This document shows positions 1 to 64,000 of a stretch of 64,000 bases of DNA, in pieces (position 1 is the stretch's first letter; the number at the start of each line of letters is the position of its first letter). Origin of the DNA: Bacteriovoracaceae bacterium. Its GTDB lineage: Bacteria; Bdellovibrionota; Bacteriovoracia; Bacteriovoracales; Bacteriovoracaceae. A program made the position numbers and the translations under genes. The notes under the pieces are model-generated. The model made no database searches. It was not told where the DNA came from and was given only the letters and a program-made list of their open reading frames with translations. Location: positions 62,001 through 126,000 of the forward strand of contig CANCFT010000002.1 of assembly GCA_947377285.1 (NCBI GenBank), in the 5' to 3' direction.

Positions 1-448
1 ATTGATTAATTGAATCACTTTTCAATTTTTGAAAATAATCTCTATCCCTCAAATTACTTTTTGAAAGCTCACCAAGATCATCTCCAATGAATTCACCATT
101 ATTATTCGTTACTTTAAAGCTTAAAACTTCTGGAATTCTTTTTTTATTAAGAAGTAATAATTTATTATACTTTTGACTGTTAGCTAATGTGAGCGATTCT
201 TCGTTAGAGAAATAATCTTGAAAACTTTGTAAATTAATATCTATTTTTTGGAAAGACGTTGAGATTTGTTTTTCTATTACCTCTGCTAGATTTTTAGATT
301 CAACTTCAGCATTTGCAATTTCACTCTGATATGAAAAATATGACTCAACTAAAAAAATCGAGAAAAATAACATAACTATAATCAATGAAACTATAATTAC
401 GTTTGAATTCTTTGGATTTTTTAATAAATTTAAATATTTTTTTATCAT
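1..448 (-). CDS. Membrane sensor protein, N-terminal part (runs off left edge)
   Basis: The reverse strand is open from an ATG at 448 to the window edge (149 codons seen). The protein begins with a short basic segment, then one hydrophobic membrane helix at about residues 17-34. An extracytoplasmic region of charged helical character follows. Near the visible end is the motif LRDRDYFQ, which is characteristic of dCache/PDC-type extracellular sensing domains of chemoreceptors, histidine kinases and diguanylate cyclases. The output domain lies outside the window, so the signalling class cannot be named. The gene is divergent from hrpB with a gap of about 125 bp. No strong Shine-Dalgarno sequence precedes the ATG, so the exact start is provisional. 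Confidence 0.7.
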   Translation of the reverse strand, partial: MIKKYLNLLKNPKNSNVIIVSLIIVMLFFSIFLVESYFSYQSEIANAEVESKNLAEVIEKQISTSFQKIDINLQSFQDYFSNEESLTLANSQKYNKLLLLNKKRIPEVLSFKVTNNNGEFIGDDLGELSKSNLRDRDYFQKLKSDSINQ

Positions 449-573
449 TTAACTTTAATTATAAACAGCGCAAGTCTACTGAGTCTAGTGAATTTAACCT
501 AACACTATTAATTATCCCCCATAAATCAGTATTCAACTCGCAGAACCAATTAATTTATTGTACTATCAAATTC

Positions 574-2961
574 ATGTTTTCAAATGAAAAACTTCCAATT
601 CAAGAAATCAAAAATGCAATTCAATCAAGTTTTGTGACTTTTTCAAATATTATAATTAAAGCCTCTCCGGGGTCAGGAAAAACAACACATGTACCGCTAT
701 ATCTATTAGATAGAACACCAAAAAAAATCTATATCCTTGAACCAAGAAGATTATCAGCTAAAATTGCAGCATTGCGAGTGGCTTCTCTCTTAAACGAAAC
801 TATTGGTAAAACTGTTGGATATATTTTTCGCTATGAAAAAGTTAAAAGTGATCAAACGAGAATATTTTTTCTTACTGAAGGAACATTCTTAAAAATACTT
901 GCCCAAAACCGAACACTTGATGATGTCGGTTTAATCATTCTTGATGAATTTCATGAAAGGCATCTTAGTACTGACGCTGCCTTAAGTTTTATTGTTAAAT
1001 TGCAAGCTGAAGAAAGACCTGATTTAAAAATAATGATCATGTCTGCGACTATCGAGACAACTGACTTACAGCTTTTCCTAGAAACATCATCAACAACAAC
1101 AACTTTAGAATTAGTATCACATCGATTTCCTTTAACGATACAGTATTTACCCAATACAACTTCAGTTATTCAGGCACCACTTCCAAAGAAGGTTTTTAAT
1201 GCTGTTTGCTCGATCTTAGAATCAGAATTTGTTGGTGATATCTTAGTCTTTCTACCCGGCATGAGTGAGATTCGAAAATGTGAAGATATTTTACAATCAA
1301 TAGGCCATGAGTTTGAAATTCGATGCTTAATCTTACATGGTGATTTAGACTCAGATGCTCAAATGCTAGTTATGGAAGAATCAAGTCATCGAAAAATAAT
1401 TTTGTCGACGAATATAGCTGAAAGTTCTGTAACAATCCCTGGAATATCTTTCGTTATTGATTCTGGACTTCAAAGAGAAAGTTCTTATAATTTTTATTCT
1501 GGATTGCCTGAATTAAGTATCACTAAAATCTCTCAAGCTTCGGCCGAACAAAGATCAGGTAGGGCTAACAGACTTGGGCCTGGTAAAGTTTTTAGGCTTT
1601 ATGCCCAACTAGATTTTGATCAACGTCCCTATAAATTAAAACCCGAAATCCTAAGAAGTGATTTAAGTGAACTTTACTTGATGAGTCTTAATATGTTCGA
1701 TATAGGCCTAGATCAACTTCCATGGTTTGAAACTCCACCAGCACAAGCATTAATAAATAGCCGCAATTTATTATGGTCTATTCATTCTGTCGATGATCAA
1801 TTTAAACTTACAGAATTAGGACAAAAAATTCTTAATTATTCACTTCATCCAAGGCTAGGGCGAATACTCGTAGAGGTTGAAGGGCAATCTCCACAAAATC
1901 AAAAAGAAGTTTTAACTTTTCTAGCTCAATATTTAGGAGAAAGGGATATATTTCGTTTTATAAATTATCATTCAAAAAGAATGAATAAAAATTCAACTGC
2001 ACCAAATATTCCACTGGAAAAAATAATTCTTACTGGATTTCCAGATAGGATAGCTAAATCACGAGGTGAACACTATTTTGATGTTATATTAAATAGTGGG
2101 GAAACATTAAAAATATCATCTACTATTGCAGATAAATTTAATCCATCACATCAGTTATGGATTATTCTAGACTTAAACAATAAAGGTGAAGTTAATCATT
2201 GTTTAGGAATAGAAGAAGACTGGCTCTACGACTTAATCCCCTTCCCAATTAATGAAGAGATTCGCTATCATTTCGATGAAAAAAAAGAATCGCTGATAAA
2301 AGCTGAGCGTTTAATGATCGGTAATATTCTTTTGTCTGAATCGAAAGTATTGCCTCAGTCTAGTACACCTGAAACAATAAAGATTTTATCAGAATTGGCA
2401 AATCGTTATATTCAAACACTTTATCATTCACAAGAATACGAACGACTACTTACATTGAATAATATTTTAAATAAAGTCGAACCTATATTATCAGAAAAAA
2501 TAGCACTTACAGATTTTTTTCAAAATAAAGTTGATTTTAAAAATGAAGATAAAATCACTTTGAAAAATATTTTTTTATTTAACTTAAAAAATATCATTGA
2601 TCCAGGTGGAATTTACCAATTGGAAATAGACTTCCCATTATCTATTCAACTTACAGACAAAAGAAATATTCCAATTGTTTATGATCGCTCTCAAGACCCA
2701 TTTATTGAGTCCTATATTCAAGATTTTTATGGACTTAAAAATTCTCCCCAATTGGCCAAAGGAAAAATAGCACTCACTCTAAAACTTTTAGGTCCGCATA
2801 AAATGGCCATTCAAGTCACAAAAGATCTTACCAGCTTTTGGAAAAACACTTATCCACAAATGGTTAAAGAATTAATGCGAGAATATCCAAGGCATCATTG
2901 GCCTCAAAATCCGGAAAGTGCTTCACCTATATTATTAAAAAGACAACTTCCTTTATTGTAG
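574..2961 (+). CDS. hrpB: ATP-dependent helicase HrpB
   Basis: A DEAH-family RNA helicase-like ATPase of 795 residues, close to the usual HrpB length (about 800-850). The start at the ATG at 574 fits the family: the upstream in-frame extension from 403 has no similarity to helicases and runs antisense to the divergent sensor gene. Visible motifs are Walker A SPGSGKTT near residue 31, motif II DEFHER near 124 (the HrpB form of DEAH), motif III SATIE, and motif VI with QRSGRANR near 326. The C-terminus carries the HrpB-specific region ending in PRHHWPQNP. The cellular role of HrpB is poorly defined in most bacteria. The gene appears to stand alone, with a loose gap before the next gene. Confidence 0.95.
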   Translation: MFSNEKLPIQEIKNAIQSSFVTFSNIIIKASPGSGKTTHVPLYLLDRTPKKIYILEPRRLSAKIAALRVASLLNETIGKTVGYIFRYEKVKSDQTRIFFLTEGTFLKILAQNRTLDDVGLIILDEFHERHLSTDAALSFIVKLQAEERPDLKIMIMSATIETTDLQLFLETSSTTTTLELVSHRFPLTIQYLPNTTSVIQAPLPKKVFNAVCSILESEFVGDILVFLPGMSEIRKCEDILQSIGHEFEIRCLILHGDLDSDAQMLVMEESSHRKIILSTNIAESSVTIPGISFVIDSGLQRESSYNFYSGLPELSITKISQASAEQRSGRANRLGPGKVFRLYAQLDFDQRPYKLKPEILRSDLSELYLMSLNMFDIGLDQLPWFETPPAQALINSRNLLWSIHSVDDQFKLTELGQKILNYSLHPRLGRILVEVEGQSPQNQKEVLTFLAQYLGERDIFRFINYHSKRMNKNSTAPNIPLEKIILTGFPDRIAKSRGEHYFDVILNSGETLKISSTIADKFNPSHQLWIILDLNNKGEVNHCLGIEEDWLYDLIPFPINEEIRYHFDEKKESLIKAERLMIGNILLSESKVLPQSSTPETIKILSELANRYIQTLYHSQEYERLLTLNNILNKVEPILSEKIALTDFFQNKVDFKNEDKITLKNIFLFNLKNIIDPGGIYQLEIDFPLSIQLTDKRNIPIVYDRSQDPFIESYIQDFYGLKNSPQLAKGKIALTLKLLGPHKMAIQVTKDLTSFWKNTYPQMVKELMREYPRHHWPQNPESASPILLKRQLPLL

Positions 2962-3069
2962 TAATTTGCTCAAGCGTATTAATGAAAAATCAGTTATGTC
3001 TTACCTTTACTATTTGAAAAAAAAGTGGAGAATTCGAACATTAGCATCAATTCAAAATAGGCTTAAAAA

Positions 3070-3747
3070 ATGCACGATATTATCAAAGAAAAAGTTTTAC
3101 TTTTTTGGAGTGGCGGAAAGGACAGTGCTCTTGCACTTCATTACTTAAAAAAAGATCCTAAATATGAAGTAATAGGATTAGTTACTACATTTGATCGAGA
3201 AAAAAATTTAGTAGAATTTCATGGTATCCCAGACAGTCTTATCATTGATCAAGCCAATATGCTTAAATTGCCATTACAAAGAATTTTTCTTCCACCCGAT
3301 TGTTCTAACGAAGAATATATTGAACACGTTGGAAAAATTTTAGCTATTTTTTCAAAACGCGGGATTAAGACAGTGGCTTTTGGTGATATAAATCTTGAAG
3401 TTATAAAAAGTTTTCGAGAAAAGATGTTACTCAACTTAGACATGAAAGCAATATTTCCTCTTTGGGGAAAAAATACACTCGAATTAAGTCGTGAATTTCT
3501 CAATACAGGACATAAAGCTCTTGTTACATCTATTATGACTGATAAATTAGACAATAGTTTTTTAGCTTGCGAATTTGATCACTCCTATATTGATAGACTT
3601 CCATCCGATGTTGACCCGGCCGGAGAAAATGGAGAATTTCATACGTTTGTCAATTATGGCCCTAATTTTAAAATGCGTGTTGCTTTTTCAAAGGCCATTG
3701 CAGTTCAAGTTGGCCCCTATTTAGTAAGCTCGGTAAAAGAGCCATAG
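3070..3747 (+). CDS. Dph6-like PP-loop ATPase (diphthine-ammonia ligase family)
   Basis: A 225-residue cytoplasmic PP-loop ATP pyrophosphatase of the COG2102/Dph6 family. The N-terminal SGGKDS at about residues 14-19 is the ATP-binding PP-loop. The C-terminal motif DPAGENGEFHT at about 179-189 is diagnostic of this family. In eukaryotes and archaea Dph6 amidates diphthine on elongation factor 2. Bacteria lack diphthamide, so the substrate here is unknown and only an ATP-dependent amidation-type reaction can be inferred. The ATG at 3070 lies a few bases after an AGG. The next gene, an MFS transporter, follows after 17 bp and may be cotranscribed. A short open frame at 2966-3148 overlaps it but does not look coding. 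Confidence 0.85.
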   Translation: MHDIIKEKVLLFWSGGKDSALALHYLKKDPKYEVIGLVTTFDREKNLVEFHGIPDSLIIDQANMLKLPLQRIFLPPDCSNEEYIEHVGKILAIFSKRGIKTVAFGDINLEVIKSFREKMLLNLDMKAIFPLWGKNTLELSREFLNTGHKALVTSIMTDKLDNSFLACEFDHSYIDRLPSDVDPAGENGEFHTFVNYGPNFKMRVAFSKAIAVQVGPYLVSSVKEP

Positions 3748-3764
3748 TGAGTAATTAAAAAATA

Positions 3765-4991
3765 ATGTTTCCAGCACTCAAGCACCGCAATTATAAAATT
3801 TATATGAGTGGACAATTTGTCTCACTCATTGGCACTTGGATGCAACAACTTGCAATGAGCTGGATGGTCTATCGCCTTACGCAATCAGCTTTTTGGTTAG
3901 GGTTTTCAGGATTTGCCTCTCAGTTACCGATGTTTCTTTTTGGTTTATTTGCAGGTGTAATTGTCGATCACGTCGATCGACACAAATTACTTTTGTGGAC
4001 TCAGACATTGTCTGCAATACAAGCATTCACTCTTGCTGCTCTCACTATTTCTGGAAAAATTACACTTACCCAATTAATTATACTTAATTTTACTTTGGGT
4101 CTTATCAATTGTTTTGACATTACAGGACGACAATCTTTTGTCATTCAATTAATCAAACAAAAAAAAGACTTACCGAATGCGATTGCCATCAATTCATCTG
4201 TAGTTAATTTAACTAGGCTCATTGGCCCCGCAATCGCTGGTGCTACAATCGCTACCGTTGGTGAAGGAATGTGTTTTCTTTTAAATGGATTCAGTTATAT
4301 TGCCGTCGTCATCGCACTCTTTAATATTAAAATTGATAAAGTGAAAAAACTTAAATTTAATATTCAAAAAATATTCGATAATATCAAAATTGGATACCGA
4401 TCAACTTTTGATAATCCATCAATTAGTTCGGTAATCTTTTTTGTAGCATTCATTTGCTTTTTTGGGACTCCATATATTAATTTTATCCCGGCCCTGGCTG
4501 CTCAATTGCCAAATGGAGGCGTTCACGCCTTTGCTTGGATATCAGCGAGCACTGGTCTTGGATCATTAGCAGGAGCACTCTATTTGGCCTTGAGAAAAGG
4601 ACCACCGGACTTAGGAGGAATTATCGCTTTTGGTGGATTAACCATGAGTTTGTATCTCGCTATTTTATCCCAAGTCCATCGAATCGAATATGTCCTAATT
4701 GTCGTGTTTATGATTGGGATGGGAATGATGTTACAATTAAGTTCGACTAATTCTGTGATTCAAACTTTAGTGGAAGATGATAAGAGAGGTCGAGTCATGA
4801 GTTTTTTAACATTGGCGCTTTTTGGAACAGCTCCCTTTGGAAGTTTAATGATGGGTTATTCAAGTGAACATTTAGGTCTAGAAAAAACCTTTCTCATCAA
4901 TGGAATTATTTGCTTTTTTGGCTCTATTTTCTTTTTAAGAAGATCATCCGCCATTAATCGACATATCTTAGAACATATAAAGTCTATTTAA
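3765..4991 (+). CDS. MFS transporter, MFS_3/EntS-like family
   Basis: A 408-residue inner-membrane permease with about twelve hydrophobic segments. The opening (ALKHRNYKIYMSGQ, then SLIGTWMQQLAMSWMVYRLT) is typical of the MFS_3 group that includes the enterobactin exporter EntS and many proteobacterial drug or siderophore exporters. The loop VDHVDRHKLL after the third helix corresponds to the conserved MFS motif A. The substrate cannot be told from sequence. It follows the Dph6-like gene closely on the same strand and overlaps by 4 bp, tail to tail, the yaiI gene on the other strand, so there is no room for a conventional terminator between them. Confidence 0.88.
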   Translation: MFPALKHRNYKIYMSGQFVSLIGTWMQQLAMSWMVYRLTQSAFWLGFSGFASQLPMFLFGLFAGVIVDHVDRHKLLLWTQTLSAIQAFTLAALTISGKITLTQLIILNFTLGLINCFDITGRQSFVIQLIKQKKDLPNAIAINSSVVNLTRLIGPAIAGATIATVGEGMCFLLNGFSYIAVVIALFNIKIDKVKKLKFNIQKIFDNIKIGYRSTFDNPSISSVIFFVAFICFFGTPYINFIPALAAQLPNGGVHAFAWISASTGLGSLAGALYLALRKGPPDLGGIIAFGGLTMSLYLAILSQVHRIEYVLIVVFMIGMGMMLQLSSTNSVIQTLVEDDKRGRVMSFLTLALFGTAPFGSLMMGYSSEHLGLEKTFLINGIICFFGSIFFLRRSSAINRHILEHIKSI

Positions 4992-5449
4992 GATAAAAGC
5001 TTGTTTAAAGAATTGGCAAATTGCTGAACATCTTTAGGACCAAATATCGAAGGCCCGCCAGTAATGGTACCACCATCTCTTAGGTCTTTCATAAAATCTC
5101 TCATTGATAAAATTTCACCAATATTTTCTTCTGTGTAAATTTCTCCTCGTGGATTTATGGCAATGGCCATTTTTTCCACGACTTTTGCGGCCAGAGGAAT
5201 ATCTGCGGTAATAACCAAATCATGCATTTTCACATAATCAATAATGTATTGGTCTGCGACATCAGTGCCTTTTGGAACAATAATTAATTGAATTAAATCA
5301 CTATGGGGAATCGCTTGATAAGCATTTGCTACCAATATAAGTGAAATATTTAAACGAAAAGATGTTTTAAAAATAATTTCTTTAACTAATTTTGGACAGG
5401 CATCAGCATCGATCCATATTTTACCTGGTTTAATTTTTAATTTATTCAT
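4988..5449 (-). CDS. yaiI: YaiI/YqxD (DUF188) family protein
   Basis: A 153-residue cytoplasmic protein of the YaiI/YqxD family, with a PIN-like nuclease fold. The family hallmarks are visible: IDADACP near the N-terminus (acidic residues that would bind metal), [10 protein letters not shown], then [10 protein letters not shown] in the middle, NPRGE, and the C-terminal [10 protein letters not shown]. The length is normal for the family. No biochemical role is firmly established; a nuclease activity is only suggested by fold. It is the last gene of the tolC-macA-macB operon: its start codon overlaps the end of macB by 8 bp, so it is probably cotranslated, though its link to efflux is unclear. 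Confidence 0.9.
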
Positions 5450-7400
5450 GTCTTAACGCATCTATGGGATTGAGTAATGAAGCTTTTCTTGCAGGGTAAA
5501 TCCCAAAAATAATACCAATTGAAGCTGAAAAGAAAAAAGATAATATAATAGAAGAAGGAGAAATAGAAGTACTCCATCCAGAAAAGGTATTAATTGCTAC
5601 TGTAATTAGCCAACCTAAAATGATTCCAATGAGACCACCGACAGCACTGACAACCACAGACTCAGCTAAAAACTGAGCAAGAATATCCCATCGCCTAGCT
5701 CCAATTGATTTTCTTAAACCAATCTCTCGGGTCCGCTCTGTCACAGAAACAAGCATAATATTCATGATTCCTATACCACCCACTAAGAGTGAAATGGCCG
5801 CAATAGAAGATAACAAAACTGACATGGTCTGAGAACTTTGTTGAACAGCTGCTTGAATATCGGCCATATTACGAATTTCAAAAGTACTTTTTTGTAAAGC
5901 TGGTGCAACTCGGTGTCGAATATTCATTAATTCGATAATTTTATCTTCTGCCAATTCCATTTTACTTGGGTCAGTAATTTCCAAATCAATGGAATCTACA
6001 TAATCTTTCCCAAGCAATCGATGCATGGCCGTTAAGACAGGAATAATAATCACATCATCTTGATCGCGAAAGCCATTGGCTCCTTTTTCAGGAAGTATGC
6101 CAATAATTTGAAAATTCACTTTATTTATTTTTATCATTTCGCCTAATGGATTTGTATTGCCAAAAATTTCTCTAACGACAGTTAATCCAATGACAGCAAC
6201 CCTAGCTCGTTTAAGGTTATCAGACTCTGTAAAAAATCGACCAATTTCTGGGGTAGCAGTATGAATAGGAGCATAATTAGCAGCACTCCCAACAATTTGA
6301 GTACTCCAGTTTTTATTTTGAAAGGCAACTTGGCCTCGGCCATTAACGTTTGGTGAATCATATTTAATATAATCGAGTTGGTCTTTTAAAAATTGTGCAT
6401 CTTCAATACTTAAGCGGGTCGTAGTTCCTGATTCTTGAGTCACTCCACCTACACGAACTGCTCCAGGTCTAAGTATAAGGAGATTAGATCCAAGGGAAGA
6501 GAGTTGAGTTTCAATTGCTTTCTGAGCTCCTTTTCCAATGGCCAGCATTGCAATAACTGCAGCAACTCCAATCAAGATACCTAACATTGATAAACCAGTA
6601 CGTACTTTATTGGCCGCTAAAGTTTTAAACCCTAAATTTAAATATTCAAAAGCTTCCATAAAAATATTTATTTTTTTTGAAATTGGCTTTATCAATTGAG
6701 AGTTAACAATTTTTTTCTTTTCTGGTAATGGGGATAAACGTTCATCAGACTGTACAATACCATCACGCATACGAATTAAACGCTTCGCTTGCTGGCCGAC
6801 TTCTTCCTCATGAGTAACAATGACAACTGTAATCCCTTGATCATTTAATTCTTTTAAAATTAAAAGAATTTCCTTTTCACTGATTGAATCTAAATTCCCT
6901 GTAGGCTCATCGGCAAAAATAACTTGTGGTTTATTAATCAAAGACCTTGCGATGGCCACTCTTTGTTGCTGGCCTCCCGAGAGTTCATTAGGTTTATGAA
7001 AACTTCTTTGCCCTAAACCAGTTCTCTCTAAAAGACTTACAGCATATGGTTCACCGTCTGTTTGTCTAGAATACAAAAGAGGTAATTTAACATTTTCCAG
7101 AGCACTCATTCTCGGCAGTAAATTAAATTGTTGAAAAATAAATCCTAAAGTCTCTCTTCTTAATATGGCCAAAGCATCTTCAGACAAATGAGAAACCTCT
7201 CTTTCATCAATTTTGTAAGAGCCATTTGTCGGAACATCTAACAAACCTAAAATATGCATTAGAGTTGATTTGCCAGAACCAGAAGGTCCCATAATAGCAA
7301 CGTAATCACCGTCCTCTATCGTAAGACTTATATCGACAAGAGCATTGACAATATTGTCGCCCATCTTATAAGTTTTGTAAATTTTAGATAAACTTAACAT
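5442..7400 (-). CDS. macB: MacB-type ABC exporter (ATPase fused to permease)
   Basis: A 652-residue protein with the full MacB layout. An N-terminal ATPase of about 230 residues has Walker [10 protein letters not shown] near 38-46, signature [14 protein letters not shown] and Walker [13 protein letters not shown]. It is followed by a first membrane helix (about 270-290), a large periplasmic domain, and three C-terminal membrane helices in a FtsX-like domain containing [15 protein letters not shown]. MacB works as a mechanotransmission pump that drives substrates from the periplasm through TolC rather than across the inner membrane. The gene starts directly after the macA stop codon and overlaps yaiI by 8 bp. 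Known MacB substrates include macrolides, lipoproteins and toxins; the one here is unknown. Confidence 0.95.
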
Positions 7401-8387
7401 TTATTTTCCACCACGAGACTTTGGGCTTCCCATTGGGCTAAATGGACTCGAAGAATTTGCTTTCTTATCCCCCACTTTAAACTGTTGTATCAAAATACTC
7501 TCACCCTCGCTTAATCCAGAAAGAATTTCTGTTTTCTTTCCATCTGTAATTCCGAGTGTAATTTCTTGTTCTTTTAGATTTTTTCTGTCGTTAGCATCGT
7601 TTGGATTCGCCATTTGAACAAAAGTTTTTCCATCGCTATTTTTAATAGCTTCAGTAGGTACAACAATAATATCTTTTTTATTTTGTACACTAAAAGTTAC
7701 ATTGGCAGTCATCCCACTTCGCATATAAGCAGGTGCAGTATTTGGAAGAACATCGACAATATATGTTGTTACGTTATTAACTGTTTTTGCATCATAGGCG
7801 ATCTGATCTACCTGAGCTTCTATAGTTTCTTCAGGGTAGGCATCTAAAATTATTTTTGCTTTTTGGCTTACTTTTATTTTCGCTATATCGGTTTCATCAA
7901 CTTGGGCCTTAACGGTCAATCGATCCGACATTACTAAGATCGCATCTTGAGTAGTAAATGTTTGACCTGACTCAATATTTTTTTGAATAATTGTCCCGTT
8001 AATAGCGGCAAGAACTGGAGTTGCTCGATACATAACTTCCCATTCTTTTAATTCTTGAGCACCTTTTGAACTAGCTGCATCTAACATTGCTGCTCTTTCT
8101 GTTGAACTCATCCAAGCTAGGATTTGACCTTTTTTAACTTTAGCTCCTTCAGCGACTAATACTTTTTCAATTCTTCCAGGAATAGGTGGCTTAATTTCAA
8201 CTTTATTTTCAGGTTGAATAATTCCTGTACTTAAAATTTGGACATTTATACTTCCTTTTTTAACTACATATTCTTTATAGACTATTGAGGTATCTACTTT
8301 ATTGGCGAAGAATTTATAACCTAAACCACCAATAATAAAAGTAGCACCCAAAATAATACTAATGGTTTTTTTCGAACTCAAATTCAT
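7401..8387 (-). CDS. macA: MacA-like periplasmic adaptor (HlyD family)
   Basis: A membrane-fusion protein of 328 residues linking MacB to TolC. It has one N-terminal membrane helix (about 10-27), a split biotinyl/lipoyl domain (KVEIKPPIPGRIEKVLVAEG, later AAINGTIIQKNIESGQ), a beta-barrel domain and a C-terminal membrane-proximal domain (EQEITLGITDGKKTEILSGL). The chosen ATG at 8387 forms an ATGA overlap with the tolC stop; a longer frame upstream would overlap tolC and has no support. The stretch between the two lipoyl halves is only about 30 residues, whereas typical MacA/AcrA adaptors have a long alpha-helical hairpin there. The tail is rich in Ser, Pro and Lys. Confidence 0.92.
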   Translation of the reverse strand: MNLSSKKTISIILGATFIIGGLGYKFFANKVDTSIVYKEYVVKKGSINVQILSTGIIQPENKVEIKPPIPGRIEKVLVAEGAKVKKGQILAWMSSTERAAMLDAASSKGAQELKEWEVMYRATPVLAAINGTIIQKNIESGQTFTTQDAILVMSDRLTVKAQVDETDIAKIKVSQKAKIILDAYPEETIEAQVDQIAYDAKTVNNVTTYIVDVLPNTAPAYMRSGMTANVTFSVQNKKDIIVVPTEAIKNSDGKTFVQMANPNDANDRKNLKEQEITLGITDGKKTEILSGLSEGESILIQQFKVGDKKANSSSPFSPMGSPKSRGGK

Positions 8388-9649
8388 GGAATGACCCCTT
8401 TTCCTTGCGCTTGTTCCCAAGCTGCTTCTGCAAGTACTCTATCTCTTTCTGATTGTAATAACGTTTTTTGACGAATAATTAAATCGTTTTCAATAATATC
8501 CCAGTCATTAAAAGAAATGAGACCATTATTATATTGAGCTTGAGCAATTCTTTGTCTTGAACTTCCTGCCACAACAAAAGCTTGATCAACTTCAAGTTTC
8601 ATAACAGCTTCAACATAACCTGTATAAGCTTGTTTTAATTTGGTGAGCTCTAAGTCTTCTGTATTTTTACGAGTCATAACACTTCCACGATAAAGTTCAG
8701 TAGCACTTTTGAAAGTAAAATAATCTTTCCCTCCTGAAAATAAGGGAAAAGTAACTCCAGCGGAAATGACCCATGAATTATTTGGTGAAAATGACTCTCG
8801 CTTACTCCGTTCAACACTTTGCGAGAGATAGAGTGAAGGATAAAAGTTAGAGTTTGCCAAAAGAATTGAAGTTTTGGCAAACTCTTCATTGTAGAATGAT
8901 TTTTTATATTCTGGAGATTCTGCAACTAAATTTTTATAATCTATTTTACGATTTGATTCATAAGGAGGAGTTGTAAGAGGGATAACTCCAGTGACTTCAA
9001 TTGAATTATAGTCATCTCGACCTAAGACTTGGGCCAATTGAGATTGAAAAACTTCTAACGAGTTAACTGCTTGTAAACGGTCAAGCTTTGCCTGAGCAAG
9101 ATAAGCTTTCGAGAGATTTAGTGAACCTATATTTTCCCTTCCACTTTCATATTTTAATTGAACTAATTTCACATTGGCTTCACGTCTTTTTATAATATCT
9201 TCTGAGAGTTTAATAAACTTCTGTGAAAAAATTAATCCCATAAAGGCTGATTTTAAATCAAAACTAACTTTGGCTTTTGTTATTTCAAGGTTAGCTTCAG
9301 TTACAGATTTAGTAGATTTTGCTTGGTTAATTTTAGAGGTATCTAAAAATCCTGAAAATAAATTTTCAGTTGCGGTAATTGCTCCCGTATAATACTTAGG
9401 ATTATTGGTAGAATCATAATTATAATTAGCTGTCGCTGTGACTTGAGGTAGAAATCCGCTTCGAGAGCCTTTGACTAAATATTTTGATGATTCAAGTGCA
9501 TTTTTTGCTGATAATAATTCTGGATTTGAAAGACTTGCTTCTTGAATACTTTTTTCCCAACTTACCACTTGATTTGTTTGTGCATAAGCATGAGATACAC
9601 CATGAAAGCAAAAAAATATTAGAAATAAACCAGTTGTAAATTTATTCAT
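8384..9649 (-). CDS. tolC: TolC-family outer membrane efflux channel
   Basis: A 421-residue outer membrane channel of the TolC/OEP family, with a signal peptide (cleavage likely after SHAYA). Two repeats of long amphipathic helices rich in Ala, Gln, Lys and Glu are visible, as expected for the periplasmic alpha-barrel (SLSNPELLSAKNALESSK, then INQAKSTKSVTEANLEITKA). Beta-strand-like aromatic segments follow each repeat (VTATANYNYDS and SLYLSQSVER). It would form the trimeric exit duct for the MacAB pump encoded immediately downstream, to which it is translationally coupled by a 4-bp ATGA overlap. It is one of three TolC-family genes in the window. Confidence 0.92.
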   Translation of the reverse strand: MNKFTTGLFLIFFCFHGVSHAYAQTNQVVSWEKSIQEASLSNPELLSAKNALESSKYLVKGSRSGFLPQVTATANYNYDSTNNPKYYTGAITATENLFSGFLDTSKINQAKSTKSVTEANLEITKAKVSFDLKSAFMGLIFSQKFIKLSEDIIKRREANVKLVQLKYESGRENIGSLNLSKAYLAQAKLDRLQAVNSLEVFQSQLAQVLGRDDYNSIEVTGVIPLTTPPYESNRKIDYKNLVAESPEYKKSFYNEEFAKTSILLANSNFYPSLYLSQSVERSKRESFSPNNSWVISAGVTFPLFSGGKDYFTFKSATELYRGSVMTRKNTEDLELTKLKQAYTGYVEAVMKLEVDQAFVVAGSSRQRIAQAQYNNGLISFNDWDIIENDLIIRQKTLLQSERDRVLAEAAWEQAQGKGVIP

Positions 9650-9652
9650 TTG

Positions 9653-9817
9653 TTAATAATCCCATTCATTATGAAATTGATTAAATGTTCGTGGTGGAGT
9701 TTTATATTTACTATTTTCAGGAATACTAACTTCGGGTTTGTTTGGATTATAAGGAATGTCCGCGCAGGCAGATAAAAAAATCATCAATAACAATATTGGT
9801 ACAAAAATTGGTTTCAT
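9653..9817 (-). CDS. Small lipoprotein of the mac efflux operon
   Basis: A 54-residue protein. The ATG at 9817 is chosen because AAGAGGT lies just upstream at good spacing; an in-frame start at 9862 would overlap marR and would spoil the signal peptide. The N-terminus is a lipoprotein signal with lipobox LSAC, so the mature protein has only about 35 residues, rich in Pro and Asn. It lies between marR and tolC with a gap of 3 bp to tolC, so it belongs to the operon. No family is recognised. Being tethered next to TolC, it could be an accessory to the channel, but this is inference from position only. Confidence 0.7.
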   Translation of the reverse strand: MKPIFVPILLLMIFLSACADIPYNPNKPEVSIPENSKYKTPPRTFNQFHNEWDY

Positions 9818-9845
9818 TTTTAACCTCTTTTTTATTAAAATAAAA

Positions 9846-10304
9846 TTAATTCTCATTTTCATTAATCTTTTCTCTTGCTAATAAAAACAATTTCTCAAGA
9901 ATAACTAACCCTCTATCTAATTCGGATTGTTCTTTTTCATCGAGTGAACTAATATGTTCTTTTAAATTTCCTTGGGCATTTTTTCTTGTTTTTTTGAAGA
10001 ATAAATCTCCATTTTTTGTTAATAAGAGATGAAAATGTCTCCTATCGTTTTTGTTTGATTCACGTTTTACATAATCTTTTGCAACTAGCCCATCGATCAT
10101 TTTTGACATGGCCGCCTGACTAGTTCCATGGTTCTTGGCAATGTCGCAAGCAATATTATCGCCTCGATAAATACTCGCAAGAATCCTAAACTGAGGAATT
10201 GTTAATTCTTCTTTCATTGTGGATCTCATTTCATTGCGGATCCAATTCATCGAAGTTGGAATAGTATCCATTAGTTTTTTTGCAATTTCCAAAGGCTCGC
10301 TCAT
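9846..10304 (-). CDS. MarR-family transcriptional regulator (mac operon)
   Basis: A 152-residue winged-helix regulator. The core LTIPQFRILASI, SQAAMSKMIDGLVAKDYVKRE and NKNDRRHFHLLLT matches the MarR DNA-binding domain: recognition helix around the SQAAMSKMIDGL segment and wing with DRR. The ATG at 10304 has AAGGT upstream at about 7 bp; an alternative TTG at 10319 is less likely. It is the first gene of the tolC-macA-macB operon and so probably represses it and itself. A perfect 6-1-6 palindrome sits in its promoter. It is a paralogue of the MarR at 56476-56937: both share a PQFR(I/L)LA core and DRR wing. Confidence 0.92.
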   Translation of the reverse strand: MSEPLEIAKKLMDTIPTSMNWIRNEMRSTMKEELTIPQFRILASIYRGDNIACDIAKNHGTSQAAMSKMIDGLVAKDYVKRESNKNDRRHFHLLLTKNGDLFFKKTRKNAQGNLKEHISSLDEKEQSELDRGLVILEKLFLLAREKINENEN

Positions 10305-10322
10305 ACTTAACCTTGTCAATAG

Positions 10323-10335
10323 TTAACTAAGTTAA
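10323..10335. promoter_or_regulatory. Candidate MarR operator (perfect palindrome)
   Basis: TTAACT-A-AGTTAA is a perfect inverted repeat with a 1-bp centre, 18 bp upstream of the marR start codon and directly abutting the predicted -10 box. The wider sequence AGTTAACTAAGTTAAGCAT recurs almost unchanged at 62104-62122 upstream of the RND efflux operon. Size and position fit a MarR dimer site that blocks transcription initiation. Confidence 0.6.
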
Positions 10336-10363
10336 GCATATTCCTCGAATTCGCTTTGGTCAA
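10335..10363 (-). promoter_or_regulatory. Predicted promoter of the marR-tolC-macAB operon
   Basis: On the reverse strand TTGACC (10363-10358) is followed by a 17-bp spacer and TATGCT (10340-10335), a plausible sigma-70-type -35/-10 pair. The palindromic operator candidate overlaps its downstream end by one base, so a bound repressor would cover the start site. This is a prediction from consensus similarity only. Confidence 0.5.
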
Positions 10364-10432
10364 TGGTCTAAAAAAGATCCTAACAATAGAATAAAATTAT
10401 AATTATTAGTGGATAAAAAAGGTTCTAACAAA

Positions 10433-12307
10433 TTAGCCGAATAATTCTTTATTTAAATCGAAAAGTTTATGCTTTGCTAAATAATTTTTAACAAAATTTT
10501 TATTTTCTGGTTTATACCAGAAGAAAAAAGTTCGTTGTCTTGTCTTTTCATCTAAACTTATCGCCGTTTTTACTTCTTTTAGCGTATATGGATGAAAACC
10601 TGAATAGTAAATTTCTGTCGCAACAGTCATTGGAGTCGGTGTAAAATCTTGAACTTGTTCTAGCCTATAGCCTAATTTTTTAGTCTTGATTGCAAGCCGG
10701 GCCATATCTTCAGGAGTACAATCCGGATGTGATGAAATAAAATAAGGAATAATTTCTTGGCGGATACCTTTTCTATGACTAATTTCTTCAAATTTTTTCT
10801 TAAATGTTTCAAAGTAATGAAAAGCAGGTTTTCTCATCGATTTTAAAACATGATCTTCTGTGTGTTCAGGTGCTACTTTCAGCCTTCCAGAAACATGGTG
10901 AGTAATTAATTGCTCAACGTATTCCTCATCTTTTTTAGGATCAAGAGATCGCTCATTAAACATTAAATCATATCGAAGTCCAGAGCTTACAAATGCTTTT
11001 TTAACTTTTGGATGAGCGGCAACTTCTCTATAAAGTTCAATCATTTTTTCTGGGCTTGCATCTAAATTTTTACAGATTACTGGGTGTACACATGAAGGTG
11101 CAGCACATTTATCACAAATTGATTGATCGATTCCCTTCATTTGATACATATTGGCGGAAGGCCCACCCATATCACTAATATAGCCCTTGTAATCTTTCAT
11201 CTTAGATATTTCTTCAAGCTCTTTCATGATGGAATCTTTTGATCGACTAGCAATCATTTTCCCCTGATGAGCAGAAATCGTACAGAACGAACACCCACCA
11301 AAACATCCGCGATGAGTATTAAGAGAAAATTTAATCATTTCATACGCCGAAATGATCCCCCTTTCTTTATATTTTGGATGAGGTAATCGAGTGTAAGGTA
11401 AATCAAACGAAGCATCTATTTCACTTTCCGTCATAGTTTGAAATGGTGGATTGATAATTAAAGTTTTATTCGCTACTTTTTGAATTAATCTATTGGCAAA
11501 TTGCTTGTTTGATTCAACTTCAACATACATAAAATTGCGAGCATATTTTTTCTTATCTGTTAAACACTCTTCATGAGATGTGAGTTCCTGGTCGCCCCAA
11601 ACAATATTGCCAATAGGCAATTTTTCATTTTGACTTGTTAAAAAAGCAGTCTGAGGAATTGTCGTCATTTCTGAAAAAGGAACACCATCAAGCATTAACT
11701 TAACAACTTCCTTTAAGGGTTGCTCCCCCATTCCATAAACTAATAAATCGGCCCCTGAGGTTGAAAGAATATTTGGAAGGAGTTTATCGCTCCAAAAATC
11801 ATAATGGGTTACTCTGCGAAGGGAAGCTTCAATCCCACCAATCATTACTGGTGTCTCTGGGTAAAGTTCTTTTAATATTTTTGTATAAACACTTGTTGCA
11901 TAATCTGGTCGGTGATCAGTGGCCCCACCGGGAGTATAAGCATCTTCGGAGCGCTTTCGTTTTCCGGCCGTGTACTTATTGACCATGGAATCCATATTTC
12001 CAGATGTCACTCCAAAAAAATACTTAGGAGCGCCAAATTTTTTAAAATCTCTTAGATCATCTTGCCAGTTCGGTTGAGCAATGATGGCCACTTTTAAGCC
12101 CATTGATTCAAGTAATCGTCCCATGACTGCTGCACCAAAGGCCGGATGATCAACGTAAGCGTCGCCTGTAACTAATAGTACATCAAGCTGATCCCAACCA
12201 CGCTTTTTGGCTTCTTTAACAGTTGTTGGAAGCCAAGCAGTTATTGGAAGTTCAGCATTACAAGTAGTGCCAGCTAGTATTTGTGTATCATTAGGTAATT
12301 TGCTCAT
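10433..12307 (-). CDS. ygiQ: YgiQ-family radical SAM protein
   Basis: A 624-residue cytoplasmic protein of the YgiQ family. The N-terminal part (about 1-300) holds the family-specific region (LPITAWLPTT near 20, GDAYVDHPAFGAA near 47, IGGIEASLRRVTHYDFWSD near 155). The radical SAM core then follows, with the cluster-binding CFGGCSFC (Cys-x3-Cys-x2-Cys) near 333-340, and a further Cys-rich segment (CDKCAAPSCVHPVC-like spacing near 400) that could bind a second cluster. The length is within the usual range for YgiQ. Its reaction is unknown. It is transcribed away from the marR promoter region with about 130 bp between and no evident operon partner. Confidence 0.93.
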   Translation of the reverse strand: MSKLPNDTQILAGTTCNAELPITAWLPTTVKEAKKRGWDQLDVLLVTGDAYVDHPAFGAAVMGRLLESMGLKVAIIAQPNWQDDLRDFKKFGAPKYFFGVTSGNMDSMVNKYTAGKRKRSEDAYTPGGATDHRPDYATSVYTKILKELYPETPVMIGGIEASLRRVTHYDFWSDKLLPNILSTSGADLLVYGMGEQPLKEVVKLMLDGVPFSEMTTIPQTAFLTSQNEKLPIGNIVWGDQELTSHEECLTDKKKYARNFMYVEVESNKQFANRLIQKVANKTLIINPPFQTMTESEIDASFDLPYTRLPHPKYKERGIISAYEMIKFSLNTHRGCFGGCSFCTISAHQGKMIASRSKDSIMKELEEISKMKDYKGYISDMGGPSANMYQMKGIDQSICDKCAAPSCVHPVICKNLDASPEKMIELYREVAAHPKVKKAFVSSGLRYDLMFNERSLDPKKDEEYVEQLITHHVSGRLKVAPEHTEDHVLKSMRKPAFHYFETFKKKFEEISHRKGIRQEIIPYFISSHPDCTPEDMARLAIKTKKLGYRLEQVQDFTPTPMTVATEIYYSGFHPYTLKEVKTAISLDEKTRQRTFFFWYKPENKNFVKNYLAKHKLFDLNKELFG

Positions 12308-12358
12308 GGTGAGCGTTATAAACCCAAAAAGACTTTAATGATATAAATAAGGTGATTT

Positions 12359-12628
12359 TTACAGGGGAAAAAGCCGCTTCCACCAACTTCGTTTAGGTAG
12401 GACTCTTCTCCAGCCCATTTCTTTGTCGATTTTTACTTTTATGATTAATTTTTTAATCTCCAATTCCTTTAAAATTTCGGAAAGCATTTCTTTATCAAAA
12501 TCTGGAAAGTCAGAAAGTATAGTGGAATCAAAATCCAAAATTATCTGAGAAAATGTCATTGCTTCATAAAAAGAAAGTGTGACGAGCACGAGTTCTTCTA
12601 ATTGTGTTTTGCTTTTAGGTTTACTCAT
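12359..12628 (-). CDS. Small winged-helix-like hypothetical protein
   Basis: An 89-residue protein, not confidently assigned to a family. The ATG at 12628 is preferred over an in-frame upstream start because it overlaps the permease stop by only 8 bp, the usual arrangement in this operon. The pattern LEELVLVTLSFYEAMTFSQIILDF, then LSEILKELEIKKLIIKVKID, resembles three helices and a wing, as in small winged-helix proteins. The C-terminus is strongly basic and aromatic (RRVLPKRSWWKRLF), which could touch nucleic acid or membrane. It is probably cotranscribed with the AI-2E permease gene upstream. Confidence 0.55.
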   Translation of the reverse strand: MSKPKSKTQLEELVLVTLSFYEAMTFSQIILDFDSTILSDFPDFDKEMLSEILKELEIKKLIIKVKIDKEMGWRRVLPKRSWWKRLFPL

Positions 12629-13694
12629 GTTTACTTTCGTTTGGAAGATTTCGTTCTGGGAAATATTCATCTAAGATAATCGGCAATGCTCCAAAAGTCA
12701 GTAAGGCCAAAAGTGGGCCAACAAATAATCCCGGTAACCCCATAACTAAAACACCACCAAAAATTGCCAAAAAACTTATGAAGCCATGAATTTTGACTTC
12801 ACCTTGGCCTGTTAAATATGGACGAATGAAATTATCAGCAACGCCCGAAATAATAGAAACTACTATCATCGCAATTCCAGATCCTATTTTATGTTCTAAA
12901 AAAGCAAGGATCGCTATACAAAATGAAAAAGGTCCAGCTCCAAAAACAGGAATAAAAGAAAGAAAAAAAGTAATGATAAAAATAACAAACACGTCTCCAA
13001 CGGAACTAAAAAAAGCTCCTGTTGCGACAATACTCGCTTGTACGGCCCCTGTTATAACATTTGAAAAAAATATTTCTTTGCAACTTGATTTAGTTAAAGA
13101 AATAAATCGATCCCCATTACCATTAGAAAAATAAAAGTAGCGGTCAAAGAGTTTTCTAATTTTTACTTCATTAGAAAGAAAAAAATAAAAAGAGAGAATT
13201 GTTATCATACCCAATATAATCATTTCAGGGATCTGTGCAATCAGAGTTCTAAATAGATTTAGGGCAAAGTTCCCAGTTCCAGTCATAAAGTTGTCAAACC
13301 TATCTCTGACGGCCAATGGATCTATGCTATTTAGTTCAGAAAAATTATCGAGAACAGCATAGATTCGATTTTCAATATTATGCTTTGTCACTATAAGTGA
13401 CTGTTCAGTCAAAAAAGTTGAAATCGCTTTTGATCCTCTAATAAAAACTATACTCACGGGAGCGAGTCCAATGATAAAAAGCATGAATGTTAATCCAATG
13501 AGAGCAAACTTTCGGCTTTTACCTTTAAGGATAAAAAAGTGAATGAATGGACTAAATGCCATGGCCAGGATACCGCCGAGAACAACAGGAATAAAGAAAG
13601 GAAGAAGAATATAAACAAAAGAAGCAATGATTAAAGTGGCCAAGAGCACTTTAAAAAAATTCCTTTTAAATTTATAAGCACTCATTTCACTCAC
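12621..13694 (-). CDS. AI-2E family transporter (PF01594-type permease)
   Basis: A 357-residue inner-membrane protein with about seven to eight hydrophobic helices. The family pattern is clear: two N-terminal helices, a soluble stretch with conserved LPEQ/IPE-like turns (AQIPEMIILGMITILSFYFFLS), and a C-terminal helical bundle with PVFGAGPF, then DNFIRPYLTGQ and the GLPGLFVGPLLALL block. Members were first linked to autoinducer-2 export (TqsA) but many act in other roles, such as sodium/proton exchange, so the substrate is open. It overlaps the downstream small gene by 8 bp and its start overlaps the end of the upstream membrane protein gene by 8 bp, indicating a tight operon. Confidence 0.9.
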   Translation of the reverse strand: MSEMSAYKFKRNFFKVLLATLIIASFVYILLPFFIPVVLGGILAMAFSPFIHFFILKGKSRKFALIGLTFMLFIIGLAPVSIVFIRGSKAISTFLTEQSLIVTKHNIENRIYAVLDNFSELNSIDPLAVRDRFDNFMTGTGNFALNLFRTLIAQIPEMIILGMITILSFYFFLSNEVKIRKLFDRYFYFSNGNGDRFISLTKSSCKEIFFSNVITGAVQASIVATGAFFSSVGDVFVIFIITFFLSFIPVFGAGPFSFCIAILAFLEHKIGSGIAMIVVSIISGVADNFIRPYLTGQGEVKIHGFISFLAIFGGVLVMGLPGLFVGPLLALLTFGALPIILDEYFPERNLPNESKHE

Positions 13695-14148
13695 TTTTTT
13701 TGGCTCCAGCTTGCTCTCGCTTGAATTCTCTTTCTTTAATAAAATCTAAAACGAGAAGTGAGAGGACAGATTCAATCTGGCCACCTAATGGTCCATTGGA
13801 ATTTTCATTTTTAGATATTTTCTCTTTTTTAAATATTTTTAACCATATTGATTTATTTGTTGAGTACAATAGAGTGAATACACATAGAAGTAAAAAAGCT
13901 AAAATGACACCTAGAGAAGGCGTAAAAACTAGTGTTCCTTCATCTAGTTTATTGAGAACTCTTTCAATGAGATATCCCATGCCTATGCAAAACAAAGTCA
14001 AAGCTCCGAGTGTAATCATGATCAATACTAAAACTTGACGAACTTGATTTAAAATTTCAACAGATATTTCCTGGGATTTCTCACCAATTTTATACCTTTG
14101 GCCAATGATAAAATTAAAAACGATTTCAGCAAATTTAAAAAAATCCAT
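13687..14148 (-). CDS. Holin-like small membrane protein
   Basis: A 153-residue protein with two membrane helices (about 39-62 and 78-95), a short N-terminal amphipathic region and a charged C-terminal tail. The two-helix hairpin with flanking charged ends is like the phage_holin_3_6/YqjE family of envelope proteins, which commonly sit next to DUF883 (ElaB/YqjD-like) genes, as here. That neighbourhood match is the best support. It starts 10 bp after the DUF883-like gene and overlaps the AI-2E permease by 8 bp. A real holin role is not implied; YqjE-like proteins are general stress or stationary-phase envelope proteins. Confidence 0.6.
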   Translation of the reverse strand: MDFFKFAEIVFNFIIGQRYKIGEKSQEISVEILNQVRQVLVLIMITLGALTLFCIGMGYLIERVLNKLDEGTLVFTPSLGVILAFLLLCVFTLLYSTNKSIWLKIFKKEKISKNENSNGPLGGQIESVLSLLVLDFIKEREFKREQAGAKKSE

Positions 14149-14158
14149 TTTTTCCCTT

Positions 14159-14362
14159 TTATTTTTTAGATAAATATTTACCGATAATTAATCCAATACC
14201 TATACCCAGGCCCACCGAAGTTAAAGGATAAAGTCGGATAAACTCACTCGCTTTTTCTTTAGCTTCCTTAAGTCGCTCTTCGATTTCAGCTAAGTCTTCC
14301 GACTTGAGCCCTACAAAGTCACTTAGCTCAGCGAGTTTGTCATGATCATTGGTTTTAATCAT
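14159..14362 (-). CDS. DUF883 (ElaB/YqjD-like) membrane-anchored protein
   Basis: A 67-residue protein: a charged, helical N-terminal two thirds (LKSEDLAEIEERLKEAKEKA) and one C-terminal membrane helix with glycine zipper (SVGLGIGIGLIIGKYL). This is the layout of ElaB/YqjD/YgaM proteins, which anchor in the inner membrane by the tail and, in E. coli, bind ribosomes in stationary phase. The start overlaps the end of the preceding exported-protein gene by 4 bp (ATGA type). Together with the holin-like gene it reproduces the yqjD-yqjE arrangement of enterobacteria. Confidence 0.75.
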   Translation of the reverse strand: MIKTNDHDKLAELSDFVGLKSEDLAEIEERLKEAKEKASEFIRLYPLTSVGLGIGIGLIIGKYLSKK

Positions 14363-14817
14363 TTTATTTTTCCTATTTGATTAATAATAATTTCACTAAA
14401 ATTTTGAAACGGTGTTTGTGTACTGATAAAGAAACCAATAACATCAAAAGATTTTTGAGTCATATTGTATTGACCAGAAATCACCTGATCAACTTTACCA
14501 GAAGAATCAGATGTCACAGTACTTAAACTACAAGTCTGAGTTGAACAAACTGACAAGTCATAGACTACATTTGTTCCATTTAATGATGTAACTACTTCAG
14601 CTGTAAGGCCTCGTGGTTTATCCTCTACACTAACTTGTCCACCAGTTTTTTTTAAAACAATAGCTTTTTGCTGCACTTGATTGATCGCCTTACAACTTAG
14701 AGCTTGTCCTAATTCACAATGAAACGTTTGAGTCCCTACTGTTACTTTAACAGTATCATCAGCAAATGCACCGTTTGAGATTAATAAGATAAAAACTAGG
14801 GCCATACTTAATTTCAT
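14359..14817 (-). CDS. Exported hypothetical protein
   Basis: A 152-residue protein with a clear signal peptide (SMALVFILLISNGAFA, cleavage after FADD region). The mature part has four cysteines, in two close groups (FHCELGQALSC and CSTQTC), probably two disulfides in the periplasm. The predicted character is beta-rich with alternating Val/Thr. No family is recognised. An AGGAGA-like sequence lies upstream of the ATG at 14817. It is the first gene of a run of at least five overlapping or nearly touching genes down to 12359, so its expression probably follows the same envelope programme. Confidence 0.65.
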   Translation of the reverse strand: MKLSMALVFILLISNGAFADDTVKVTVGTQTFHCELGQALSCKAINQVQQKAIVLKKTGGQVSVEDKPRGLTAEVVTSLNGTNVVYDLSVCSTQTCSLSTVTSDSSGKVDQVISGQYNMTQKSFDVIGFFISTQTPFQNFSEIIINQIGKIK

Positions 14818-14989
14818 AAATTCTCCTGTTTAATTAGTCATAACATTAATCATGGTCTTCTTTCTTAAAATGTCGAGAAAAGGGTTAAAATTTAAATTAA
14901 ATTGAGGTGAGTCATAATTAAAATCTATCTTTTATAATAATATCCTTTTACCTCTTCAATTGAACGTTTATCATTTAAGGATGAAGACT

Positions 14990-15454
14990 ATGCTCACTCT
15001 AACATTTTTAATTTTTCAAGCTTCTGAATTAAATGCCCAAAGCAAATACTCTGCTCCTAATTCTCTCAAGTTATTTCTAACTGATGGCTGCACCCAATTT
15101 ATTGATGGTCCACTTAATAATCCTAGTTTGTGGAAACATTGTTGTGTTGAGCATGATTTGCGCTATTGGTTTGGTGGTGATCAGGCGGATTTAGATAGAT
15201 CAGACCTACGCCTAAAAGTATGTGTACGCGATGTTGCAGGGGACACTTGGGCAAAAATTATTTATTCTGGAGTTAGGCTTGGTCATCACTCCCCTATCAA
15301 AAATAAGAGTCAGTGGGGCTGGGGTTGGGAAAATAAACGCCTCAATAATCCACTAGACCCAAGTGAGCAAAATTATGTTATTGAAGAAATTCGAAAACTT
15401 CCACTTGATTCCGATTTTCTAGAAAATTTTATTGAACTCAATTTTAAAAAATAA
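14990..15454 (+). CDS. Secreted phospholipase A2-like protein
   Basis: A 154-residue protein with signal peptide (LTLTFLIFQASELNA). The ATG at 14990 is favoured because TTAAGG ends 9 bp upstream; ATG at 14981 in the same frame abuts it too closely. The mature protein has KHCCVEHDLRYWFGG: a Cys-Cys pair with His-Asp, which is the signature of the phospholipase A2-like fold (catalytic His-Asp pair, disulfide Cys). Another Cys (KVCVRD) and CTQF before it could complete two disulfides. No obvious calcium loop of the classical YGCYCG type is present, so the enzymatic activity is inferred. It runs into arfB with a 2-bp gap. Confidence 0.6.
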   Translation: MLTLTFLIFQASELNAQSKYSAPNSLKLFLTDGCTQFIDGPLNNPSLWKHCCVEHDLRYWFGGDQADLDRSDLRLKVCVRDVAGDTWAKIIYSGVRLGHHSPIKNKSQWGWGWENKRLNNPLDPSEQNYVIEEIRKLPLDSDFLENFIELNFKK

Positions 15455-15456
15455 TT

Positions 15457-15858
15457 ATGACAAAATTTATCATACCTGATTCAGAATTTTATTTTACATA
15501 CTCGAGGAGCTCAGGTCCTGGAGGTCAAAATGTCAATAAGGTCAATACCAAAGCCACCATGCATTGGAACGCACGTGCCAACGAAACCCTACCAAGGCCA
15601 GTTCATGAGAGATTCCTACTTAAATATTCTAGTCGACTAAGTATCGATGGCGTTCTCACACTTACAAGTCAAAAAACTCGCTCTCAACTCTTGAATACGG
15701 CAGACGTAATTGAAAAACTCTATGAAATGATTGAACTAGTGGCCCATCCACCGAAAATCAGAAAAGCTACTAAACCAAGTCGTTCAGCAGTCAATAAAAG
15801 ACTTAACGAAAAAAAATCACATAGTGATAAGAAAAAAAGTCGCCAAGAAAAATACTAA
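15457..15858 (+). CDS. arfB: ArfB-like peptidyl-tRNA hydrolase (ribosome rescue)
   Basis: A 133-residue protein of the RF-1 domain family. It has the catalytic GGQ in SGPGGQNVNKVNTK at about residues 20-33, which hydrolyses the peptidyl-tRNA ester bond. The C-terminal tail is strongly basic (KPSRSAVNKRLNEKKSH through KKKSRQEK), as in ArfB/YaeJ, where the tail enters the empty mRNA channel of stalled ribosomes. The length is close to E. coli ArfB (140). The codon-recognition domains of true release factors are absent, which separates it from RF1/RF2. The gene follows the phospholipase-like gene by 2 bp and converges with the class V lyase gene with 1 bp between. Confidence 0.92.
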   Translation: MTKFIIPDSEFYFTYSRSSGPGGQNVNKVNTKATMHWNARANETLPRPVHERFLLKYSSRLSIDGVLTLTSQKTRSQLLNTADVIEKLYEMIELVAHPPKIRKATKPSRSAVNKRLNEKKSHSDKKKSRQEKY

Positions 15859-15859
15859 A

Positions 15860-16957
15860 TTAACTTAACTGATTTATCACTTTCTCAATTTCTTGGTCTG
15901 TATTAAAAGCATGCGGGGAAAGCCTGATTCCAGGTCCACGTACAGCAAAGTTGCAACCTATTTCTTCTAACTTCTTAGTGCTATCAACTTTAGGAATAAA
16001 ATTGACTATTGAACTATGATTGTAATGAACATCAAAACCAAGATGTCTTAATCCAGCAGTGAGTTTTTTAGAAAGTCTAATGACTTCTGTTTCAATGACT
16101 TTGACTTTCGTTTTTAAAATCAAATCAACTGAAGCTCCAAGCGCTGTAATTTCTAAAACTTGTTTAGAGCCAGCTTCAAATTTCGAAGCATCTTTTTTGG
16201 GCATACACAATAAGTCGGTAGGATCATCGCAAGTTCCAAAAGTATAGGCCCCTACATTATGCGGCTTAATCAAATTCATATGTTTGATATCTAGAGCTAA
16301 AAAACCTACACCTACAGGAGAAGTTAGCCATTTATGACTTCCTCCTGCCACTGCATCTACACCCCATTCTTTCATTTGAAATGGATGTAGTCCGAATCCT
16401 TGCATAATATCAACAAAGAGAAAGATATTTTTTTCATTGGTAATTTTAGCAAGATTTTGTATATCGGTTTTTGAGCCCGTTAAAAATTGCACCCAAGATA
16501 TCGCCACAACTTTTGTTTTTGCAGTAATACTTTGAATTATTTTTTCAACAGGAGTTGTAAAATCTTTTTCTGATTCAACAATGACTAACTTAGCGCCTGT
16601 GCGTTTAGTTGCCTCTTGCCAAGGATATAAGTTTGAAGCGTATTCTTGGTCCCAAGTAATTACTTCATCTCCTTGATTTAGAGGGAAATGAAAACAAAGC
16701 TGGCTAATTGCGCTTGCAGTACTTTGGAAAAAAGCAACTTCATAGGCTTCGCAACCAATAAGTTTAGATAAAGAAGATCTAGAATGAAGTACATCATTCA
16801 TATAATCATGATCAGTAAAAAAACCTTCTTGGTAAAAGCGCTCTCCCCAATAAAGTATTTTATCACGCGCATCTTTTGAAATAGGAGCAAGACCTGCATT
16901 ATTCAAATGGATTATTTTTTGATTTTGATAAAAAGAATTTTTAAATTGATTTAACAT
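15860..16957 (-). CDS. Class V PLP enzyme, candidate C-S lyase (EgtE/OvoB-like role)
   Basis: A 365-residue fold-type I PLP enzyme of the aminotransferase class V family. The PLP lysine is in GGSHKWLTSPVGVGFL at about residues 202-217; the upstream VDIMQGFGLHPF region supplies the aspartate pairing with the pyridine nitrogen. Class V enzymes such as EgtE cleave the C-S bond of hercynylcysteine sulfoxide; the corresponding OvoB step releases the thiol from histidylcysteine sulfoxide. Its ATG overlaps the end of the OvoA-decarboxylase fusion gene by 7 bp, so the two proteins are almost certainly made together, and a C-S lyase job is the simplest reading. Selenocysteine lyase, kynureninase or isopenicillin-epimerase-like activities remain possible. 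Confidence 0.75.
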   Translation of the reverse strand: MLNQFKNSFYQNQKIIHLNNAGLAPISKDARDKILYWGERFYQEGFFTDHDYMNDVLHSRSSLSKLIGCEAYEVAFFQSTASAISQLCFHFPLNQGDEVITWDQEYASNLYPWQEATKRTGAKLVIVESEKDFTTPVEKIIQSITAKTKVVAISWVQFLTGSKTDIQNLAKITNEKNIFLFVDIMQGFGLHPFQMKEWGVDAVAGGSHKWLTSPVGVGFLALDIKHMNLIKPHNVGAYTFGTCDDPTDLLCMPKKDASKFEAGSKQVLEITALGASVDLILKTKVKVIETEVIRLSKKLTAGLRHLGFDVHYNHSSIVNFIPKVDSTKKLEEIGCNFAVRGPGIRLSPHAFNTDQEIEKVINQLS

Positions 16958-19900
16958 TCGCAGGCCATTTCATCAATTTCAATTAAAGCACTAAGTAATC
17001 TTTCATAGTGAACTCTGTAACCTAAAAGACAAACACGGATGGCCAAATGACCATCGAGCATACACGATGATAAAAACAATGTCCCTTTCGTATTAATTTT
17101 TTTCATCAACTCTTTGGTAGCTTCATCGCCTTTTTTATGGGCAAAAGCTTGGATAGTTAATTCGGGAGAAGAAACGACCACTAAGTCTTTATTCTTTTTT
17201 AATTCTTCACAAAGCCAACTACTCAATTTTAATTTTTCTTCTAGATTTAAAATAAAAGGTGCTATTCCTAATGTTTTAATCGGTAACCAAACTCTGAGTC
17301 CTCGGTAATCACGCGATAGCTCTGGCGAAATATCAGCGTAATCATGGTCTCCCATAGTAGGCTTTGGAGGCATATATGAATCGTCTGAAATATAATCAAA
17401 AGACATATTATTGCCATCTTTAACTAATAAGCATCCTGTACCATAAGGAAGTGAAAGTGCTTTATGTGGATCTAGAGCAATTGAATCAGCACGTTCAATT
17501 CCTTTTAAAAGCTCTCTGCCTTTTTCAGTTAACATAAAAAGAGCGCCATATGCTCCATCTGCATGTAACCACAGATTTTCTTTTTGTGCGATATCCGCCA
17601 ACGTATTTATGTTATCAACGCTTCCTGTTTTTGTTGTCCCGACAGTTCCCACCAAGAAAAAGGGCAAGAGACCATTTGATCTATCTTTTGAAATCATCTC
17701 ATGAAGTGAATGCGAATCAATTTTATATTGAGTTGCTTTTACTAAGCGTAGATTTTCTTTTTTAAAGCCGAGCATAACCCAAGCTTTGGCCACACAATGA
17801 TGGGCTTCAGTAGACATGTATCCAGTCACTTTAGAATAGTCATGGCCTGCAATTTTATTTAAGCGGGCCATGATTAATGCATTCATTGTGGCCGAACTAC
17901 CACCAGTAGTTAAATAACCTAGCGCTAATTTTTCATCGTAACCCATTAGACTTATAAACCATTTGATCACTTCTTGCTCTAAGGCCACAAGTCCTGGGGC
18001 CATCATATAATGCCCAGAAAATGGATTGAGTGTTTGAGAAATTAATTGAGCAGTATTCGAAATTGCATTCCCACCACCTGCAACATAGGCCAGAAATCCA
18101 GGATGACCTGGAAGTTGAGATAATGGGGCCATCTCATGAAAGATTAGATTAAGTAGTGTTTGATAATTTTCTGGGCGCTCTGGAAAATTTTTAGTCATTT
18201 GATAGGGCAAAATAAAATCTTTTTTTAATCCATTTGTATTTGGATCATGAGCAGCCCCCATTGGAGACATGTTTTCAAAATTTTTCATGTAGTCTAGAAC
18301 TTGAACTTGGGTTTGATCGAGAAGAGATTTCATTTCTTCTTGATTCATCTCAAGAGGTTGATCTATTTTTTTCCACCAGTCACTCCCCTTTTGAATTTGG
18401 TCTAAAACATTTTGGCGTCGAGGATGAATATATTCAGCTGATTTTACAATTTTAGTAGAACCATTATCCATACTACCATCTAAAGTAGCCGCAATTCGAA
18501 ATCCACTGTGTTGATTAAAATGAGGTCTAAAATGAAAGCGAGAGTATTGACTTGCTTCAGTCCCTGTACTGATGAATGATCCACCTAAAATCATTTGGTG
18601 TTTGCCATCAAAACAAGGCGTAGAAAAATCGTCATAGAGAGAGTGAATTTGAAATTGGGGTAACGGATTAAACTGGTCTTCAACCCAATGCCAAGTATTT
18701 CCAGATAAAACTTCATTTACGTTCTGAGGTGTCGACCAAATAAAGTTAAAATTTGATTTAAACTCACTTAGATTTTTATAGTCGCTATAGTGTTTCGTCT
18801 GTAAAACTTCATCAATATCTTTGTGTCTGACACAATCATATTCTGCTTCAGTTAATAATCTGTAATGAAGTTTAATTTTTGATTTTTTTTGATCTTCGCT
18901 ATTTTTCCAATTTGTATAGGCAACTGCCTCATGAAAATTGACTTCAACCGGCCAATTCCAAGGCATTGGGATTATCTCAAAAATTGTCCGGAGTTCATAT
19001 TCATGTGAGCCTTCAGGCCCAACACCACACCAAAAAGTAGGTCTTTTGGTGTTTCTAAATTTTCTCCAAAACAATCCTTCTTCTCTCCAGAAATTATCAT
19101 TGACATAAGCTCCACTTGAGACAAATTCAAAATATTCACGGTTAGTTATTTGGTATTTTGTATATTGAAAATCTTGAATTTTTACAATTCGTTCTCCATA
19201 TTCGTTATCCCAGCCGAATGATGGAGTCGATTCTGATTTTCCAATTTTAACAGTTTTGCCAGATTCTTTAACCCAAGAATTTTCTAAGACAGAATTATCA
19301 TTGCGGCTGGGATGCATTGGCGCCCAATATTTTGGTGTTTCTACAAACTCAATTGGCAATTCACGGATTAACACACTTGATGTTTCGAAATGAATTTTTT
19401 CATGCTCCATTCCCATCCATAATGCCCACCAAGGTGAATGCATAAGTGGTTTAGGGCCATTTCTTGCTCTATCTAAAAAATCTAAATCTGGATGAGTTTT
19501 AATTGTTTCAGTTACTAAACTGTAGACTATTTTTCGGTATGAATGAACTGCTTCAACATTTGGCCACTCCATTTCATTTTTACTCATATCATCCCAAGAC
19601 ATTTCATCAACACCCGTTTCTAAAACTTTTTCTAAATAAAGATTGATAGGGTTGGGATAAAATCCAGCAAGGCGTAATTTATTTAAATAAAGTACGGCCG
19701 GGTGTCCGTAATAAAAAATTAATGGATGTCGAAGTCCGTGATAGGGAGGGCGCTTATAAACGTCTTCAGTTTTTAAACCTTGAAATAATATTTCAGTTAA
19801 AGTCCAAGAATTATTAAAATAGTCGAGAACATCTTGGCGAGAACAAATTTCTAAATTAAGCAGTGGAAGTGCTACTACACATTGGCGATTTTGATCAAAC

Positions 19901-20028
19901 CCTGGACAATTTTCAGGAGCAAGCCCCGTCCACCATCTTTCACCAAAATGATTTTTCAACTCAGGTAAATATTTTTTTTCGGCGCGAGCTTTAGTAAGAT
20001 TTGGATTTCTAGTAATTGAAACAGTCAT
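16951..20028 (-). CDS. ovoA: OvoA-type sulfoxide synthase fused to a PLP decarboxylase
   Basis: A 1025-residue two-part enzyme. The ATG at 20028 has GGAG about 8 bp upstream. Residues 1-230 form the DinB-like domain with HX3HXE (H209, H213, E215) and a further His near 109, the non-haem iron ligands. Residues about 262-513 form the FGE-sulfatase/EgtB-type domain ending in GGSFIS and FHFRPHFNQHSGFRIA. Together they match 5-histidylcysteine sulfoxide synthase (OvoA), which couples histidine and cysteine with oxygen. Canonical OvoA then carries a methyltransferase; here residues about 555-1025 are a group II PLP decarboxylase (TTGGSSATMNAL, HADGAYG, DPHKALSLPYGTG with K856). The reading frame is uninterrupted, so this is a real fusion. 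The product may be a decarboxylated thiol-imidazole. Confidence 0.88.
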   Translation of the reverse strand: MTVSITRNPNLTKARAEKKYLPELKNHFGERWWTGLAPENCPGFDQNRQCVVALPLLNLEICSRQDVLDYFNNSWTLTEILFQGLKTEDVYKRPPYHGLRHPLIFYYGHPAVLYLNKLRLAGFYPNPINLYLEKVLETGVDEMSWDDMSKNEMEWPNVEAVHSYRKIVYSLVTETIKTHPDLDFLDRARNGPKPLMHSPWWALWMGMEHEKIHFETSSVLIRELPIEFVETPKYWAPMHPSRNDNSVLENSWVKESGKTVKIGKSESTPSFGWDNEYGERIVKIQDFQYTKYQITNREYFEFVSSGAYVNDNFWREEGLFWRKFRNTKRPTFWCGVGPEGSHEYELRTIFEIIPMPWNWPVEVNFHEAVAYTNWKNSEDQKKSKIKLHYRLLTEAEYDCVRHKDIDEVLQTKHYSDYKNLSEFKSNFNFIWSTPQNVNEVLSGNTWHWVEDQFNPLPQFQIHSLYDDFSTPCFDGKHQMILGGSFISTGTEASQYSRFHFRPHFNQHSGFRIAATLDGSMDNGSTKIVKSAEYIHPRRQNVLDQIQKGSDWWKKIDQPLEMNQEEMKSLLDQTQVQVLDYMKNFENMSPMGAAHDPNTNGLKKDFILPYQMTKNFPERPENYQTLLNLIFHEMAPLSQLPGHPGFLAYVAGGGNAISNTAQLISQTLNPFSGHYMMAPGLVALEQEVIKWFISLMGYDEKLALGYLTTGGSSATMNALIMARLNKIAGHDYSKVTGYMSTEAHHCVAKAWVMLGFKKENLRLVKATQYKIDSHSLHEMISKDRSNGLLPFFLVGTVGTTKTGSVDNINTLADIAQKENLWLHADGAYGALFMLTEKGRELLKGIERADSIALDPHKALSLPYGTGCLLVKDGNNMSFDYISDDSYMPPKPTMGDHDYADISPELSRDYRGLRVWLPIKTLGIAPFILNLEEKLKLSSWLCEELKKNKDLVVVSSPELTIQAFAHKKGDEATKELMKKINTKGTLFLSSCMLDGHLAIRVCLLGYRVHYERLLSALIEIDEMACEC

Positions 20029-20144
20029 AGGTTTTCTCCAACAATGATCCAATAATTATCAATCATTCCTAGCGATTTGTCATGGGTGACTTGCTCTAAA
20101 ACTCTACTTGTATAAGCATTGTTGACTAAAACATTCCAGATCTT

Positions 20145-20171
20145 TTAACATCAATAAACTAGGATTATAAT
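20145..20171 (+). promoter_or_regulatory. Predicted promoter of the alcohol dehydrogenase gene
   Basis: A perfect TATAAT at 20166-20171 has TTAACA 15 bp upstream (20145-20150). The start codon lies 37 bp further down, with AAGGAG just before it. The region 20029-20207 otherwise shows only divergent leader sequence. Prediction from consensus similarity. Confidence 0.45.
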
Positions 20172-20207
20172 AGACTTGTTTTTACTTCACGCTGATAAGG
20201 AGACTTT

Positions 20208-21254
20208 ATGATAAACACTTCTGGATACGCTGCTTTTAAATCAAGCGGTCAACTTGCACCCTTTGAATTTAAAAGAAGAGAATTAAAACCAAATGATATC
20301 CTAATTGAGATTGATTTTTGTGGAGTTTGTCATTCTGATATTCACCAAGTCAAAAATGAATGGGGAAACGCCGAATACCCAATGGTTCCTGGCCATGAAA
20401 TAGTAGGTCATATTACTAAAATTGGCACTGCCGTAAAAAAATTTAGTGTCGGCGATCTTGCTGGAGTCGGTTGCCTCGTTGATTCATGCCGAACTTGCTC
20501 TAATTGCCAAGAAGGTTTTCAGCAATTTTGTTTAAATGGGTCTGTTGGTACCTATAATAGTTTAGAAAAAGATGGTGAGACCCGAACCTTTGGTGGTTAT
20601 TCAAAATGTATTGTCGTCGATCAAGATTTTGCCTTAATCATCCCTAAAAATTTAGACTTAAAAACGGTAGCCCCTCTATTATGTGCAGGAATTACAACTT
20701 ATTCTCCCCTTCGTCATTGGGGAGTTGGCCCAGGCCAAAAAGTTGGTGTCGTGGGTCTTGGTGGACTTGGACATATGGCCGTAAAATTTGCTCATTCCTT
20801 TGGAGCTCATGTCACAGTTTTTACACGTTCTGAAAATAAAAAAGCTGATGCACTAAAACTAGGTGCAGACGAAGTTGCACTAACTAATGACCCTCAAAAA
20901 GTTCTCGCAGATCACGCTGGAAAATTTGATTTTATTCTAGATACTGTTTCAGCACCCCATGATCTCAATCTTTATCTGCAACTACTTAAACGCGATGGAA
21001 AAATGGTCTTAGTTGGCCTGCCAGAAATTCCACCTAATATTGAAGTGGGTAATCTTATTTTTGGAAGAAAAACTTTAGCAGGCTCACTTATCGGTGGAAT
21101 CCCAGAAACTCAAGAGATGCTATATTACTGTGGAGTAAATAATATTGGATGCGATATTGAATTAATTCATCCAAGTAAGATCAATGTAGCTTTTGAAAGA
21201 ACTCTTAATAGTGATGTGAAATACCGTTTTGTTTTAGATATGAAAGCTATTTAA
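20208..21254 (+). CDS. Zinc-dependent NADP(H) alcohol dehydrogenase (YahK/cinnamyl-alcohol type)
   Basis: A 348-residue medium-chain dehydrogenase. Catalytic zinc ligands are visible in CGVCHSDIH near 38-46 and GHEIVG near 63; the structural zinc site is the four-Cys group CRTCSNCQEGFQQFC near 95-109. The cofactor fold has GLGGLGHMAVKFA near 181-193, and the following TVFTRS, without an acidic residue at the strand end, favours NADPH. It closely resembles YahK and cinnamyl alcohol dehydrogenase-like aldehyde reductases, which reduce a wide range of aldehydes in the cytoplasm. It has its own promoter and a strong AAGGAG site, is divergent from the ovoA fusion gene, and overlaps the AlkD-like gene tail to tail by 8 bp. 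Confidence 0.92.
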   Translation: MINTSGYAAFKSSGQLAPFEFKRRELKPNDILIEIDFCGVCHSDIHQVKNEWGNAEYPMVPGHEIVGHITKIGTAVKKFSVGDLAGVGCLVDSCRTCSNCQEGFQQFCLNGSVGTYNSLEKDGETRTFGGYSKCIVVDQDFALIIPKNLDLKTVAPLLCAGITTYSPLRHWGVGPGQKVGVVGLGGLGHMAVKFAHSFGAHVTVFTRSENKKADALKLGADEVALTNDPQKVLADHAGKFDFILDTVSAPHDLNLYLQLLKRDGKMVLVGLPEIPPNIEVGNLIFGRKTLAGSLIGGIPETQEMLYYCGVNNIGCDIELIHPSKINVAFERTLNSDVKYRFVLDMKAI

Positions 21255-22374
21255 ATTTTAATGTGAAGGAGTGTGGCTTTTGGCCCACTCCATTTATTTT
21301 ACAATTCCAATATTGTATACCTTCATAATACACTCTGGTCGTTACTTTTTTTAATGGTATGGCAAATTCTATTTCTTTGATTTCCTGAGGATTAAGTGAA
21401 ACTTTTTTGCCTTTAAACACTTTAATACTATGTGATTTATTTAATTTTAATAAATGCATGTCATGGTCAATAATAACTAATGCTGATTTTTTTGAGGCAT
21501 TTTTAATGGAGATAACAACTTTTAAACTTTGACCTAAAAATATCTTCGAATTTTTTATTTCTGACTTGAGAAGTTTAATCACAGATTGATTTACTCCATG
21601 AAGTACAAAAGCTTTTGGATGTCCTTTTTTAATTAATGTGCGGCTGGCATGTTTGATTATCCATTGGATATTCTCAGATTGAATTTTATTTTTATTTTTA
21701 TTTAAACCTTTAGACCAATTCACTAATTTATCTATGACAAAATCTGGATGATTTTTTGAATGATCATTAATATGGTTGGCGACTGATTTTCTGACATAAT
21801 CAGATTCATCCAATTTTAATTTTTCAAGAATATTCCATGTTAATTTAGGATTTTCAGCAAACATAATTAATTTTTGGCCCCAAGGCAAAAGCGGTCTAGA
21901 TCCTTCAGAGACTAATCTTCTTACATGTTCATTTTCATCCATGGCCCATTTATTAAAAATATCAAGTGTGCGAGTGTGGTCTTTGATAAAAAAAGCCCTT
22001 ACTGCAAATTCGCTGGTAAATACCTTGGTCATTTCTTTTAGGGCATCCATAGATTGATCAAATTCATCAAGGCCGTAGACACTAACAAAATGTGCAAGAG
22101 GCCAAACTTCAAAATGTAGTAAGCCAATTTTGTCCTTTTCATTACTTTTTAACGCCTTTACAAGAATAGGAAGTATTTTTTTCATTTCAATGGGTAAATG
22201 TTGGTGCATTCTTTCTGCCAAAAAAGCTACGCGGCTTTTAAGTTCTAAAGGAGCTAAGCCCTTTTCCATACCTTTTAAAAATGAGACTGTATCAAAATGT
22301 GAGTAACTTCTAAGAATGGCTTTTGAAATTTTTTGTGCAGTTTTGACATTGAATTGATTTTTAAATGGTTCCAT
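21247..22374 (-). CDS. AlkD-like DNA alkylation repair protein
   Basis: A 375-residue protein of the DNA alkylation repair (AlkD/AlkC) superfamily, built of HEAT-like helical repeats. Recognisable segments are KNEKDKIGLLHFEVWPLAHFVSVYGL, FAVRAFFIKD, MDENEHVRRLVSEGSRPLLPWG and DESDYVRKSVANHINDHSKNHP, which are typical of AlkD-type proteins. These are DNA glycosylases that excise N3- and N7-alkylpurines without base flipping. The C-terminal 100 residues look beta-rich and resemble the extension of the AlkC-like group. The gene is monocistronic and divergent from the Cys-cluster gene at 22440. Confidence 0.85.
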   Translation of the reverse strand: MEPFKNQFNVKTAQKISKAILRSYSHFDTVSFLKGMEKGLAPLELKSRVAFLAERMHQHLPIEMKKILPILVKALKSNEKDKIGLLHFEVWPLAHFVSVYGLDEFDQSMDALKEMTKVFTSEFAVRAFFIKDHTRTLDIFNKWAMDENEHVRRLVSEGSRPLLPWGQKLIMFAENPKLTWNILEKLKLDESDYVRKSVANHINDHSKNHPDFVIDKLVNWSKGLNKNKNKIQSENIQWIIKHASRTLIKKGHPKAFVLHGVNQSVIKLLKSEIKNSKIFLGQSLKVVISIKNASKKSALVIIDHDMHLLKLNKSHSIKVFKGKKVSLNPQEIKEIEFAIPLKKVTTRVYYEGIQYWNCKINGVGQKPHSFTLKFK

Positions 22375-22439
22375 AATTTTCAGTCTAATTCATCTTCTTC
22401 TGACTTTCAATATTCACTTGAGTAGATTAAAATCATTTG

Positions 22440-23039
22440 ATGACAAAGATTAGCCAACTAAGCCAAATTCTCTATAAACAAAATTCGATTCCACCTGGGA
22501 AAAATCGGCGCGAATTAATGATTGTGGATATGCAAAAGTTAAATACACAAAAAATTCATTGCTTTAATTGTACTGGAACATGTTGTACTTATAGTGCTAA
22601 CTCTATGCAAATAACTCCCATAGAAGCTTTTGAGATCATACTCTCCCTTGAAGTTACAAATGAAAATCTGTTAGAAATTAAAACAAAATTATTACAAAAC
22701 ATTAAAGATTATCGACTAGACCACGAAATATTTCTCGGCAAAAAGAATATTTCTCACCTGCGAAAAACTTATACATGCCCTTTTTTTACTCCTGGTTCAA
22801 AAGGGTGCACAATCAAAAAAGATTTAAAACCCTATGGATGTTTGGGTTTTAATCCTCGTATTGAAAATGATAACGGTGGCCTTTGCACAAGCAATACGGA
22901 AATTCTGGAAGTGAGACAATCACAATTTAGAGACCTTGAACTTTGGGCCAATAATTACCTAAAAAAAGAATTTAATCTCGATTGGGAAAAATGTGAAATT
23001 CCTAAAGCCGTATTGTTACTTTTAGAAAAAATGTTTTAA
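22440..23039 (+). CDS. YkgJ-family cysteine cluster protein
   Basis: A 199-residue cytoplasmic protein with the YkgJ (PF03692) pattern of clustered cysteines: CFNCTGTCC in the N-terminal third, and CPFF, KGCTIK, GCLGF and GLCTSN later. Family members bind a metal, probably zinc or an iron-sulfur cluster. Some relatives (FliB) methylate flagellin lysines, but no general function is known. The ATG at 22440 is used; a TTG three bases upstream is the alternative. The MFS transporter gene starts 15 bp downstream, so the two form a pair. Confidence 0.85.
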   Translation: MTKISQLSQILYKQNSIPPGKNRRELMIVDMQKLNTQKIHCFNCTGTCCTYSANSMQITPIEAFEIILSLEVTNENLLEIKTKLLQNIKDYRLDHEIFLGKKNISHLRKTYTCPFFTPGSKGCTIKKDLKPYGCLGFNPRIENDNGGLCTSNTEILEVRQSQFRDLELWANNYLKKEFNLDWEKCEIPKAVLLLLEKMF

Positions 23040-23054
23040 GGAATACCAGACTCT

Positions 23055-24254
23055 ATGAATTTAAAAAATAATGCCGCCCTACTTACTGTTTTGCTAATTG
23101 TTTTTGTAGATATTCTCGGCTTTACTATCATGATTCCACTTCTCCCTTTTTATGCAGAAAGCTTGGGCGCATCTGCTTTTACAGTTGGGATGCTTTCATC
23201 TGTTTATGGTCTATGTTCTTTGATTTCTGGACCCATTCTAGGTGAACTCTCTGATCGGTATGGAAGAAGAAAGATATTGCTCTTAAGCCAAGTTGGAACT
23301 TGTATTGGCTTTATCATTATGGCCATGTCCAAAATCTTATGGGTTGTTTTTCTGTCTCGAATTATTGACGGAATTACAGCTGGAAATATGACTGTTGCCC
23401 AGGCCTATATTTCTGACGTCACAGCTCCAAAAGACCGAACGAGGGCCATGGGAATGATTGGTGCTTCTTTTGGGTTGGGGTTTATTTTGGGCCCTGCCAT
23501 TTCAGGATTATTAGTCCAATTTGGTCATGCTGCTCCCATTTGGGCCTCTGCCTTTTTATCTTTTTTAAGTATCGTAGGAACAATCTTTTTTTTAAAAGAT
23601 GTTTTGGTGCCTCTTGAAAGTAAAAATAAAAAAGGAGTCAAAGAAAAACTTAAAAGTTATCTAGGACTACTTAATACTCCAGTGTTGAAAGAATGCTTTA
23701 GTGTGTTTTTTATTTTTTCAATCAGTTTTTCACTTTATATGTCAGGTTTTGCTCTTTACTGTGAAAGGGCGCTAGTGTGGCAAGGGCATCCTTTTACAGC
23801 TAAAGAAGTCGGTATACTTCTGTCTTATTTAGGAATTATTTCTTTAATTATTCAATTATTTATTATGGGTCCTTTAGTCATTAAATTAGGTGAAATCAAA
23901 ATAATGCTGCTTGGATTTTCTTCAACGGCCATCGCCTTAATTGTCATGGGATTTTCTCCAGTACTTTCAATTTTTTTTCTAGGTATATCTATTAACACTT
24001 TTGGCAACGCTATTTTAAGACCGGCCATTGCGGGACTTCTTTCACAAAATGCAAGCCCTGCCCATCAAGGTTTAGTTTTTGGACTTAATCAGACACTTAT
24101 GTCTGTTGCTCAAATAATTTGTCCACTCGTTAGTGGATATTTTTTAGCTAACAATTGGACACTGCCTTGGTGTTTACTTATCTCAGGATTTTCAATTATT
24201 GGATTATTAGTTGGATCTCTTGCTTCAAAAAAAATACATTTAAAAAGTACTTAA
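23055..24254 (+). CDS. MFS exporter of the TetA-like (DHA1) group
   Basis: A 399-residue inner-membrane transporter with twelve predicted helices. The N-terminus LIVFVDILGFTIMIPLLPFYAE and the loop GELSDRYGRRKILLLSQ carry the DHA1 hallmark: motif A with the GxxSDRxGRR pattern. A later ILGPAISGLL segment fits motif C of proton antiporters. This group exports tetracyclines and other small drugs in exchange for protons; the substrate here is not known. It is coupled to the upstream ykgJ-like gene with a 15-bp gap. A 114-bp intergenic region follows. Confidence 0.9.
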   Translation: MNLKNNAALLTVLLIVFVDILGFTIMIPLLPFYAESLGASAFTVGMLSSVYGLCSLISGPILGELSDRYGRRKILLLSQVGTCIGFIIMAMSKILWVVFLSRIIDGITAGNMTVAQAYISDVTAPKDRTRAMGMIGASFGLGFILGPAISGLLVQFGHAAPIWASAFLSFLSIVGTIFFLKDVLVPLESKNKKGVKEKLKSYLGLLNTPVLKECFSVFFIFSISFSLYMSGFALYCERALVWQGHPFTAKEVGILLSYLGIISLIIQLFIMGPLVIKLGEIKIMLLGFSSTAIALIVMGFSPVLSIFFLGISINTFGNAILRPAIAGLLSQNASPAHQGLVFGLNQTLMSVAQIICPLVSGYFLANNWTLPWCLLISGFSIIGLLVGSLASKKIHLKST

Positions 24255-24368
24255 AAAATTAAGAAAATCGAAGTTATTCATAAGTTTTAAGTATTATTTA
24301 AAATCTAAAATTCAAGGCAATATTATCTCTTTACTACTCAACTAAGCATTTAAAGGGGTGAATAAATA

Positions 24369-24710
24369 ATGAAAATCGAAGATCCAAAAAATACAGCAAG
24401 AGGTTTATTAAAAGTGGCCATTGATAATTTTAAACAAGCAGAACTTGAAGGAGCAGAAGTTCTTGCACCAGTGACTTATCGATGGGCAAAAACAAAAATA
24501 TATGATTCGAAAAAGATTATTCTCTCTCCCAATTCATCTCAATTAACAAAGCAAGTAGCCGTTGATGATGCTAGTGCTGCATCTGCTCAGCTTCTCAGTG
24601 CAATTCACCGCCAAGCCAGTAAACATGATTTAGATTTTTCTATGACTCAGGAGCTTTTTGAAAAGGAGGCCATAAGTATTCTGGATAACGAAGGTGGACC
24701 AGTCGCCTAA
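24369..24710 (+). CDS. DUF4398-like soluble hypothetical protein
   Basis: A 113-residue protein without signal peptide. The segment AIDNFKQAELEGAEVLAPVTYRWAKTKI resembles DUF4398 repeats, in which an Ala/Glu-rich helix is followed by a P-x-x-x-x-x-A-K motif. Such repeats are normally found in lipoproteins with OmpA domains, as in the protein at 43234. Here the domain would be cytoplasmic and stands alone. The ATG at 24369 lies close after AAGGGGTG. The EamA transporter gene starts 22 bp after its stop, so these may be cotranscribed. Confidence 0.55.
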   Translation: MKIEDPKNTARGLLKVAIDNFKQAELEGAEVLAPVTYRWAKTKIYDSKKIILSPNSSQLTKQVAVDDASAASAQLLSAIHRQASKHDLDFSMTQELFEKEAISILDNEGGPVA

Positions 24711-24732
24711 TTTCTTGATATGATCTTTTTCA

Positions 24733-25620
24733 ATGAATATTACCCAGCGCCAAGTCGGTTTTTTCCAAATTATACTCTCTGGAGTCTGTTTTGGCTTTTT
24801 AGGCTATTTCGGAAAAATAGCTTACCTCCGTGGACTCTCCCCTGGAGAGCTGCTGAGTATGCGCTATTTACTATCAGCAATAATGACTGGGTTAATTATT
24901 CTAGTAACCAATCCCAAGTCATTTCTCTTGATCAATTCATGTGAAATAATTTGTTCATTACTTCTTGGAATTTTTGGATACGCACTTTTTTCAAGTTTTT
25001 ATTTTATGGCACTCACTAAACTCTCAGCTTCATTGACGGTACTCCTCCTTTATACTTATCCAGTCATGGTCACCATTTTATCCCATTTTTTTCTCAAAGA
25101 AAAAATTGGAAAAAGAGGAGTCATTGCCTTAATTGTCGTCAGTATTGGATTGATTGGATTAGTTTGGGGAGAATTTTATTCAAGTAAGCCACTTTATCTT
25201 TTATTTGGATTAAGCGCCGCATTTTTTTATGCTCTTTATATTCTCTTATCAAGAAAATATTTAAGTCGATCTCCCACCTTGCCAACTTCTTTTTTTGTAC
25301 AATTAGGGGCCGGTGTTGTACTAACTCTAATCAATTTTTATGGAAAGCCTAATCACTTCAGTGAACTTTTTATTCACAATTATCAATTTCTATTAAGCAT
25401 GTCTTTTTTATGCTCATTAATGGCCATGACTTTATTTCTAGCAGGACTTCAAAAGATTCCGTCATCCGAAGCTTCGATACTCAGTACAACTGAACCAATA
25501 TCAGGGGTAATCTTGGCAGTCACTCTTTTAGGTGAATCCATTCAGTTTATCCAAATCATTGGAGGAGTCATGATATTGATTGGAATGATTTTAATTGCCA
25601 CAAAAAAGGAGCTCAATTGA
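24733..25620 (+). CDS. EamA/DMT-family permease
   Basis: A 295-residue inner-membrane protein with ten hydrophobic helices in two EamA-type halves. The second half has the typical SSEASILSTTEPISGVILAV segment, and YTYPVMVTILSHFFLKEK in the first half is equally characteristic. Members export amino acids, nucleobases or other small metabolites. The stop overlaps the TTG start of the second YkgJ-like gene by 4 bp (TTGA), implying translational coupling. The substrate is unknown. Confidence 0.88.
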   Translation: MNITQRQVGFFQIILSGVCFGFLGYFGKIAYLRGLSPGELLSMRYLLSAIMTGLIILVTNPKSFLLINSCEIICSLLLGIFGYALFSSFYFMALTKLSASLTVLLLYTYPVMVTILSHFFLKEKIGKRGVIALIVVSIGLIGLVWGEFYSSKPLYLLFGLSAAFFYALYILLSRKYLSRSPTLPTSFFVQLGAGVVLTLINFYGKPNHFSELFIHNYQFLLSMSFLCSLMAMTLFLAGLQKIPSSEASILSTTEPISGVILAVTLLGESIQFIQIIGGVMILIGMILIATKKELN

Positions 25621-26003
25621 AAAGTAAAAATATCCAAGAACATTTAAACAATCTACTTCTTTGGACAAAATATAAAAACGGACTTTGTGAAAGTTGTGCA
25701 GGCCTTTGCTGCTATATGCCTGTTGAAGTGAAAATAAGTGACCTCATACGATTATCCATCTTAGATGAATTTCATTTGGAGCTAAGTCCTAGAGAGCAAA
25801 TTAAAGATGCTCTCAAGCACCCAGGTATAGCGCGTTTTACTCCAAGCAGCGAAAAATTTACCTTGAAACAAAAGCCTGATGGGTCGTGTTTCTTTCTCGA
25901 TGCAGAAAAGAAATGCACTCAGTACAATGATCGTCCTGATACGTGTAGAAATCACCCTCAAATAGGACCAAGGCCGGGCTTTTGTGCTTATATGAAGAAG
26001 TAA
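25617..26003 (+). CDS. Short YkgJ-family cysteine cluster protein
   Basis: A 128-residue protein with clustered cysteines: CESCAGLCC near residue 23 and CFFLDAEKKCTQYNDRPDTCRNHP near 83-106, with one more Cys at the end (GFCAY). This matches the CxxCx3CC plus C-x8-C-x9-C pattern of the YkgJ family. The start is a TTG overlapping the EamA stop by 4 bp; no alternative start is nearby and the coupling makes it credible. As at 22440-24254, a Cys-cluster gene is paired directly with a transporter gene. The last 146 bp are overlapped by a reverse-strand frame. Confidence 0.82.
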   Translation: MKSKNIQEHLNNLLLWTKYKNGLCESCAGLCCYMPVEVKISDLIRLSILDEFHLELSPREQIKDALKHPGIARFTPSSEKFTLKQKPDGSCFFLDAEKKCTQYNDRPDTCRNHPQIGPRPGFCAYMKK

Positions 26004-26112
26004 AAAATCCTTGCGGATTTAATGGAATGTCCGGAAAAGTTGGACCGACTGGTTCTATTTCAGGTTTTATTGGTGGATAGACTTCAGGTTTTGGTTTAGT
26101 TTTTTTTGTCAT
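25858..26112 (-). CDS. Possible small proline-rich protein overlapping ykgJ antisense
   Basis: An 84-codon reverse frame preceded by a strong ribosome site (TAGGAGT, 5 bp before the ATG at 26112). The first 36 residues, outside the neighbouring gene, are Pro/Glu/Lys-rich (TKPKPEVYPPIKPEIEP), which looks like a real low-complexity tail or linker. The rest runs antisense through the 3' end of the YkgJ-like gene and has no family likeness. Either the protein really overlaps its convergent neighbour, or a functional short gene has lost its normal stop through a frameshift. No signal peptide is seen. Confidence 0.4.
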   Translation of the reverse strand: MTKKTKPKPEVYPPIKPEIEPVGPTFPDIPLNPQGFFTSSYKHKSPALVLFEGDFYTYQDDHCTECISFLHRERNTTHQAFVSR

Positions 26113-26196
26113 ATTTACTCCTACCCATTTATTTTCTAGAATTATACTTCCATTAAATAGGACAAAATTTGAATGATTCTAAGAGTGAAAATATAT

Positions 26197-26859
26197 TTAT
26201 CGATTAATATGGCAAAAATTTAATTGATCTGCATGTTTCTTAAACCAATTGACTAAAAGTTTTTTTCCATTCTTGTCATTTTTACGTAAAGGTCCCCACT
26301 GAAACATTTTTTTTCCAAATAGTTGGCCTTCTAAATCTGGTCTAAGTTTTTTACTATTTTCTTTTTTAGAAATCGGCGCTCCGTTAAGTTGCCATGACAA
26401 TAGTTTAACTCCACAAATTAAATTATCCTGGGCATTGAGTACATTTTGTTCAGGTGGTTTCACTCCACATTGATTTTTTGCCGTTTGCGGGGCAAGCTGG
26501 AGTAAACCATAACTTCGGTGACCTTTACTCATTTTTGATTTTGCTTTTTCATTAAATCCACTTTCAGCTCTTGCTAATGCAGAAAAAAAGACAATCCAAA
26601 AATCACTCTTTTCCTCAAGACTTGCTTTATTATAACCATCACATTCTAAGTCATCCAAATCTTCTTCATCTATTTCTTTAAGAAGTAAAGCCTGTTCCCC
26701 TTCTCGGTATTCAACTTTTTTGAGCTCTTCTAAAATAATAGTACTCCAATCTTTTTTCCAAGAATATTTAATTTTATAAGGAAGGATTTCAAGAGTTGAG
26801 GCCCTTGAGTTGAAACTCATTAGTGTTGAAAAAAAAGTGATTAATATAAAAAACTTCAT
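26197..26859 (-). CDS. Lytic transglycosylase (SLT domain), exported
   Basis: A 220-residue protein with a signal peptide (FFILITFFSTLMSFNSRAS). The SLT-type transglycosylase core is visible: ALARAESGFNEKAKSK (catalytic Glu in ARAESG), then SYGLLQLAPQTAKNQCG and LICGVKLLSW. It would cleave the MurNAc-GlcNAc bond of peptidoglycan with formation of an anhydro end. The ATG at 26859 is chosen over an in-frame TTG at 26889 because only it gives a proper signal peptide. Two cysteines flank the active-site region. It lies 7 bp downstream of the 3D-domain lipoprotein gene, so the two are probably cotranscribed. Confidence 0.85.
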   Translation of the reverse strand: MKFFILITFFSTLMSFNSRASTLEILPYKIKYSWKKDWSTIILEELKKVEYREGEQALLLKEIDEEDLDDLECDGYNKASLEEKSDFWIVFFSALARAESGFNEKAKSKMSKGHRSYGLLQLAPQTAKNQCGVKPPEQNVLNAQDNLICGVKLLSWQLNGAPISKKENSKKLRPDLEGQLFGKKMFQWGPLRKNDKNGKKLLVNWFKKHADQLNFCHINR

Positions 26860-26866
26860 TCGATTT

Positions 26867-27625
26867 TTAATTACTCGTATGCAAATCAATTAAATCTGAA
26901 ATAATTTTTTTATCAGAAATAACAAAAGCTTCAAATGTTTTATCTTTATTACTTTTTATCCATGGAAAAAAAGGAGCAGTGAGGTGAGTTCCAATAAAAA
27001 CATCAACATGATTATCTTTAATCGCCCCGCCTTTGTCGGCCGCTAAAAAATATCCATCATGATAGATCACTCTCCCACTAGTAAGTGTAATTTTTGCCCC
27101 ACGGGCCTCCGGAATATAAAGAACAGTTCCAGGGAGAATTTTAGTTATGTCTGTTGCAAGCGTGCGATAGGGAGCTAATAAATACTGATCAAGTCCATCA
27201 CCATAAGCACCATGTGCCTCTCTAAATTTAGTTCGGCTGACATCAAATTTAAATATTTTTTTACAATCAACTAAATTATCTGTTGTGACTCCAGCATAAT
27301 TAAACGTTTTCGCGTTATTATTTTTATCAATAATTCGAACAGACCCTTCCATTGCGGAATCACACCACTCTCTTAAAGTAAGCCGTGGTCCCAACTCGGT
27401 GCTATTCATATCACGCAAAGAATATTGTCCAGATCCATCGTTAATTTGTGGAAGATAATAATAAGTTCCCCATAAAGTTAACTTTGAAGCAATGTCATTT
27501 ATGGTGGGTTCTCGGAATGAAAAAGTATCTTTGCTTAAAGGATCATTCACTTCAGGGAAATGCTTAGCAGATGCACAGGAAATAAAAATTACTAATGAGA
27601 GCGCCGTGATAAATAGTTTAAACAT
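26867..27625 (-). CDS. Lipoprotein with a C-terminal 3D (MltA-type) domain
   Basis: A 252-residue envelope protein. The N-terminus has a lipoprotein-like signal (LVIFISCASA). The C-terminal part contains LATDITKILPGTVLYIPEARG and DGYFLAADKGGAIKDNHVDVFIG, the three conserved aspartates of the 3D domain in the order used by MltA-type lytic transglycosylases and resuscitation-promoting proteins. The N-terminal 100 residues do not resemble the MltA barrel, so it is not a full MltA. The most likely role is cleavage or remodelling of peptidoglycan together with the SLT protein encoded downstream. Confidence 0.82.
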   Translation of the reverse strand: MFKLFITALSLVIFISCASAKHFPEVNDPLSKDTFSFREPTINDIASKLTLWGTYYYLPQINDGSGQYSLRDMNSTELGPRLTLREWCDSAMEGSVRIIDKNNNAKTFNYAGVTTDNLVDCKKIFKFDVSRTKFREAHGAYGDGLDQYLLAPYRTLATDITKILPGTVLYIPEARGAKITLTSGRVIYHDGYFLAADKGGAIKDNHVDVFIGTHLTAPFFPWIKSNKDKTFEAFVISDKKIISDLIDLHTSN

Positions 27626-27734
27626 TTATTATTTCTCCAATCTCGTCATACTTTTCATTATAAGAGAGTTGAAAAAAAAATGTGTTTCTATTTACGGGCA
27701 ATTTATTCCGAGAATATCAGGGTGCTCTCGTCGG

Positions 27735-28310
27735 TTAAATTTGTGAAATGATGGCGTGAATACCTTGGAAAAAAATGTCATAATTTTGAGATCCTGGAAG
27801 GTGAATAAACGTTCCAGGGATTAATGAATACTTCGTTAAATATAAATAGAGCAGATGATTGCAAACATATTCTCCGGCACTAGTTGAAACCTTAGCAGAG
27901 CATCCACTCTTTTTTGCCATTTCAATTAATTGCAAAACAGGCAGTGTTGTAAAAAGTCCATCAGGACCGTGATTTAGTATTTTTTGGGCCTCTAATAAAA
28001 GTCCATCATTATCTGGAATTCTAGCATCTACCCAATTTATTCCAATTCGCTCTATCGTCAATTCAGTACGGGTCTGAGCATAACCTGTTAAGAGAACTGC
28101 ACTTGGATTAATATTGGTTGTCAACTCATCTAATAATGGAAAAGCTTGAGTGAAACTTACTGGTAAAAGTAAAGTATGAATTTCAAAATCAAAAGTTTGA
28201 AGATTTAGCCAATCAAGTAATTGGGCCGATGGATTAAATGAAGAGCCATCAAAAGGTTCAAAACCTGTAATTAAAATCTTTTTTTTCTTAGTCATTCGGA
28301 TTGAAGTCAT
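27735..28310 (-). CDS. pcp: Pyroglutamyl-peptidase I
   Basis: A 191-residue cysteine peptidase of family C15 that removes N-terminal pyroglutamate. Family landmarks are ILITGFEPFDGSSFNPS at the N-terminus, ERIGINWVDARIPDNDG in the middle, SAGEYVCNHLLYLYL with the catalytic Cys, and GTFIHLPG with the catalytic His. The length fits the family (about 200-215). The ATG at 28310 follows GGAAGAAGAG, though an ATG at 28295 is also possible. It overlaps the DUF1456 gene by 23 bp. The three genes pcp, DUF1456 and VF530 form one overlapping operon. Confidence 0.92.
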   Translation of the reverse strand: MTSIRMTKKKKILITGFEPFDGSSFNPSAQLLDWLNLQTFDFEIHTLLLPVSFTQAFPLLDELTTNINPSAVLLTGYAQTRTELTIERIGINWVDARIPDNDGLLLEAQKILNHGPDGLFTTLPVLQLIEMAKKSGCSAKVSTSAGEYVCNHLLYLYLTKYSLIPGTFIHLPGSQNYDIFFQGIHAIISQI

Positions 28311-28530
28311 CTCTTCTTCCGCGGTTTTTAATGATTAGCCCATTTAAAAAATTTCTTAAAACTTGATCACCACATTCTTTATAATTTGGATGATCGACAC
28401 TTCTAAAAAATGCCGAAAGTTCCGTTTTATTGATTTTGAAATCAACGAGATCTAAGCACTCAATTATATCAGTGTCTTTAAAAGATAAGGCCACTCTTAG
28501 TTTTTTTAAAATATCGTTATTGGTTAACAT
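28288..28530 (-). CDS. DUF1456-family protein (single repeat)
   Basis: An 80-residue cytoplasmic protein matching one DUF1456 repeat: MLTNNDILKKLRVALSFKD, ELSAFFRSVDHPNYKECGDQ and RNFLNGLIIKNRG. Typical DUF1456 proteins, such as YehS, have two tandem copies (about 150-160 residues), so this is a half-length version. The function is unknown. It overlaps the VF530-like gene upstream by 14 bp and pcp downstream by 23 bp. It probably acts as a dimer, replacing the tandem repeats, but this is inference. Confidence 0.88.
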   Translation of the reverse strand: MLTNNDILKKLRVALSFKDTDIIECLDLVDFKINKTELSAFFRSVDHPNYKECGDQVLRNFLNGLIIKNRGRRDDFNPND

Positions 28531-28741
28531 TGATTTCCTTTTTATATGAAATATATAAATTTTCGACTTTTGTTCTTGCCCATGGTGTTCTTCGCAAAAA
28601 AGTTAAACTTGATTTTATACTTGGATCAGTTTTAAAACAATTGATATCAATTAAATTTGCAAGCTCAGGGAATCCATAAAATGCCACTAATTCGTTAAGA
28701 ATTTTTTCTAAAGTGACACCGTGAAGAGGGTTATTGTTCAT
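28517..28741 (-). CDS. VF530-family (DUF2132) small DNA-binding-like protein
   Basis: A 74-residue protein matching VF530: NNPLHGVTLEKILNELV, YGFPELANLI, INCFKTDPSIKSSLTFLRR and TPWARTKVENLYI. Structural work on the Vibrio fischeri protein shows a helical fold with suspected DNA-binding ability; the function is unknown. It is the first gene of the operon with DUF1456 and pcp and overlaps the former by 14 bp. The name of the conserved TPWAR segment, together with length, makes the assignment secure. Confidence 0.9.
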   Translation of the reverse strand: MNNNPLHGVTLEKILNELVAFYGFPELANLIDINCFKTDPSIKSSLTFLRRTPWARTKVENLYISYKKEINVNQ

Positions 28742-28811
28742 AACTTTTTATACATGTCTTCAGACAAATAGTATGCTACTTTTTAAGAATTAATTGCCAA
28801 CGGATGCCTCA

Positions 28812-29639
28812 ATGAAAAAATATTTACCTAAAATTCTTGGCCTACTTTCAAAATACCTCCCCTCTCTTTCTGTTAAAATAGCTTTTCATTTTTTCGCAAC
28901 TCCAGTTCGTACCCCTAGACCCAGTTCTGAAAAACTTTGGTATGAGACAGCTAAAAAATATTTTTTAAAAAATGGAATAGCTGCTTTTGAATGGGGAAAT
29001 CCAAAGGGAGAAATTGTCCTTTTAATCCACGGCTGGAATGGTCGAGGAACTCAAATCGCATCATTTGCTTCAAGTTTGGCTGAAAAAAAATTTAGAGTCA
29101 TCGCTCTCGATGGCCCTGGCCATGGTGAATCTGAAGGCTTTCAAACGAACCCCAGTCACTTCGCCCAATTTATCATAAATGCTCAAGAAGAATTAATTCC
29201 CGGCCAAACTTCAAGAGCACTCATCGCGCACTCATTTGGTGGCGGCTGCAGTGTTTTAGCCGTCGATTTAGGACTTAAAACAAAAGGCTTAGTACTAATA
29301 GCGAGTCCAGCTTTTTATGACCGAGTTGTGCAATTTTTTGTGCGTTCAATGAACCTTTCCCCTAAGGCAACTTCTCTCTTTTTTGAAAAAGTCACCAAAG
29401 TTAGTGGCCTATCTCCAAAAGATTTAAATATTGGACTCATTGGAAAACGATTAACCATTCCTGCTTTAATTATTCATGATAAAAATGACAATGCAGTAGA
29501 TTATCAATCGGCACTTTCCATTCACCAAAACTGGCAAGGTTCTGAATTAATGACTACTGAGGGTCTAGGCCACCGTCGCATTTTGAAAAACCAAGCTGTT
29601 ATCGACCGAGTGACTGACTATATTTCTGCACTAAGTTAA
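28812..29639 (+). CDS. Alpha/beta hydrolase
   Basis: A 275-residue cytoplasmic hydrolase. The fold markers are VLLIHGWNGRGTQ (oxyanion region) near 75, the nucleophile elbow ALIAHSFGGGC near 141, an acid in LIIHDKNDNAVD near 230, and the catalytic His in GLGHRRIL near 256. The N-terminus (KYLPKILGLLSKYLPSL) is a weakly amphipathic helix. The substrate is unknown. ATG at 28812 is used because the earlier in-frame TTG at 28794 is less likely. It is divergent from the VF530-DUF1456-pcp operon with about 70 bp between. Confidence 0.85.
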   Translation: MKKYLPKILGLLSKYLPSLSVKIAFHFFATPVRTPRPSSEKLWYETAKKYFLKNGIAAFEWGNPKGEIVLLIHGWNGRGTQIASFASSLAEKKFRVIALDGPGHGESEGFQTNPSHFAQFIINAQEELIPGQTSRALIAHSFGGGCSVLAVDLGLKTKGLVLIASPAFYDRVVQFFVRSMNLSPKATSLFFEKVTKVSGLSPKDLNIGLIGKRLTIPALIIHDKNDNAVDYQSALSIHQNWQGSELMTTEGLGHRRILKNQAVIDRVTDYISALS

Positions 29640-29659
29640 ATTCTAATTCCAGTTCTTCA

Positions 29660-29688
29660 TTGACCTTTTAGTTATAGGTCACTACAAC
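29660..29688 (+). promoter_or_regulatory. Predicted promoter with internal dyad
   Basis: TTGACC (29660-29665) is followed after 17 bp by TACAAC (29683-29688), a weak -10. The interval contains TGACCT-N9-AGGTCA, a 6-bp inverted repeat at 29661-29681 that could be an operator. A good AGGAG site precedes the ATG at 29718. Confidence 0.35.
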
Positions 29689-29717
29689 CACCTATCTAAA
29701 ATTTTTCAGGAGTCCTA

Positions 29718-30977
29718 ATGAACTTAGCTCATAAATTATGTGCTTTTTTTATACTTTGTTTTGCCCTTAATTCACAAGCTGCTGTTTGGGTTGATAATCA
29801 ATCTTGGAGTCTTCAATATGAAGATGAATATAGTCAATGGATGCAGTCTTCAAAAGTTCATGAAAAATTATTTTCTGATCCAAGTTCACCATATTTCGGA
29901 GTGAGCACTGATTGTGCAGATACGGCCTACGCTTTGCGAGCGATCTTTGCTTTCGAACACCTTCTGCCTTTTGCTATTTACAGCCCATCAGGCTCGAGAA
30001 GTGGAACTGGGTCTCTGAATAACCGCCAAAGTAATTGGGATAATCTTCCAACTAATAAAGAAAGATTAATTGCAATGATCAATGAAATTGGTGACAGCGT
30101 TGGGACCGAAAACCTCGCTTACTTTGATACTTTTCCGGTGGCCATTAAAAGTATCAATCCTGGAACAGTCTTTATGTACAAGATCAAGGCCCGTTTTAAA
30201 AAATTTATCAGACACACTTATAATATTACTGGAATCAATCCAGTTGGAACATTTGAAGTCATCTATTCTACTCAGGCGAATAAAAAGAAAGGACTTCCAC
30301 TTATTAAACGCAACGATAAAGAATTTGATAATGCTCCCACAGATCCCTGGGGATTTAGAAAATTCCGTTGGCCTGAACTCCTAGGTCGCGATTTATCAAC
30401 TATACCTAAAGAATTAGGTCCTTCGACAGAACAATATTCTTTAGTTGCAACACTAGGTCCAGTTGGATTTTTTCAATATGTGAAAAAAACAATTGCAACA
30501 AGTAATGAATCAACTCCTCAAAAATTAGCGCGATTATTTAAGTCAGTTTGTACTGAAGCACAAGCACGAGTTGATTACGTCAACCAAGGTCTTATTCATT
30601 TAAAAGAAACAGATAATAAATGTATGAACTACGAAGAGTTCGATGCTTACTCTACTCCAGTAAGAGACCAAAACCTTAAAGACCTTTTTCTAAAGTTACA
30701 ATCTGCCTATAATGAAGCGTTAGCTGAAGGTGTACTTACAACTACTAATTCAGAACTTATTCATTTCTCTGAAATCATTTTTAAAAACCAAGTTCAGGCC
30801 AATACTGACCTACTTAGTGCGTGCCCAGTAAACTATAAAGTTGGTGCAAGTCTTGATCTCGCTAATCTTTGGAAACGAATGTCTAATGGGTCATTATCAA
30901 GTCATCCCAACGACAATGTTGAAGCTCGCTGGGGAGATAAAACATCTGTTAAAACAAAATGTAAGAGTTGGTATTAA
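29718..30977 (+). CDS. Exported protein with Cys/His pair, function unknown
   Basis: A 419-residue protein with signal peptide (CAFFILCFALNSQAA) and a strong CAGGAG site. The mature N-terminal region has STDCADTAYALRAIFAFE near 60-77, followed much later by FIRHTYNITGI near 170. A Cys at a helix start and a downstream His on a strand resemble papain-like/NlpC-P60 peptidases, but I cannot assign the family. The second half is helical and has pairs of Cys (CTEAQARVDY, NKCMNYEEF, ACPVNY). Cell-wall or peptide hydrolysis is one possibility only. The next gene follows after 6 bp. Confidence 0.6.
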   Translation: MNLAHKLCAFFILCFALNSQAAVWVDNQSWSLQYEDEYSQWMQSSKVHEKLFSDPSSPYFGVSTDCADTAYALRAIFAFEHLLPFAIYSPSGSRSGTGSLNNRQSNWDNLPTNKERLIAMINEIGDSVGTENLAYFDTFPVAIKSINPGTVFMYKIKARFKKFIRHTYNITGINPVGTFEVIYSTQANKKKGLPLIKRNDKEFDNAPTDPWGFRKFRWPELLGRDLSTIPKELGPSTEQYSLVATLGPVGFFQYVKKTIATSNESTPQKLARLFKSVCTEAQARVDYVNQGLIHLKETDNKCMNYEEFDAYSTPVRDQNLKDLFLKLQSAYNEALAEGVLTTTNSELIHFSEIIFKNQVQANTDLLSACPVNYKVGASLDLANLWKRMSNGSLSSHPNDNVEARWGDKTSVKTKCKSWY

Positions 30978-30983
30978 TCGATT

Positions 30984-31646
30984 TTGACGATTAAAAGTAA
31001 AAAATTTAAATCGAAATTACTCATTGTACTTATGATTATACTCATAGGCCTTGGGTATTATGGCCTTCAGAAATTTGCCCATCTTAGTTTTGCGGGTAAA
31101 AGAAATTTAAATTTTTTGAATACATCTTCACCTCCTAAGTTGATCCAACTTGAGGGAACAAAATCGAAAAGTCGAAATTTTGAAAATTCGAAACAAACCA
31201 TTTGTGATGAATTAAGAGTTACTTATCAACATTTTGACCAATTACAAAAAACAAATAATAAGCTGGGCCTAAAGCTAGAGATTCGATTTGAAAATAAACA
31301 TATTCAAATCGATCAAATTATTTATCGCCTCCGTTATTTTATTAAAGATAGCGATGAAGGAGAAATCCAAACTTACCTCGTCTATAGAGAAGATAAACCC
31401 GAAATCCCCACGTTGATTGAAAAAAGTTCTCACCAAAAAGGAAAACTTTATAAAAATTTAGAACAAAAGCTAGATGTAGAAAAAAACGGCGAAATTCTTT
31501 ATAATGAAATAGGTATTAATCAGCAGGTTAACGAAGATAATACTTTATTTCTCCATTATATAAATAATCAATTAATGGGCATTCAAGGTTTACATCTTAT
31601 TGAAAAAATTTCCCAAAATATCGAATGCCATTTTCAGCAAGAATGA
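30984..31646 (+). CDS. Membrane-anchored hypothetical protein
   Basis: A 220-residue protein with one N-terminal membrane helix (LLIVLMIILIGLGYYGL, about 12-28) and a soluble region outside the cytoplasm with few cysteines. The start is a TTG six bases after the preceding stop; it is supported by coupling and lack of another start before the membrane helix. No family is recognised. It is probably cotranscribed with the Cys/His exported protein, which it may help to localise. Its end overlaps the convergent mepA gene by 13 bp. Confidence 0.55.
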   Translation: MTIKSKKFKSKLLIVLMIILIGLGYYGLQKFAHLSFAGKRNLNFLNTSSPPKLIQLEGTKSKSRNFENSKQTICDELRVTYQHFDQLQKTNNKLGLKLEIRFENKHIQIDQIIYRLRYFIKDSDEGEIQTYLVYREDKPEIPTLIEKSSHQKGKLYKNLEQKLDVEKNGEILYNEIGINQQVNEDNTLFLHYINNQLMGIQGLHLIEKISQNIECHFQQE

Positions 31647-32374
31647 TCGTCTTGGGCCATTTCTATTTGAATCGATAATTCATCACAGCCACTTCCCTCT
31701 CCTGGCTTACTTTGAGGTATGCAATTATGATCATTTATTGGACATTCTAATCGCATGTGAAAATGAGTACGGTGTAAGTCTTGAGGTCTGAGTCTTCTTA
31801 GAGTTTCAATAACCGATGGTTTTTTGATTTCACCATTATTTAAGGCATAAACGCAGAGTTCTTTTTTTACAGCTTGGTCGACAAAAATCCGAGTTACTGG
31901 AGTGTTGTGCACTAAGTAATTTAGAAGTGCAAAATTTCTTTCTGTATTAAAATTTTTTGAAACACTACTAGCTCCAATGACAAAATCTTCATCCCAATCC
32001 ATAGCATTCGGAGATTGGACATAATGATTTTTTCGTAAATAGACAATATCGCCATCTAATCCATTTTGATGACTTGAATGTCCTTCTGCGAGACCACCTT
32101 CTTTCATCGAGAGGTCACCCACTTGTAGAATTTCAGAATCTGGAAATTGATTTTTTATAAATTCAGAAGCAAGTGTAAGTGCTTCATGCATTTCCTCACT
32201 TGTGTAGAGTCTATCTCGCGAAACAAAAAGTTTTTGAATAGGAATATTTTTTTCAAAGACACTTTTGGCATTTTTAAGACTACCGTTGGAATAATATCCA
32301 ATAGACTCAGAGGCAACAGCTGACGTCAAAAGCATATTGGCAAATAAAATCCAGAGAATTGAAAAAATCTTCAT
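31634..32374 (-). CDS. mepA: MepA-type penicillin-insensitive murein endopeptidase
   Basis: A 246-residue periplasmic metallopeptidase (family M74, LAS-type) with signal peptide (LWILFANMLLTSAVA). The zinc motifs are visible: GHSSHQNGLDGDI near 100-112 (His and Asp ligands) and HFHMRLECP near 208-216 (His-x-His). It would cleave the D-alanyl-meso-diaminopimelate cross-links of peptidoglycan. Cysteines in LECPINDHNC and near the C-terminus fit the disulfides of MepA. The length is a little below that of E. coli MepA (274). It stands alone, convergent with the gene at 30984. In a predatory bacterium such enzymes may act on prey wall, but this is not shown here. Confidence 0.92.
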   Translation of the reverse strand: MKIFSILWILFANMLLTSAVASESIGYYSNGSLKNAKSVFEKNIPIQKLFVSRDRLYTSEEMHEALTLASEFIKNQFPDSEILQVGDLSMKEGGLAEGHSSHQNGLDGDIVYLRKNHYVQSPNAMDWDEDFVIGASSVSKNFNTERNFALLNYLVHNTPVTRIFVDQAVKKELCVYALNNGEIKKPSVIETLRRLRPQDLHRTHFHMRLECPINDHNCIPQSKPGEGSGCDELSIQIEMAQDDHSC

Positions 32375-32503
32375 AAGAAAAGTTTAGCATAGTGAAAAAA
32401 ACTCGCACGATAAATTGTGGAATTCCGAGGTATTAGCGGGTACATAACCAACGCTAGAACTCCAGCATTGAAATAGAGTACGCTCTATGTTATTTAGCCA
32501 CTT

Positions 32504-34060
32504 ATGAACGATGAAACTAAAAGCCCCCAAAAAAATATTTCAGTTGATGATATAATCAAATGTCTATCGGTCCTCGAGACCATAGTCGCCCATAGTGATT
32601 ACTTGGCCGAGCTCACTGAAGAGCAAAGAGTAGCGCTACTCACTGCTGCTGGAAGAATTTCTAGACCAGATAAAAAAGAAATAAAAAAACGCCAAAAAGA
32701 AGTGAAGTTTCATCGCCAAAAGCAAATGGTCGAACAAAATAGATTAAAGCGAGCTTACACCGGCATTAGAAGTGCGCGTGAGTCGGCCGTATTTATGGCC
32801 CCAGAGCAATTAAAAATAGAAAGTGATAAAGCATACACAGAAGCTCCAGAACTCGACAAAGCAAGAAACTGCTATGTCTGCAAAGCTGAGTTCACTAAGC
32901 TGCATTTTTTCTACGATACAATGTGCAAAGAGTGTGGCGATTTTAATTACCACAAACGATTTCAAGGAACTGATCTCACAAATCAAGTAGCACTTATAAC
33001 TGGCTCTCGATTAAAAATTGGGTACCATGCCACTTTGATGATGCTTCGTTCAGGGGCCACAGTCATCGCGACAACCAGATTTCCAGTGGACTCGGCCATA
33101 CGGTTTGCTAAAGAAAAAGATTTTACTGAGTGGAGTGAGCGCCTTCATATTCACGGCCTTGATCTTCGCCATACTCCATCGGTTGAAATTTTTGCCAGCT
33201 TTATTCAACATAAATTTGACCGCCTAGATATTCTCATTAACAACGCTGCTCAAACAGTGAGAAGACCTCCTGGCTTTTATAAACACTTAATGGAAAATGA
33301 ATTACTTAATTTTCATGATATTCCAGCAAACGCCCAAATTATTTTAAAGAATCACCAAGACTTTAAATCAGAATTAAATCAAATCACTCACGGAGATATA
33401 ACTTCTGAAAAAGCCTTGCCAGTTACATGGCATGGAGATGGACCTGGGATTGGAATACGCGCTTCGGCCGAACTTTCACAAGTCCCTTATAGCTACGATA
33501 ACTCTTTAGTGGCTTCTGAAGTTTTTCCTGAAGGCCAGCTCGATGCTGATCTTCAACAAGTTGACCTCAGAAAAACCAATAGCTGGCGGCTTCGTTTAGG
33601 TGAAATTGAAACTCCTGAAATGTTGGAAGTTCAATTGGTCAATGCAGTTGCTCCCTTTGTCCTTTGCAACCGCTTAGTAGGCATGATGAGACGGGACTAC
33701 ACTGGCAAAAAACATATTGTAAATGTCACAGCGATGGAAGGAAAATTTTATCGCTTTAAAAAAGAAGACCGCCATCCTCACACCAATATGGCCAAAGCTG
33801 CACTTAATATGATGACTCATACTTCGGCCTCAGATTTTGCTAAAGACGGAATTTTCATGAATGCCGTTGATACAGGTTGGGTGACTGATGAAGATCCAGC
33901 TGAAATATCTAATATGAAACAAGCCATTCATGACTTTCAACCACCATTAGACATTGTTGATGGTGCCGCTCGAATTTGTGATCCATTCATTGATGGAATT
34001 AATTCTGGTAAACATTGGTGTGGACAGTTTTTAAAAGATTATAAACCCATTGATTGGTAA
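32504..34060 (+). CDS. Atypical short-chain dehydrogenase with N-terminal zinc ribbon
   Basis: A 518-residue protein. Residues 1-120 are charged and helical; a CxxC...CxxC zinc ribbon follows (C123, C126, C141, C144). The SDR Rossmann domain runs from about 159, with [13 protein letters not shown] near 163-175 and NNAAQ near 246. A 90-residue insertion lies in the middle. The canonical YxxxK motif is TNMAK in [12 protein letters not shown] near 463: the lysine is kept but the tyrosine position is threonine, so classical SDR chemistry is doubtful. The protein is presumably an unusual oxidoreductase or a nucleotide-binding protein. It overlaps the next gene by 11 bp, forming a unit of three genes with 34050 and 34565. 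Confidence 0.72.
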
Positions 34061-34568
34061 TTTTTTTCCACTGATACTTTATATTGGCTTGATCATCGTT
34101 TTTTCTTTGATTAAATTTCCAGCCATAGAAAATAAGACACTCAATTTCTTTAAAGCTTTTTTTCCTTCATGGAAATTTTTTGATGAGAGTGTGAATACTC
34201 CGGTGCTTTTAATTCGCACCCAAAACAATGAGACACTAAGTGATTGGCAAGTCGCTTATCCACCTCCAAAGACAAAATGGTTTCATTTTCTCTTAAACCC
34301 ACAAGGGAATTTCTACTTAGCTTTCCACTCACATATTCAACAACTTCTTGGAGAGCTTACACTGTGTGATGAAGATGAAACAAAAAGCTTTCACAAACTT
34401 GTAACTTATAAAACGACCGTTAACTTCGCACGCTTTAAAGTATTGCAATTATCAGCTGAAGCAGAATATTTTCAATTTAAAATCAGCAATATTGAATATA
34501 TTGATAATTTTAACTTTCAAGTTCTAGATGACATTTTGATATCGCCTTTAACGGAGATAAACGAATGA
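34050..34568 (+). CDS. Membrane-anchored hypothetical protein, partner of HTTM-like gene
   Basis: A 172-residue protein with one N-terminal membrane helix ([16 protein letters not shown]) and a soluble remainder of mixed strand character. The start is a TTG overlapping the end of the SDR gene; it is accepted because it is the only start before the membrane segment, though there is no Shine-Dalgarno sequence. The motif [19 protein letters not shown] has no clear homologue in memory. Its stop overlaps the start of the HTTM-like gene by 4 bp. Proteins of this shape commonly accompany HTTM membrane proteins, so they may act together. Confidence 0.6.
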
Positions 34569-35359
34569 ATTCGGCAATGGCGATTCAATTCATTCAAAGT
34601 ATTATTGGAGGAGCCCTACTCATCCAAACCATTGAGTACTTACTTCTACAATCAAGCTTTAGTGAAAAAGGAATTTGGCGGTGGAGTACTATTAGAAACG
34701 ATTTTTACTACCTACAAAAACCATTTCAACAAGGATTAAACTTCTTTCTTCAAGAAACTATTTTTGTAACATTTTTATGGATGAAAATTATTTTCATTGG
34801 ACTTTTTATTACAACATTTTCTTTTGTGCCACACATGTTACTGTCTTGGTTAATTCTATTTTCAACATTTCTAGTATCGCAAAGATTTAGAGGATCATTT
34901 AATGGTGGAAGTGACTATATGACCTTGATCGTAATACTAGCACTATGTATTGAGTCACTGGCACCAGATCATTTATTGGCAAGGCCAATCTTATGGATTA
35001 TTTCACTTCAATCAGTCACTTCTTACTTTATGGCGGGATTAGTAAAAATTAAAAGATCAGATTGGAGAACAGGTGAAGCACTCGTGGTATTTATCCACTC
35101 TCCCAATTACGCGCCACCATTAATCATCAAAAATCTTTTGAAACATAAATATTTAGCTTTTATAGTTTCATGGCTAATAATTCTATTTGAATTAAGTTTT
35201 CCATTTATTTTATTTCAGCATAAATCAATTTTTGTATTGTGCTGGCTAATTCTTGGCCTTCTTTTTCATTTGAATAATGTTTTCAATTTTGGACTCAATC
35301 GCTTTTTATTCGTTTGGCTTTCAACCTATCCAGCACTTTACTATTGTACGGTTCGATAA
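34565..35359 (+). CDS. HTTM-like multi-pass membrane protein
   Basis: A 264-residue protein with about seven hydrophobic segments. The motif SYFMAGLVKIKRSDWRTGEAL and the preceding FRGSFNGGSDYMTL resemble the HTTM (horizontally transferred transmembrane) domain, which is related to the membrane part of vitamin K-dependent gamma-glutamyl carboxylase. The family's bacterial function is unknown. It overlaps the preceding gene by 4 bp, so its role is tied to the SDR-like protein and the anchored partner. No soluble carboxylase part is present. The ATG at 34565 sits within AAACGAATG with weak ribosome-site support. Confidence 0.65.
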   Translation: MNSAMAIQFIQSIIGGALLIQTIEYLLLQSSFSEKGIWRWSTIRNDFYYLQKPFQQGLNFFLQETIFVTFLWMKIIFIGLFITTFSFVPHMLLSWLILFSTFLVSQRFRGSFNGGSDYMTLIVILALCIESLAPDHLLARPILWIISLQSVTSYFMAGLVKIKRSDWRTGEALVVFIHSPNYAPPLIIKNLLKHKYLAFIVSWLIILFELSFPFILFQHKSIFVLCWLILGLLFHLNNVFNFGLNRFLFVWLSTYPALYYCTVR

Positions 35360-35373
35360 CTTAGGCTTTATCT

Positions 35374-35805
35374 TTAGTTTTTCAGACAATTAAAAGTTTC
35401 TTGATAATAAACTTTATGTGGAGGCCAAAATATTGAATCGCGTGGTGTTTCAATTGAGGCATCAATTATTATTTTTTCATTTCCCACACCAGAAGTACTT
35501 ATATATGTAAGTTTTTTCCCATCAAATCTTTCATATCCATATACTTTATCGCCATTAACCGGTACCCAATTAACATGCATATTTTTATTCAAGTCGAGAA
35601 ATGCTAGGATTTTTGAATTAGCATTTGGATAAGTATCATTTTCATAAGTAACTGCGCATGCTGACTGTCCACAAGTATAAGACTCTAACATTTTAACTAG
35701 CTTAATATTTGGATCTTGATTCAATCTCATTAATATGTTTTTTTCACATTCAGAAGCGAATGCTGAACTTGAAAACAATCCAAGAAAAACGATAAAATTT
35801 TTCAT
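35374..35805 (-). CDS. Exported hypothetical protein
   Basis: A 143-residue protein with signal peptide (FIVFLGLFSSSAFA). The mature part has four cysteines (SECEK, YTCGQSACAV, FNCLKN) which probably form two disulfides, and a beta-rich tail. No family is recognised. It is 14 bp from the end of the convergent HTTM-like gene and has its own upstream region of 333 bp. No operon partner is seen. Confidence 0.6.
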   Translation of the reverse strand: MKNFIVFLGLFSSSAFASECEKNILMRLNQDPNIKLVKMLESYTCGQSACAVTYENDTYPNANSKILAFLDLNKNMHVNWVPVNGDKVYGYERFDGKKLTYISTSGVGNEKIIIDASIETPRDSIFWPPHKVYYQETFNCLKN

Positions 35806-36138
35806 AAAAACCTCTCTTAATTTTTGTGACTTTTAATTTTTAACAATTTAAGAAATTAATGTCTAAAAATATCACCGACAGTTTTGTATACATTCTGTCA
35901 CTTTCGTTAAATGTACGATTAGTTTAGTTTCTACAATAGATAAAGGTTCTGCCAATTTTTAAAGTAGGATAAAATATTAAAAACTCTCCACTTCCAACAC
36001 AAAATCAAACCTTTAACATTATTTCGGATTAAATTTAGAAATTTTAGTTAGTATATCAATTATGATTTTTAATGAAATGATAAGGCCATTAAGTTTCGAG
36101 AGCTGCCCTTCGCTTAATATTTAAAAACGAGAATAAGA
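35806..36138. other. Intergenic region with imperfect dyad
   Basis: A 333-bp AT-rich divergent intergenic region between two small exported-protein genes. No gene, RNA or terminator could be supported. It contains an imperfect dyad GACAG-N4-GTATAC-N3-CTGTC at 35877-35899, which could be an operator for the gene at 35374-35805, but the spacers are unequal. A stretch with AT tracts near 36000 shows no clear promoter pair. Confidence 0.4.
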
Positions 36139-36498
36139 ATGAGTATACCAATTTTATTTTTTCTAATATTTCTAAATCTTCCCTGTATGGCCAATGATAC
36201 GGCCGCTTTAAACTTTAGTATTCGAGTCAAAGCTGAAATTGAAAGAGCTTTTGCAGAAGGACAACAGCGATACGATTACGATATTAATAAAAACGTTATA
36301 AAAAGCTGGAAGGATAAAAATATTTCGGCAAAAGATATGGAATCCTATCTTAATGCTTATAATATTGCCCATGACCTAGAAAGAAAGATTAGACTAAGTA
36401 ATGAATTAAAGGCACAAAAATATATTTATACTGATTTCACAGAGCATGTATTTCCGGTATTGCCAACACTACCAGGAGTACCACAAAAATCGAATTGA
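36139..36498 (+). CDS. Exported hypothetical protein
   Basis: A 119-residue protein with signal peptide (ILFFLIFLNLPCMA). The mature region is charged and helical (RVKAEIERAFAEGQQRYDYDIN) and ends in a proline-rich tail (PVLPTLPGVPQ). No cysteine remains after the signal. No family is recognised. The start ATG is 7 bp after a weak GAGAATAAG region. It stands alone between two AT-rich intergenic stretches. Confidence 0.5.
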   Translation: MSIPILFFLIFLNLPCMANDTAALNFSIRVKAEIERAFAEGQQRYDYDINKNVIKSWKDKNISAKDMESYLNAYNIAHDLERKIRLSNELKAQKYIYTDFTEHVFPVLPTLPGVPQKSN

Positions 36499-36594
36499 TT
36501 AATGTATCTTTCATACGAATTAGGTTTTCAAATTTTATACTCAATTATTTATTATTCTTCTGACTTTATACTTATCTGACCATTTACAAGATAG

Positions 36595-38223
36595 TTAAGG
36601 CGCATATCTTTTAGAACAGTTGAAAATACTTGGTTTTAAATCAACTCTAATATTTTCATACACTGTGGGTTTTTTATCGCTGCCAATATAGAATTTGACA
36701 ACGTCTTGTTTACAACTTGAAGAATTATAAGACATTCCAATTTGTGCCCCTCGAATTGTAGTATTTGCTTCAAAATTCAATACCCCAGAGCCTCCCCTGA
36801 CGTAAACATTGAATAAATTAGAATTGCGATCAATATGAACCATTTTTGCAGTTACCCATTCCACATCTATTCGATCTATCTTGCTACCAGCTTCAATAGT
36901 TAAATTCGTTTCATTGTAACCTAAACGAGCATTTAATAATTGAACTCTCGAATTTTCTTCGCCATTGATCATTATGCGTGAAATTTTTGAATCTGAAATA
37001 TCTGCATAATTTATAATTGAAAATTCATAATTTTGATCTGAATAATATGATTTTTTAATATTAACATGGTCAAACTTACTTTTTATTTTATTACCAGGAG
37101 AATAATGTGGCCAAAATTCAAATTCATTGAAATTGCAATTGGAAATCAAAGCGCCATCAAATATTTTTGACTTTGTAATATTACTTTTACCAATTATTGA
37201 CTCTCGTAAAAAAATCAAACTATCAATAATTGTGCTTTCTTTAATTATATTTAAACTCTTAGTATCGTAGCCATTAACGCTAATTAGAGAATTTGTTAAT
37301 TCACTGTCCTGAATTTGCAAATCACCAATTGAGGAAATAATTACATTTGCTAATCGACTATTCTTAATCAGCAATGATGTTTTAACAAGTGGAATCGTAT
37401 TCAATTTTTTCAAAGACATAATCAATGTTCCAATGCCAAGAAAACTATTTTCCAGATCAAAATCTATAGCACTTGTTTGAACAACTGCTCCTCCTGAAAC
37501 TATAGTGTATAAATTCCAATCAGGACTTTCTCCTAATAAATTTAATGCCACTGCTGCATTAATAAATGATTTCATTCCTTCAATTTCCACTTCGGGCATT
37601 AATGATTGATCTTTTTTTAGACTTTGGTCTAAAGCACGACTGACCAAGACTGGCGTCCAAGTTACAAAATCAGCAATCGTTTTTTGATCAACACTTTCAA
37701 CTGCTAAAGCCCAAAGAGATTCATGTACTAACGCCAATGCTTGTTGCTCAATAGATCCTCGAGAAAATTTATCAATGAATAAATAAGTATCACTTCCAAA
37801 CGTACATCCAAATTGAAAATGTTCATCAACTTTAATATTGAGAACCGGAAGATATTTTTCGCAAGGAACGTTCTGTTCTCTATTTTTTGGAACCAGGAAA
37901 TAATTGCGACTAGATACAAAGGAAAAGAATTTGGCAATTTTGTTATCAAAAACTTTATCACTAAACACAAGTGATAAACTAGTTCCTGTTTGATCTATAT
38001 AATCTTTAATTTCCTTTGGAAAACTACTCAAGTCAGCTTTTGTTATTTGATCGATACTACTGGCAGGGCGTCCAGCATAATAAGGATCAGCGATCTGAAC
38101 CTTTCCATCAATAACTACATAGCTTCCTCCACCACCATCCATTGAGCCCCCCGTACCCGCAAAGGCCGTAGACAAAATGAACAGCTGTATTGAAAATAAA
38201 CAAATAATCATAAATGATTTCAT
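36595..38223 (-). CDS. Exported protein with probable beta-solenoid C-terminus
   Basis: A 542-residue protein with signal peptide (CLFSIQLFILSTAFA) followed by a Gly-rich stretch (GTGGSMDGGGGSYVV) of the type seen in many exported proteins of Bdellovibrio-like bacteria. The N-terminal part holds LALVHESLWALAVES near 165, reminiscent of a His-Glu metal motif but without a clear HExxH. From about residue 270 to 500 the sequence repeats patterns such as NSRLANVIISSIGDLQIQDS, ESTIIDSLIFLRESI and NITKSKIFDGALISNCNF, suggesting a right-handed beta-helix of pentapeptide-repeat-like turns. A surface or prey-attaching role is possible. It is divergent from the TIGR02147 regulator gene. Confidence 0.6.
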   Translation of the reverse strand: MKSFMIICLFSIQLFILSTAFAGTGGSMDGGGGSYVVIDGKVQIADPYYAGRPASSIDQITKADLSSFPKEIKDYIDQTGTSLSLVFSDKVFDNKIAKFFSFVSSRNYFLVPKNREQNVPCEKYLPVLNIKVDEHFQFGCTFGSDTYLFIDKFSRGSIEQQALALVHESLWALAVESVDQKTIADFVTWTPVLVSRALDQSLKKDQSLMPEVEIEGMKSFINAAVALNLLGESPDWNLYTIVSGGAVVQTSAIDFDLENSFLGIGTLIMSLKKLNTIPLVKTSLLIKNSRLANVIISSIGDLQIQDSELTNSLISVNGYDTKSLNIIKESTIIDSLIFLRESIIGKSNITKSKIFDGALISNCNFNEFEFWPHYSPGNKIKSKFDHVNIKKSYYSDQNYEFSIINYADISDSKISRIMINGEENSRVQLLNARLGYNETNLTIEAGSKIDRIDVEWVTAKMVHIDRNSNLFNVYVRGGSGVLNFEANTTIRGAQIGMSYNSSSCKQDVVKFYIGSDKKPTVYENIRVDLKPSIFNCSKRYAP

Positions 38224-38374
38224 ATAACTAACTCCAAATAATGCTCTACTTCACTAGTTCTGCATTTGATGGGCCAATATAACAGAATATAAAAATAACT
38301 CATCATTTAATTTATAAATAAATCATGCTATAGTTTACACATTCATAAACAAACACTCTCAAGGGCTTGAAACT

Positions 38375-39187
38375 ATGAAAAAATGGTCAGTTTTTAATTA
38401 TTCCGATTTTAACCATTTTATTCAAAATGAGATTGAAAATAATACTGAGTTAAAGCGTGGCGAGAAGAAAAGGATTGCTGAATATCTCAATATTCATCCC
38501 ACGCTATTAAGTCAAATTTTTAGAGGCAATAGGCAATTCACTGACGAGCAAGTTTTCCTTCTAGGAGAATGTTTGAGTCTATCCGAACTTGAAAATGATT
38601 ATATTTTTCTACTTCATCAAATTAGTTCAACTCATAATAAAGTTTATAAAGATCGACTTCATAAAAAGCGCGAAGAACTAAAGGTTCGTTCACTAAATTT
38701 ATCTGAGAGAGTTGTAAAAGATAAAGTTTTATCCGAAGAAGAGAAATCTATTTTTTATTCCTCTTGGCAATATTCAGCTATTAGGATTTGCTCGTCTTTA
38801 ACAGGCGGTAAAACTCGCGAAGACATTAGTGAAAGACTTGGGATTGAAAAAAAACAAGTAAGTGAAATTCTTGAATTTTTGCTAAAATCTGGTTTATGCC
38901 GGATGGAGAAAGGAAAATATTATCAAAATGTCAGTCGTACTCATTTAGAAAAGACATCTCCTCATTTAAAGCAACATCATGCTAATTGGAGAATTAAATC
39001 AATCCAAAAAATGGATCAGAATTCTCCACTGGATTTAACTTTTACCGCCCCACTTTCACTTTCAAATAAGGATTTTGAATTTTTACGAGAAGAAATGGTT
39101 GAACTTATAAAAAAAGTATCAGAAACGGTTAAAGAGACTGAGCCTGAAGATGTTTTTTGTTTAACCTTAGATTTTTTTAAGGTTTAA
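38375..39187 (+). CDS. TIGR02147-family regulator (Bdellovibrionota/Fibrobacteres type)
   Basis: A 270-residue predicted transcription regulator of the TIGR02147 family. The N-terminal domain (YSDFNHFIQNEIENN, then RIAEYLNIHPTLLSQIFRGNRQFTDEQVFLLGECLSL) is a helix-turn-helix of Cro/C1 character, and the middle has a winged-helix block (GKTREDISERLGIEKKQVSEILEFLLKSGLCRMEKGKY). The C-terminus has LDLTFTAPLSLSNKDFEFLREEM, typical of the family. The family is abundant in predatory and fibre-degrading lineages. Its gene is divergent from the beta-solenoid exported protein at 36595-38223, so it may control that gene. A weak -10 (TATAGT) lies near 38330. Confidence 0.85.
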   Translation: MKKWSVFNYSDFNHFIQNEIENNTELKRGEKKRIAEYLNIHPTLLSQIFRGNRQFTDEQVFLLGECLSLSELENDYIFLLHQISSTHNKVYKDRLHKKREELKVRSLNLSERVVKDKVLSEEEKSIFYSSWQYSAIRICSSLTGGKTREDISERLGIEKKQVSEILEFLLKSGLCRMEKGKYYQNVSRTHLEKTSPHLKQHHANWRIKSIQKMDQNSPLDLTFTAPLSLSNKDFEFLREEMVELIKKVSETVKETEPEDVFCLTLDFFKV

Positions 39188-39298
39188 ATGTCTTATTTAT
39201 AAACCTGTAAATATTGCACTGTTTCACTATTTTTTTAAAAATGAAGTTATAATTCAAAATAAATATTGTGAAATACAAAAAAACGAAAGGATTTATTT

Positions 39299-39607
39299 AT
39301 GAAAATTATCACTCTAGTAATAAGCTTGTTTTCTTTATCATTTGCAGTATCTGCAAGTGAAAATGGTCGATTTAGCAACACTGCTGACTTAATTCAGACT
39401 CTTAATAATAAAAGCTGTGAATCAATTTTAGAAATATTACTAGATAGACAAGGTGAAGGGACTCGACTTTCGAGTGCTGCAATAAAGAGATTATCGATCA
39501 ATGAAAATGATAAATTGGGTCTGGGGTATTACGAAATTTCTGAGCGCGCTTTTGAACAAAGAGATGCAGTTAAAGCTTTATTAATTAAGAAGTGTATAAA
39601 AGAATAA
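39299..39607 (+). CDS. Small exported hypothetical protein
   Basis: A 102-residue protein with signal peptide (TLVISLFSLSFAVSAS). The mature chain is charged and contains two cysteines (KSCESILEI and KKCIKE), possibly one disulfide. ACGAAAGGAT before the ATG is a fair ribosome site. No family is recognised. It converges with msrB with 2 bp between. Confidence 0.6.
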   Translation: MKIITLVISLFSLSFAVSASENGRFSNTADLIQTLNNKSCESILEILLDRQGEGTRLSSAAIKRLSINENDKLGLGYYEISERAFEQRDAVKALLIKKCIKE

Positions 39608-39609
39608 CA

Positions 39610-40134
39610 TTATTTACTCATTTCAAAAAGTTTTTCAAACTCTCCATAGCCACTCGCTTTTAATTTTTCCTTAGGGATAAACTTCATTGAAGCAGAATTC
39701 ATGCAATACCTAAGTCCAGTCGGTGCAGGGCCATCATTAAACACATGACCTAAGTGAGAGTTGGCCCACTTACTTCTAACTTCAGTCCGGTTATCTAGTA
39801 AGCTTCTAGTGGTTTTTGTTTTTATATTATCAAAGACCAAAGGCTTTGAAAAACTTGGCCAGCCTGTACCTGAATCATATTTATCTTTTGAACTAAAAAG
39901 TGGTTCACCAGAAACGATATCCACATATATTCCAACTTGATGATTATCAAAATATTCATTTCTAAAAGGGCGCTCAGTCCCTTCATTTTGAGTCACTTCA
40001 TATTGAATCGCCGTTAATTTTTTCTTAATGTCTGCTGGAGACATTTTTTTATATTGAGCTGAATCCCATGAAAACGAGGGAGTGGAAATCAGAAGAAAAA
40101 TAATTGATGTTAGTGATATCTTAAATAATTTCAT
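39610..40134 (-). CDS. msrB: Peptide-methionine (R)-S-oxide reductase MsrB, exported
   Basis: A 174-residue MsrB with an added signal peptide ([14 protein letters not shown]), so it probably acts in the periplasm. Core motifs: [33 protein letters not shown] with the catalytic Cys near 149. The CxxC zinc pairs of many MsrBs are not seen at the usual places ([26 protein letters not shown]), so this is the zinc-free kind. There is no linked msrA. The gene lies 8 bp from the TerB-like gene upstream and may be cotranscribed with it. It repairs methionine sulfoxide in exported proteins, presumably under oxidative stress. Confidence 0.92.
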
Positions 40135-40141
40135 ATTGGTC

Positions 40142-40624
40142 CTATTTTTTATCTGGAAATTTATAATCTCCAGGATTTAAGTGTCGCATAAAAGAATGGT
40201 GAATTTTTTCAAAGACTGATGCCCGGTTGTAGTCTTTGTAAATTTCATCTTCATGATAAGATTGTTTTTCCATTTCTTCAACTTGTGACTCGATTGCTTT
40301 CAAATCGATTCCCTTAAGTACTATCGATTCAAGTTTGTTAAAATTATTCTTTTCAATTTCTGAAAAATCTTTATCGAGAAAACCAATAACACGCACAGTA
40401 TTTAATAAAAATGCCAAATCTTTTTTATCTGTAATTTTCTTGAAGGACTCTTCAAAATTTAATCCATTTTCTAAGTCGGCAATCAAGATTAATCTTTGGT
40501 CATTACTTAGTGGTAGATTTTTGATTCTATCTTCAACCCATTCACGTTCTTCTTTGGTGACTAGTTTGTCTAAATGAACAACTGCAATACAAGATCTCCA
40601 CATATTAAATTTACTATTAGACAT
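40142..40624 (-). CDS. TerB-like helical protein
   Basis: A 160-residue cytoplasmic protein, nearly all helical, resembling the TerB/DjlA-N fold: [48 protein letters not shown] and [28 protein letters not shown]. The TerB fold usually binds metal through Asp and Glu residues, and the acidic positions at the helix starts here agree. Function is not known; some relatives act in tellurite resistance or membrane stress. ATG at 40624 is used over one at 40633 by spacing. It is probably cotranscribed with msrB. Confidence 0.55.
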
Positions 40625-40800
40625 TGGTTCCATGATTTCTCTCTGTGTTGTGTCGATTAATTAATATTAACTTTTCGGAAATTTGGCGAAATCTCATTAA
40701 AAAATCAACTAAACCTTTTTACTCGGTCAATAGCCTAGACGAAAATAGACAAGTTTGGTAACTTTAGAACTCTTATTAATATACAAAACAAGGAATAATT

Positions 40801-41412
40801 ATGATTACTCTCTATGGAAGCCCAAGAACAAGTGCAGGTCGATGCCTTTGGACATTAGAAGAAGTTGGGGTTCCTTATAATTTAAAAGATGTTGATATGA
40901 GAAATAAAGAACATAAATCTGCTGAGTATTTAAAAATTAACCCTATGGGAAAAGTTCCTGCATTAATCGATGGCAATGTCACACTATTTGAATCTATGGC
41001 CATTAATTTTTACTTAGCTGATAACTATAAAAAAGAATTACTTGGAATGACTTCAAAAGAACGTGGTCTTTCCCTTCAATGGAGCTTTTGGGCAAGTTCT
41101 GAATTGCAAGATCCAATTATCGAAGTTTTTATTCAAAAAGTTTTTATGCCGGATGATAAACGTGACCAAGCTGTCATTGAAGAAAATCTAGCAAAACTAC
41201 CTGATCTTTTAAATGTACTTAACAACTCACTTGAAGGAAAAAAATATCTTACTGGGGATCAGTTCACCATTGGTGATATTAATACTCAAAGTGTCGTTAG
41301 TATTTGTCCAATGATCGGAGTGGATTTAAAACAATATAAAAATATTGATGCTTGGCTTGGAGCAATTTCTGATAGACCAGCTTTTCAAAAATACCAATCT
41401 CTTAGAAAATAA
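40801..41412 (+). CDS. Glutathione S-transferase family protein
   Basis: A 203-residue protein with the thioredoxin-like N-terminal domain of GSTs: ITLYGSPRTSAGRCLWTLEE, and MGKVPALIDGN with the cis-Pro before strand 3, then LFESMAINFYLADNY (the ES motif that binds the gamma-glutamyl part of glutathione). The C-terminal helical domain has GDQFTIGDINTQSVV, with the N-capping motif. The N-terminal SAGR segment places a Ser as potential catalytic residue, as in beta/theta-type GSTs. The substrate is unknown. AAGGAA precedes the ATG, and a strong hairpin terminator follows. Confidence 0.88.
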   Translation: MITLYGSPRTSAGRCLWTLEEVGVPYNLKDVDMRNKEHKSAEYLKINPMGKVPALIDGNVTLFESMAINFYLADNYKKELLGMTSKERGLSLQWSFWASSELQDPIIEVFIQKVFMPDDKRDQAVIEENLAKLPDLLNVLNNSLEGKKYLTGDQFTIGDINTQSVVSICPMIGVDLKQYKNIDAWLGAISDRPAFQKYQSLRK

Positions 41413-41420
41413 TTAAAAAA

Positions 41421-41467
41421 AAGCTAACCAATTTAAATACTATTTTAAAATTGGTTAGCTTTTTTTA
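41421..41467. terminator. Bidirectional hairpin terminator (GST / desaturase)
   Basis: A 14-bp perfect stem (41421-41434 with 41448-41461, AAGCTAACCAATTT) and a 13-nt loop followed by a T run on the plus strand, and A-rich sequence on the other side. It separates the convergent GST and desaturase genes and should terminate both. Confidence 0.85.
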
Positions 41468-41481
41468 ATAACATTATAAAA

Positions 41482-42420
41482 TTAAACGACATTAGCTAAT
41501 AACTCGATTTCTTCTTGATAATCAATAAATTGATTTCCATATTGATCAGTTGTCACTTCAACAGCATTGTCAATTTCTTGCGCTTTAACTTGTTTAACTG
41601 GAACAGGTCTTTTTACATCATAAGCTAAACCAACAAACTCCAATCCCTTTATTAATTGCCAAGTAAGATCGAACTCCCACCACATACGTCCATGGGCCGC
41701 ACAGTTTGATTGAGCGTGGTGGTTATTATGCCATCCCTCACCAGCTCCTAATAGAGCTACCCACCAAACATTACTTGAATCATCTTTAGTATCAAAATTT
41801 CTGTATCCCCAACGGTGAGTCGCTGAGTTAACAAACCATGTGACGTGTAACATAAGAGCTATTCTCATGAACAATCCCCACATGACAAAAGACCATCCAC
41901 CCATTAAGAAAAGAACAGGAGCAATTGAAAGGGCAACTGCAAAATTCCATTTACTTAAAAAGTGATAGTAAGAGTGGCATGTTAAGTCTGGAATATAACG
42001 ACCCCATAGTTTTTGGTCGTCTTCAAATTCTTTATGATAAAAAAGATGGGTCACATGTGACCACCAGAAACCACCATGACGAGCACTATGCGGATCTTTT
42101 TGTGAATCAGAAAATCGGTGATGCAATCTATGCTCGGCTACCCAAAGTAAAACTGGTCCTTGGCCTGACAGAGCTCCAAAAGTCGCTAAGACATATTCAA
42201 ACCATTGAGGAACTTTGAATGCTCTATGACTAAGCAAACGGTGATATGTCAGTGTGACTCCTATTGGGCTAATAACAAAAAATAAAAACATGCAAACCGC
42301 AAAGGCTTTCCATGTAAAAAAGGGAATCGCTGCGATTGCGAGAATATGAATGACAGCAATGCCAATAATATTTCCCCAGTGAGGTTTTAAAGCTTTTGTA
42401 TCAATAGTTTTGTTTTTCAT
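41482..42420 (-). CDS. Acyl-CoA/fatty acid desaturase (membrane, three His boxes)
   Basis: A 312-residue membrane enzyme of the delta-9/stearoyl-CoA desaturase family, with four membrane segments and the three histidine boxes HRLLSH (near 61-66), HRLHH (near 98) and HNNHH (near 228) that bind two irons. It introduces a double bond into saturated acyl chains using oxygen and reduced ferredoxin-type electrons, which would adjust membrane fluidity. The length and HNNHHA context match bacterial acyl-CoA desaturases. It is a single gene, ended by the shared terminator. Confidence 0.92.
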   Translation of the reverse strand: MKNKTIDTKALKPHWGNIIGIAVIHILAIAAIPFFTWKAFAVCMFLFFVISPIGVTLTYHRLLSHRAFKVPQWFEYVLATFGALSGQGPVLLWVAEHRLHHRFSDSQKDPHSARHGGFWWSHVTHLFYHKEFEDDQKLWGRYIPDLTCHSYYHFLSKWNFAVALSIAPVLFLMGGWSFVMWGLFMRIALMLHVTWFVNSATHRWGYRNFDTKDDSSNVWWVALLGAGEGWHNNHHAQSNCAAHGRMWWEFDLTWQLIKGLEFVGLAYDVKRPVPVKQVKAQEIDNAVEVTTDQYGNQFIDYQEEIELLANVV

Positions 42421-42586
42421 ACTAAAATTTTACACGGCCTTTATTTGATTAGGGAAATGAAATATAATATTTTCATATATTTTATTATGAAATCAAACTC
42501 ATAGTTAGCTTAACCGACTATTTCAATACGCCAATAAAACCAAAATAATTGTGAGTAATATCAACATAGAAGTTTATAATTACAAA

Positions 42587-43159
42587 ATGATTACTCCACT
42601 TATTCAAAACAACTATCAAATTAGCAAATGGAAAAATGGTAATGGTACAACTTCTCAAATTGCCATTTTTCCAATTGAAGCAACTTTAGCCGAAAGTAAT
42701 TTTTGGTGGAGAATTAGTTCTGCTACAATTTCAAAATCAAGTACCTTTTCAAAATTTCCAAAATTTGAAAGAGTACTAATTATTTGGAAAGGAGCTGGAG
42801 TTAAGCTTAATGAGTCAATCCTAAATCCCAATTCCCCTTTTATTTTTTCCGGTGAAGAAAATATTTATTGTGAGTTGTTAAAAGAAGAAACAGTAGTTGA
42901 TCTTGGTATTATTTATAATAAAGAAAAAATTAAAGTTGTTACAAACATAATGACGCTTTCAGAAACCACAATTTATAAACTATCAGTTGGAAAACATTTA
43001 TTTTTTTTGGCAAAAGGAGACAATTGTTCTTTTAATAGAATGGAAATATCTAATGGTGATTCAATTTTAATTGAAAACATTAACGAATTAGAAATTACAT
43101 CTAAATCCTTTTTTAACTCACAAAAAAATCTAGTACTTTATCATATTCATCTCTATTAA
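42587..43159 (+). CDS. hutD: HutD-family protein
   Basis: A 190-residue cupin-like protein of the HutD family: ISKWKNGNGTTSQIAIFP at the N-terminus, NFWWRISSATISKSSTFSKFP and RVLIIWKGAGV, the typical FSxFxGxxRxL-like block. HutD accompanies histidine utilisation genes in many proteobacteria, where its exact function, perhaps as a regulator of pathway flux, is uncertain. No other hut gene is adjacent. The ATG at 42587 is used; a GTG at 42551 is an alternative and neither has a good ribosome site. Confidence 0.8.
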   Translation: MITPLIQNNYQISKWKNGNGTTSQIAIFPIEATLAESNFWWRISSATISKSSTFSKFPKFERVLIIWKGAGVKLNESILNPNSPFIFSGEENIYCELLKEETVVDLGIIYNKEKIKVVTNIMTLSETTIYKLSVGKHLFFLAKGDNCSFNRMEISNGDSILIENINELEITSKSFFNSQKNLVLYHIHLY

Positions 43160-43233
43160 TTTACCTATGGAATTCTTTTTGCAATCCTGACTTTGAGAAA
43201 AAACAATTAATACTCAAAGTTAAAGGAAATACT

Positions 43234-44637
43234 ATGAATAAAAAACCACTTACACTAAAAAACTTAGCCTTATGTACATTTCTCGTGGGTACAATTTCCT
43301 GCAGTTCTAAAGTTATAGTCCAAGATTTTCCCTCGACCGCCGCTCCTGCAAATGAAATCAGTAATCTTGAGCGCGATCTTCAAAGTGCAAAAGACAAACA
43401 AGTTGATATTCTATCTCCTAATGATTTTCAAAAAGCGCAGGCTAATTTAGAAGAAGCAAAATCGAAATTTCTAAATGGAGAAGACCCGAAAAAGACTTTG
43501 CATTCCATTGCATCGGGAAAAGCTTATCTAAACAACGCCAACACTGTTGCAGAATTATCAAGAGAAAATGTTGCTGATATCATTACGGCAAGAGAAATGG
43601 CAAAAAAGGCAGAAGCAGATAGATACTTTAGTCGCGATTTTAAAAAGATTGATGCTAAATTATCAGAGCTAACTAAAAAAAGTGGTGGAATTAAAGTCAC
43701 TCAAAAAGAATTAGAATCTCACTCAATTATCAAGTCTGAGTATAAAGATTTAGAATTAAGGGCAATCATAGAAAAAACTGTGGGCGAAAGCCGAGATGTC
43801 ATATCAAAAGCTAAACTTGAAAAAGCAGACAAATACGCACCGAGAACATTGGCCATTGCTGAAAAACAACTTGCAGACACAATCGATTTTATTAAATTAA
43901 ATCCCGAAGAATCTGCAGAAATAAAGGTAAGAGCAATGAATACTAAAGCTGCTGCCTATAGAGTATATAATATTAACTTCAGAGCAAAAAACACAGCTAA
44001 AATTTCAACAGAAGAAATGGCAATTGCCCTTGAAGATGCTCAAGAAAAATCAAAATTTAATGAAACAAAAGCTGACATTATTGAAGAGGAACTAAAAACG
44101 ACTCAAAGTGCTCTCGATCGAGAAAAAGAAGCTCAAAATGAATTAGCGATGACTAAAGAGCAACTTACAGCTCAAAATGAAAAACTCGTAGAAGAAAAAA
44201 AGTATAATGATAAATTCGAGGAAGCTCGAAAAAACTTCACTTCAAATGAGGCTGAAATTTTCAGACAAGGAGATGCCTTGTTAATTCGATTAAAAGGAAT
44301 TGAGTTTCCGAGCTCAAAAGCCACCATTAATAGTAGTAACTACTCCTTACTTTCTAAAGTTGAAAAAGTTGTTAAAGACTTTGGTGTTGATTCAAAAATC
44401 ACGATAGAGGGTCATTCAGATTCAATCGGTGGAAAAACAATAAATAACCGCTTGTCAGCTCAAAGAGCAAAAGCAGTTAAAGATTACTTAGAAGCTAATG
44501 GTGGTGGAATTGAGTATAAAATTGAAACGATTGGTTTAGGGGATCAAAAGCCCCTTACAACAAATAAAACCGCAGAAGGTCGGGCAAAAAACCGAAGAGT
44601 TGATATAATCATCACTCCTGAATCGACAAATTTGTAA
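43234..44637 (+). CDS. OmpA-family lipoprotein with coiled-coil (DUF4398-like)
   Basis: A 467-residue outer-membrane lipoprotein. The signal ends in the lipobox VGTISC. The mature N-terminal half has DUF4398-like repeats (LERDLQSAKDKQVDILSP, then DFQKAQANLEEAKSKFL and later KADKYAPRTLAIAEKQLADT), followed by a coiled-coil around 265-330. The C-terminus is an OmpA-like peptidoglycan-binding domain (ITIEGHSDSIGGKTINNRLSAQRA and LTTNKTAEGRAKNRRVDI). It thus links outer membrane to the cell wall. AAAGGAAA precedes the ATG. The gene converges with the PLD-like gene with 12 bp between. Confidence 0.88.
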   Translation: MNKKPLTLKNLALCTFLVGTISCSSKVIVQDFPSTAAPANEISNLERDLQSAKDKQVDILSPNDFQKAQANLEEAKSKFLNGEDPKKTLHSIASGKAYLNNANTVAELSRENVADIITAREMAKKAEADRYFSRDFKKIDAKLSELTKKSGGIKVTQKELESHSIIKSEYKDLELRAIIEKTVGESRDVISKAKLEKADKYAPRTLAIAEKQLADTIDFIKLNPEESAEIKVRAMNTKAAAYRVYNINFRAKNTAKISTEEMAIALEDAQEKSKFNETKADIIEEELKTTQSALDREKEAQNELAMTKEQLTAQNEKLVEEKKYNDKFEEARKNFTSNEAEIFRQGDALLIRLKGIEFPSSKATINSSNYSLLSKVEKVVKDFGVDSKITIEGHSDSIGGKTINNRLSAQRAKAVKDYLEANGGGIEYKIETIGLGDQKPLTTNKTAEGRAKNRRVDIIITPESTNL

Positions 44638-44649
44638 CTCTTATTGAAA

Positions 44650-46029
44650 TTAATAGACTTCTTGAACGAAATTCCTAAAAACCGCAGAGTGAAGCAATTG
44701 AATCATTGTGCGGTTATTTTTTATTTCTTCATCTAGCATAGGAATAGTCGCGACTTTAGTAATATCGTTTGATTCTTTTTCTTGATCGAAAATGGCATTT
44801 AAAGTTCCAACGACCGGCGCAGAATAAAATTCGATAGCAATCTCACTACTAACAGAAGTACTTCCTGCTCCAAAATTATGTGAACCAATGATTCCATGGT
44901 CATCATCAAATAACATTACTTTTTCATGAAGATAAAAGAGTTTGTCTTTTCCTTCCTCAACTTTTGTTCCAAGCCATTGAAACAGGTTTAACCCCTGACT
45001 GACCAAGTTACGCATTTCAGGTAGACCAAACTTATAACCTTTATCACTGATTGCACTTGCAGAGACCATACTATTAGTCATGATATCTATACTTTTTCCC
45101 AACGCTAAGTTTTTCAATAAAAAGTTTTTGTATCGTTCGGTTGGAATAATAAAATAATTATAAGCTCTCATTTTGTTAAAATTTATTTTTACGACAGTAT
45201 CTATTATATCATCTTTAAATTCAAACCGAGCATCACCTTTAGTTCCTGTTAAGTGTTGATCAAAAAGGACTTCGTTAGTCAAAATACGAGCACGTGCTCC
45301 CCCCTTAAACTTTGGCTGTTCAGGAAAAAATCGATCGTCATCAGACTTAAAGTTGAGTTGGAGTATTTTTGTTTTGCAATTTGATTGAAATTCTTCAGTT
45401 CCTCTTTGGCAAGATTTGTCAATTTTTAAGTCGCTTACAAATGTAAACATTTTTTGAAAATGAGTTTGGATTTGATTAACTACAGGGCCTTCTAACAATA
45501 CTTCTAAATCTTTTGCTCGGTAATCATTATCTGAAACATTTCTTCCGCCAATTATTGCTTTTTCACCATCGACTAAAAATATTTTCTCATGAATATTATT
45601 GGTAATTGATTCTTTTCTTCCTGGAGTAAATTTAAGATAGGCCAGGGTTGATTTTGAAAGGGATTGATCAAACCCTGTGAATAATTCTTTATCTGCTTTT
45701 CTCCAAAAATCCACAGCTAAACTTGGAATATAGGTTGAAATAATTCTCACATCAACACCACGGTCGTGAGCTTTTCTAAGTTCATTGATTAGGACCATAG
45801 GATAGCTCGATTTATCCCAGTAATAGGTCATTATATGGATATGATGGCGGGCACTCTTAACGAGTTCAATTTTTAGGTCCACTGCGGCCCTAGCATCTTC
45901 TAAGAGTGTTAATTGATTATCCTCAGTAAAATCATAGACTTTCGCCTTACTAGAACATGACCAGATAAGGCTAAAGTAAAGCCCTGCCTTTAATAAAATA
46001 GTGAATGGTTTAGTCCATAACTTTGTCAT
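44650..46029 (-). CDS. Phospholipase D-like lipoprotein
   Basis: A 459-residue protein with two PLD catalytic repeats: NNIHEKIFLVDGEKAIIGGRN near 142-162 and YLHEKVMLFDDDHGIIGSHNF near 375-395. Both keep the HxK and the downstream GG/GS asparagine pattern, so it should be active. The signal has a lipobox-like SLIWSC. ATG at 46029 is used because AGGA lies at proper spacing. It could hydrolyse phosphodiester bonds in phospholipids or act as a cardiolipin synthase-like transferase; PLD-like proteins in predators may attack prey lipid. It is divergent from the arginase operon. Confidence 0.85.
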   Translation of the reverse strand: MTKLWTKPFTILLKAGLYFSLIWSCSSKAKVYDFTEDNQLTLLEDARAAVDLKIELVKSARHHIHIMTYYWDKSSYPMVLINELRKAHDRGVDVRIISTYIPSLAVDFWRKADKELFTGFDQSLSKSTLAYLKFTPGRKESITNNIHEKIFLVDGEKAIIGGRNVSDNDYRAKDLEVLLEGPVVNQIQTHFQKMFTFVSDLKIDKSCQRGTEEFQSNCKTKILQLNFKSDDDRFFPEQPKFKGGARARILTNEVLFDQHLTGTKGDARFEFKDDIIDTVVKINFNKMRAYNYFIIPTERYKNFLLKNLALGKSIDIMTNSMVSASAISDKGYKFGLPEMRNLVSQGLNLFQWLGTKVEEGKDKLFYLHEKVMLFDDDHGIIGSHNFGAGSTSVSSEIAIEFYSAPVVGTLNAIFDQEKESNDITKVATIPMLDEEIKNNRTMIQLLHSAVFRNFVQEVY

Positions 46030-46175
46030 AACCAAATCCTAACAGATCAATAAAAAATAGGTTCAAATGAGTATTTATTACAGACCATAGGGCTTTCATT
46101 TCAAGATTTTGTTAGGGATGAATAACCAAAGCCTAACATTACAAAACTAGATAATTACAATACCGTTAAAGACAG

Positions 46176-47141
46176 ATGGTAAAAGTAATAAACTTTTCGG
46201 GAATAAGTTTTGAAGTTGGGCAGTCTAAATCAGGACTATCTCAATCGAGCATCTTTGCGCGAAACTATTTCTCCTTACTATTGAAAAATGGCATTCAATT
46301 GATTGACCAGGGTGATATTGATGCCCAAACAAATAGTCCTCAAATAAAAATATTCTCAACTGACGATTTTATTAAAATTCAATGGATGAGATACAAAGAA
46401 GCATACCTTAAAACATTAGCACTACTTAAATCTGGAATTCCACTTCTCAATTGGGGAGGCGACCACAGCATTGCCATTGCAACAGTTGGAGCTTTTATAA
46501 ATCATTATGATGACGGCCATGTCCTTTGGATTGATGCCCATGCAGACTTAAATCCTCCATGTGAATCTCTCACTGGATATCTTCATGGAATGCCTCTAGC
46601 ATTTCTACTTAATTTAAAAAATATTTCAAATGATTCAATTCCTTGGATCGAAAAAAAATTAGACCCTAAAAAACTTATTTATATTGGTTTAAGAGATATC
46701 GATCCATTTGAAGCTCAAATTATCGAAGAACTTAATATTAAAACTTTTACTAATAAAGATATCGCAAAAAAAGGAATACTCAATATTGCTAAAGAAATCT
46801 TGGCCATCACTTCAGGACGCCCCATTCATATTAGTTTTGACATAGATAGTATGGATCCAAACTTTGCTCCTTCCACAGGAGTTCAAGTCGCAAATGGACT
46901 AACCCCAAAAGATTTAATTGTTTTAAGTGAGCAACTTTTAGAACACGCCCAAATAACTTCCATGGATATTGTGGAAATTAACCCTCAGATCGGTTGTTTT
47001 GATGATGTTAATCAAACATACCTAACGGCCATTAATTTTATAAAAACTATTTTTAATAATAAATACTCAGGAGAATTGTATGATCGCATGGGCAAAAGAA
47101 ATCAAAGAAAACACCGTCCTGAGATGGAACGGAGTTTATAA
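46176..47141 (+). CDS. Arginase/ureohydrolase family protein
   Basis: A 321-residue metallohydrolase with the two-manganese site: GGDHS near 96, DAHAD near 120 and SFDIDSMDP near 222-230. The sequence PNFAPSTGVQVANG around it is typical of arginases. It would hydrolyse arginine to ornithine and urea, though agmatinase or formimidoylglutamase are close relatives. The last 21 codons overlap the OlsB-like gene, giving a tail (GKRNQRKHRPEMERSL) that looks non-homologous. Arginase making ornithine next to an ornithine N-acyltransferase is a coherent pathway. Confidence 0.85.
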   Translation: MVKVINFSGISFEVGQSKSGLSQSSIFARNYFSLLLKNGIQLIDQGDIDAQTNSPQIKIFSTDDFIKIQWMRYKEAYLKTLALLKSGIPLLNWGGDHSIAIATVGAFINHYDDGHVLWIDAHADLNPPCESLTGYLHGMPLAFLLNLKNISNDSIPWIEKKLDPKKLIYIGLRDIDPFEAQIIEELNIKTFTNKDIAKKGILNIAKEILAITSGRPIHISFDIDSMDPNFAPSTGVQVANGLTPKDLIVLSEQLLEHAQITSMDIVEINPQIGCFDDVNQTYLTAINFIKTIFNNKYSGELYDRMGKRNQRKHRPEMERSL

Positions 47142-47919
47142 ATTTCAACCAAAAATAAGCCTAACAATTAATTCTGGTTCTTATTTATTAAAAACAGCAG
47201 AAACCCATGAAGAATTAATAGAAAGTTGTAGACTGAGACATGAGGTTTTTTTTCAAGAATTTCAAAATTTGGATGAGTCAGGTGTCGATGTCGATAAATT
47301 TGATTCTCATTTTGATCACCTCATTATTATTCACAAAGAAACAAATAAGATTATCGGTACATACCGCTTAAATTGTTCGAGCTACTCAAACATGTCTTAT
47401 ACTGGTTTAGAATTTCACTTAGATGAAATTTTTAAAATAGAGGGACCACATTTGGAACTTGGACGGGCCTGTATTCAAAAAGAACACCGAAAAGGAGCAG
47501 CTGTTATCTCATTACTATGGAGAGGAATCACTGAATATATGAATATTTCAGGAGCGAATGTTTTATTTGGGTGCTCAAGTGTGAAAATCTATTCAACAAA
47601 AGACGCTACACTTCTCTATAAATATTTAACTCTTAAGGGCTTTGTTTCTACTGAAAATATTGCGAGTCCTACTAAAAACTTTCAAATGCCAGATTTTGAT
47701 TTATGGTATTCAAGTCTTGGAGATCAGCTAACAGAAAAACAGTCTAAAGAAGCTGAAAATTTGATTCCTTCACTTTTAAAATCCTATTTAAAATTTGGAG
47801 CAAAAATCTCAAGTGTCCCGGCATTTGATAAAGATTTTAACTGCATTGACGTCCTAACAGTCCTCAAAAAAGAAGATATGACTAATTCACTTGCGAGACG
47901 CTTTCAAGTCGTTCAATAA
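47080..47919 (+). CDS. olsB: OlsB-like ornithine N-acyltransferase
   Basis: A 279-residue GNAT-type acyltransferase of the OlsB group (Acetyltransf_5). Key features are SCRLRHEVFFQEFQN near 50, FDSHFDHLIIIHKETNKIIGTYRLN, ELGRACIQKEHRKGA and the C-terminal block SLLKSYLKFGAKISSVPAFDKDFNCIDVL that is typical of OlsB. It makes lyso-ornithine lipid by N-acylation of ornithine using 3-hydroxyacyl-ACP. A strong AGGAG is 7 bp before the ATG at 47080, inside the arginase frame, so the 62-bp overlap is real. The partner OlsA is not seen in the window; the other operon genes are an M14 peptidase and an alpha/beta hydrolase. Confidence 0.85.
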   Translation: MIAWAKEIKENTVLRWNGVYKFQPKISLTINSGSYLLKTAETHEELIESCRLRHEVFFQEFQNLDESGVDVDKFDSHFDHLIIIHKETNKIIGTYRLNCSSYSNMSYTGLEFHLDEIFKIEGPHLELGRACIQKEHRKGAAVISLLWRGITEYMNISGANVLFGCSSVKIYSTKDATLLYKYLTLKGFVSTENIASPTKNFQMPDFDLWYSSLGDQLTEKQSKEAENLIPSLLKSYLKFGAKISSVPAFDKDFNCIDVLTVLKKEDMTNSLARRFQVVQ

Positions 47920-47926
47920 TGTTTGA

Positions 47927-48943
47927 ATGATTGAAGATTTAAAAAAATTAGGCAGAATGGTGAACCTCGAAGGTCCTCTCAAAAGTCTTGTCCATTTTGA
48001 AACTCTAGATAATGTTAAATATAAAGGGGAAGATTTTCCCCTTTTTTGCTTTACCATTGGCTCACTGAACCCAGAACACCCAACTCTTTTTATAACAGGT
48101 GGTCTCCACGGCCTTGAAAGAGTTGGCGCTCAACTTGCTTGGAGTTTATTAAAGACAACGCTCGATCGACTTCTTTGGGATCAATCACTTCAAGAGCTTT
48201 TTAAAAATATTCGTTTAGTTGTCATTCCATTAGTAAATCCTGTGGGCTATGTAAAATTTAAAAGATGCAATGGAAACGATGTCGATCTCATGCGCAACTC
48301 TCCGGTGAGGGCCATAGATAAAACTCCCTTTTTGTTAGGTGGACAAAAATTTTCAAGAAAACTTCCTTGGTATCAAGGTGACCTTACAAAACTAGAAGTT
48401 GAAAACGCTGCTATTTATAAAAAATTTTTCGACTCAGCTAGTAGAAGTCAATGTGTGATCTCAATCGATTTTCATTCCGGATTTGGTATGAAAGACAGAA
48501 TTTGGTTTCCATTTTCATACACAAAAAAGCCTTATGATAATTTGGCCGAAATGAATTCTCTCACTTCATTATTTGAAAACACACACCCTTATCATGTTTA
48601 TAAGATTGAACCGCAATCTAGCGGCTATCTTTTAAACGGTGATATTTGGGATCATATTTTCTTAGACTTAAAGGCCAGTCATCCCAACACAATGTACTTG
48701 CCACTTACTTTAGAAATGGGATCATGGGCATGGGTCAAGAAAAATCCTCTTCAACTATTTTCCAAACAAGGAATCTTTAATCCAACAAAAGAGCATAGAT
48801 TAAAGAGAACATATCGTCGCCATCACTTGTTGTTTGATTTTTTACTCAAGGCCCTTTACTCACATAAGTCTTGGTCTAAAAATGATCCGATCATTCGCCA
48901 AAAAAATTATCATGATGGAATGGAGCGATGGTATGAAATCTAG
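47927..48943 (+). CDS. M14-type zinc carboxypeptidase/deacylase
   Basis: A 338-residue protein of the zinc carboxypeptidase/aspartoacylase-like group. The zinc motif is GGLHGLERVG (HxxE) near 59-68; the third ligand would be the His of SIDFHSGFG near 184; the catalytic Glu is probably in LTLEMGSW near 263. NPVGY and RNSP segments agree with substrate-binding loops of M14 proteins. In this operon it may remove an acyl or amino acid group related to ornithine chemistry, though peptidase activity on murein or peptides is equally possible. No signal peptide is seen. The alpha/beta hydrolase gene starts within its last codons. Confidence 0.8.
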   Translation: MIEDLKKLGRMVNLEGPLKSLVHFETLDNVKYKGEDFPLFCFTIGSLNPEHPTLFITGGLHGLERVGAQLAWSLLKTTLDRLLWDQSLQELFKNIRLVVIPLVNPVGYVKFKRCNGNDVDLMRNSPVRAIDKTPFLLGGQKFSRKLPWYQGDLTKLEVENAAIYKKFFDSASRSQCVISIDFHSGFGMKDRIWFPFSYTKKPYDNLAEMNSLTSLFENTHPYHVYKIEPQSSGYLLNGDIWDHIFLDLKASHPNTMYLPLTLEMGSWAWVKKNPLQLFSKQGIFNPTKEHRLKRTYRRHHLLFDFLLKALYSHKSWSKNDPIIRQKNYHDGMERWYEI

Positions 48944-49676
48944 GCATTGGATTTTTTTAAGAGGACTCACTCGAGGAAATATTCATTGGGGGCAATTGCC
49001 TGAATTAATCAAACAAAATTTTCCTGATGCCCAGATGGAATTTTTAGAAATTCCTGGCAATGGTTTACTTTCAGAAGAAATCTCTCCGACTTCACCAGTA
49101 GAAGTTATCAATCATTTAAGAAATAAAAGTCAGTTCATGAAAGAGGGTTATCAAATTCAACTTTGTGGAATTTCTCTAGGAGGAATGGTTGCGCTCAAGT
49201 GGGCCGAACTCTATCCTCAAAATATACAATCTGTTATTGCAATTAATTCTAGTCTTTCACAATATTCGCCGTTTTATGATCGATTAAAACCAAATAATTA
49301 TTTTTCTTTAATACAAGCGCTCATTCAATCGAATGAATACAAACAAGAAGAAGGCATACTTAGAATTACTTCTAATTTTTATGATAAAAATAAGAATTAT
49401 ATTAAAGTCTTTGGTGATTTTGCAAAAAATCACCAAACAACAAAAGCTAACTTTTTAAGACAGCTTAGACTTGCAACAAATATAAAAATTGAAAAAGAGA
49501 TAATCGTTCCAGTTCAGATACTCATCTCAACTAACGATCGACTTGTTAATGCCAATTGTTCTAGAAAAATAGCTTTAAACCTTAAGGCCAAAACTCAAGA
49601 GCACCCAACTGCCGGCCATGATTTATCACTCGATGATCCAGAGTGGTTAATTGAGACACTATTTCTTAATAGCTAA
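48933..49676 (+). CDS. Alpha/beta hydrolase of the arginase/olsB operon
   Basis: A 247-residue hydrolase. ATG at 48933 is used because GGAG lies 7 bp upstream; the longer frame from 48834 would overlap the M14 gene deeply. Markers: WIFLRGLTRGNIHW for the oxyanion region (with Arg-Gly in place of His-Gly), LCGISLGGMVALKWAE near 99 with the nucleophile, STNDRLVNANC near 197 with the acid, and AGHDLSLDDPEWL near 231 with His. It overlaps the M14 gene by 11 bp. A lipase, esterase or thioesterase role in the ornithine-lipid operon is a guess. It converges with the DUF2252 gene. Confidence 0.82.
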   Translation: MKSRHWIFLRGLTRGNIHWGQLPELIKQNFPDAQMEFLEIPGNGLLSEEISPTSPVEVINHLRNKSQFMKEGYQIQLCGISLGGMVALKWAELYPQNIQSVIAINSSLSQYSPFYDRLKPNNYFSLIQALIQSNEYKQEEGILRITSNFYDKNKNYIKVFGDFAKNHQTTKANFLRQLRLATNIKIEKEIIVPVQILISTNDRLVNANCSRKIALNLKAKTQEHPTAGHDLSLDDPEWLIETLFLNS

Positions 49677-50804
49677 ATACTTGGCTGAAATAAATTTTGT
49701 AAACTTATTTAAATCGCTTTCAAAATAATTTTCATCAAATTTTTCTAATGCATCTTTGTATGTTGAATCCGCACTACTGGCATGAATTCTACCCAAAATA
49801 AAAGCTTCGTAATTTAAGATTGCCTCATTATCAGAATCACTAAAAGATGTTAAAGTGATTCCTAAATTTCCAGCAAATTTAGGTCGAAGTAGCATTTCTT
49901 TTTGACCAATTAAAAAAACATTATAGTAATGTGAATGGGTACTACCCTGCTCAAGCTCTAGGGCCTTACTCATTCGATCAGCAGGATTTGGAATTATAGA
50001 AGTCGCCACAGGATAAATTGAAGGAGTCGCTAATTCCTTAAGCTCCATATGGATATATTCATTTTTACTATTTTGGCAAAGCACTTCGTACCGCAAAAGT
50101 CCACCAGAGCCACCACCAACTTTAACAAATGAAACAATATCTTTGACCTTTAATTCATCTTTTGAAAGAGTTAATGCCAATTGAGACTCGAGGTCACTGA
50201 TGATGATTTGCTTAATTGATGAAGTCACTTCCGCCATTGATTTTTTTCGTTTAAGTTTATTTCCATCAAGATTTTTCGGGTCCATTTTTTGCCCTAAAGT
50301 TAGGGATTGATTATAAAGAGAAATAATAGCTTGTGGAGGAGTCATAGTTCCCTGACTCAAGCCTTGAAGATAAGAATTTTTAATTTTAACAATATTGAGA
50401 TTTGGAAATGCTAAACGTGAAGTGACAGTAAATCTAAAAAAATCATAGGCAAGTGGGCATGGTCCAAAATCATCCATGTCATTCATAGTAAAAGTTCCAG
50501 TTCCATTTTCTTGTAAAAGAATACCAAAATTTTCAGCATGGGCATCACCCACGCACCAACCTGAATGCGCAGACAAACCTTGAGCAATATAGAGTTGTGA
50601 AGTATTTTTTGCAATAAGCTCATAAAAGTAATCTACAAACGAGCGAGCAAAGTGAAATGAATTTATGACTACAGTCATTTTTTGTTCATCAAAGTTATAA
50701 CTTACATCACTCAAAGTGGATACTTCTTGGGCAAAGCTCGGGAGCAGTGTAAAAAGTGTTAAATTGATAAAAATGAGACTTTTAATAAATATTGTATTTT
50801 TCAT
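49659..50804 (-). CDS. Exported DUF2252 (kinase-fold-like) protein
   Basis: A 381-residue DUF2252 protein with a signal peptide (FINLTLFTLLPSFAQ), unusual because most DUF2252 proteins are cytoplasmic. The catalytic-loop-like sequence WCVGDAHAENFGIL near 82-95 and TMNDMDDFGPCPLAYDFFRF near 107-126 correspond to the HGDxHxxN and DFG-like parts of kinase/phosphotransferase folds. The function is unknown. It is divergent from the CYTH-like exported protein gene at 50981 with 175 bp between, and its end overlaps the alpha/beta hydrolase gene by 18 bp. Confidence 0.82.
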   Translation of the reverse strand: MKNTIFIKSLIFINLTLFTLLPSFAQEVSTLSDVSYNFDEQKMTVVINSFHFARSFVDYFYELIAKNTSQLYIAQGLSAHSGWCVGDAHAENFGILLQENGTGTFTMNDMDDFGPCPLAYDFFRFTVTSRLAFPNLNIVKIKNSYLQGLSQGTMTPPQAIISLYNQSLTLGQKMDPKNLDGNKLKRKKSMAEVTSSIKQIIISDLESQLALTLSKDELKVKDIVSFVKVGGGSGGLLRYEVLCQNSKNEYIHMELKELATPSIYPVATSIIPNPADRMSKALELEQGSTHSHYYNVFLIGQKEMLLRPKFAGNLGITLTSFSDSDNEAILNYEAFILGRIHASSADSTYKDALEKFDENYFESDLNKFTKFISAKYLAIKK

Positions 50805-50831
50805 AACGCTACCCTAGACCAATATTAAAAT

Positions 50832-50981
50832 ATGAGCAAATTACATATTCATTTCGATGGTCATTTTTATAGGGTTAAGGCAACTAATTTCCAACTATTT
50901 AGAGAATGGAAATTCTTAAAAAAGCTCATAAAGTATAAACTTTGCGAGACATTTTGTGGTTTTTTCGGTCTAATGCCTTGA
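50832..50981 (+). CDS. Possible short upstream reading frame, TGATG-linked
   Basis: A 49-codon open frame from ATG at 50832, stopping with TGA at 50979-50981, where the ATG of the next gene begins (TGATG). It has no Shine-Dalgarno sequence and is rich in Phe and Lys with no hydrophobic segment. Its value is the overlap: the following gene has no ribosome site of its own, so coupling through this frame is a reasonable explanation. It may equally be chance. Confidence 0.3.
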   Translation: MSKLHIHFDGHFYRVKATNFQLFREWKFLKKLIKYKLCETFCGFFGLMP

Positions 50982-51739
50982 TGAAAACTACCTTTTTAAT
51001 CTTATTTATTCTTTCTTTTAATATCATTCATGCTTCTGATATTTTAAGGAGAAAACCTAATATTGAACATCAAATTAGGTTGTGTGATGATGATTTATCA
51101 ATCATCCAAAAGCTAAACTTAAAACTTCAAAACAATACGAACAACCAAGAAAAAAATTTCCAAACGTATTATATCGAAACTCAAAAACGTTCATACGAAA
51201 CCTTGAGATGGTCGATTAGGATCAGAGTCAAAGCCAATAAAACAGAAATAACTGTAAAAAAGAAGTCCCTTCCAAATGAAAAGCTTGAATCTATTTATTC
51301 CAATATTATTTGCGAATACGACCTGCATGGAGATTTAAAAGAATATTCTTGTAAACTCAATTCAGAAATTAATAATGATGAATTCAAAAAGATTTTAAGC
51401 GGGAAAAAAAATTGGATAGAATGTCTTGATTCTACTCAAACCCAATTCTTAAAAGATTATCAAGCACTCTTTACCGAAGCAAAAGTTTATGGATCATTAA
51501 TGAATAAACGTTTTCAATGGAATGAAGAACCATTTGGACTCATCACAATTGACTTAAGTCACCTCAGTCAAGATAAAACCATTACATTTAATGAAGCTTC
51601 TATTCGTTATTCTTCAAATCAAGCTCAAGAACTTGGTCCACTCTTTGAAAACTTTATTAAATTAACCCAAATTAAAACTTGCAATGACCAACGTGACTGG
51701 CCTCAAAATAAATTTGATCTATTCGAAATACTTAACTAG
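50981..51739 (+). CDS. Exported CYTH-like protein
   Basis: A 252-residue protein with a signal peptide (FLILFILSFNIIHA). The first third of the mature chain has IEHQIRLCDDDL, then FQTYYIETQKRSYETLRWSIRIRVKANKTEITVKKK, the pattern of CYTH/triphosphate tunnel proteins: basic and acidic residues on alternating strands around the YYIET...SIRIR core. Enzymes of this fold hydrolyse or bind triphosphates, polyphosphate or thiamin triphosphate and are normally cytoplasmic. The ATG at 50981 was chosen because it gives the signal; an earlier in-frame TTG is less likely. The parvulin gene follows by 9 bp. Confidence 0.6.
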   Translation: MKTTFLILFILSFNIIHASDILRRKPNIEHQIRLCDDDLSIIQKLNLKLQNNTNNQEKNFQTYYIETQKRSYETLRWSIRIRVKANKTEITVKKKSLPNEKLESIYSNIICEYDLHGDLKEYSCKLNSEINNDEFKKILSGKKNWIECLDSTQTQFLKDYQALFTEAKVYGSLMNKRFQWNEEPFGLITIDLSHLSQDKTITFNEASIRYSSNQAQELGPLFENFIKLTQIKTCNDQRDWPQNKFDLFEILN

Positions 51740-51748
51740 GAAAACTCT

Positions 51749-52018
51749 ATGAAAGTGACCGCTCAACATATCCTCGTCAACCAGGAACACGAGGCGCTGG
51801 ACCTCATAAAAAAACTCACTGAAGGAGTCGCTTTTGAATCCCTCGCACGAGATTTTTCAGAATGCCCTTCCGGAAAAGATGGAGGTCATTTAGGTGAATT
51901 TGGCAAAGGTATGATGGTGCCAACTTTTGAAAAAGCGGCTTTTCAACTTTTGCCAGGAGAAGTGTCAGGGGTCGTGAGAACTCAATTTGGTTATCACTTA
52001 ATCAAACGATTGGCTTAA
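51749..52018 (+). CDS. ppiC: PpiC-like parvulin peptidyl-prolyl isomerase
   Basis: An 89-residue minimal parvulin: AQHILVNQEHEALDLIKKL, SECPSGKDGGHLGEFGKGMMVPTFEKAAF and VRTQFGYHLIKRL. These keep the catalytic His, Cys and Phe positions of E. coli PpiC (93 residues). It catalyses cis-trans isomerisation at Xaa-Pro bonds in the cytoplasm, and no signal is seen. AGGAAA precedes the ATG. It is probably cotranscribed with the CYTH-like gene and ends at the hairpin at 52024. Confidence 0.93.
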   Translation: MKVTAQHILVNQEHEALDLIKKLTEGVAFESLARDFSECPSGKDGGHLGEFGKGMMVPTFEKAAFQLLPGEVSGVVRTQFGYHLIKRLA

Positions 52019-52023
52019 AAAAA

Positions 52024-52056
52024 GGGCTTCCCGATAGAAGCCCATTTAGCTTTTTA
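52024..52056 (+). terminator. Hairpin terminator after ppiC
   Basis: GGGCTTC (52024-52030), a 6-nt loop and GAAGCCC (52037-52043), then a U-rich run with a short break. It separates ppiC from the convergent DUF1993 gene. Confidence 0.75.
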
Positions 52057-52060
52057 TTTC

Positions 52061-52567
52061 TTATTTCTTAAAAGGCATGTCACCTAAATAATCTTTTTTG
52101 CCGACATCAACACCATTCTTTCTTAAAATAGAATAAGCAGTCGTAATATGAAAATAAATATTAGGAACTGCATGTTGAACAGCATATTCAGAACCAGTTA
52201 AGTACTTTCCTTCCCAGCGAGGTTGTGAAATTTTTCTTTCGTGGGCACCTTGAAAATCTTCTGGTTTAAAAGTTCCTAAGTACTTTACCACTGATTCAAT
52301 ACGCGCTTTTAATTCTGGAAGTGTTTTTTCATTATCTTCATGCACAGGAGCATCTTTTCCGGCCAATCGAGCAGCACCAAGTTTAGCCGTGTCACAAGCG
52401 ATTTGAACTTGTCTAATTAAGTTAAATTGATCTGGTGCTAATCTTGAATTTAAAAGCACATCCACTTCAAATTTGCGAGATTCTGCAGATAAAGCAGCTT
52501 TATCTAAGATGAAGTTTAGGTTATTTAGCATTTTAGTGAATTGAGAAACAATTAAATCATAAAGCAT
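52061..52567 (-). CDS. DUF1993-family protein
   Basis: A 168-residue cytoplasmic protein of the DUF1993 family, which has a four-helix DinB-like fold. Family segments are LNFILDKAALSAESRKFEVD, LLNSRLAPDQFNLIRQVQIACDTAKLGAARL and YFHITTAYSILRKNGVDVGKKDYLG. The family's function is unknown; relatives of the DinB fold bind metal through three His, of which some positions (NIYFHITTAY) are retained. GGGAGAGCTT precedes the ATG. No operon partner is seen, and the upstream 240 bp have no supported feature. Confidence 0.9.
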   Translation of the reverse strand: MLYDLIVSQFTKMLNNLNFILDKAALSAESRKFEVDVLLNSRLAPDQFNLIRQVQIACDTAKLGAARLAGKDAPVHEDNEKTLPELKARIESVVKYLGTFKPEDFQGAHERKISQPRWEGKYLTGSEYAVQHAVPNIYFHITTAYSILRKNGVDVGKKDYLGDMPFKK

Positions 52568-52807
52568 AAGCTCTCCCTTAAAAAATAGTTTTTAGTAGTC
52601 CTCGAGAGCATACCTAAAAGAAATAATAAATGACAAAGAAAAGTTTAACCTCTTCTTTGCCATTGTCTCAGTGACTTTAACTCTGCAGGTTTTACAATTG
52701 CTTTTTTAAAGCGATAGTAACTACAGGTGTGTTAAGGCCACACGAAACATTTGAGAAAATCACCTATTTTTCACAAAATAAAAAATACATAATTTCTATA
52801 ATTGATA

Positions 52808-53497
52808 TTATTTTAAGAATTTCTTCCAATCTTCATCGACATTGAGTGTGCGGGCCAGTTCCGCCCGCTTAGAACTTCTCTCAATCCCAATCCCGGAGAG
52901 ACCAAAGCTATTGGCCACGGCCAACATCGCTCCTTGGCCGCAAAACGGATGAACGAGAGTCTTTGTTTGAGTTTGAGTAGAAATAAATTTAGCAATTAAG
53001 ACACAGGCCTCTAGCCCCATTCCTCTTTCCCAAGTTTTATCGCCAATTTCAGGAATGACATCGGCACTTGAATGGCTTAAGTCATGAATCCGCAAACCCT
53101 TGCTAAAACAAAGCACATGAGTGTACCCTGGCCTTCCAAAACTCACAAGACCTGGTTTAAAGCGACAAATAATTTTATGCCATAAAAGTTCATGCCCTAA
53201 AGCTTCGGCCGCTTTTTGACATATATATCCTTTATCAACCCAAGTACCTTCGATTTTAATATCAGATTGATAAAAAACGGTGACTCCATTATCAGGAGTT
53301 CGAGATAAGATAAGACTCGCTGTTTGAAAAAACCATTCTTTCCAGGCCGCTAGTGTATACCCATGAAATTCAGATATATCTGGCATGGATGCTACGAGAG
53401 AGCAGCCTTCTAAAACGGGAGAATGATGAAGCCACTCAACTGCATCTTCACAGTGAACAGTTCTTGAATGATTATTAGAATTTTCTTTTTCAACCAT
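52808..53497 (-). CDS. SAM-dependent methyltransferase-like protein
   Basis: A 229-residue protein resembling the N6/N4-methyltransferase or Trm11-like class. It begins with a SAM-binding-like region in which the catalytic loop may be ASMPDISE (where DPPY-type motifs usually lie), followed by HGYTLAAWKEWF. The last part has LVHPFCGQGAMLAVANSFGLSGIGIERSSKR, a glycine-rich motif I with acidic residue at the strand-2 end, in circularly permuted order. The substrate, DNA, RNA or a small molecule, is not known. No restriction partner is adjacent, so an orphan role is likely. Confidence 0.7.
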   Translation of the reverse strand: MVEKENSNNHSRTVHCEDAVEWLHHSPVLEGCSLVASMPDISEFHGYTLAAWKEWFFQTASLILSRTPDNGVTVFYQSDIKIEGTWVDKGYICQKAAEALGHELLWHKIICRFKPGLVSFGRPGYTHVLCFSKGLRIHDLSHSSADVIPEIGDKTWERGMGLEACVLIAKFISTQTQTKTLVHPFCGQGAMLAVANSFGLSGIGIERSSKRAELARTLNVDEDWKKFLK

Positions 53498-53647
53498 GAG
53501 ATAAATTTAAGCCATCTTGCCTCATAATTAAATGACTAATTCCCAATTTGCCTCAAAATATAACTCCTGAATAGATAATTAGGCATAAATCATTTGGCAT
53601 TAAACATGCTTATTCAAAGTTTGTTCATTAAACCCAAGGAGGATTAT

Positions 53648-53800
53648 ATGGTTCAAGACAAAAAAAAAGGCATGGAAGATTCATCAGCTGACAAAAAAGG
53701 ACGTATGCCAGGTAAAGAAGATATGGACAAAAAATCTTCTATTAAACCGACAGCGACACCAAACAAAACAGATACTTCAAGCACAAGAAAATCGCGATAA
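53648..53800 (+). CDS. Small Lys/Ser-rich hydrophilic protein
   Basis: A 50-residue protein with a perfect AAGGAGG ribosome site 5 bp before ATG at 53648. The chain is almost wholly Lys, Asp, Ser, Thr and Met with no hydrophobic core (KKGMEDSSADKKGRMPGKED). It looks intrinsically disordered, like small hydrophilic stress or nucleoid-associated proteins. A strong terminator follows, so the transcript is probably monocistronic. No family is recognised, but the strength of ribosome site and terminator argues for a highly expressed product. Confidence 0.7.
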   Translation: MVQDKKKGMEDSSADKKGRMPGKEDMDKKSSIKPTATPNKTDTSSTRKSR

Positions 53801-53823
53801 TCATTCACATTTTCTTTTGTTTT

Positions 53824-53855
53824 AAGCGCACAACGAGCGTTGTGCGCTTTTTTTC
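53824..53855 (+). terminator. Strong hairpin terminator
   Basis: AAGCGCACAACG (53824-53835) pairs with CGTTGTGCGCTT (53838-53849); the apical pairs will open to form the loop. A run of T follows. It ends the transcript of the small Lys-rich protein gene. Confidence 0.88.
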
Positions 53856-53912
53856 GTGACATTAGTGACTCTTAGTGACATAAGAAAATCAAATTCGATT
53901 AGGAGCAATGTC

Positions 53913-54170
53913 ATGACAGATCATATACCAGCAAAACCGGCCAATTCCGCACGCATTATTTTAACACTCGATTTCCCAGAAAGCAGAATGGATAATGTCC
54001 TACTTGCAGCATGTAGAGAGCAAAATGAAAACGCTAATCTAAAAATAATTTCTCGAGGAGCACTAAAAGCTCTATTCACTGCAGGTAAAGTGATGATCAA
54101 GGGACAAAGAGCAAAATCATCTTCATCCCTTGCTAAAGGTGTCACTTACGTCGATATTCTCGGATTTTAA
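53913..54170 (+). CDS. Short S4-domain-like protein
   Basis: An 85-residue protein. ATG at 53913 has AGGAG at 7 bp. The region LDFPESRMDNVLLAACREQN, then ISRGALKALFTAGKVMIKGQRAKSSSSLAKGVTYVDIL matches the S4 RNA-binding module seen at the N-terminus of RluA-type pseudouridine synthases, but no catalytic domain follows. Free-standing S4 proteins such as YbcJ/HslR bind rRNA or stalled 50S complexes. A role in RNA binding is inferred. It converges with the TolC-like gene at 54171 with no gap. Confidence 0.6.
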   Translation: MTDHIPAKPANSARIILTLDFPESRMDNVLLAACREQNENANLKIISRGALKALFTAGKVMIKGQRAKSSSSLAKGVTYVDILGF

Positions 54171-55505
54171 TTATCTACAAAGATCATCAAGCGATTGAGC
54201 TTTTTCTCGGTGAAAAATCGATTTATTGCTCAATTGACTAGCACCCTCTCGGCAACCTTTGATTTCAGAAAAATCTCCATCGATCGTTAAACGCATCAAT
54301 GTTAATCGTTGCATTTTAAGGTCGAGGTCTGACTTAATATTTAAAACATAGGTATCAGTCAATTGAACCTGAGTTTGCATTAATGTTTGAAGCGATATTA
54401 ACCCAAGTGCGTATTGTCTTTGTTGAGCTTCATAAACTGCTACACGCGCTTTCAGAGCATTGGCACTTAAGACTTGTTGATCTTTGACTTCATTAATTTG
54501 TCCTACTAAAACTTCAGCCGTCCGTTCGTTTTCAGCTTTTAGTTGATCAACTCGTAACTGGATAGATTTGATATTGTTATTTCCGATTTGGATATTAACC
54601 AAATTATCCATACCAAAACTAAATCCTCCGCCAGCTTTTAAGCTATCAAATGGAGAACTTGAATTCGTTGATGTTCCTGAGATACTCGCGGTTGACATAA
54701 AACCAAAAAGTTTTGCAAATTTCGATGCCTCGGCCGCTTTAATTAAATAAGATAATTGACTTGCCTCTGGAGCTACTGCTAGCGAATGATCAGCTATTTC
54801 ATAAATTGATTTATTTTCAAAAAGTGAAGGAAGTAATTCAGCATCAACAACAGAGAGATTCGTGCCTAACGGTAAACCCAAAAGCGTGCGCAACCCCGCA
54901 AGCTCTGCCACTAATAATTCTTGAAGTTTTGAAACTTTAATTTTTGACTCTTCCCATTGGGCAGAAGCAAGGCTTAATTCTTCAACCGTAACGTTTCCTA
55001 AAACATCTGATTTTCTTTTTAAACTAGTATAGATTCGGCCTAAAACTTCACTTTGATCAATAAATATTTTTTGAACTTTTTGGTCATTTAAATAAGTATA
55101 ATATTGAGATAATGAATTACTTAAAATATTTAATTGAACAGCTTTGTAAGCAGACTTATCAGCTTCAAACAATTCTTTTTGCTGTTTTAGTACCATCCAA
55201 TTAGAAGGAACTAAAAATGGAAATAAGAAACTCACAGATGATAATAAAAAAGTAGGATTTGATAATCCAGGCAGTAACATTCCAAGATTTAAACTTGGAA
55301 GTAATTTCGCTCGTGCTAGGTTGACATTCAATTTAGAGTTTTCAACATTATTAAGGGCCTGTAAAAGTGAAATATTTTTTGATAACACTTGATTACGAAG
55401 AGATGATGGATTGACTAAAAAAATTTTATCTTCTGCAATACCTTTAAAACTTGAAAGTAATAAAGTTAAGCTTGTCAGTATTAATATATTCTTTGATTTC
55501 ATCAT
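54171..55505 (-). CDS. TolC-family outer membrane protein (distal gene of RND operon)
   Basis: A 444-residue OEP/TolC-like protein with signal peptide (LILTSLTLLLSSFKGIA). Two helical repeats (SLLQALNNVENSKLNVNLARAKLLPS, then EASQLSYLIKAAEASKFAKL) alternate with beta-like stretches. A cysteine is present near the C-terminus (GCREGASQ) and at its end. It is more divergent than the two other TolC-like proteins. The gene is 7 bp downstream of a lipoprotein gene and could form a unit with it, separate from the RND and first TolC. Substrate and partner are unknown. Confidence 0.82.
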   Translation of the reverse strand: MMKSKNILILTSLTLLLSSFKGIAEDKIFLVNPSSLRNQVLSKNISLLQALNNVENSKLNVNLARAKLLPSLNLGMLLPGLSNPTFLLSSVSFLFPFLVPSNWMVLKQQKELFEADKSAYKAVQLNILSNSLSQYYTYLNDQKVQKIFIDQSEVLGRIYTSLKRKSDVLGNVTVEELSLASAQWEESKIKVSKLQELLVAELAGLRTLLGLPLGTNLSVVDAELLPSLFENKSIYEIADHSLAVAPEASQLSYLIKAAEASKFAKLFGFMSTASISGTSTNSSSPFDSLKAGGGFSFGMDNLVNIQIGNNNIKSIQLRVDQLKAENERTAEVLVGQINEVKDQQVLSANALKARVAVYEAQQRQYALGLISLQTLMQTQVQLTDTYVLNIKSDLDLKMQRLTLMRLTIDGDFSEIKGCREGASQLSNKSIFHREKAQSLDDLCR

Positions 55506-55512
55506 TAGTTTC

Positions 55513-56433
55513 CTATAGTTTCGCTTTTAAGTGAGTTCTAAAAATTCCTGTTTTAGTTTGAACTTCACAATCCCAACCAAAATCTGCTCCTAATTCAAAC
55601 ATTTTACAAAATAAATCAGCTCTAACTGGACGACCTTGATCTGTGGGATCATGTGCAACGATTGTTCCCATTGTATCATCAAGTATTGCATTATTAAAAA
55701 GCAATTCAAAATCACTTAAGTCACAACTTATATTCACTTGTCTAATTGGTGATAATAATTTGAAAACAGTCTGTTCTGGAGTTGCCTCACGATTACTAAT
55801 ATTCATTTTAAAAGGAGACGTTATTGAGTTGTAAGTATAGAAACCCAAAAATGGATAATCCATTTTTCTGATTTGCTCGAGTCTTATTCCTCCAACTTCA
55901 ATCGAAGAAGTATTTCCGGGAGGAGCATTCTTCACAAGATTTAAATCTGCACCGTTTTGAGATTGGCCTTTAACTTCAATGGAACCAATCCAATGCCCAT
56001 TCATAATTTGTCCTGATAATGAAATTTTGGAAATCACAATATTGTCTTGAACTACAGGAATAGAGACTTGAAAATTTCCAGATTCACTTTCATAATAACC
56101 GTTGTCAAAAGAAACTTCCGCTGAAGACAAGCTTTGCAATTTGATAGAACCACTGACGATGGCCGTTTGATTAGTCGTTGTACTCCCAGAACCAGATTGG
56201 ACATCCGTAGTTGCTTTAAATTTTAAAACAATATTCCCTAAATTGCTTCCATCAACCTTAGAACTCATTGAGCCTGAGTAGACTCCGGAAATTGCAGAAA
56301 TTTTTGATAAACTTATCTGGAGTTGCTCACGTCTATAATCATCCATATTTTTATCTTTGGCACAACCAATAGATAAAATGAGAATAATACAATTAAGCAA
56401 TAAACTAGTCTTTGACTTGATAGATATATTCAT
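55513..56433 (-). CDS. Lipoprotein of unknown function
   Basis: A 306-residue protein with lipobox LSIGCAKDK. The start at 56433 has GGGG just upstream and fits the signal; an earlier frame from 56463 has no support. The mature chain looks beta-rich with Ser/Thr/Val alternation (SGSIKLQSLSSAEVSFDNGYY) and two cysteine pairs (NISCDLS, LFCKMF, WDCEVQ). No HlyD-type adaptor features are seen. The marR gene ends 42 bp upstream. It may be a partner of the second TolC-like protein encoded just downstream. Confidence 0.65.
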   Translation of the reverse strand: MNISIKSKTSLLLNCIILILSIGCAKDKNMDDYRREQLQISLSKISAISGVYSGSMSSKVDGSNLGNIVLKFKATTDVQSGSGSTTTNQTAIVSGSIKLQSLSSAEVSFDNGYYESESGNFQVSIPVVQDNIVISKISLSGQIMNGHWIGSIEVKGQSQNGADLNLVKNAPPGNTSSIEVGGIRLEQIRKMDYPFLGFYTYNSITSPFKMNISNREATPEQTVFKLLSPIRQVNISCDLSDFELLFNNAILDDTMGTIVAHDPTDQGRPVRADLFCKMFELGADFGWDCEVQTKTGIFRTHLKAKL

Positions 56434-56475
56434 AATAACCCCAAAATATTTGTCTAGATCCAACTTATACTTCCA

Positions 56476-56937
56476 TCATGTTTTTATTTCAATAGCACCC
56501 AAGTTCTTAAGTAAAATCTTTAGACCAATGATGGCCGATTCAAGATCTTCTTGAGGAAGCACGTCTAGCTTGTGTTTAAGTCGACTTCGAGCATCTGATT
56601 TAATGAAATTGTAAAGTTTCAATCCTTCAGAAGTAAGTGTAACGACAGTTAACCGGCGGTCGCTTTTGTGATTGCCCTTTTTTATTAAACCGTCTTGGAC
56701 TAAAAAATCAATCATTCTCGAACTAGCGGCTTCACTAACTCCAAGACTTTCACCTAAGTCTTTATTAAAGCATATTCCCCTATTTACAGCAGCAAGAAGC
56801 CTAAACTGAGGAACTGTTAATCGGTCCCCGCGACCTTTTCTCATTTCTTCTCTAATCGATTGCATCGCTTTAGGCATAACCTCCATCATTAGGTCTGCTA
56901 AAGTAGAGCTATTAATCATGTCGTATTGATTATTCAA
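56476..56937 (-). CDS. MarR-family regulator (RND operon)
   Basis: A 153-residue MarR-type winged-helix protein: LTVPQFRLLAAVNRG near 40, GVSEAASSRMIDFLVQDGLIKKG and HKSDRRLTVVTLT (wing with DRR). It is a paralogue of the MarR at 9846-10304. The gene is inside the RND-TolC-barrel operon and overlaps the barrel gene by 8 bp. It could therefore repress its own operon through the palindrome upstream of the RND gene. An ATG at 56919 is an alternative start. Neither start has a clear ribosome site, consistent with translational coupling. Confidence 0.92.
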   Translation of the reverse strand: MNNQYDMINSSTLADLMMEVMPKAMQSIREEMRKGRGDRLTVPQFRLLAAVNRGICFNKDLGESLGVSEAASSRMIDFLVQDGLIKKGNHKSDRRLTVVTLTSEGLKLYNFIKSDARSRLKHKLDVLPQEDLESAIIGLKILLKNLGAIEIKT

Positions 56938-57664
56938 AGTTTAATCCAAGTCCAATCGAGGTTGCCGATATATTGTGGCTGGCGACTGACCCCCAGCCTA
57001 ATTTTAAGGAAAAATCCATTTCAAGTGAACGCTTAATTGGAACAATCATATTTCCTTTTGCAAGCCCCATAAATCCCATGTCTGAACTCGAATTGCCAAA
57101 AACACTTTGCTCTGTTGTTAATAAAACAGGAGCAAGTCCAATTCCAACTGTAAATAAAGCTTTATGCTTAAAGGCCCACGTAATATTAAAATTTTGATAA
57201 AAATTCAATTGATACAAATTGAGATTTTGAGAAAAATTGAGCGCATTTCCAATTAGCGTTTCTCGTTTAAATCGTTGCCACTCAACACTAATTTCATAAA
57301 ACCCACGATACAAAAAGAATTGGTTCTCTATTTTTTTTGCAAAATTAAATCCAATTAAATCTGGAGAAAAATCAAGAGAGTTATTCATTATCGTAGATAA
57401 GTGATAAGTTAGGCTTGAGCGGACCAATGAAAAAGACCAAAACTCTCTTGGGCGACTGCTGTCTACTTTCTTCATTTGATTATCTTCGTTTTGAAAATCT
57501 CGGCTTTTCCCTAAAAGAATTTCTGGCGATTTAGTTTCAACCTCATATACTTTTTCTTGTGAAGTATTACTTTGCTGCGTTTTTTTTAAATTCCTTTTAT
57601 TGGTTGCAGCGGCCAGTGTTTGAAAACTTATTAAAACTGTCAATATGATTAAGATCGTTTTCAT
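56930..57664 (-). CDS. Probable outer-membrane beta-barrel protein
   Basis: A 244-residue protein with signal peptide (LTVLISFQTLAA) followed by a charged linker. From about residue 70 the chain shows alternating aromatic and polar residues typical of barrel strands (FWSFSLVRSSLTYHLSTI, FYEISVEWQRFKRE, FYQNFNITWAFKHKALFTVGIGL) and ends in GLGLNFE, with a terminal aromatic residue like BAM-recognised barrels. The operon places it between TolC and MarR of an RND system, so an accessory outer-membrane component is plausible. No close family is recognised. Confidence 0.6.
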   Translation of the reverse strand: MKTILIILTVLISFQTLAAATNKRNLKKTQQSNTSQEKVYEVETKSPEILLGKSRDFQNEDNQMKKVDSSRPREFWSFSLVRSSLTYHLSTIMNNSLDFSPDLIGFNFAKKIENQFFLYRGFYEISVEWQRFKRETLIGNALNFSQNLNLYQLNFYQNFNITWAFKHKALFTVGIGLAPVLLTTEQSVFGNSSSDMGFMGLAKGNMIVPIKRSLEMDFSLKLGWGSVASHNISATSIGLGLNFE

Positions 57665-58980
57665 TATTTTGCCTCATCTTTAGTAAGGATATCAACCAAA
57701 GTTCCCAGAGACTGGCCAGTCGCTACAAAATAATTAGAGTAAGCGATGAGACTCTGAAATTTCAAATTATCAAAACTAGTTTTTGCTTGAAGTGCAGCTT
57801 GTTGAATTACTAAAAACTGTAAGAAATCGATTTGTGATAATTTATAAATTCTATTGGCTTCATTTTGAGATTGCTCAGATAACTTAACGGCTGCTTCTGC
57901 CGAAACTAAAGAATTCTCAGTGGTCTCTAAATTTTTTAAGCTGGAGACTTGCTTTAAACTCAATGCATTTTCAATATCTCTTCTGCTAATTCGCAATTGA
58001 GCATCTTGAGAAGCAAGTATTGCTTTTTCTTGATTTGATGAGAACCCAGAAAAAATAGGAATAGATAATTGTAATTGAATTGCCCACGAGTGTGAATAAT
58101 CAGAAAAAATTTCAGCTTTTTTATAATTTGTAAAAAGGTAATCCCCTACTAATTTGAGGGTTGGAAAATCTTTTCCTAAAGTTACATCACGGGCGTAATC
58201 CAATTGCGATAATTGCCATTGGTTAATTTCATACTCAGGTAAATGATAATGAGAGAGATCAATATATTTTTGCACTTCTTTAAATAGCAATGTTTTTAGT
58301 TGGCCTCTGAGTTTTAAACCAGGATGATCTTTTTCACCCATAAAATTAATCAACTGTTGCGCGGCCAAATCAAATTGGTTTTTGGCAATTTCAACTTGAG
58401 GTTGAATAAGGGCAAGTTGAGTTTTTACTTGAAGAACATCCAAGTATTGCCCGCGTCCTTTTTGGTATCGATCATTAGATGTCGCGAGTGCTTTTTGAAT
58501 AATGTCTTGATTCTTTAAAGTGTTTGTTAAGCTTTGTTGGTATAAAATAAATCGATAAAACGCTTCTATAATATTTTGAGTCAATAGCCTTTCTTGAATT
58601 TCAATATTTGAAGTTTGAATTTTCTTGTCGTAATCAGCGACAGTTACAGCAGAAAAAATTCCTTTCGTATATAATGGTTGGATTAATTTTAAATCACTTG
58701 AATAGAGATTATAAGGGTCGCCATTAAACTTAGGACTACCTGTATAAACAGCATCCTTTAAATATGAGCCCGCAAGATTCCAAGAAATATTTGGATAAAG
58801 AGGTGCTGTAATAAGTTTTTTTTGGAAATCATACTGATTTAACTTTTCACGGGCCGCTAATAATTGCGGATTATTTTCGCTGGCAATTTTAATTACTTCT
58901 TTCAAACCCAAGGCAGGAATGTCAGCAAAACTTTTAAAAGGTAATAATTGGATTATCAGAAAATATATAAATAAACGCAT
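57664..58980 (-). CDS. TolC-family outer membrane channel (RND operon)
   Basis: A 438-residue OEP protein with signal peptide (LIIQLLPFKSFA). Typical two-repeat helical pattern: LKEVIKIASENNPQLLAAREKLNQ, LDVLQVKTQLALIQPQVEIAKNQ, and in the second half QEKAILASQDAQLRISRRDIENAL, with beta-like regions (YPNISWNLAGSYL and TLKLVGDYLFTNYK). It is directly behind the RND gene (no gap), so it is the expected exit channel of that pump. Start ATG at 58980. The barrel gene overlaps its last base. Confidence 0.92.
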   Translation of the reverse strand: MRLFIYFLIIQLLPFKSFADIPALGLKEVIKIASENNPQLLAAREKLNQYDFQKKLITAPLYPNISWNLAGSYLKDAVYTGSPKFNGDPYNLYSSDLKLIQPLYTKGIFSAVTVADYDKKIQTSNIEIQERLLTQNIIEAFYRFILYQQSLTNTLKNQDIIQKALATSNDRYQKGRGQYLDVLQVKTQLALIQPQVEIAKNQFDLAAQQLINFMGEKDHPGLKLRGQLKTLLFKEVQKYIDLSHYHLPEYEINQWQLSQLDYARDVTLGKDFPTLKLVGDYLFTNYKKAEIFSDYSHSWAIQLQLSIPIFSGFSSNQEKAILASQDAQLRISRRDIENALSLKQVSSLKNLETTENSLVSAEAAVKLSEQSQNEANRIYKLSQIDFLQFLVIQQAALQAKTSFDNLKFQSLIAYSNYFVATGQSLGTLVDILTKDEAK

Positions 58981-61900
58981 CTATAATTCCTTCTTAAATT
59001 CTTTGGGTTTACTCTCTAGAGGGGACAAAATCAAATAGAGTGCAGGTACAACAAACAAAGTCAAAATGGTTGAAACGATTGTTCCACCTATAATAGACAA
59101 CCCCATTGGAAGTCGAGTTTCAGCACCAATTGAGTGACCAATGATTAGAGGTGTTGCCGCTGCGACAGTGGCCGCCGAAGTCATGAGAATTGGTCGCAAT
59201 CTAACTGGGCAAGCTTCAAGAAGCGAATCTGTAACCGATTGATGAGATTTTTCTCTGACTTGATTTGTAAACTCAACAAGCATGATCGAGTTCTTTTTAG
59301 AAATCCCCATTAAAACAATAAGGCCTATGAAACTAAAAAGATTCACTGATGCTCCAAAAAGCCATAGCGATACAAGGGCCCCGGTCACACTAAAAGGCAG
59401 AGCAATTAAAACCGCCCAAGGGTGAACAAATGAATTAAACTGAACGGCTAAAATGAGAAAAGCAACAAGAATACCTACAGAGAGCGCTGAACTTAAACTT
59501 GAAAATGATGAGGAGAATCCAGCTGAAGCACCCTCAAGTGCAAAAGAATAACCAGGAGGCAAAATCTTATTTGCAATCGCGCGTGCTCTATCTAAAACCT
59601 TTGATTGAGATTGTCCTGGGGCTAAATTTCCGAATACTGAAATAGAGCGCTGACGGTTCACCCGCGAAATTCCTTGGATGGCTTTTCCTTCAGTAATAGT
59701 CACAATATCACTTAATGGAATTAAGAGCCCAACATTGTTTCTCACATAGAGACGTTTAAAGTCATCTGCTGAGCGAATCATTTCATCTAAAATTTTAAAA
59801 CGTATGTCATATCTTTTACCATCGAAAGTAAAACGCCCTTGGCGCAAACTTCCAATTCCTGCCGTTAAAATATTTCCGACATCAGCGACAGTCACCCCTC
59901 GTTCGGCCATGGCATCTCTATTAGGTTTTAAAATTAACTCTGGAATTCCTTTTCTAAAATCAGAATCAAGGTCTACACCTAAGTGTTCACTCTCCAATTG
60001 AGTGATGAGCTCTTTTGATTTTGCATCAAGAATATCTAAGTCTGGCCCTCTTAGATTTATACCAATAGGATTTTGTCTACCCGAAGAAAGATTTCGGGCA
60101 GAGTTATCTCGAAGTGTGACTTTGATTCCTTTTAACGATTTAAATTCAGAACGGAGTTGTTCCATAATTTTAATATGCCCAATTTCTCTTTCTTCTCTAG
60201 GCTTCAAAATGATAGGCACACCCATTTGGTTAACCCCATTTACCCCAGGACCTCCACCAACAGAAATGAGATATCCTGCTATATTTGGATTCTTTTTTAA
60301 GATTTCTTCAATTTTAAGACCTGCTTCACTTGTAGCATCTAGCGAAGTCCCAGGTTTAGTTTGCGCATTCATAATAATAAAATCTTGATCTTGAAGTGGT
60401 ACAAATTCTTGGCGAACCTTGGCCACCAAAATGAGTGATAAAACAAAAAAAGCGATTGAAGAAATCAGTACAATCCATTTAAACCTAAGTGTTACTTTTA
60501 GCATTTCACGATAGACGTTATTAAATTTTTCAAATGATTCATCTAAAAAATGTTCAAATTTAGATATTTTAGGAGATGTGCTAAGTAAAGCAGCAGCTCT
60601 CATTGGAGTAATTGTGACGGCTTCGAGAAGTGAAAGTAAAACGCAAGCACACATTGTAACGCCAAATTGATAGAAAAATTTACCAATAATTCCATCCATA
60701 AAAACGACTGGAAGAAAAACGGCAACAACTGCCATCGTCGCGGCAATCGCCGCCGGAAGAACTTCTTTAGATCCATCTGATGCTGCAGTAATGGGGTCTT
60801 TTCCCATTCGGTAATGCCGAACAATATTTTCTAGTAACATAATTGCATCATCCACAACAATAGAAATTGAAAGTGTTAATGCCAAAAGTGTAAAGAGATT
60901 AAGCGTAAATCCCGCAAAATAAATAATTGTAAAGGTTCCAACAATTGATGTGGGAATAGAAAAAAGAATATTGAAGGCCGCTTGTAAACTTCCTAAGAAA
61001 AGAAAACATATAATAATTGTAATTCCCGCCGCGACCCAAAGTTTTTCAATTGTTAAATCAACTGTCGCCTTGGTTGACCGAGTATAGTCGACAATAACTT
61101 GGTATTCATAACCTTTTGGAAAATTACCTTTAATTTCAGCGAGGCGTTTTTTAATTGCATTGGCAACTTCGACTTCATTAGTTCCGCGTTGTTTCCGAAT
61201 TTGAATACCAATTGCTTCTTTTCCATTTACTCTAGCAATTCGTCTAATATCTGATAGACCATCTTTTACTTCTGCGACATCGCCAATCGTAATTGTTTTA
61301 CCAACAACTCGATCACTTCCTCTTTTAAGAATTCTTATTTTTTTTACTTCTTCTACATCACTTGCTTCTCCAAGCCATCGCACGCGAAGTTCTCTAAATT
61401 TTTCGGTGAATTGTCCGGCCGCACTTTCTACGTGTTGGGCATTTAGTGCATTGATGACGTCAGTAATTGTCAATTCATAACGATTTAATTTTTTGGGATC
61501 AATCCAAACGCGAAGATTTCGATCACTGAATCCACCAACTGAAACCTCTCCTACTCCAGGAAGAAAACGAAGTTGATCTAGCAGGTATCGGTCTGACCAG
61601 GAAAGCATATCTTTTAAATCTGCTTTACCAGAGATGGCTATAATGACAATTGGATCTTCTTCCGGATTTTTCTTTGTGATTATCGGCGGATCAATTCCAG
61701 CAGGAAGTTTTAACTGACTTAAAGCCGATTGAACTTCCTGTAAGGCCACGTTTACGTTTCTATTAATATCAAATTCTAAAGTAACTGAACCTTTTCCTTG
61801 AGCGGCGGAAGATCTCATTTCTTTAATACCTTCTATGGCAAGAAGGCGCTCTTCAATCGGGTCAAGCAACTCAGCTTCCACTACTTCTGGAGCTGCTCCG

Positions 61901-62055
61901 TTATAGTCTATGGATACATTTATGATAGGAAAATCTATATCCGGCAACTGACTGGTGGCCATGCGGTTCATGGAAATGGCACCAAAAACTATTAGAGCAA
62001 ACATTAAAACCCATGCAAAAACAGGTCGTCGGATGGAAAGATCTATTAAATTCAT
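58981..62055 (-). CDS. RND (HAE-1 class) efflux transporter
   Basis: A 1024-residue proton-driven inner-membrane pump with twelve membrane helices in two halves. Visible hallmarks are DLSIRRPVFAWVLM at the N-terminus, the proton-relay pair in VVDDAIMLLENIVR near 395, and LVEFTNQVREKS near 960. Periplasmic segments include ATSQLPDIDFPIINVSIDY, EERLLAIEGIKEMRSS and the pore-domain sequence RQPSIG-like. The ATG at 62055 is preferred over an upstream TTG at 62085. The operon contains TolC but no HlyD-type adaptor, which is unusual for HAE-1 pumps. Substrate is unknown; multidrug compounds are typical of the class. Confidence 0.94.
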   Translation of the reverse strand: MNLIDLSIRRPVFAWVLMFALIVFGAISMNRMATSQLPDIDFPIINVSIDYNGAAPEVVEAELLDPIEERLLAIEGIKEMRSSAAQGKGSVTLEFDINRNVNVALQEVQSALSQLKLPAGIDPPIITKKNPEEDPIVIIAISGKADLKDMLSWSDRYLLDQLRFLPGVGEVSVGGFSDRNLRVWIDPKKLNRYELTITDVINALNAQHVESAAGQFTEKFRELRVRWLGEASDVEEVKKIRILKRGSDRVVGKTITIGDVAEVKDGLSDIRRIARVNGKEAIGIQIRKQRGTNEVEVANAIKKRLAEIKGNFPKGYEYQVIVDYTRSTKATVDLTIEKLWVAAGITIIICFLFLGSLQAAFNILFSIPTSIVGTFTIIYFAGFTLNLFTLLALTLSISIVVDDAIMLLENIVRHYRMGKDPITAASDGSKEVLPAAIAATMAVVAVFLPVVFMDGIIGKFFYQFGVTMCACVLLSLLEAVTITPMRAAALLSTSPKISKFEHFLDESFEKFNNVYREMLKVTLRFKWIVLISSIAFFVLSLILVAKVRQEFVPLQDQDFIIMNAQTKPGTSLDATSEAGLKIEEILKKNPNIAGYLISVGGGPGVNGVNQMGVPIILKPREEREIGHIKIMEQLRSEFKSLKGIKVTLRDNSARNLSSGRQNPIGINLRGPDLDILDAKSKELITQLESEHLGVDLDSDFRKGIPELILKPNRDAMAERGVTVADVGNILTAGIGSLRQGRFTFDGKRYDIRFKILDEMIRSADDFKRLYVRNNVGLLIPLSDIVTITEGKAIQGISRVNRQRSISVFGNLAPGQSQSKVLDRARAIANKILPPGYSFALEGASAGFSSSFSSLSSALSVGILVAFLILAVQFNSFVHPWAVLIALPFSVTGALVSLWLFGASVNLFSFIGLIVLMGISKKNSIMLVEFTNQVREKSHQSVTDSLLEACPVRLRPILMTSAATVAAATPLIIGHSIGAETRLPMGLSIIGGTIVSTILTLFVVPALYLILSPLESKPKEFKKEL

Positions 62056-62105
62056 TGGGAACTCGGTGTAAAATTGGTTAAACAAATAAATAGTATTTTA
62101 ATTAG

Positions 62106-62118
62106 TTAACATTGTTAA
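62106..62118. promoter_or_regulatory. Candidate MarR operator of the RND operon
   Basis: TTAACA-T-TGTTAA is a perfect 6-1-6 palindrome, 50 bp upstream of the RND start codon. With flanks (AGTTAACATTGTTAAGCAT) it matches the mac operon site at 10321-10339 in all but the centre three bases and in the same orientation to the gene. Confidence 0.6.
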
Positions 62119-62146
62119 GCATTATTTTAATAAAAGCAACTGCCAA
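62118..62146 (-). promoter_or_regulatory. Predicted promoter of the RND operon
   Basis: On the reverse strand TTGGCA (62146-62141) is followed after 17 bp by AATGCT (62123-62118), which adjoins the palindrome just as TATGCT does in the mac promoter. A second possible promoter is TTAACA (within the palindrome), 17-bp spacer and TACTAT, in which case the operator would overlap -35. Either way the operator would block RNA polymerase. Confidence 0.4.
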
Positions 62147-62237
62147 AAGAAAAAGCCATATTTTAATTAAAATAACATTTTAACTATTTAATAGTTCATT
62201 CGCTTTGTGAATAGGTCTATGCCTTCTACAATTGGAA

Positions 62238-63002
62238 ATGTTCAGAAAAATTGTCATTCAACTATTCATAATCGTTCTGTTGAGCTCTTGTTTAAAGCAG
62301 TCAGAATCTATTACGCCGATAGCTCTTCCAGCGACTCTAGCTGAACTTCAAAAAGAAGCATTAACAAATACGGCCAATCTTGCAGGAAACTCAGAACTCT
62401 CAACTGCAGCAAAGGCAAGTTTAGAAACTTCAAAAGAGCCGGGAATATTTTATCTAAATATAAAGTATAATATAGATAATATCGATGTTTTCGAAACGGC
62501 GGGCATCCCAAACTCATTTGAACAAATAGGTCATTCATTGCTGGCTTCTTTAACTAAACTGGTCTTGTCTATCAAAGGCCCTCAGAAAATCGACCTAACT
62601 CCTATAGAATTAAATATGCCTGATTTGAATCTGGATTATACAATTATAAAATCAATTAAAATCAAAACAATTTTTCTTCAATATAATAAAGAAGTCGATG
62701 CTCGGAGTGATTATGCTGCTGATTTTTCTTTTATAGACACATTAGAATTGGCCCGTGAAATAACCGTTCCTAAATTAGGAGTCGTTGATTCATTATTATT
62801 AAGTTATCGAAAAACTCAAAACAAATGTCTCTATAAATGTATTCAATTTGATATTCAATCCGATAATATTTTAGACCTCTTAAAAGCAAACTCCAGCATG
62901 AAACTTAAACCAACGCTTTCAATCTCTGGAATACCTGCGGAAACTAATTTAAAACTTGATGGCCGAATCGAAATGAAAATTGGCTTAAAACTACCCTTTT
63001 AA
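62238..63002 (+). CDS. Lipoprotein of unknown function
   Basis: A 254-residue protein with lipobox LLSSCLKQ. ATG at 62238 is used; GGA is just upstream and an in-frame TTG at 62232 is less likely. The mature chain is a mix of helices (TLAELQKEALTNTANLAG) and amphipathic strands (IKIKTIFLQYNKEVDARSD), with one Cys pair (KCLYKCIQF). It resembles outer-membrane lipoproteins in general but no family is recognised. It is divergent from the RND operon with 182 bp between, so it may share regulation. Its stop overlaps the convergent outer-membrane protein gene by 4 bp. Confidence 0.6.
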   Translation: MFRKIVIQLFIIVLLSSCLKQSESITPIALPATLAELQKEALTNTANLAGNSELSTAAKASLETSKEPGIFYLNIKYNIDNIDVFETAGIPNSFEQIGHSLLASLTKLVLSIKGPQKIDLTPIELNMPDLNLDYTIIKSIKIKTIFLQYNKEVDARSDYAADFSFIDTLELAREITVPKLGVVDSLLLSYRKTQNKCLYKCIQFDIQSDNILDLLKANSSMKLKPTLSISGIPAETNLKLDGRIEMKIGLKLPF

Positions 63003-64000
63003 AAAAATAATTTCACATCAAAATCGGCCCGTTCATATTTGGGAATGTTTTTTCCGGCAAAGATTGTTTGAAAGGACATAGTCAAATTAATAGGCATGAA
63101 AAACTTTTTTTGTTGATAGAGCTTAAGTGTAGAATACCCTAAACTGAGGCGTGCAATATGGCTTATTTTTTCACTATCTTCTGCCAGGATTCTATCTGAG
63201 AGTTGATCGACACTTCTATATTGGGATGGTTCGACATATTCTAAAGTGTATAGCAATGAAGTTGACCATAAATCTGAAATTTGAAAATTACCTTCGACAT
63301 TTGTTTGAGCTTTATTACCTAACTTAATTCGCGCCATTGTTTTATTGGCCGAAATTAAAAACGTATTTGAACTAAGTGTCCGCACCATCGTTTCATACGG
63401 AAATTGATAAGTGAGACGGGTCCAATTGTTTAAACTCCAGGCCGAGTTTAAATTTATACCTCCCCCCCATTCATAAAAAGCGTCCCATTGCCCATCACCA
63501 AAGGATATGTCTTGCAAAATATCGGGATTGTCTTGTCTTCCTGTAGGTGCAACAAATCCCACATTAATAAGAGCACCAGCATTTTTCCACTTTTTAAGTT
63601 GAGTCATAAATCCAATTTCAGCATCTCCAAAGTCATTTGCCTTCCATTTTCCTAATGGTTGATAATGGTAATAATTTACAAATAAGGACTGAATTAATCT
63701 CACATCAACATCTGGTAAATTTTCCAACTGAATGGCCGTTCCTACATTATTGCGCCCCTTTTTAGTACGGGCAATTTTTAAATCAACTTGGGCGGAATAA
63801 AAAGGAATGAAACCATAGACTGTAATTTGATTTGTAATTCCATAACCAAATCCAAAAGCTTCAGCTGTTACTTTTGAAGTGGCGCTTCCTTCAAAAGTTC
63901 CAAAACTAAAATTGGCATAATCGGTTGCACTTAAACTATTTAAATATGTATCAACCGCATTACTCACTCCTTTAATGGAATCAGCATTGATAGTCGTATT
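62999..64000 (-). CDS. Outer membrane beta-barrel protein (start beyond right edge)
   Basis: The reverse frame is open through the right edge, so the gene is partial; an internal GTG at 63967 is not needed as start. At least 333 residues are seen. Alternating aromatic strands (EAFGFGYGITNQITVYGFIPFY, IGFMTQLKKWKNAGALINVGFVAPTG, WTRLTYQFPYETM and MPINLTMSFQTIFAG) and the C-terminal VKLFF with terminal Phe mark an outer-membrane barrel, in style like the Phenol_MetA_deg/channel-like proteins. The function is unknown. It converges with the lipoprotein gene at 62238. Confidence 0.7.
   Translation of the reverse strand, partial: NTTINADSIKGVSNAVDTYLNSLSATDYANFSFGTFEGSATSKVTAEAFGFGYGITNQITVYGFIPFYSAQVDLKIARTKKGRNNVGTAIQLENLPDVDVRLIQSLFVNYYHYQPLGKWKANDFGDAEIGFMTQLKKWKNAGALINVGFVAPTGRQDNPDILQDISFGDGQWDAFYEWGGGINLNSAWSLNNWTRLTYQFPYETMVRTLSSNTFLISANKTMARIKLGNKAQTNVEGNFQISDLWSTSLLYTLEYVEPSQYRSVDQLSDRILAEDSEKISHIARLSLGYSTLKLYQQKKFFMPINLTMSFQTIFAGKNIPKYERADFDVKLFF

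Follow-up and report, generated by a model that had tools for sequence, protein, structure and literature searches.

What does an OvoA enzyme make when a decarboxylase occupies the place of its methyltransferase? The question is raised by a minus-strand gene in the window, the stretch of 64,000 nucleotides analyzed here, and by the class-V PLP enzyme gene that adjoins it (Table 1). Our analysis suggests that Bdellovibrio-like bacteria probably possess a dedicated route to a new low-molecular-weight thiol, 5-thiohistamine, in which two genes would supply three activities in one order or another. As proposed, the OvoA part would form 5-histidylcysteine sulfoxide from L-histidine, L-cysteine and O2; cleavage of its C-S bond by the class-V PLP enzyme would then give 5-thiohistidine, pyruvate and ammonia; and the fused PLP part would decarboxylate 5-thiohistidine to 5-thiohistamine (4-(2-aminoethyl)-imidazole-5-thiol).

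Table 1. Features of the fusion gene and its class-V neighbor, in positions of the window.
Feature	Coordinates	Strand	Basis
OvoA-decarboxylase fusion CDS, 1025 aa	16951..20028	minus	ORF, profile matches and homologues
GGAG, probable ribosome-binding site for the fusion CDS	20036..20039	minus	read in the sequence
OvoA sulfoxide-synthase part, about residues 1-530	18439..20028	minus	profiles; closest solved structure 8khq
HX3HXE iron motif, H209-E215	19384..19404	minus	conserved in all 18 fused homologues
Group II PLP decarboxylase part, residues 548-1025	16954..18387	minus	Pyridoxal_deC profile, domain model, Foldseek
DPHK with Schiff-base lysine K856	17461..17472	minus	K856 unchanged in relatives, fused or stand-alone
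Catalytic-loop tyrosine Y885	17374..17376	minus	25/25 fused rows; tyrosine/tryptophan decarboxylase alignments
Class-V PLP enzyme, 365 aa, probable C-S lyase (OvoB/EgtE role)	15860..16957	minus	profiles, neighborhoods, alignment
Schiff-base lysine K209 of the class-V enzyme	16331..16333	minus	24/24 homologues

The fusion gene runs from an ATG at 20028 to a stop codon at 16951-16953 on the minus strand. A sequence-only reading of this DNA had described its product as a single 1025-residue frame combining the OvoA iron motif and an FGE-type domain with a complete group II PLP decarboxylase, and the profiles agree: the curated model TIGR04344 (ovoA_Nterm) matches residues 61-512 at 526.9 bits (cut-off 400), and Pfam Pyridoxal_deC matches residues 611-963 at 178.5 bits (cut-off 27). 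That reading also held that the decarboxylase replaces the C-terminal methyltransferase of OvoA, so that the pathway would not end in ovothiol. Both claims are supported, as the decarboxylase has all its catalytic residues and no ovoA_Cterm methyltransferase domain was found in the protein. Furthermore, ovoA_Cterm (TIGR04345, the 5-thiohistidine N-methyltransferase) was not found over cut-off in the window's own genome or in any of the 14 genomes of its genus, which disfavors ovothiol as the product.

The fusion is present in 24 of 369 Bdellovibrionota genomes, full-length in 22 and broken in two, once by a contig end and once by an IS4 element. Within the window's genus the locus is carried by all 14 genomes; outside it the distribution is patchy, taking in some Bdellovibrio-side genera and including the complete chromosome CP025734. 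A pattern scan of limited sensitivity, covering one genome per species, returned 75 loci, none of them a fusion outside Bdellovibrionota. Because the fusion recurs at 50-83% identity in independent genomes, it is neither a chance join nor an assembly join; the 24 genomes, the complete chromosome and dN/dS values of about 0.04-0.12 in both parts (with dS near saturation), indicative of purifying selection, rule out such an origin.

Relatives aligning over both domains and a tree of the OvoA part had been proposed as checks on the sequence-only reading, and the tree places the fused forms in one clade, whose sole exception is a fused copy cut by a contig end. The methyltransferase is kept in the sister of this clade and in most of the remaining OvoA rows, so the decarboxylase appears to have replaced it once: most simply, a single fusion event starting from a methyltransferase-type OvoA. 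The fused decarboxylase parts likewise form one clade in their own tree, set off by a long stem of 1.2 changes per column, and the copy whose frame is broken by the IS4 element falls inside it.

The gene beside the fusion probably encodes the enzyme for C-S cleavage, the role of OvoB and EgtE. It overlaps the fusion gene by 7 bp at the fusion stop and adjoins every intact fusion, with spacings of -85 to +3 bp; across genera it is the only gene conserved there, and a search of these neighborhoods found no conserved third gene. Neither this class-V gene (15860-16957) nor the strand of the fusion had been mentioned in the sequence-only reading. Class-V homologues (257-327 bits) also follow short OvoA genes that lack both decarboxylase and methyltransferase, which suggests that the enzyme serves OvoA independently of the decarboxylase. 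Its residues Y106, D183, Q186, K209 and R345, each present in 23-24 of 24 homologues, correspond to the EgtE active-site set (Tyr106, Asp180, Gln183, Lys203 and Arg348; PMC10805701), the first four as placed through an alignment to SufS and R345 as placed by eye rather than by direct alignment to EgtE. By the curated model the enzyme is not EgtE itself (56.5 bits against the TIGR04343 cut-off of 400).

Two other identities were considered for the class-V enzyme and rejected. The cysteine desulfurases SufS and IscS do not fit, as there is no conserved catalytic Cys: C335 occurs in 11 of 24 homologues, with Ile or Val in the others, and no Cys follows it. A PatB-type C-S lyase does not fit either, because the fold is class V and not the class I/II aminotransferase fold of PatB. 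Elsewhere in the phylum, a true PatB gene comes after a methyltransferase-type OvoA in one genome, and downstream of some other OvoA genes lies either a PatB C-S lyase or a different enzyme of the aminotransferase fold. Decarboxylation had initially been taken as the second step of the pathway, which is probably wrong: with the conserved class-V enzyme most likely performing C-S cleavage at that point, decarboxylation would come third.

The fused decarboxylase looks both active and re-tooled. In the alignment, K856 (the Schiff-base lysine, within DPHKALSLPYGTG), D824 (the Asp that binds PLP) and the stacking His H743 are invariant across fused and stand-alone rows alike. The catalytic-loop tyrosine, Y885, is found in every fused row and in 11 of 12 stand-alone rows, and it aligns with Tyr332 of DOPA decarboxylase; the roles of His192 and Tyr332 are described in PMC9121088. 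Structure prediction, proposed at the outset for all 1025 residues, succeeded in part: the full-length AlphaFold model was poor (pLDDT 64) and was set aside, whereas a model of the decarboxylase domain (mean pLDDT 78.6, pTM 0.82), used for fold only, matched the group II decarboxylase fold. Nearly all of its top Foldseek matches were group II decarboxylases, the best being the R. gnavus tryptophan decarboxylase 4obu (E 1e-31, TM 0.72-0.74, with a high rmsd probably due to low-confidence loops). Among the positions that have become fixed in the fused clade, but that stand-alone relatives share rarely or not at all, are Q638, P640, G641, N654, Q661, T666, H673, M886 and P888. By alignment, they would sit in the catalytic loop and in the strand-loop segments lining the substrate side of related enzymes, a placement that relies on sequence alignment and on the active site of DOPA decarboxylase, not on a ligand-bound structure. 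The closest stand-alone decarboxylases show 37-42% identity; one stand-alone relative, from Streptomyces, adjoins an arogenate/prephenate dehydrogenase gene, a point against the proposed pathway.

Homology gives no substrate for the decarboxylase, since the named substrate equivalogs (diaminobutyrate, aspartate, tyrosine, histidine and glutamate) are all far below cut-off. We infer its substrate, along with each reaction and the order of steps, from sequence comparisons and gene arrangement. On these grounds it is quite probable that the pathway ends in 5-thiohistamine, whatever the order of its steps, and we put at somewhat better than even the more specific proposal of an operon whose two genes would make a decarboxylated 5-thiohistidine, with decarboxylation of 5-thiohistidine as its last step.

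Alternatively, the same product could be reached in another order: histidine would first be decarboxylated to histamine, to which the OvoA part would couple cysteine before the class-V enzyme released thiohistamine, or decarboxylation might take place at the sulfoxide. We regard these sequences of steps as unlikely, though decarboxylation first is a live alternative. In our own reading of the alignments, S905 falls at the position of Ser354 of human histidine decarboxylase, which reportedly sets the specificity of that enzyme (Komori 2012), but the residue is not specific, as every stand-alone relative sampled has Ser or Thr there. The score on the bacterial histidine decarboxylase equivalog NF002748 is also far under its cut-off (83.8 against 305 bits), which counts against this alternative. 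In its favor, a characterized OvoA takes histamine in vitro according to the account in PMC9103826, which cites Mashabela and Seebeck 2013.

The decarboxylase might instead act on an unrelated amino acid, with the fusion serving only to co-express two enzymes, a reading consistent with the absence of an adjoining OvoA gene in its closest stand-alone relatives. This is decidedly improbable: a fusion that arose once has persisted in diverged genera, each time accompanied by the lyase gene and lacking the methyltransferase, and the substrate-side residues are fixed in the fused forms only. Still less credible is a fused PLP part that replaces OvoB as the C-S lyase, leaving 5-thiohistidine as the product. 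OvoB-type enzymes are indeed PLP enzymes, and hydrozoans are reported to have fusions of OvoA with OvoB (PMC9103826), but the domain here is a group II decarboxylase that keeps its loop tyrosine and is not of the same family as PatB-type lyases. Moreover, each intact fusion already has a separate EgtE-like enzyme beside it; this enzyme probably carries out the C-S cleavage, so the fused domain is not needed for that step.

In the OvoA part, Pfam DinB_2 (71-216) and FGE-sulfatase (260-513) both pass, and the iron motif reads EHEKIHFE, with H209, H213 and E215 conserved in all 18 fused proteins. Motif similarity to OvoA 8khq suggests that sulfur may be added to C5 of free histidine, and free histidine rather than hercynine is the likely substrate because the EgtD family was not found in the window's genome or in nine others of the genus. 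A part functionally like type IV EgtB, putting sulfur on C2 and so yielding a 2-thiol, is very unlikely: EgtB-IV structures score nearly as high as OvoA (303 and 286 against 322 bits) and an EgtD-family gene is present in 4 of the 14 genus genomes, but the YDDFSTP and GGSFIS motifs of the fusion agree with 8khq and not with EgtB-IV (YEDNSAP and GGAWVT), and in the ten genomes without EgtD hercynine is not expected.

If made, 5-thiohistamine would be related to ovothiol but decarboxylated, and its free amine would be cationic. A role as a glutathione replacement is unsupported, given the presence of a GshB-like gene (158-164 bits, under the equivalog cut-offs). A decarboxylating branch, if true, would mean a new natural thiol that could be made and tested with a self-contained pair of genes; it would also be another case of OvoA re-tooled for a different end product, and would bear on the cellular role of 5-thiohistidines. 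In the literature searched we found no description of an OvoA-decarboxylase fusion or of thiohistamine; coverage was partial for OvoA diversity, so a prior description is possible.

Compared with the ovothiol A pathway (OvoA, OvoB and OvoC or the methyltransferase domain), this locus shares the OvoA N-terminal domain by the curated model, the iron motif and a nearby gene for a probable PLP C-S lyase. It differs in having a group II decarboxylase in place of the methyltransferase domain, with no ovoA_Cterm over cut-off in the genus, and in its lyase, which is class V and EgtE-like where that of the ovothiol pathway is PatB-type. Two enzymatic fates of 5-thiohistidine are known, methylation and N-acetylation (PMC12631010). 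In the latter, the 5THNAT route of Proteiniphilum, a separate GNAT enzyme acetylates 5-thiohistidine, sometimes alongside an OvoA that lacks the methyltransferase domain (PMC12631010); the route proposed here would likewise give 5-thiohistidine a non-ovothiol fate, but through a fused decarboxylase and in another phylum. The decarboxylase part resembles other group II PLP decarboxylases (4obu, DOPA and histidine decarboxylases) in fold, Schiff-base Lys, PLP-stacking His and catalytic-loop Tyr, whereas its fusion to OvoA, its clade-specific substrate-side residues and its lack of a match to any named substrate equivalog set it apart. The class-V neighbor has the fold and the Tyr, Asp, Gln, Lys and Arg active-site set of EgtE, the ergothioneine C-S lyase, yet it scores far under the equivalog cut-off, and its partner is OvoA rather than EgtB. 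Finally, the hydrozoan OvoA-OvoB fusion (PMC9103826) also joins OvoA to a PLP enzyme: there the partner is the OvoB lyase itself, while here it is a decarboxylase, and the probable lyase is encoded by a gene of its own.

The Ahr-like dehydrogenase upstream of the OvoA-decarboxylase fusion gene is retained in only part of the genus. The histone-deacetylase-family gene, which overlaps the end of the class-V gene (encoding a probable C-S lyase), has this arrangement in a single Bdellovibrionales genome. In genome G007, the fusion gene is interrupted within its OvoA part by a transposase of the IS4 family, which is bounded by terminal inverted repeats of 41 nt, and the reading frame is broken again further along; this copy looks disrupted.

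Genes and loci discussed, with coordinates
Feature	Coordinates	Remark
Ahr-like zinc alcohol dehydrogenase	window 20208-21254	divergent, upstream of fusion gene
MFS transporter	window 23055-24254	nearest match: efflux pumps of the Tet(A)/Tet(B)/Tet(C) type, score below curated cut-off
Histone-deacetylase-family gene	L014 10214-11122	
IS4-family insertion in fusion gene	L033 4414-6000	G007
Possible OvoA-decarboxylase association	L044 5824-12411	Actinophytocola xanthii
OvoA-GNAT locus	L126 3324-7047	G065

In Actinophytocola xanthii, an OvoA-methyltransferase gene is followed by a 664-aa gene with no Pfam match and then by a stand-alone decarboxylase sharing 36% identity with the fused domain, possibly a separate, independent OvoA-decarboxylase association. 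In genome G065, the methyltransferase domain of OvoA is a weak, below-cut-off match, and the genes that follow encode a GNAT acetyltransferase and then a PLP enzyme of class V; the locus is similar to the N-acetyl-5-thiohistidine route of Proteiniphilum (PMC12631010).

Follow-up and report, generated by a model that had tools for sequence, protein, structure and literature searches.

Only a few small imidazole thiols are known, ergothioneine and ovothiol among them, and they have been studied as antioxidants; to our knowledge, none of the known ergothioneine and ovothiol routes leads to a thiol amine. OvoA is a bifunctional enzyme, a 5-histidylcysteine sulfoxide synthase and a mercaptohistidine N-methyltransferase, and OvoB of Erwinia presumably belongs to an aspartate-aminotransferase-like PLP family, different from the class V family of the second gene described here. 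The locus under study lies in a window of 64,000 nt, the whole stretch of DNA analysed (contig CANCFT010000002.1 of Bacteriovoracaceae bacterium GCA_947377285.1, an assembly with a completeness of 92.75%), within which all positions are counted. It consists of gene A, in which a group II PLP decarboxylase stands where OvoA has its C-terminal methyltransferase, and gene B, which encodes a PLP enzyme of class V (Table 1). With a decarboxylase in place of the methyl-transferring half of OvoA, a small histamine-related sulfur compound is probably made. Specifically, we assign a probability of about 0.6 to a pathway in which the two genes yield a decarboxylated thiohistidine and which would run from histidine and cysteine through histidylcysteine sulfoxide and thiohistidine to thiohistamine.

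Table 1. Positions of the two genes, their domains and selected residues within the 64,000-nt window.
Feature	Position	Strand	Remarks
Gene A, OvoA-type sulfoxide synthase and group II PLP decarboxylase fusion	16951..20028	-	1025 aa
5-Histidylcysteine sulfoxide synthase domain	18493..19848	-	TIGR04344 match, aa 61-512 (ATG form)
HX3HXE motif, H209/H213/E215	19384..19404	-	Aligned with 8khq; invariant in 22/22 fusions
Y465 in YDDFSTP	18634..18636	-	Aligned with Y406 of OvoA 8khq; invariant in 22/22 fusions
Decarboxylase half of gene A, aa 526-1025	16954..18453	-	PF00282 match 17140-18198
H743, PLP-stacking His	17800..17802	-	Invariant in 22/22 fusions
D824, Asp	17557..17559	-	Invariant in 22/22 fusions
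K856 in DPHK, PLP-binding Lys	17461..17463	-	Invariant in 22/22 fusions
Y885, catalytic loop	17374..17376	-	Aligned with Tyr of 4obu; invariant in 22/22 fusions
S905	17314..17316	-	Invariant in 22/22 fusions; Ser in human histidine decarboxylase
Overlap of gene A and gene B frames	16951..16957	-	7 bp
Gene B, proposed C-S lyase of class V PLP type	15860..16957	-	365 aa; linkage, profile matches, SufS-like fold
Y106 of gene B, PLP-stacking position	16640..16642	-	EgtE/Egt2 have Tyr here, SufS has His
K209 of gene B, PLP Lys	16331..16333	-	Invariant in 24/24 rows
R345 of gene B (RLSPHAFN), Arg position for the substrate carboxylate	15923..15925	-	Invariant in 24/24 rows

Gene A opens with an ATG at 20028, with GGAG just upstream, and closes with a stop codon at 16953-16951; its longest in-frame start, a TTG at 20052, is a possible alternative. 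Gene B runs from an ATG at 16957 to a stop at 15860, and the short overlap of its start with the end of gene A, claimed in an earlier note on this DNA, was borne out by the shared bases. The synthase domain is followed by a match to Pyridoxal_deC (PF00282) of 178.5 bits (gathering cut-off 27), and the profile search reported no methyltransferase family in gene A, TIGR04345 included. The same note had assigned condensation, C-S cleavage and decarboxylation to this pair of genes; at the gene level, an OvoA-type synthase with a decarboxylase replacing the methyltransferase is supported. The predicted model of the fused protein was of moderate quality only (pLDDT 73, pTM 0.54).

The synthase half matched ovoA_Nterm (TIGR04344) with 526.9 bits against a curated cut-off of 400, and its nearest solved structure was OvoA 8khq (324 bits), with EgtB-IV structures at 305 bits. 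It shares with 8khq the HX3HXE motif, which we take to be the metal-binding (iron) motif of sulfoxide synthases, the equivalent of Y406, presumably the active-site Tyr, and the motifs DEMSWDD and YDDFSTP, whereas EgtB-IV 8vih, although similar in overall fold, has YED.SAP and no DEMSWDD. EgtB-IV, moreover, acts on hercynine, for which EgtD is needed, and a search of this genome with EgtD (PF10017) gave 0 matches. In a tree of 48 rows picked by hand from those available, the synthase halves of 14 fusions formed one clade (SH-aLRT 100) among OvoAs that mostly have the long, methyltransferase-bearing form; the row closest to the clade, from genome G166, matched TIGR04345 at 229 bits. The PLP decarboxylase has apparently replaced the ancestral N-methyltransferase half of OvoA a single time.

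Searches for the missing half elsewhere gave the same picture. The best match to OvoA_Cterm (TIGR04345) in this genome reached 34 bits (cut-off 170), and none of the 23 other fusion genomes had a match at E<=1e-15. As far as TIGR04345 and EgtD (PF10017) are concerned, the earlier statement that no methyltransferase lies nearby extends to the whole assembled genome, and no OvoM-like methyltransferase that would speak against the two-gene reading was found elsewhere in this genome or in the 23 others. EgtD was present in 5 of the 24 fusion genomes and absent from 19, which, together with its absence here, indicates that ergothioneine is not the product.

The closest solved structure to the decarboxylase half was the tryptophan decarboxylase 4obu of Ruminococcus gnavus (199 bits). 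As in 4obu and the group II aromatic and histidine decarboxylases, the PF00282 domain, the PLP Lys, the His, the Asp and the loop Tyr are retained, but in gene A the decarboxylase is fused behind a sulfoxide synthase. The position of S905 is occupied by Ser in human histidine decarboxylase 4e1o, by Gly in aromatic amino acid decarboxylases and by Thr in 4obu; since the last is a tryptophan decarboxylase, Ser905 is weak evidence on the substrate. This assignment follows the PDB sequences, to which the wording on Ser354 of histidine decarboxylase in a passage of PMC10570526 reads opposite.

Gene B matched Aminotran_5 (PF00266) with 142.9 bits and fell below the curated cut-offs of both the EgtE model TIGR04343 (56.5 bits, cut-off 400) and the SufS model TIGR01979 (121.6 bits, cut-off 475), so that the close similarity to a cysteine desulfurase that would have told against the earlier note did not appear. 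Its predicted structure has a SufS-like fold (pLDDT 89, Z about 40), and the structural neighbours listed were cysteine desulfurases. The GHHC loop with the catalytic Cys and the SufS His were both absent from the aligned gene B rows and present in L001, a SufS-like protein of the same genome; the candidate role of cysteine desulfurase was rejected on these missing residues. Like EgtE/Egt2, gene B is a class V PLP enzyme with a stacking Tyr and equivalents of the Asp, Gln, Lys and Arg (Y106, D183, Q186, K209 and R345, matched to MsEgtE by motif and not by superposition on EgtE) and it carries RxSPHxFN. R345 corresponds by motif to Arg348, one of the MsEgtE residues named in PMC10805701. Tyr106 is replaced by Phe in row L184 and also occurs in stand-alone relatives of gene B that lack OvoA. 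The differences from EgtE/Egt2 lie in a score far below the EgtE cut-off, a genome without EgtD and a partner that is an OvoA-type fusion.

Fusion-linked copies of gene B formed one clade with a support of 100/99, in a tree that contained four very long rows of own-genome paralogues (one only 31% filled) and whose bootstrap had not converged. L006 and L008 (no row) and L050, L051 and L146 (<300 aa) were left out. None of the EgtE references taken from six other genomes scored above the EgtE cut-off, and the tree is therefore without a certified EgtE.

Of 368 genomes surveyed in the phylum Bdellovibrionota, 24 carry the fusion, among them all 14 of the genus of the window, and gene B adjoins it in every one of the 24. 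Bdellovibrio sp. qaytius (record CP025734) is an isolate that bears the fusion. Given this recurrence, the fusion is neither a product of chance nor of assembly. Across 18 regions compared, gene A and gene B were the only families common to all; a third pathway gene was rejected, as beyond the two genes and antisense frames inside them nothing was common to the genus and other lineages. Relatives of gene B (E<=1e-45) were also found in 26 genomes of the phylum with no OvoA hit, in one of which (G208) the locus is cut at the contig edge and the upstream gene is not visible. The class V family is thus not an exclusive partner of sulfoxide synthases, and EgtD, present in 1 of the 26, was rejected as the explanation for these stand-alone copies; the family must have another role somewhere and by itself does not prove the role of gene B. 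Three other genomes, of which two have EgtD, carry a member of the same family directly after a short OvoA-related synthase. An Rfam search of one broken locus (L074) gave no match.

The interpretation in the earlier note is upheld in part: the linkage, the separate clade, the EgtE-like residues and the lack of desulfurase residues favour its coupled C-S lyase, while gene B is not an EgtE by the curated model and has relatives without OvoA in those 26 genomes. Gene B is best read as the C-S lyase of the pair. The family assignment, the motifs and the alignments suggest that the N-terminal half of gene A acts as a mononuclear iron enzyme of OvoA type, which would use O2 to couple cysteine with the imidazole ring of histidine and so form histidylcysteine sulfoxide. 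Gene B, translated from its overlapping start, would then carry out a beta-elimination on the cysteine side, releasing thiohistidine, pyruvate and ammonia, as its linkage, clade and active-site residues suggest. Finally, the C-terminal half of gene A may remove the carboxylate to yield a small thiol amine, 5-thiohistamine (4-mercaptohistamine), with both the reaction and the ring position being predicted.

The same genes could also act in another order: the decarboxylase might convert histidine to histamine at the outset, or might take the histidine end of the sulfoxide as its substrate, with the lyase as the final enzyme, and the product would still be thiohistamine. Fusion of the decarboxylase to the synthase instead of the lyase favours such early action, or channelling, and S905 agrees with human histidine decarboxylase; however, the OvoA-type motifs match an enzyme whose structure contains bound histidine (8khq), and sequence alone settles no order of steps, so that we consider this order unlikely. 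Improbable in our estimation is a different chemistry of the decarboxylase half, such as removal of the carboxylate from the cysteine part of the sulfoxide or aldehyde formation, with a product other than simple thiohistamine. The substrate is not readable from sequence and the group II fold takes in aldehyde synthases such as 6eei, but Y885 is Tyr in all 22 fusions and aligns with Phe in that phenylacetaldehyde synthase, and without the cysteine carboxylate the conserved Arg of the lyase would lose its expected ligand.

Two further readings concern the partners of the decarboxylase. That gene B is a desulfurase-like or transaminase enzyme, with the C-S lyase encoded elsewhere, would agree with its top named models being SufS-type and with the relatives that occur without OvoA, but it becomes very improbable in view of the absent SufS-type Cys loop and His and of the linkage to the fusion in 24/24 genomes as one clade. 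An ergothioneine pathway, with an EgtB-IV-like synthase half acting on hercynine, seems scarcely credible: the EgtB-IV structures score near OvoA and come first by fold, and a minority of the fusion genomes do have EgtD, but the reading was rejected on the distribution of EgtD and on motifs of OvoA rather than EgtB-IV type. Quaternary amines such as hercynine, furthermore, form no PLP aldimine, which the decarboxylase half requires.

In the open-licence literature, neither a description of a thiohistamine pathway or an OvoA-decarboxylase fusion nor a report of ovothiol chemistry in the Bdellovibrio-like lineage was found. Passages of PMC7653990 mention mercaptohistamine only in a reference to the acid dissociation of 2-mercaptohistamine, unrelated to the pathway.

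On the genomic evidence, we see an even chance that Bdellovibrio-like bacteria make 5-thiohistamine, an apparently undescribed thiol that would correspond to the decarboxylated and unmethylated core of ovothiol, by way of a one-time domain swap in OvoA. A known bifunctional enzyme has here exchanged its tailoring half, which predicts a specific and easily assayed product. The host lineage includes predatory bacteria, and a thiol amine could buffer redox state, bind metals or serve as a building block.

In the window, gene A encodes an OvoA-type sulfoxide synthase fused to a group II pyridoxal phosphate (PLP) decarboxylase, with matches to ovoA_Nterm TIGR04344 (526.9 bits, cut-off 400) and then Pyridoxal_deC PF00282 (178.5 bits, cut-off 27). 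Gene B, the proposed C-S lyase partner, is a class V PLP enzyme of the Aminotran_5 family (142.9 bits), and the overlap of its start with the end of gene A described in the earlier note was recovered as seven shared bases, 16951-16957. Divergently from gene A runs a zinc alcohol dehydrogenase gene, a neighbour not common to the other lineages in the 18 regions compared, where the gene A and gene B families were the only ones common to all. A nearby small protein without a Pfam match carries CCVEHDLRY, which we take to resemble the phospholipase A2 active-site motif.

Features of the window around the fusion gene
Feature	Positions	Strand	Length
Gene A	20028-16951	minus	1025 aa, counted from ATG
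Gene B	16957-15860	minus	365 aa
Small protein with CCVEHDLRY	14960-15454	plus	
Zinc alcohol dehydrogenase	20208-21254	plus	

The fusion was found in 24 of 368 Bdellovibrionota genomes. Every one of the 14 genomes in the window's genus has it, as do nine in family f6 and one in f21; it is divided between contigs in G010 and interrupted in G009. All 24 have gene B after the fusion on one contig (cut by the contig end in G004 and G006), a co-occurrence of the two genes across related genomes. In G009 (L074:5420-10075), the fusion gene is broken by a ~1.5 kb insert and further split, with gene B intact; the insert holds a frame on the opposite strand (6421-7737), transposase-like as judged by eye. 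A scan of genome contigs, which rests on six peptide patterns and may miss remote fusions, gave 75 loci encoding a relative; 18 of them matched across both halves, and one more (L057) was cut by its contig. The titles of these 19 were Bacteriovorax, Bacteriovoracaceae, Bdellovibrio, Pseudobdellovibrio, Bdellovibrionales or Bdellovibrionaceae only. Matches in other phyla end at about residue 550, and one in Silvanigrella (L073, Bdellovibrionota) reaches 614, cut by its contig. The fusion, a variant of the ovothiol pathway, is real and conserved and, within the searches made, confined to Bdellovibrionota.

Among 48 synthase domains placed in a tree, those of 14 fusions formed one clade (SH-aLRT 100) inside the OvoAs, the majority of which are long and carry the methyltransferase half. 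Closest to this clade from outside was an OvoA of the same phylum (G166, support 84), with a TIGR04345 (OvoA_Cterm) score of 229 bits for its methyltransferase half; the simplest reading is that methyltransferase was exchanged for decarboxylase once. A search of the window's genome with TIGR04345 (METHYLTRANSFERASE) gave nothing over the cut-off (best 34 bits), and the remaining 23 fusion genomes had no match at E≤1e-15, extending genome-wide the claim that an OvoA-type methyltransferase is missing; one of another family is possible.

The solved structure nearest to the synthase half is OvoA 8khq (324 bits), followed by EgtB-IV 8vih (305 bits). In the 8khq alignment HX3HXE is kept and Y465 aligns with Y406. 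Two stretches distinguish 8khq (DEMSWDD, YDDFSTP) from two EgtB-IV sequences (DPENAEE or DPENAEQ, YED.SAP); DEMSWDD and YDDFS[TV]P occur in all 21 fusion loci examined and likewise in the window. Since EgtD (PF10017), the ergothioneine-pathway methyltransferase, is missing from the window's genome and from 19 of the 24 fusion genomes, hercynine is not the general substrate of fusion synthases. Three fusion genomes of the window's genus carry an EgtD gene (G001:C50, G004:C100, G011:C62), and each of these contigs has a weak sulfoxide-synthase-like match close to that gene; some of these bacteria may therefore make ergothioneine in addition.

The decarboxylase half is nearest to R. gnavus tryptophan decarboxylase 4obu (199 bits), and K856, H743, D824, Y885 and S905 are invariant in 22/22 fusions. 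At the Y885 position 4obu has Tyr and the phenylacetaldehyde synthase 6eei Phe; in this enzyme class, the loop Tyr accompanies decarboxylation and Phe aldehyde formation. The S905 position is Ser in human histidine decarboxylase 4e1o and, among the alignments listed, Gly in four DOPA or aromatic decarboxylases; because it is Thr in 4obu, S905 no more than hints at an imidazole substrate. Actinophytocola xanthii (L085:7728-14411) has a methyltransferase-type OvoA, then a 664-aa frame that matches no Pfam family, then a free-standing group II decarboxylase with 38.6% identity to the fused one and the stretch ELSR.YRGLRVW in common, possibly an independent OvoA-decarboxylase partnership.

Gene B scored 56.5 bits with the curated EgtE model (cut-off 400) and 121.6 bits with that of SufS (cut-off 475); the close similarity to a cysteine desulfurase named earlier as counting against a lyase did not appear. 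Its predicted model (pLDDT 89) has a SufS-type fold and superposes on 8kg1 with Z 40.2 and rmsd 2.7 (356 aligned), and a 24-row gene B profile gave nearly full-length matches to PvdN and to a cysteine/cystine C-S lyase. In MsEgtE, Tyr106 stacks PLP and Arg348 recognizes the substrate carboxylate (PMC10805701). Gene B has a Tyr106 where SufS has the first His of EHH (presumably H121 in B. subtilis SufS), and the Arg345 of its RLSPHAFN stretch is invariant; EHH and GHHC, both present in the same genome's SufS-like L001, are missing. L184 has Phe at Tyr106; stand-alone relatives also carry the Tyr, which is therefore a mark of the gene B family, not of the OvoA-linked clade alone.

The 22 fusion-linked gene B rows and L194 (a G208 locus with its upstream gene cut off) form one clade (100/99), separate from the f6 stand-alone clade. 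In three f20 genomes, a gene B relative comes after a short synthase that has neither a methyltransferase nor a decarboxylase half; EgtD occurs in two of the three and EgtB-IV-like YEDYSAP in L165 (the motif search returned none in L164 and L166), so members of the family probably serve ergothioneine there, and thiohistidine in fusion genomes. The family has at least one other role, since 26 genomes hold a relative (E≤1e-45) with no OvoA match (E≤1e-60) and only G243 among them has EgtD. The C-S lyase claim of the earlier note is supported by the 24/24 pairing and the separate clade; the EgtE score and these OvoA-less relatives tell against it. Two long-form OvoA genes, at L091:6649-10130 and L200:3288-7047, each adjoin a class V PLP gene more distant from gene B (24-27% identity), which suggests that OvoA has class V lyase partners in other lineages as well.

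From these sequence comparisons, a reaction is proposed for each part: the synthase half would couple histidine and cysteine, gene B would free the imidazole-bound sulfur, and thiohistamine would be the product of the decarboxylase half. The sulfenic acid remaining after the lyase step would be reduced by cellular thiols, as is that of EgtE. Each PLP step requires a free primary amine, in keeping with the missing EgtD-type trimethylation. No description of this variant of the ovothiol pathway was found in the open-licence literature searched, and the thiohistamine reading offers a clear test.
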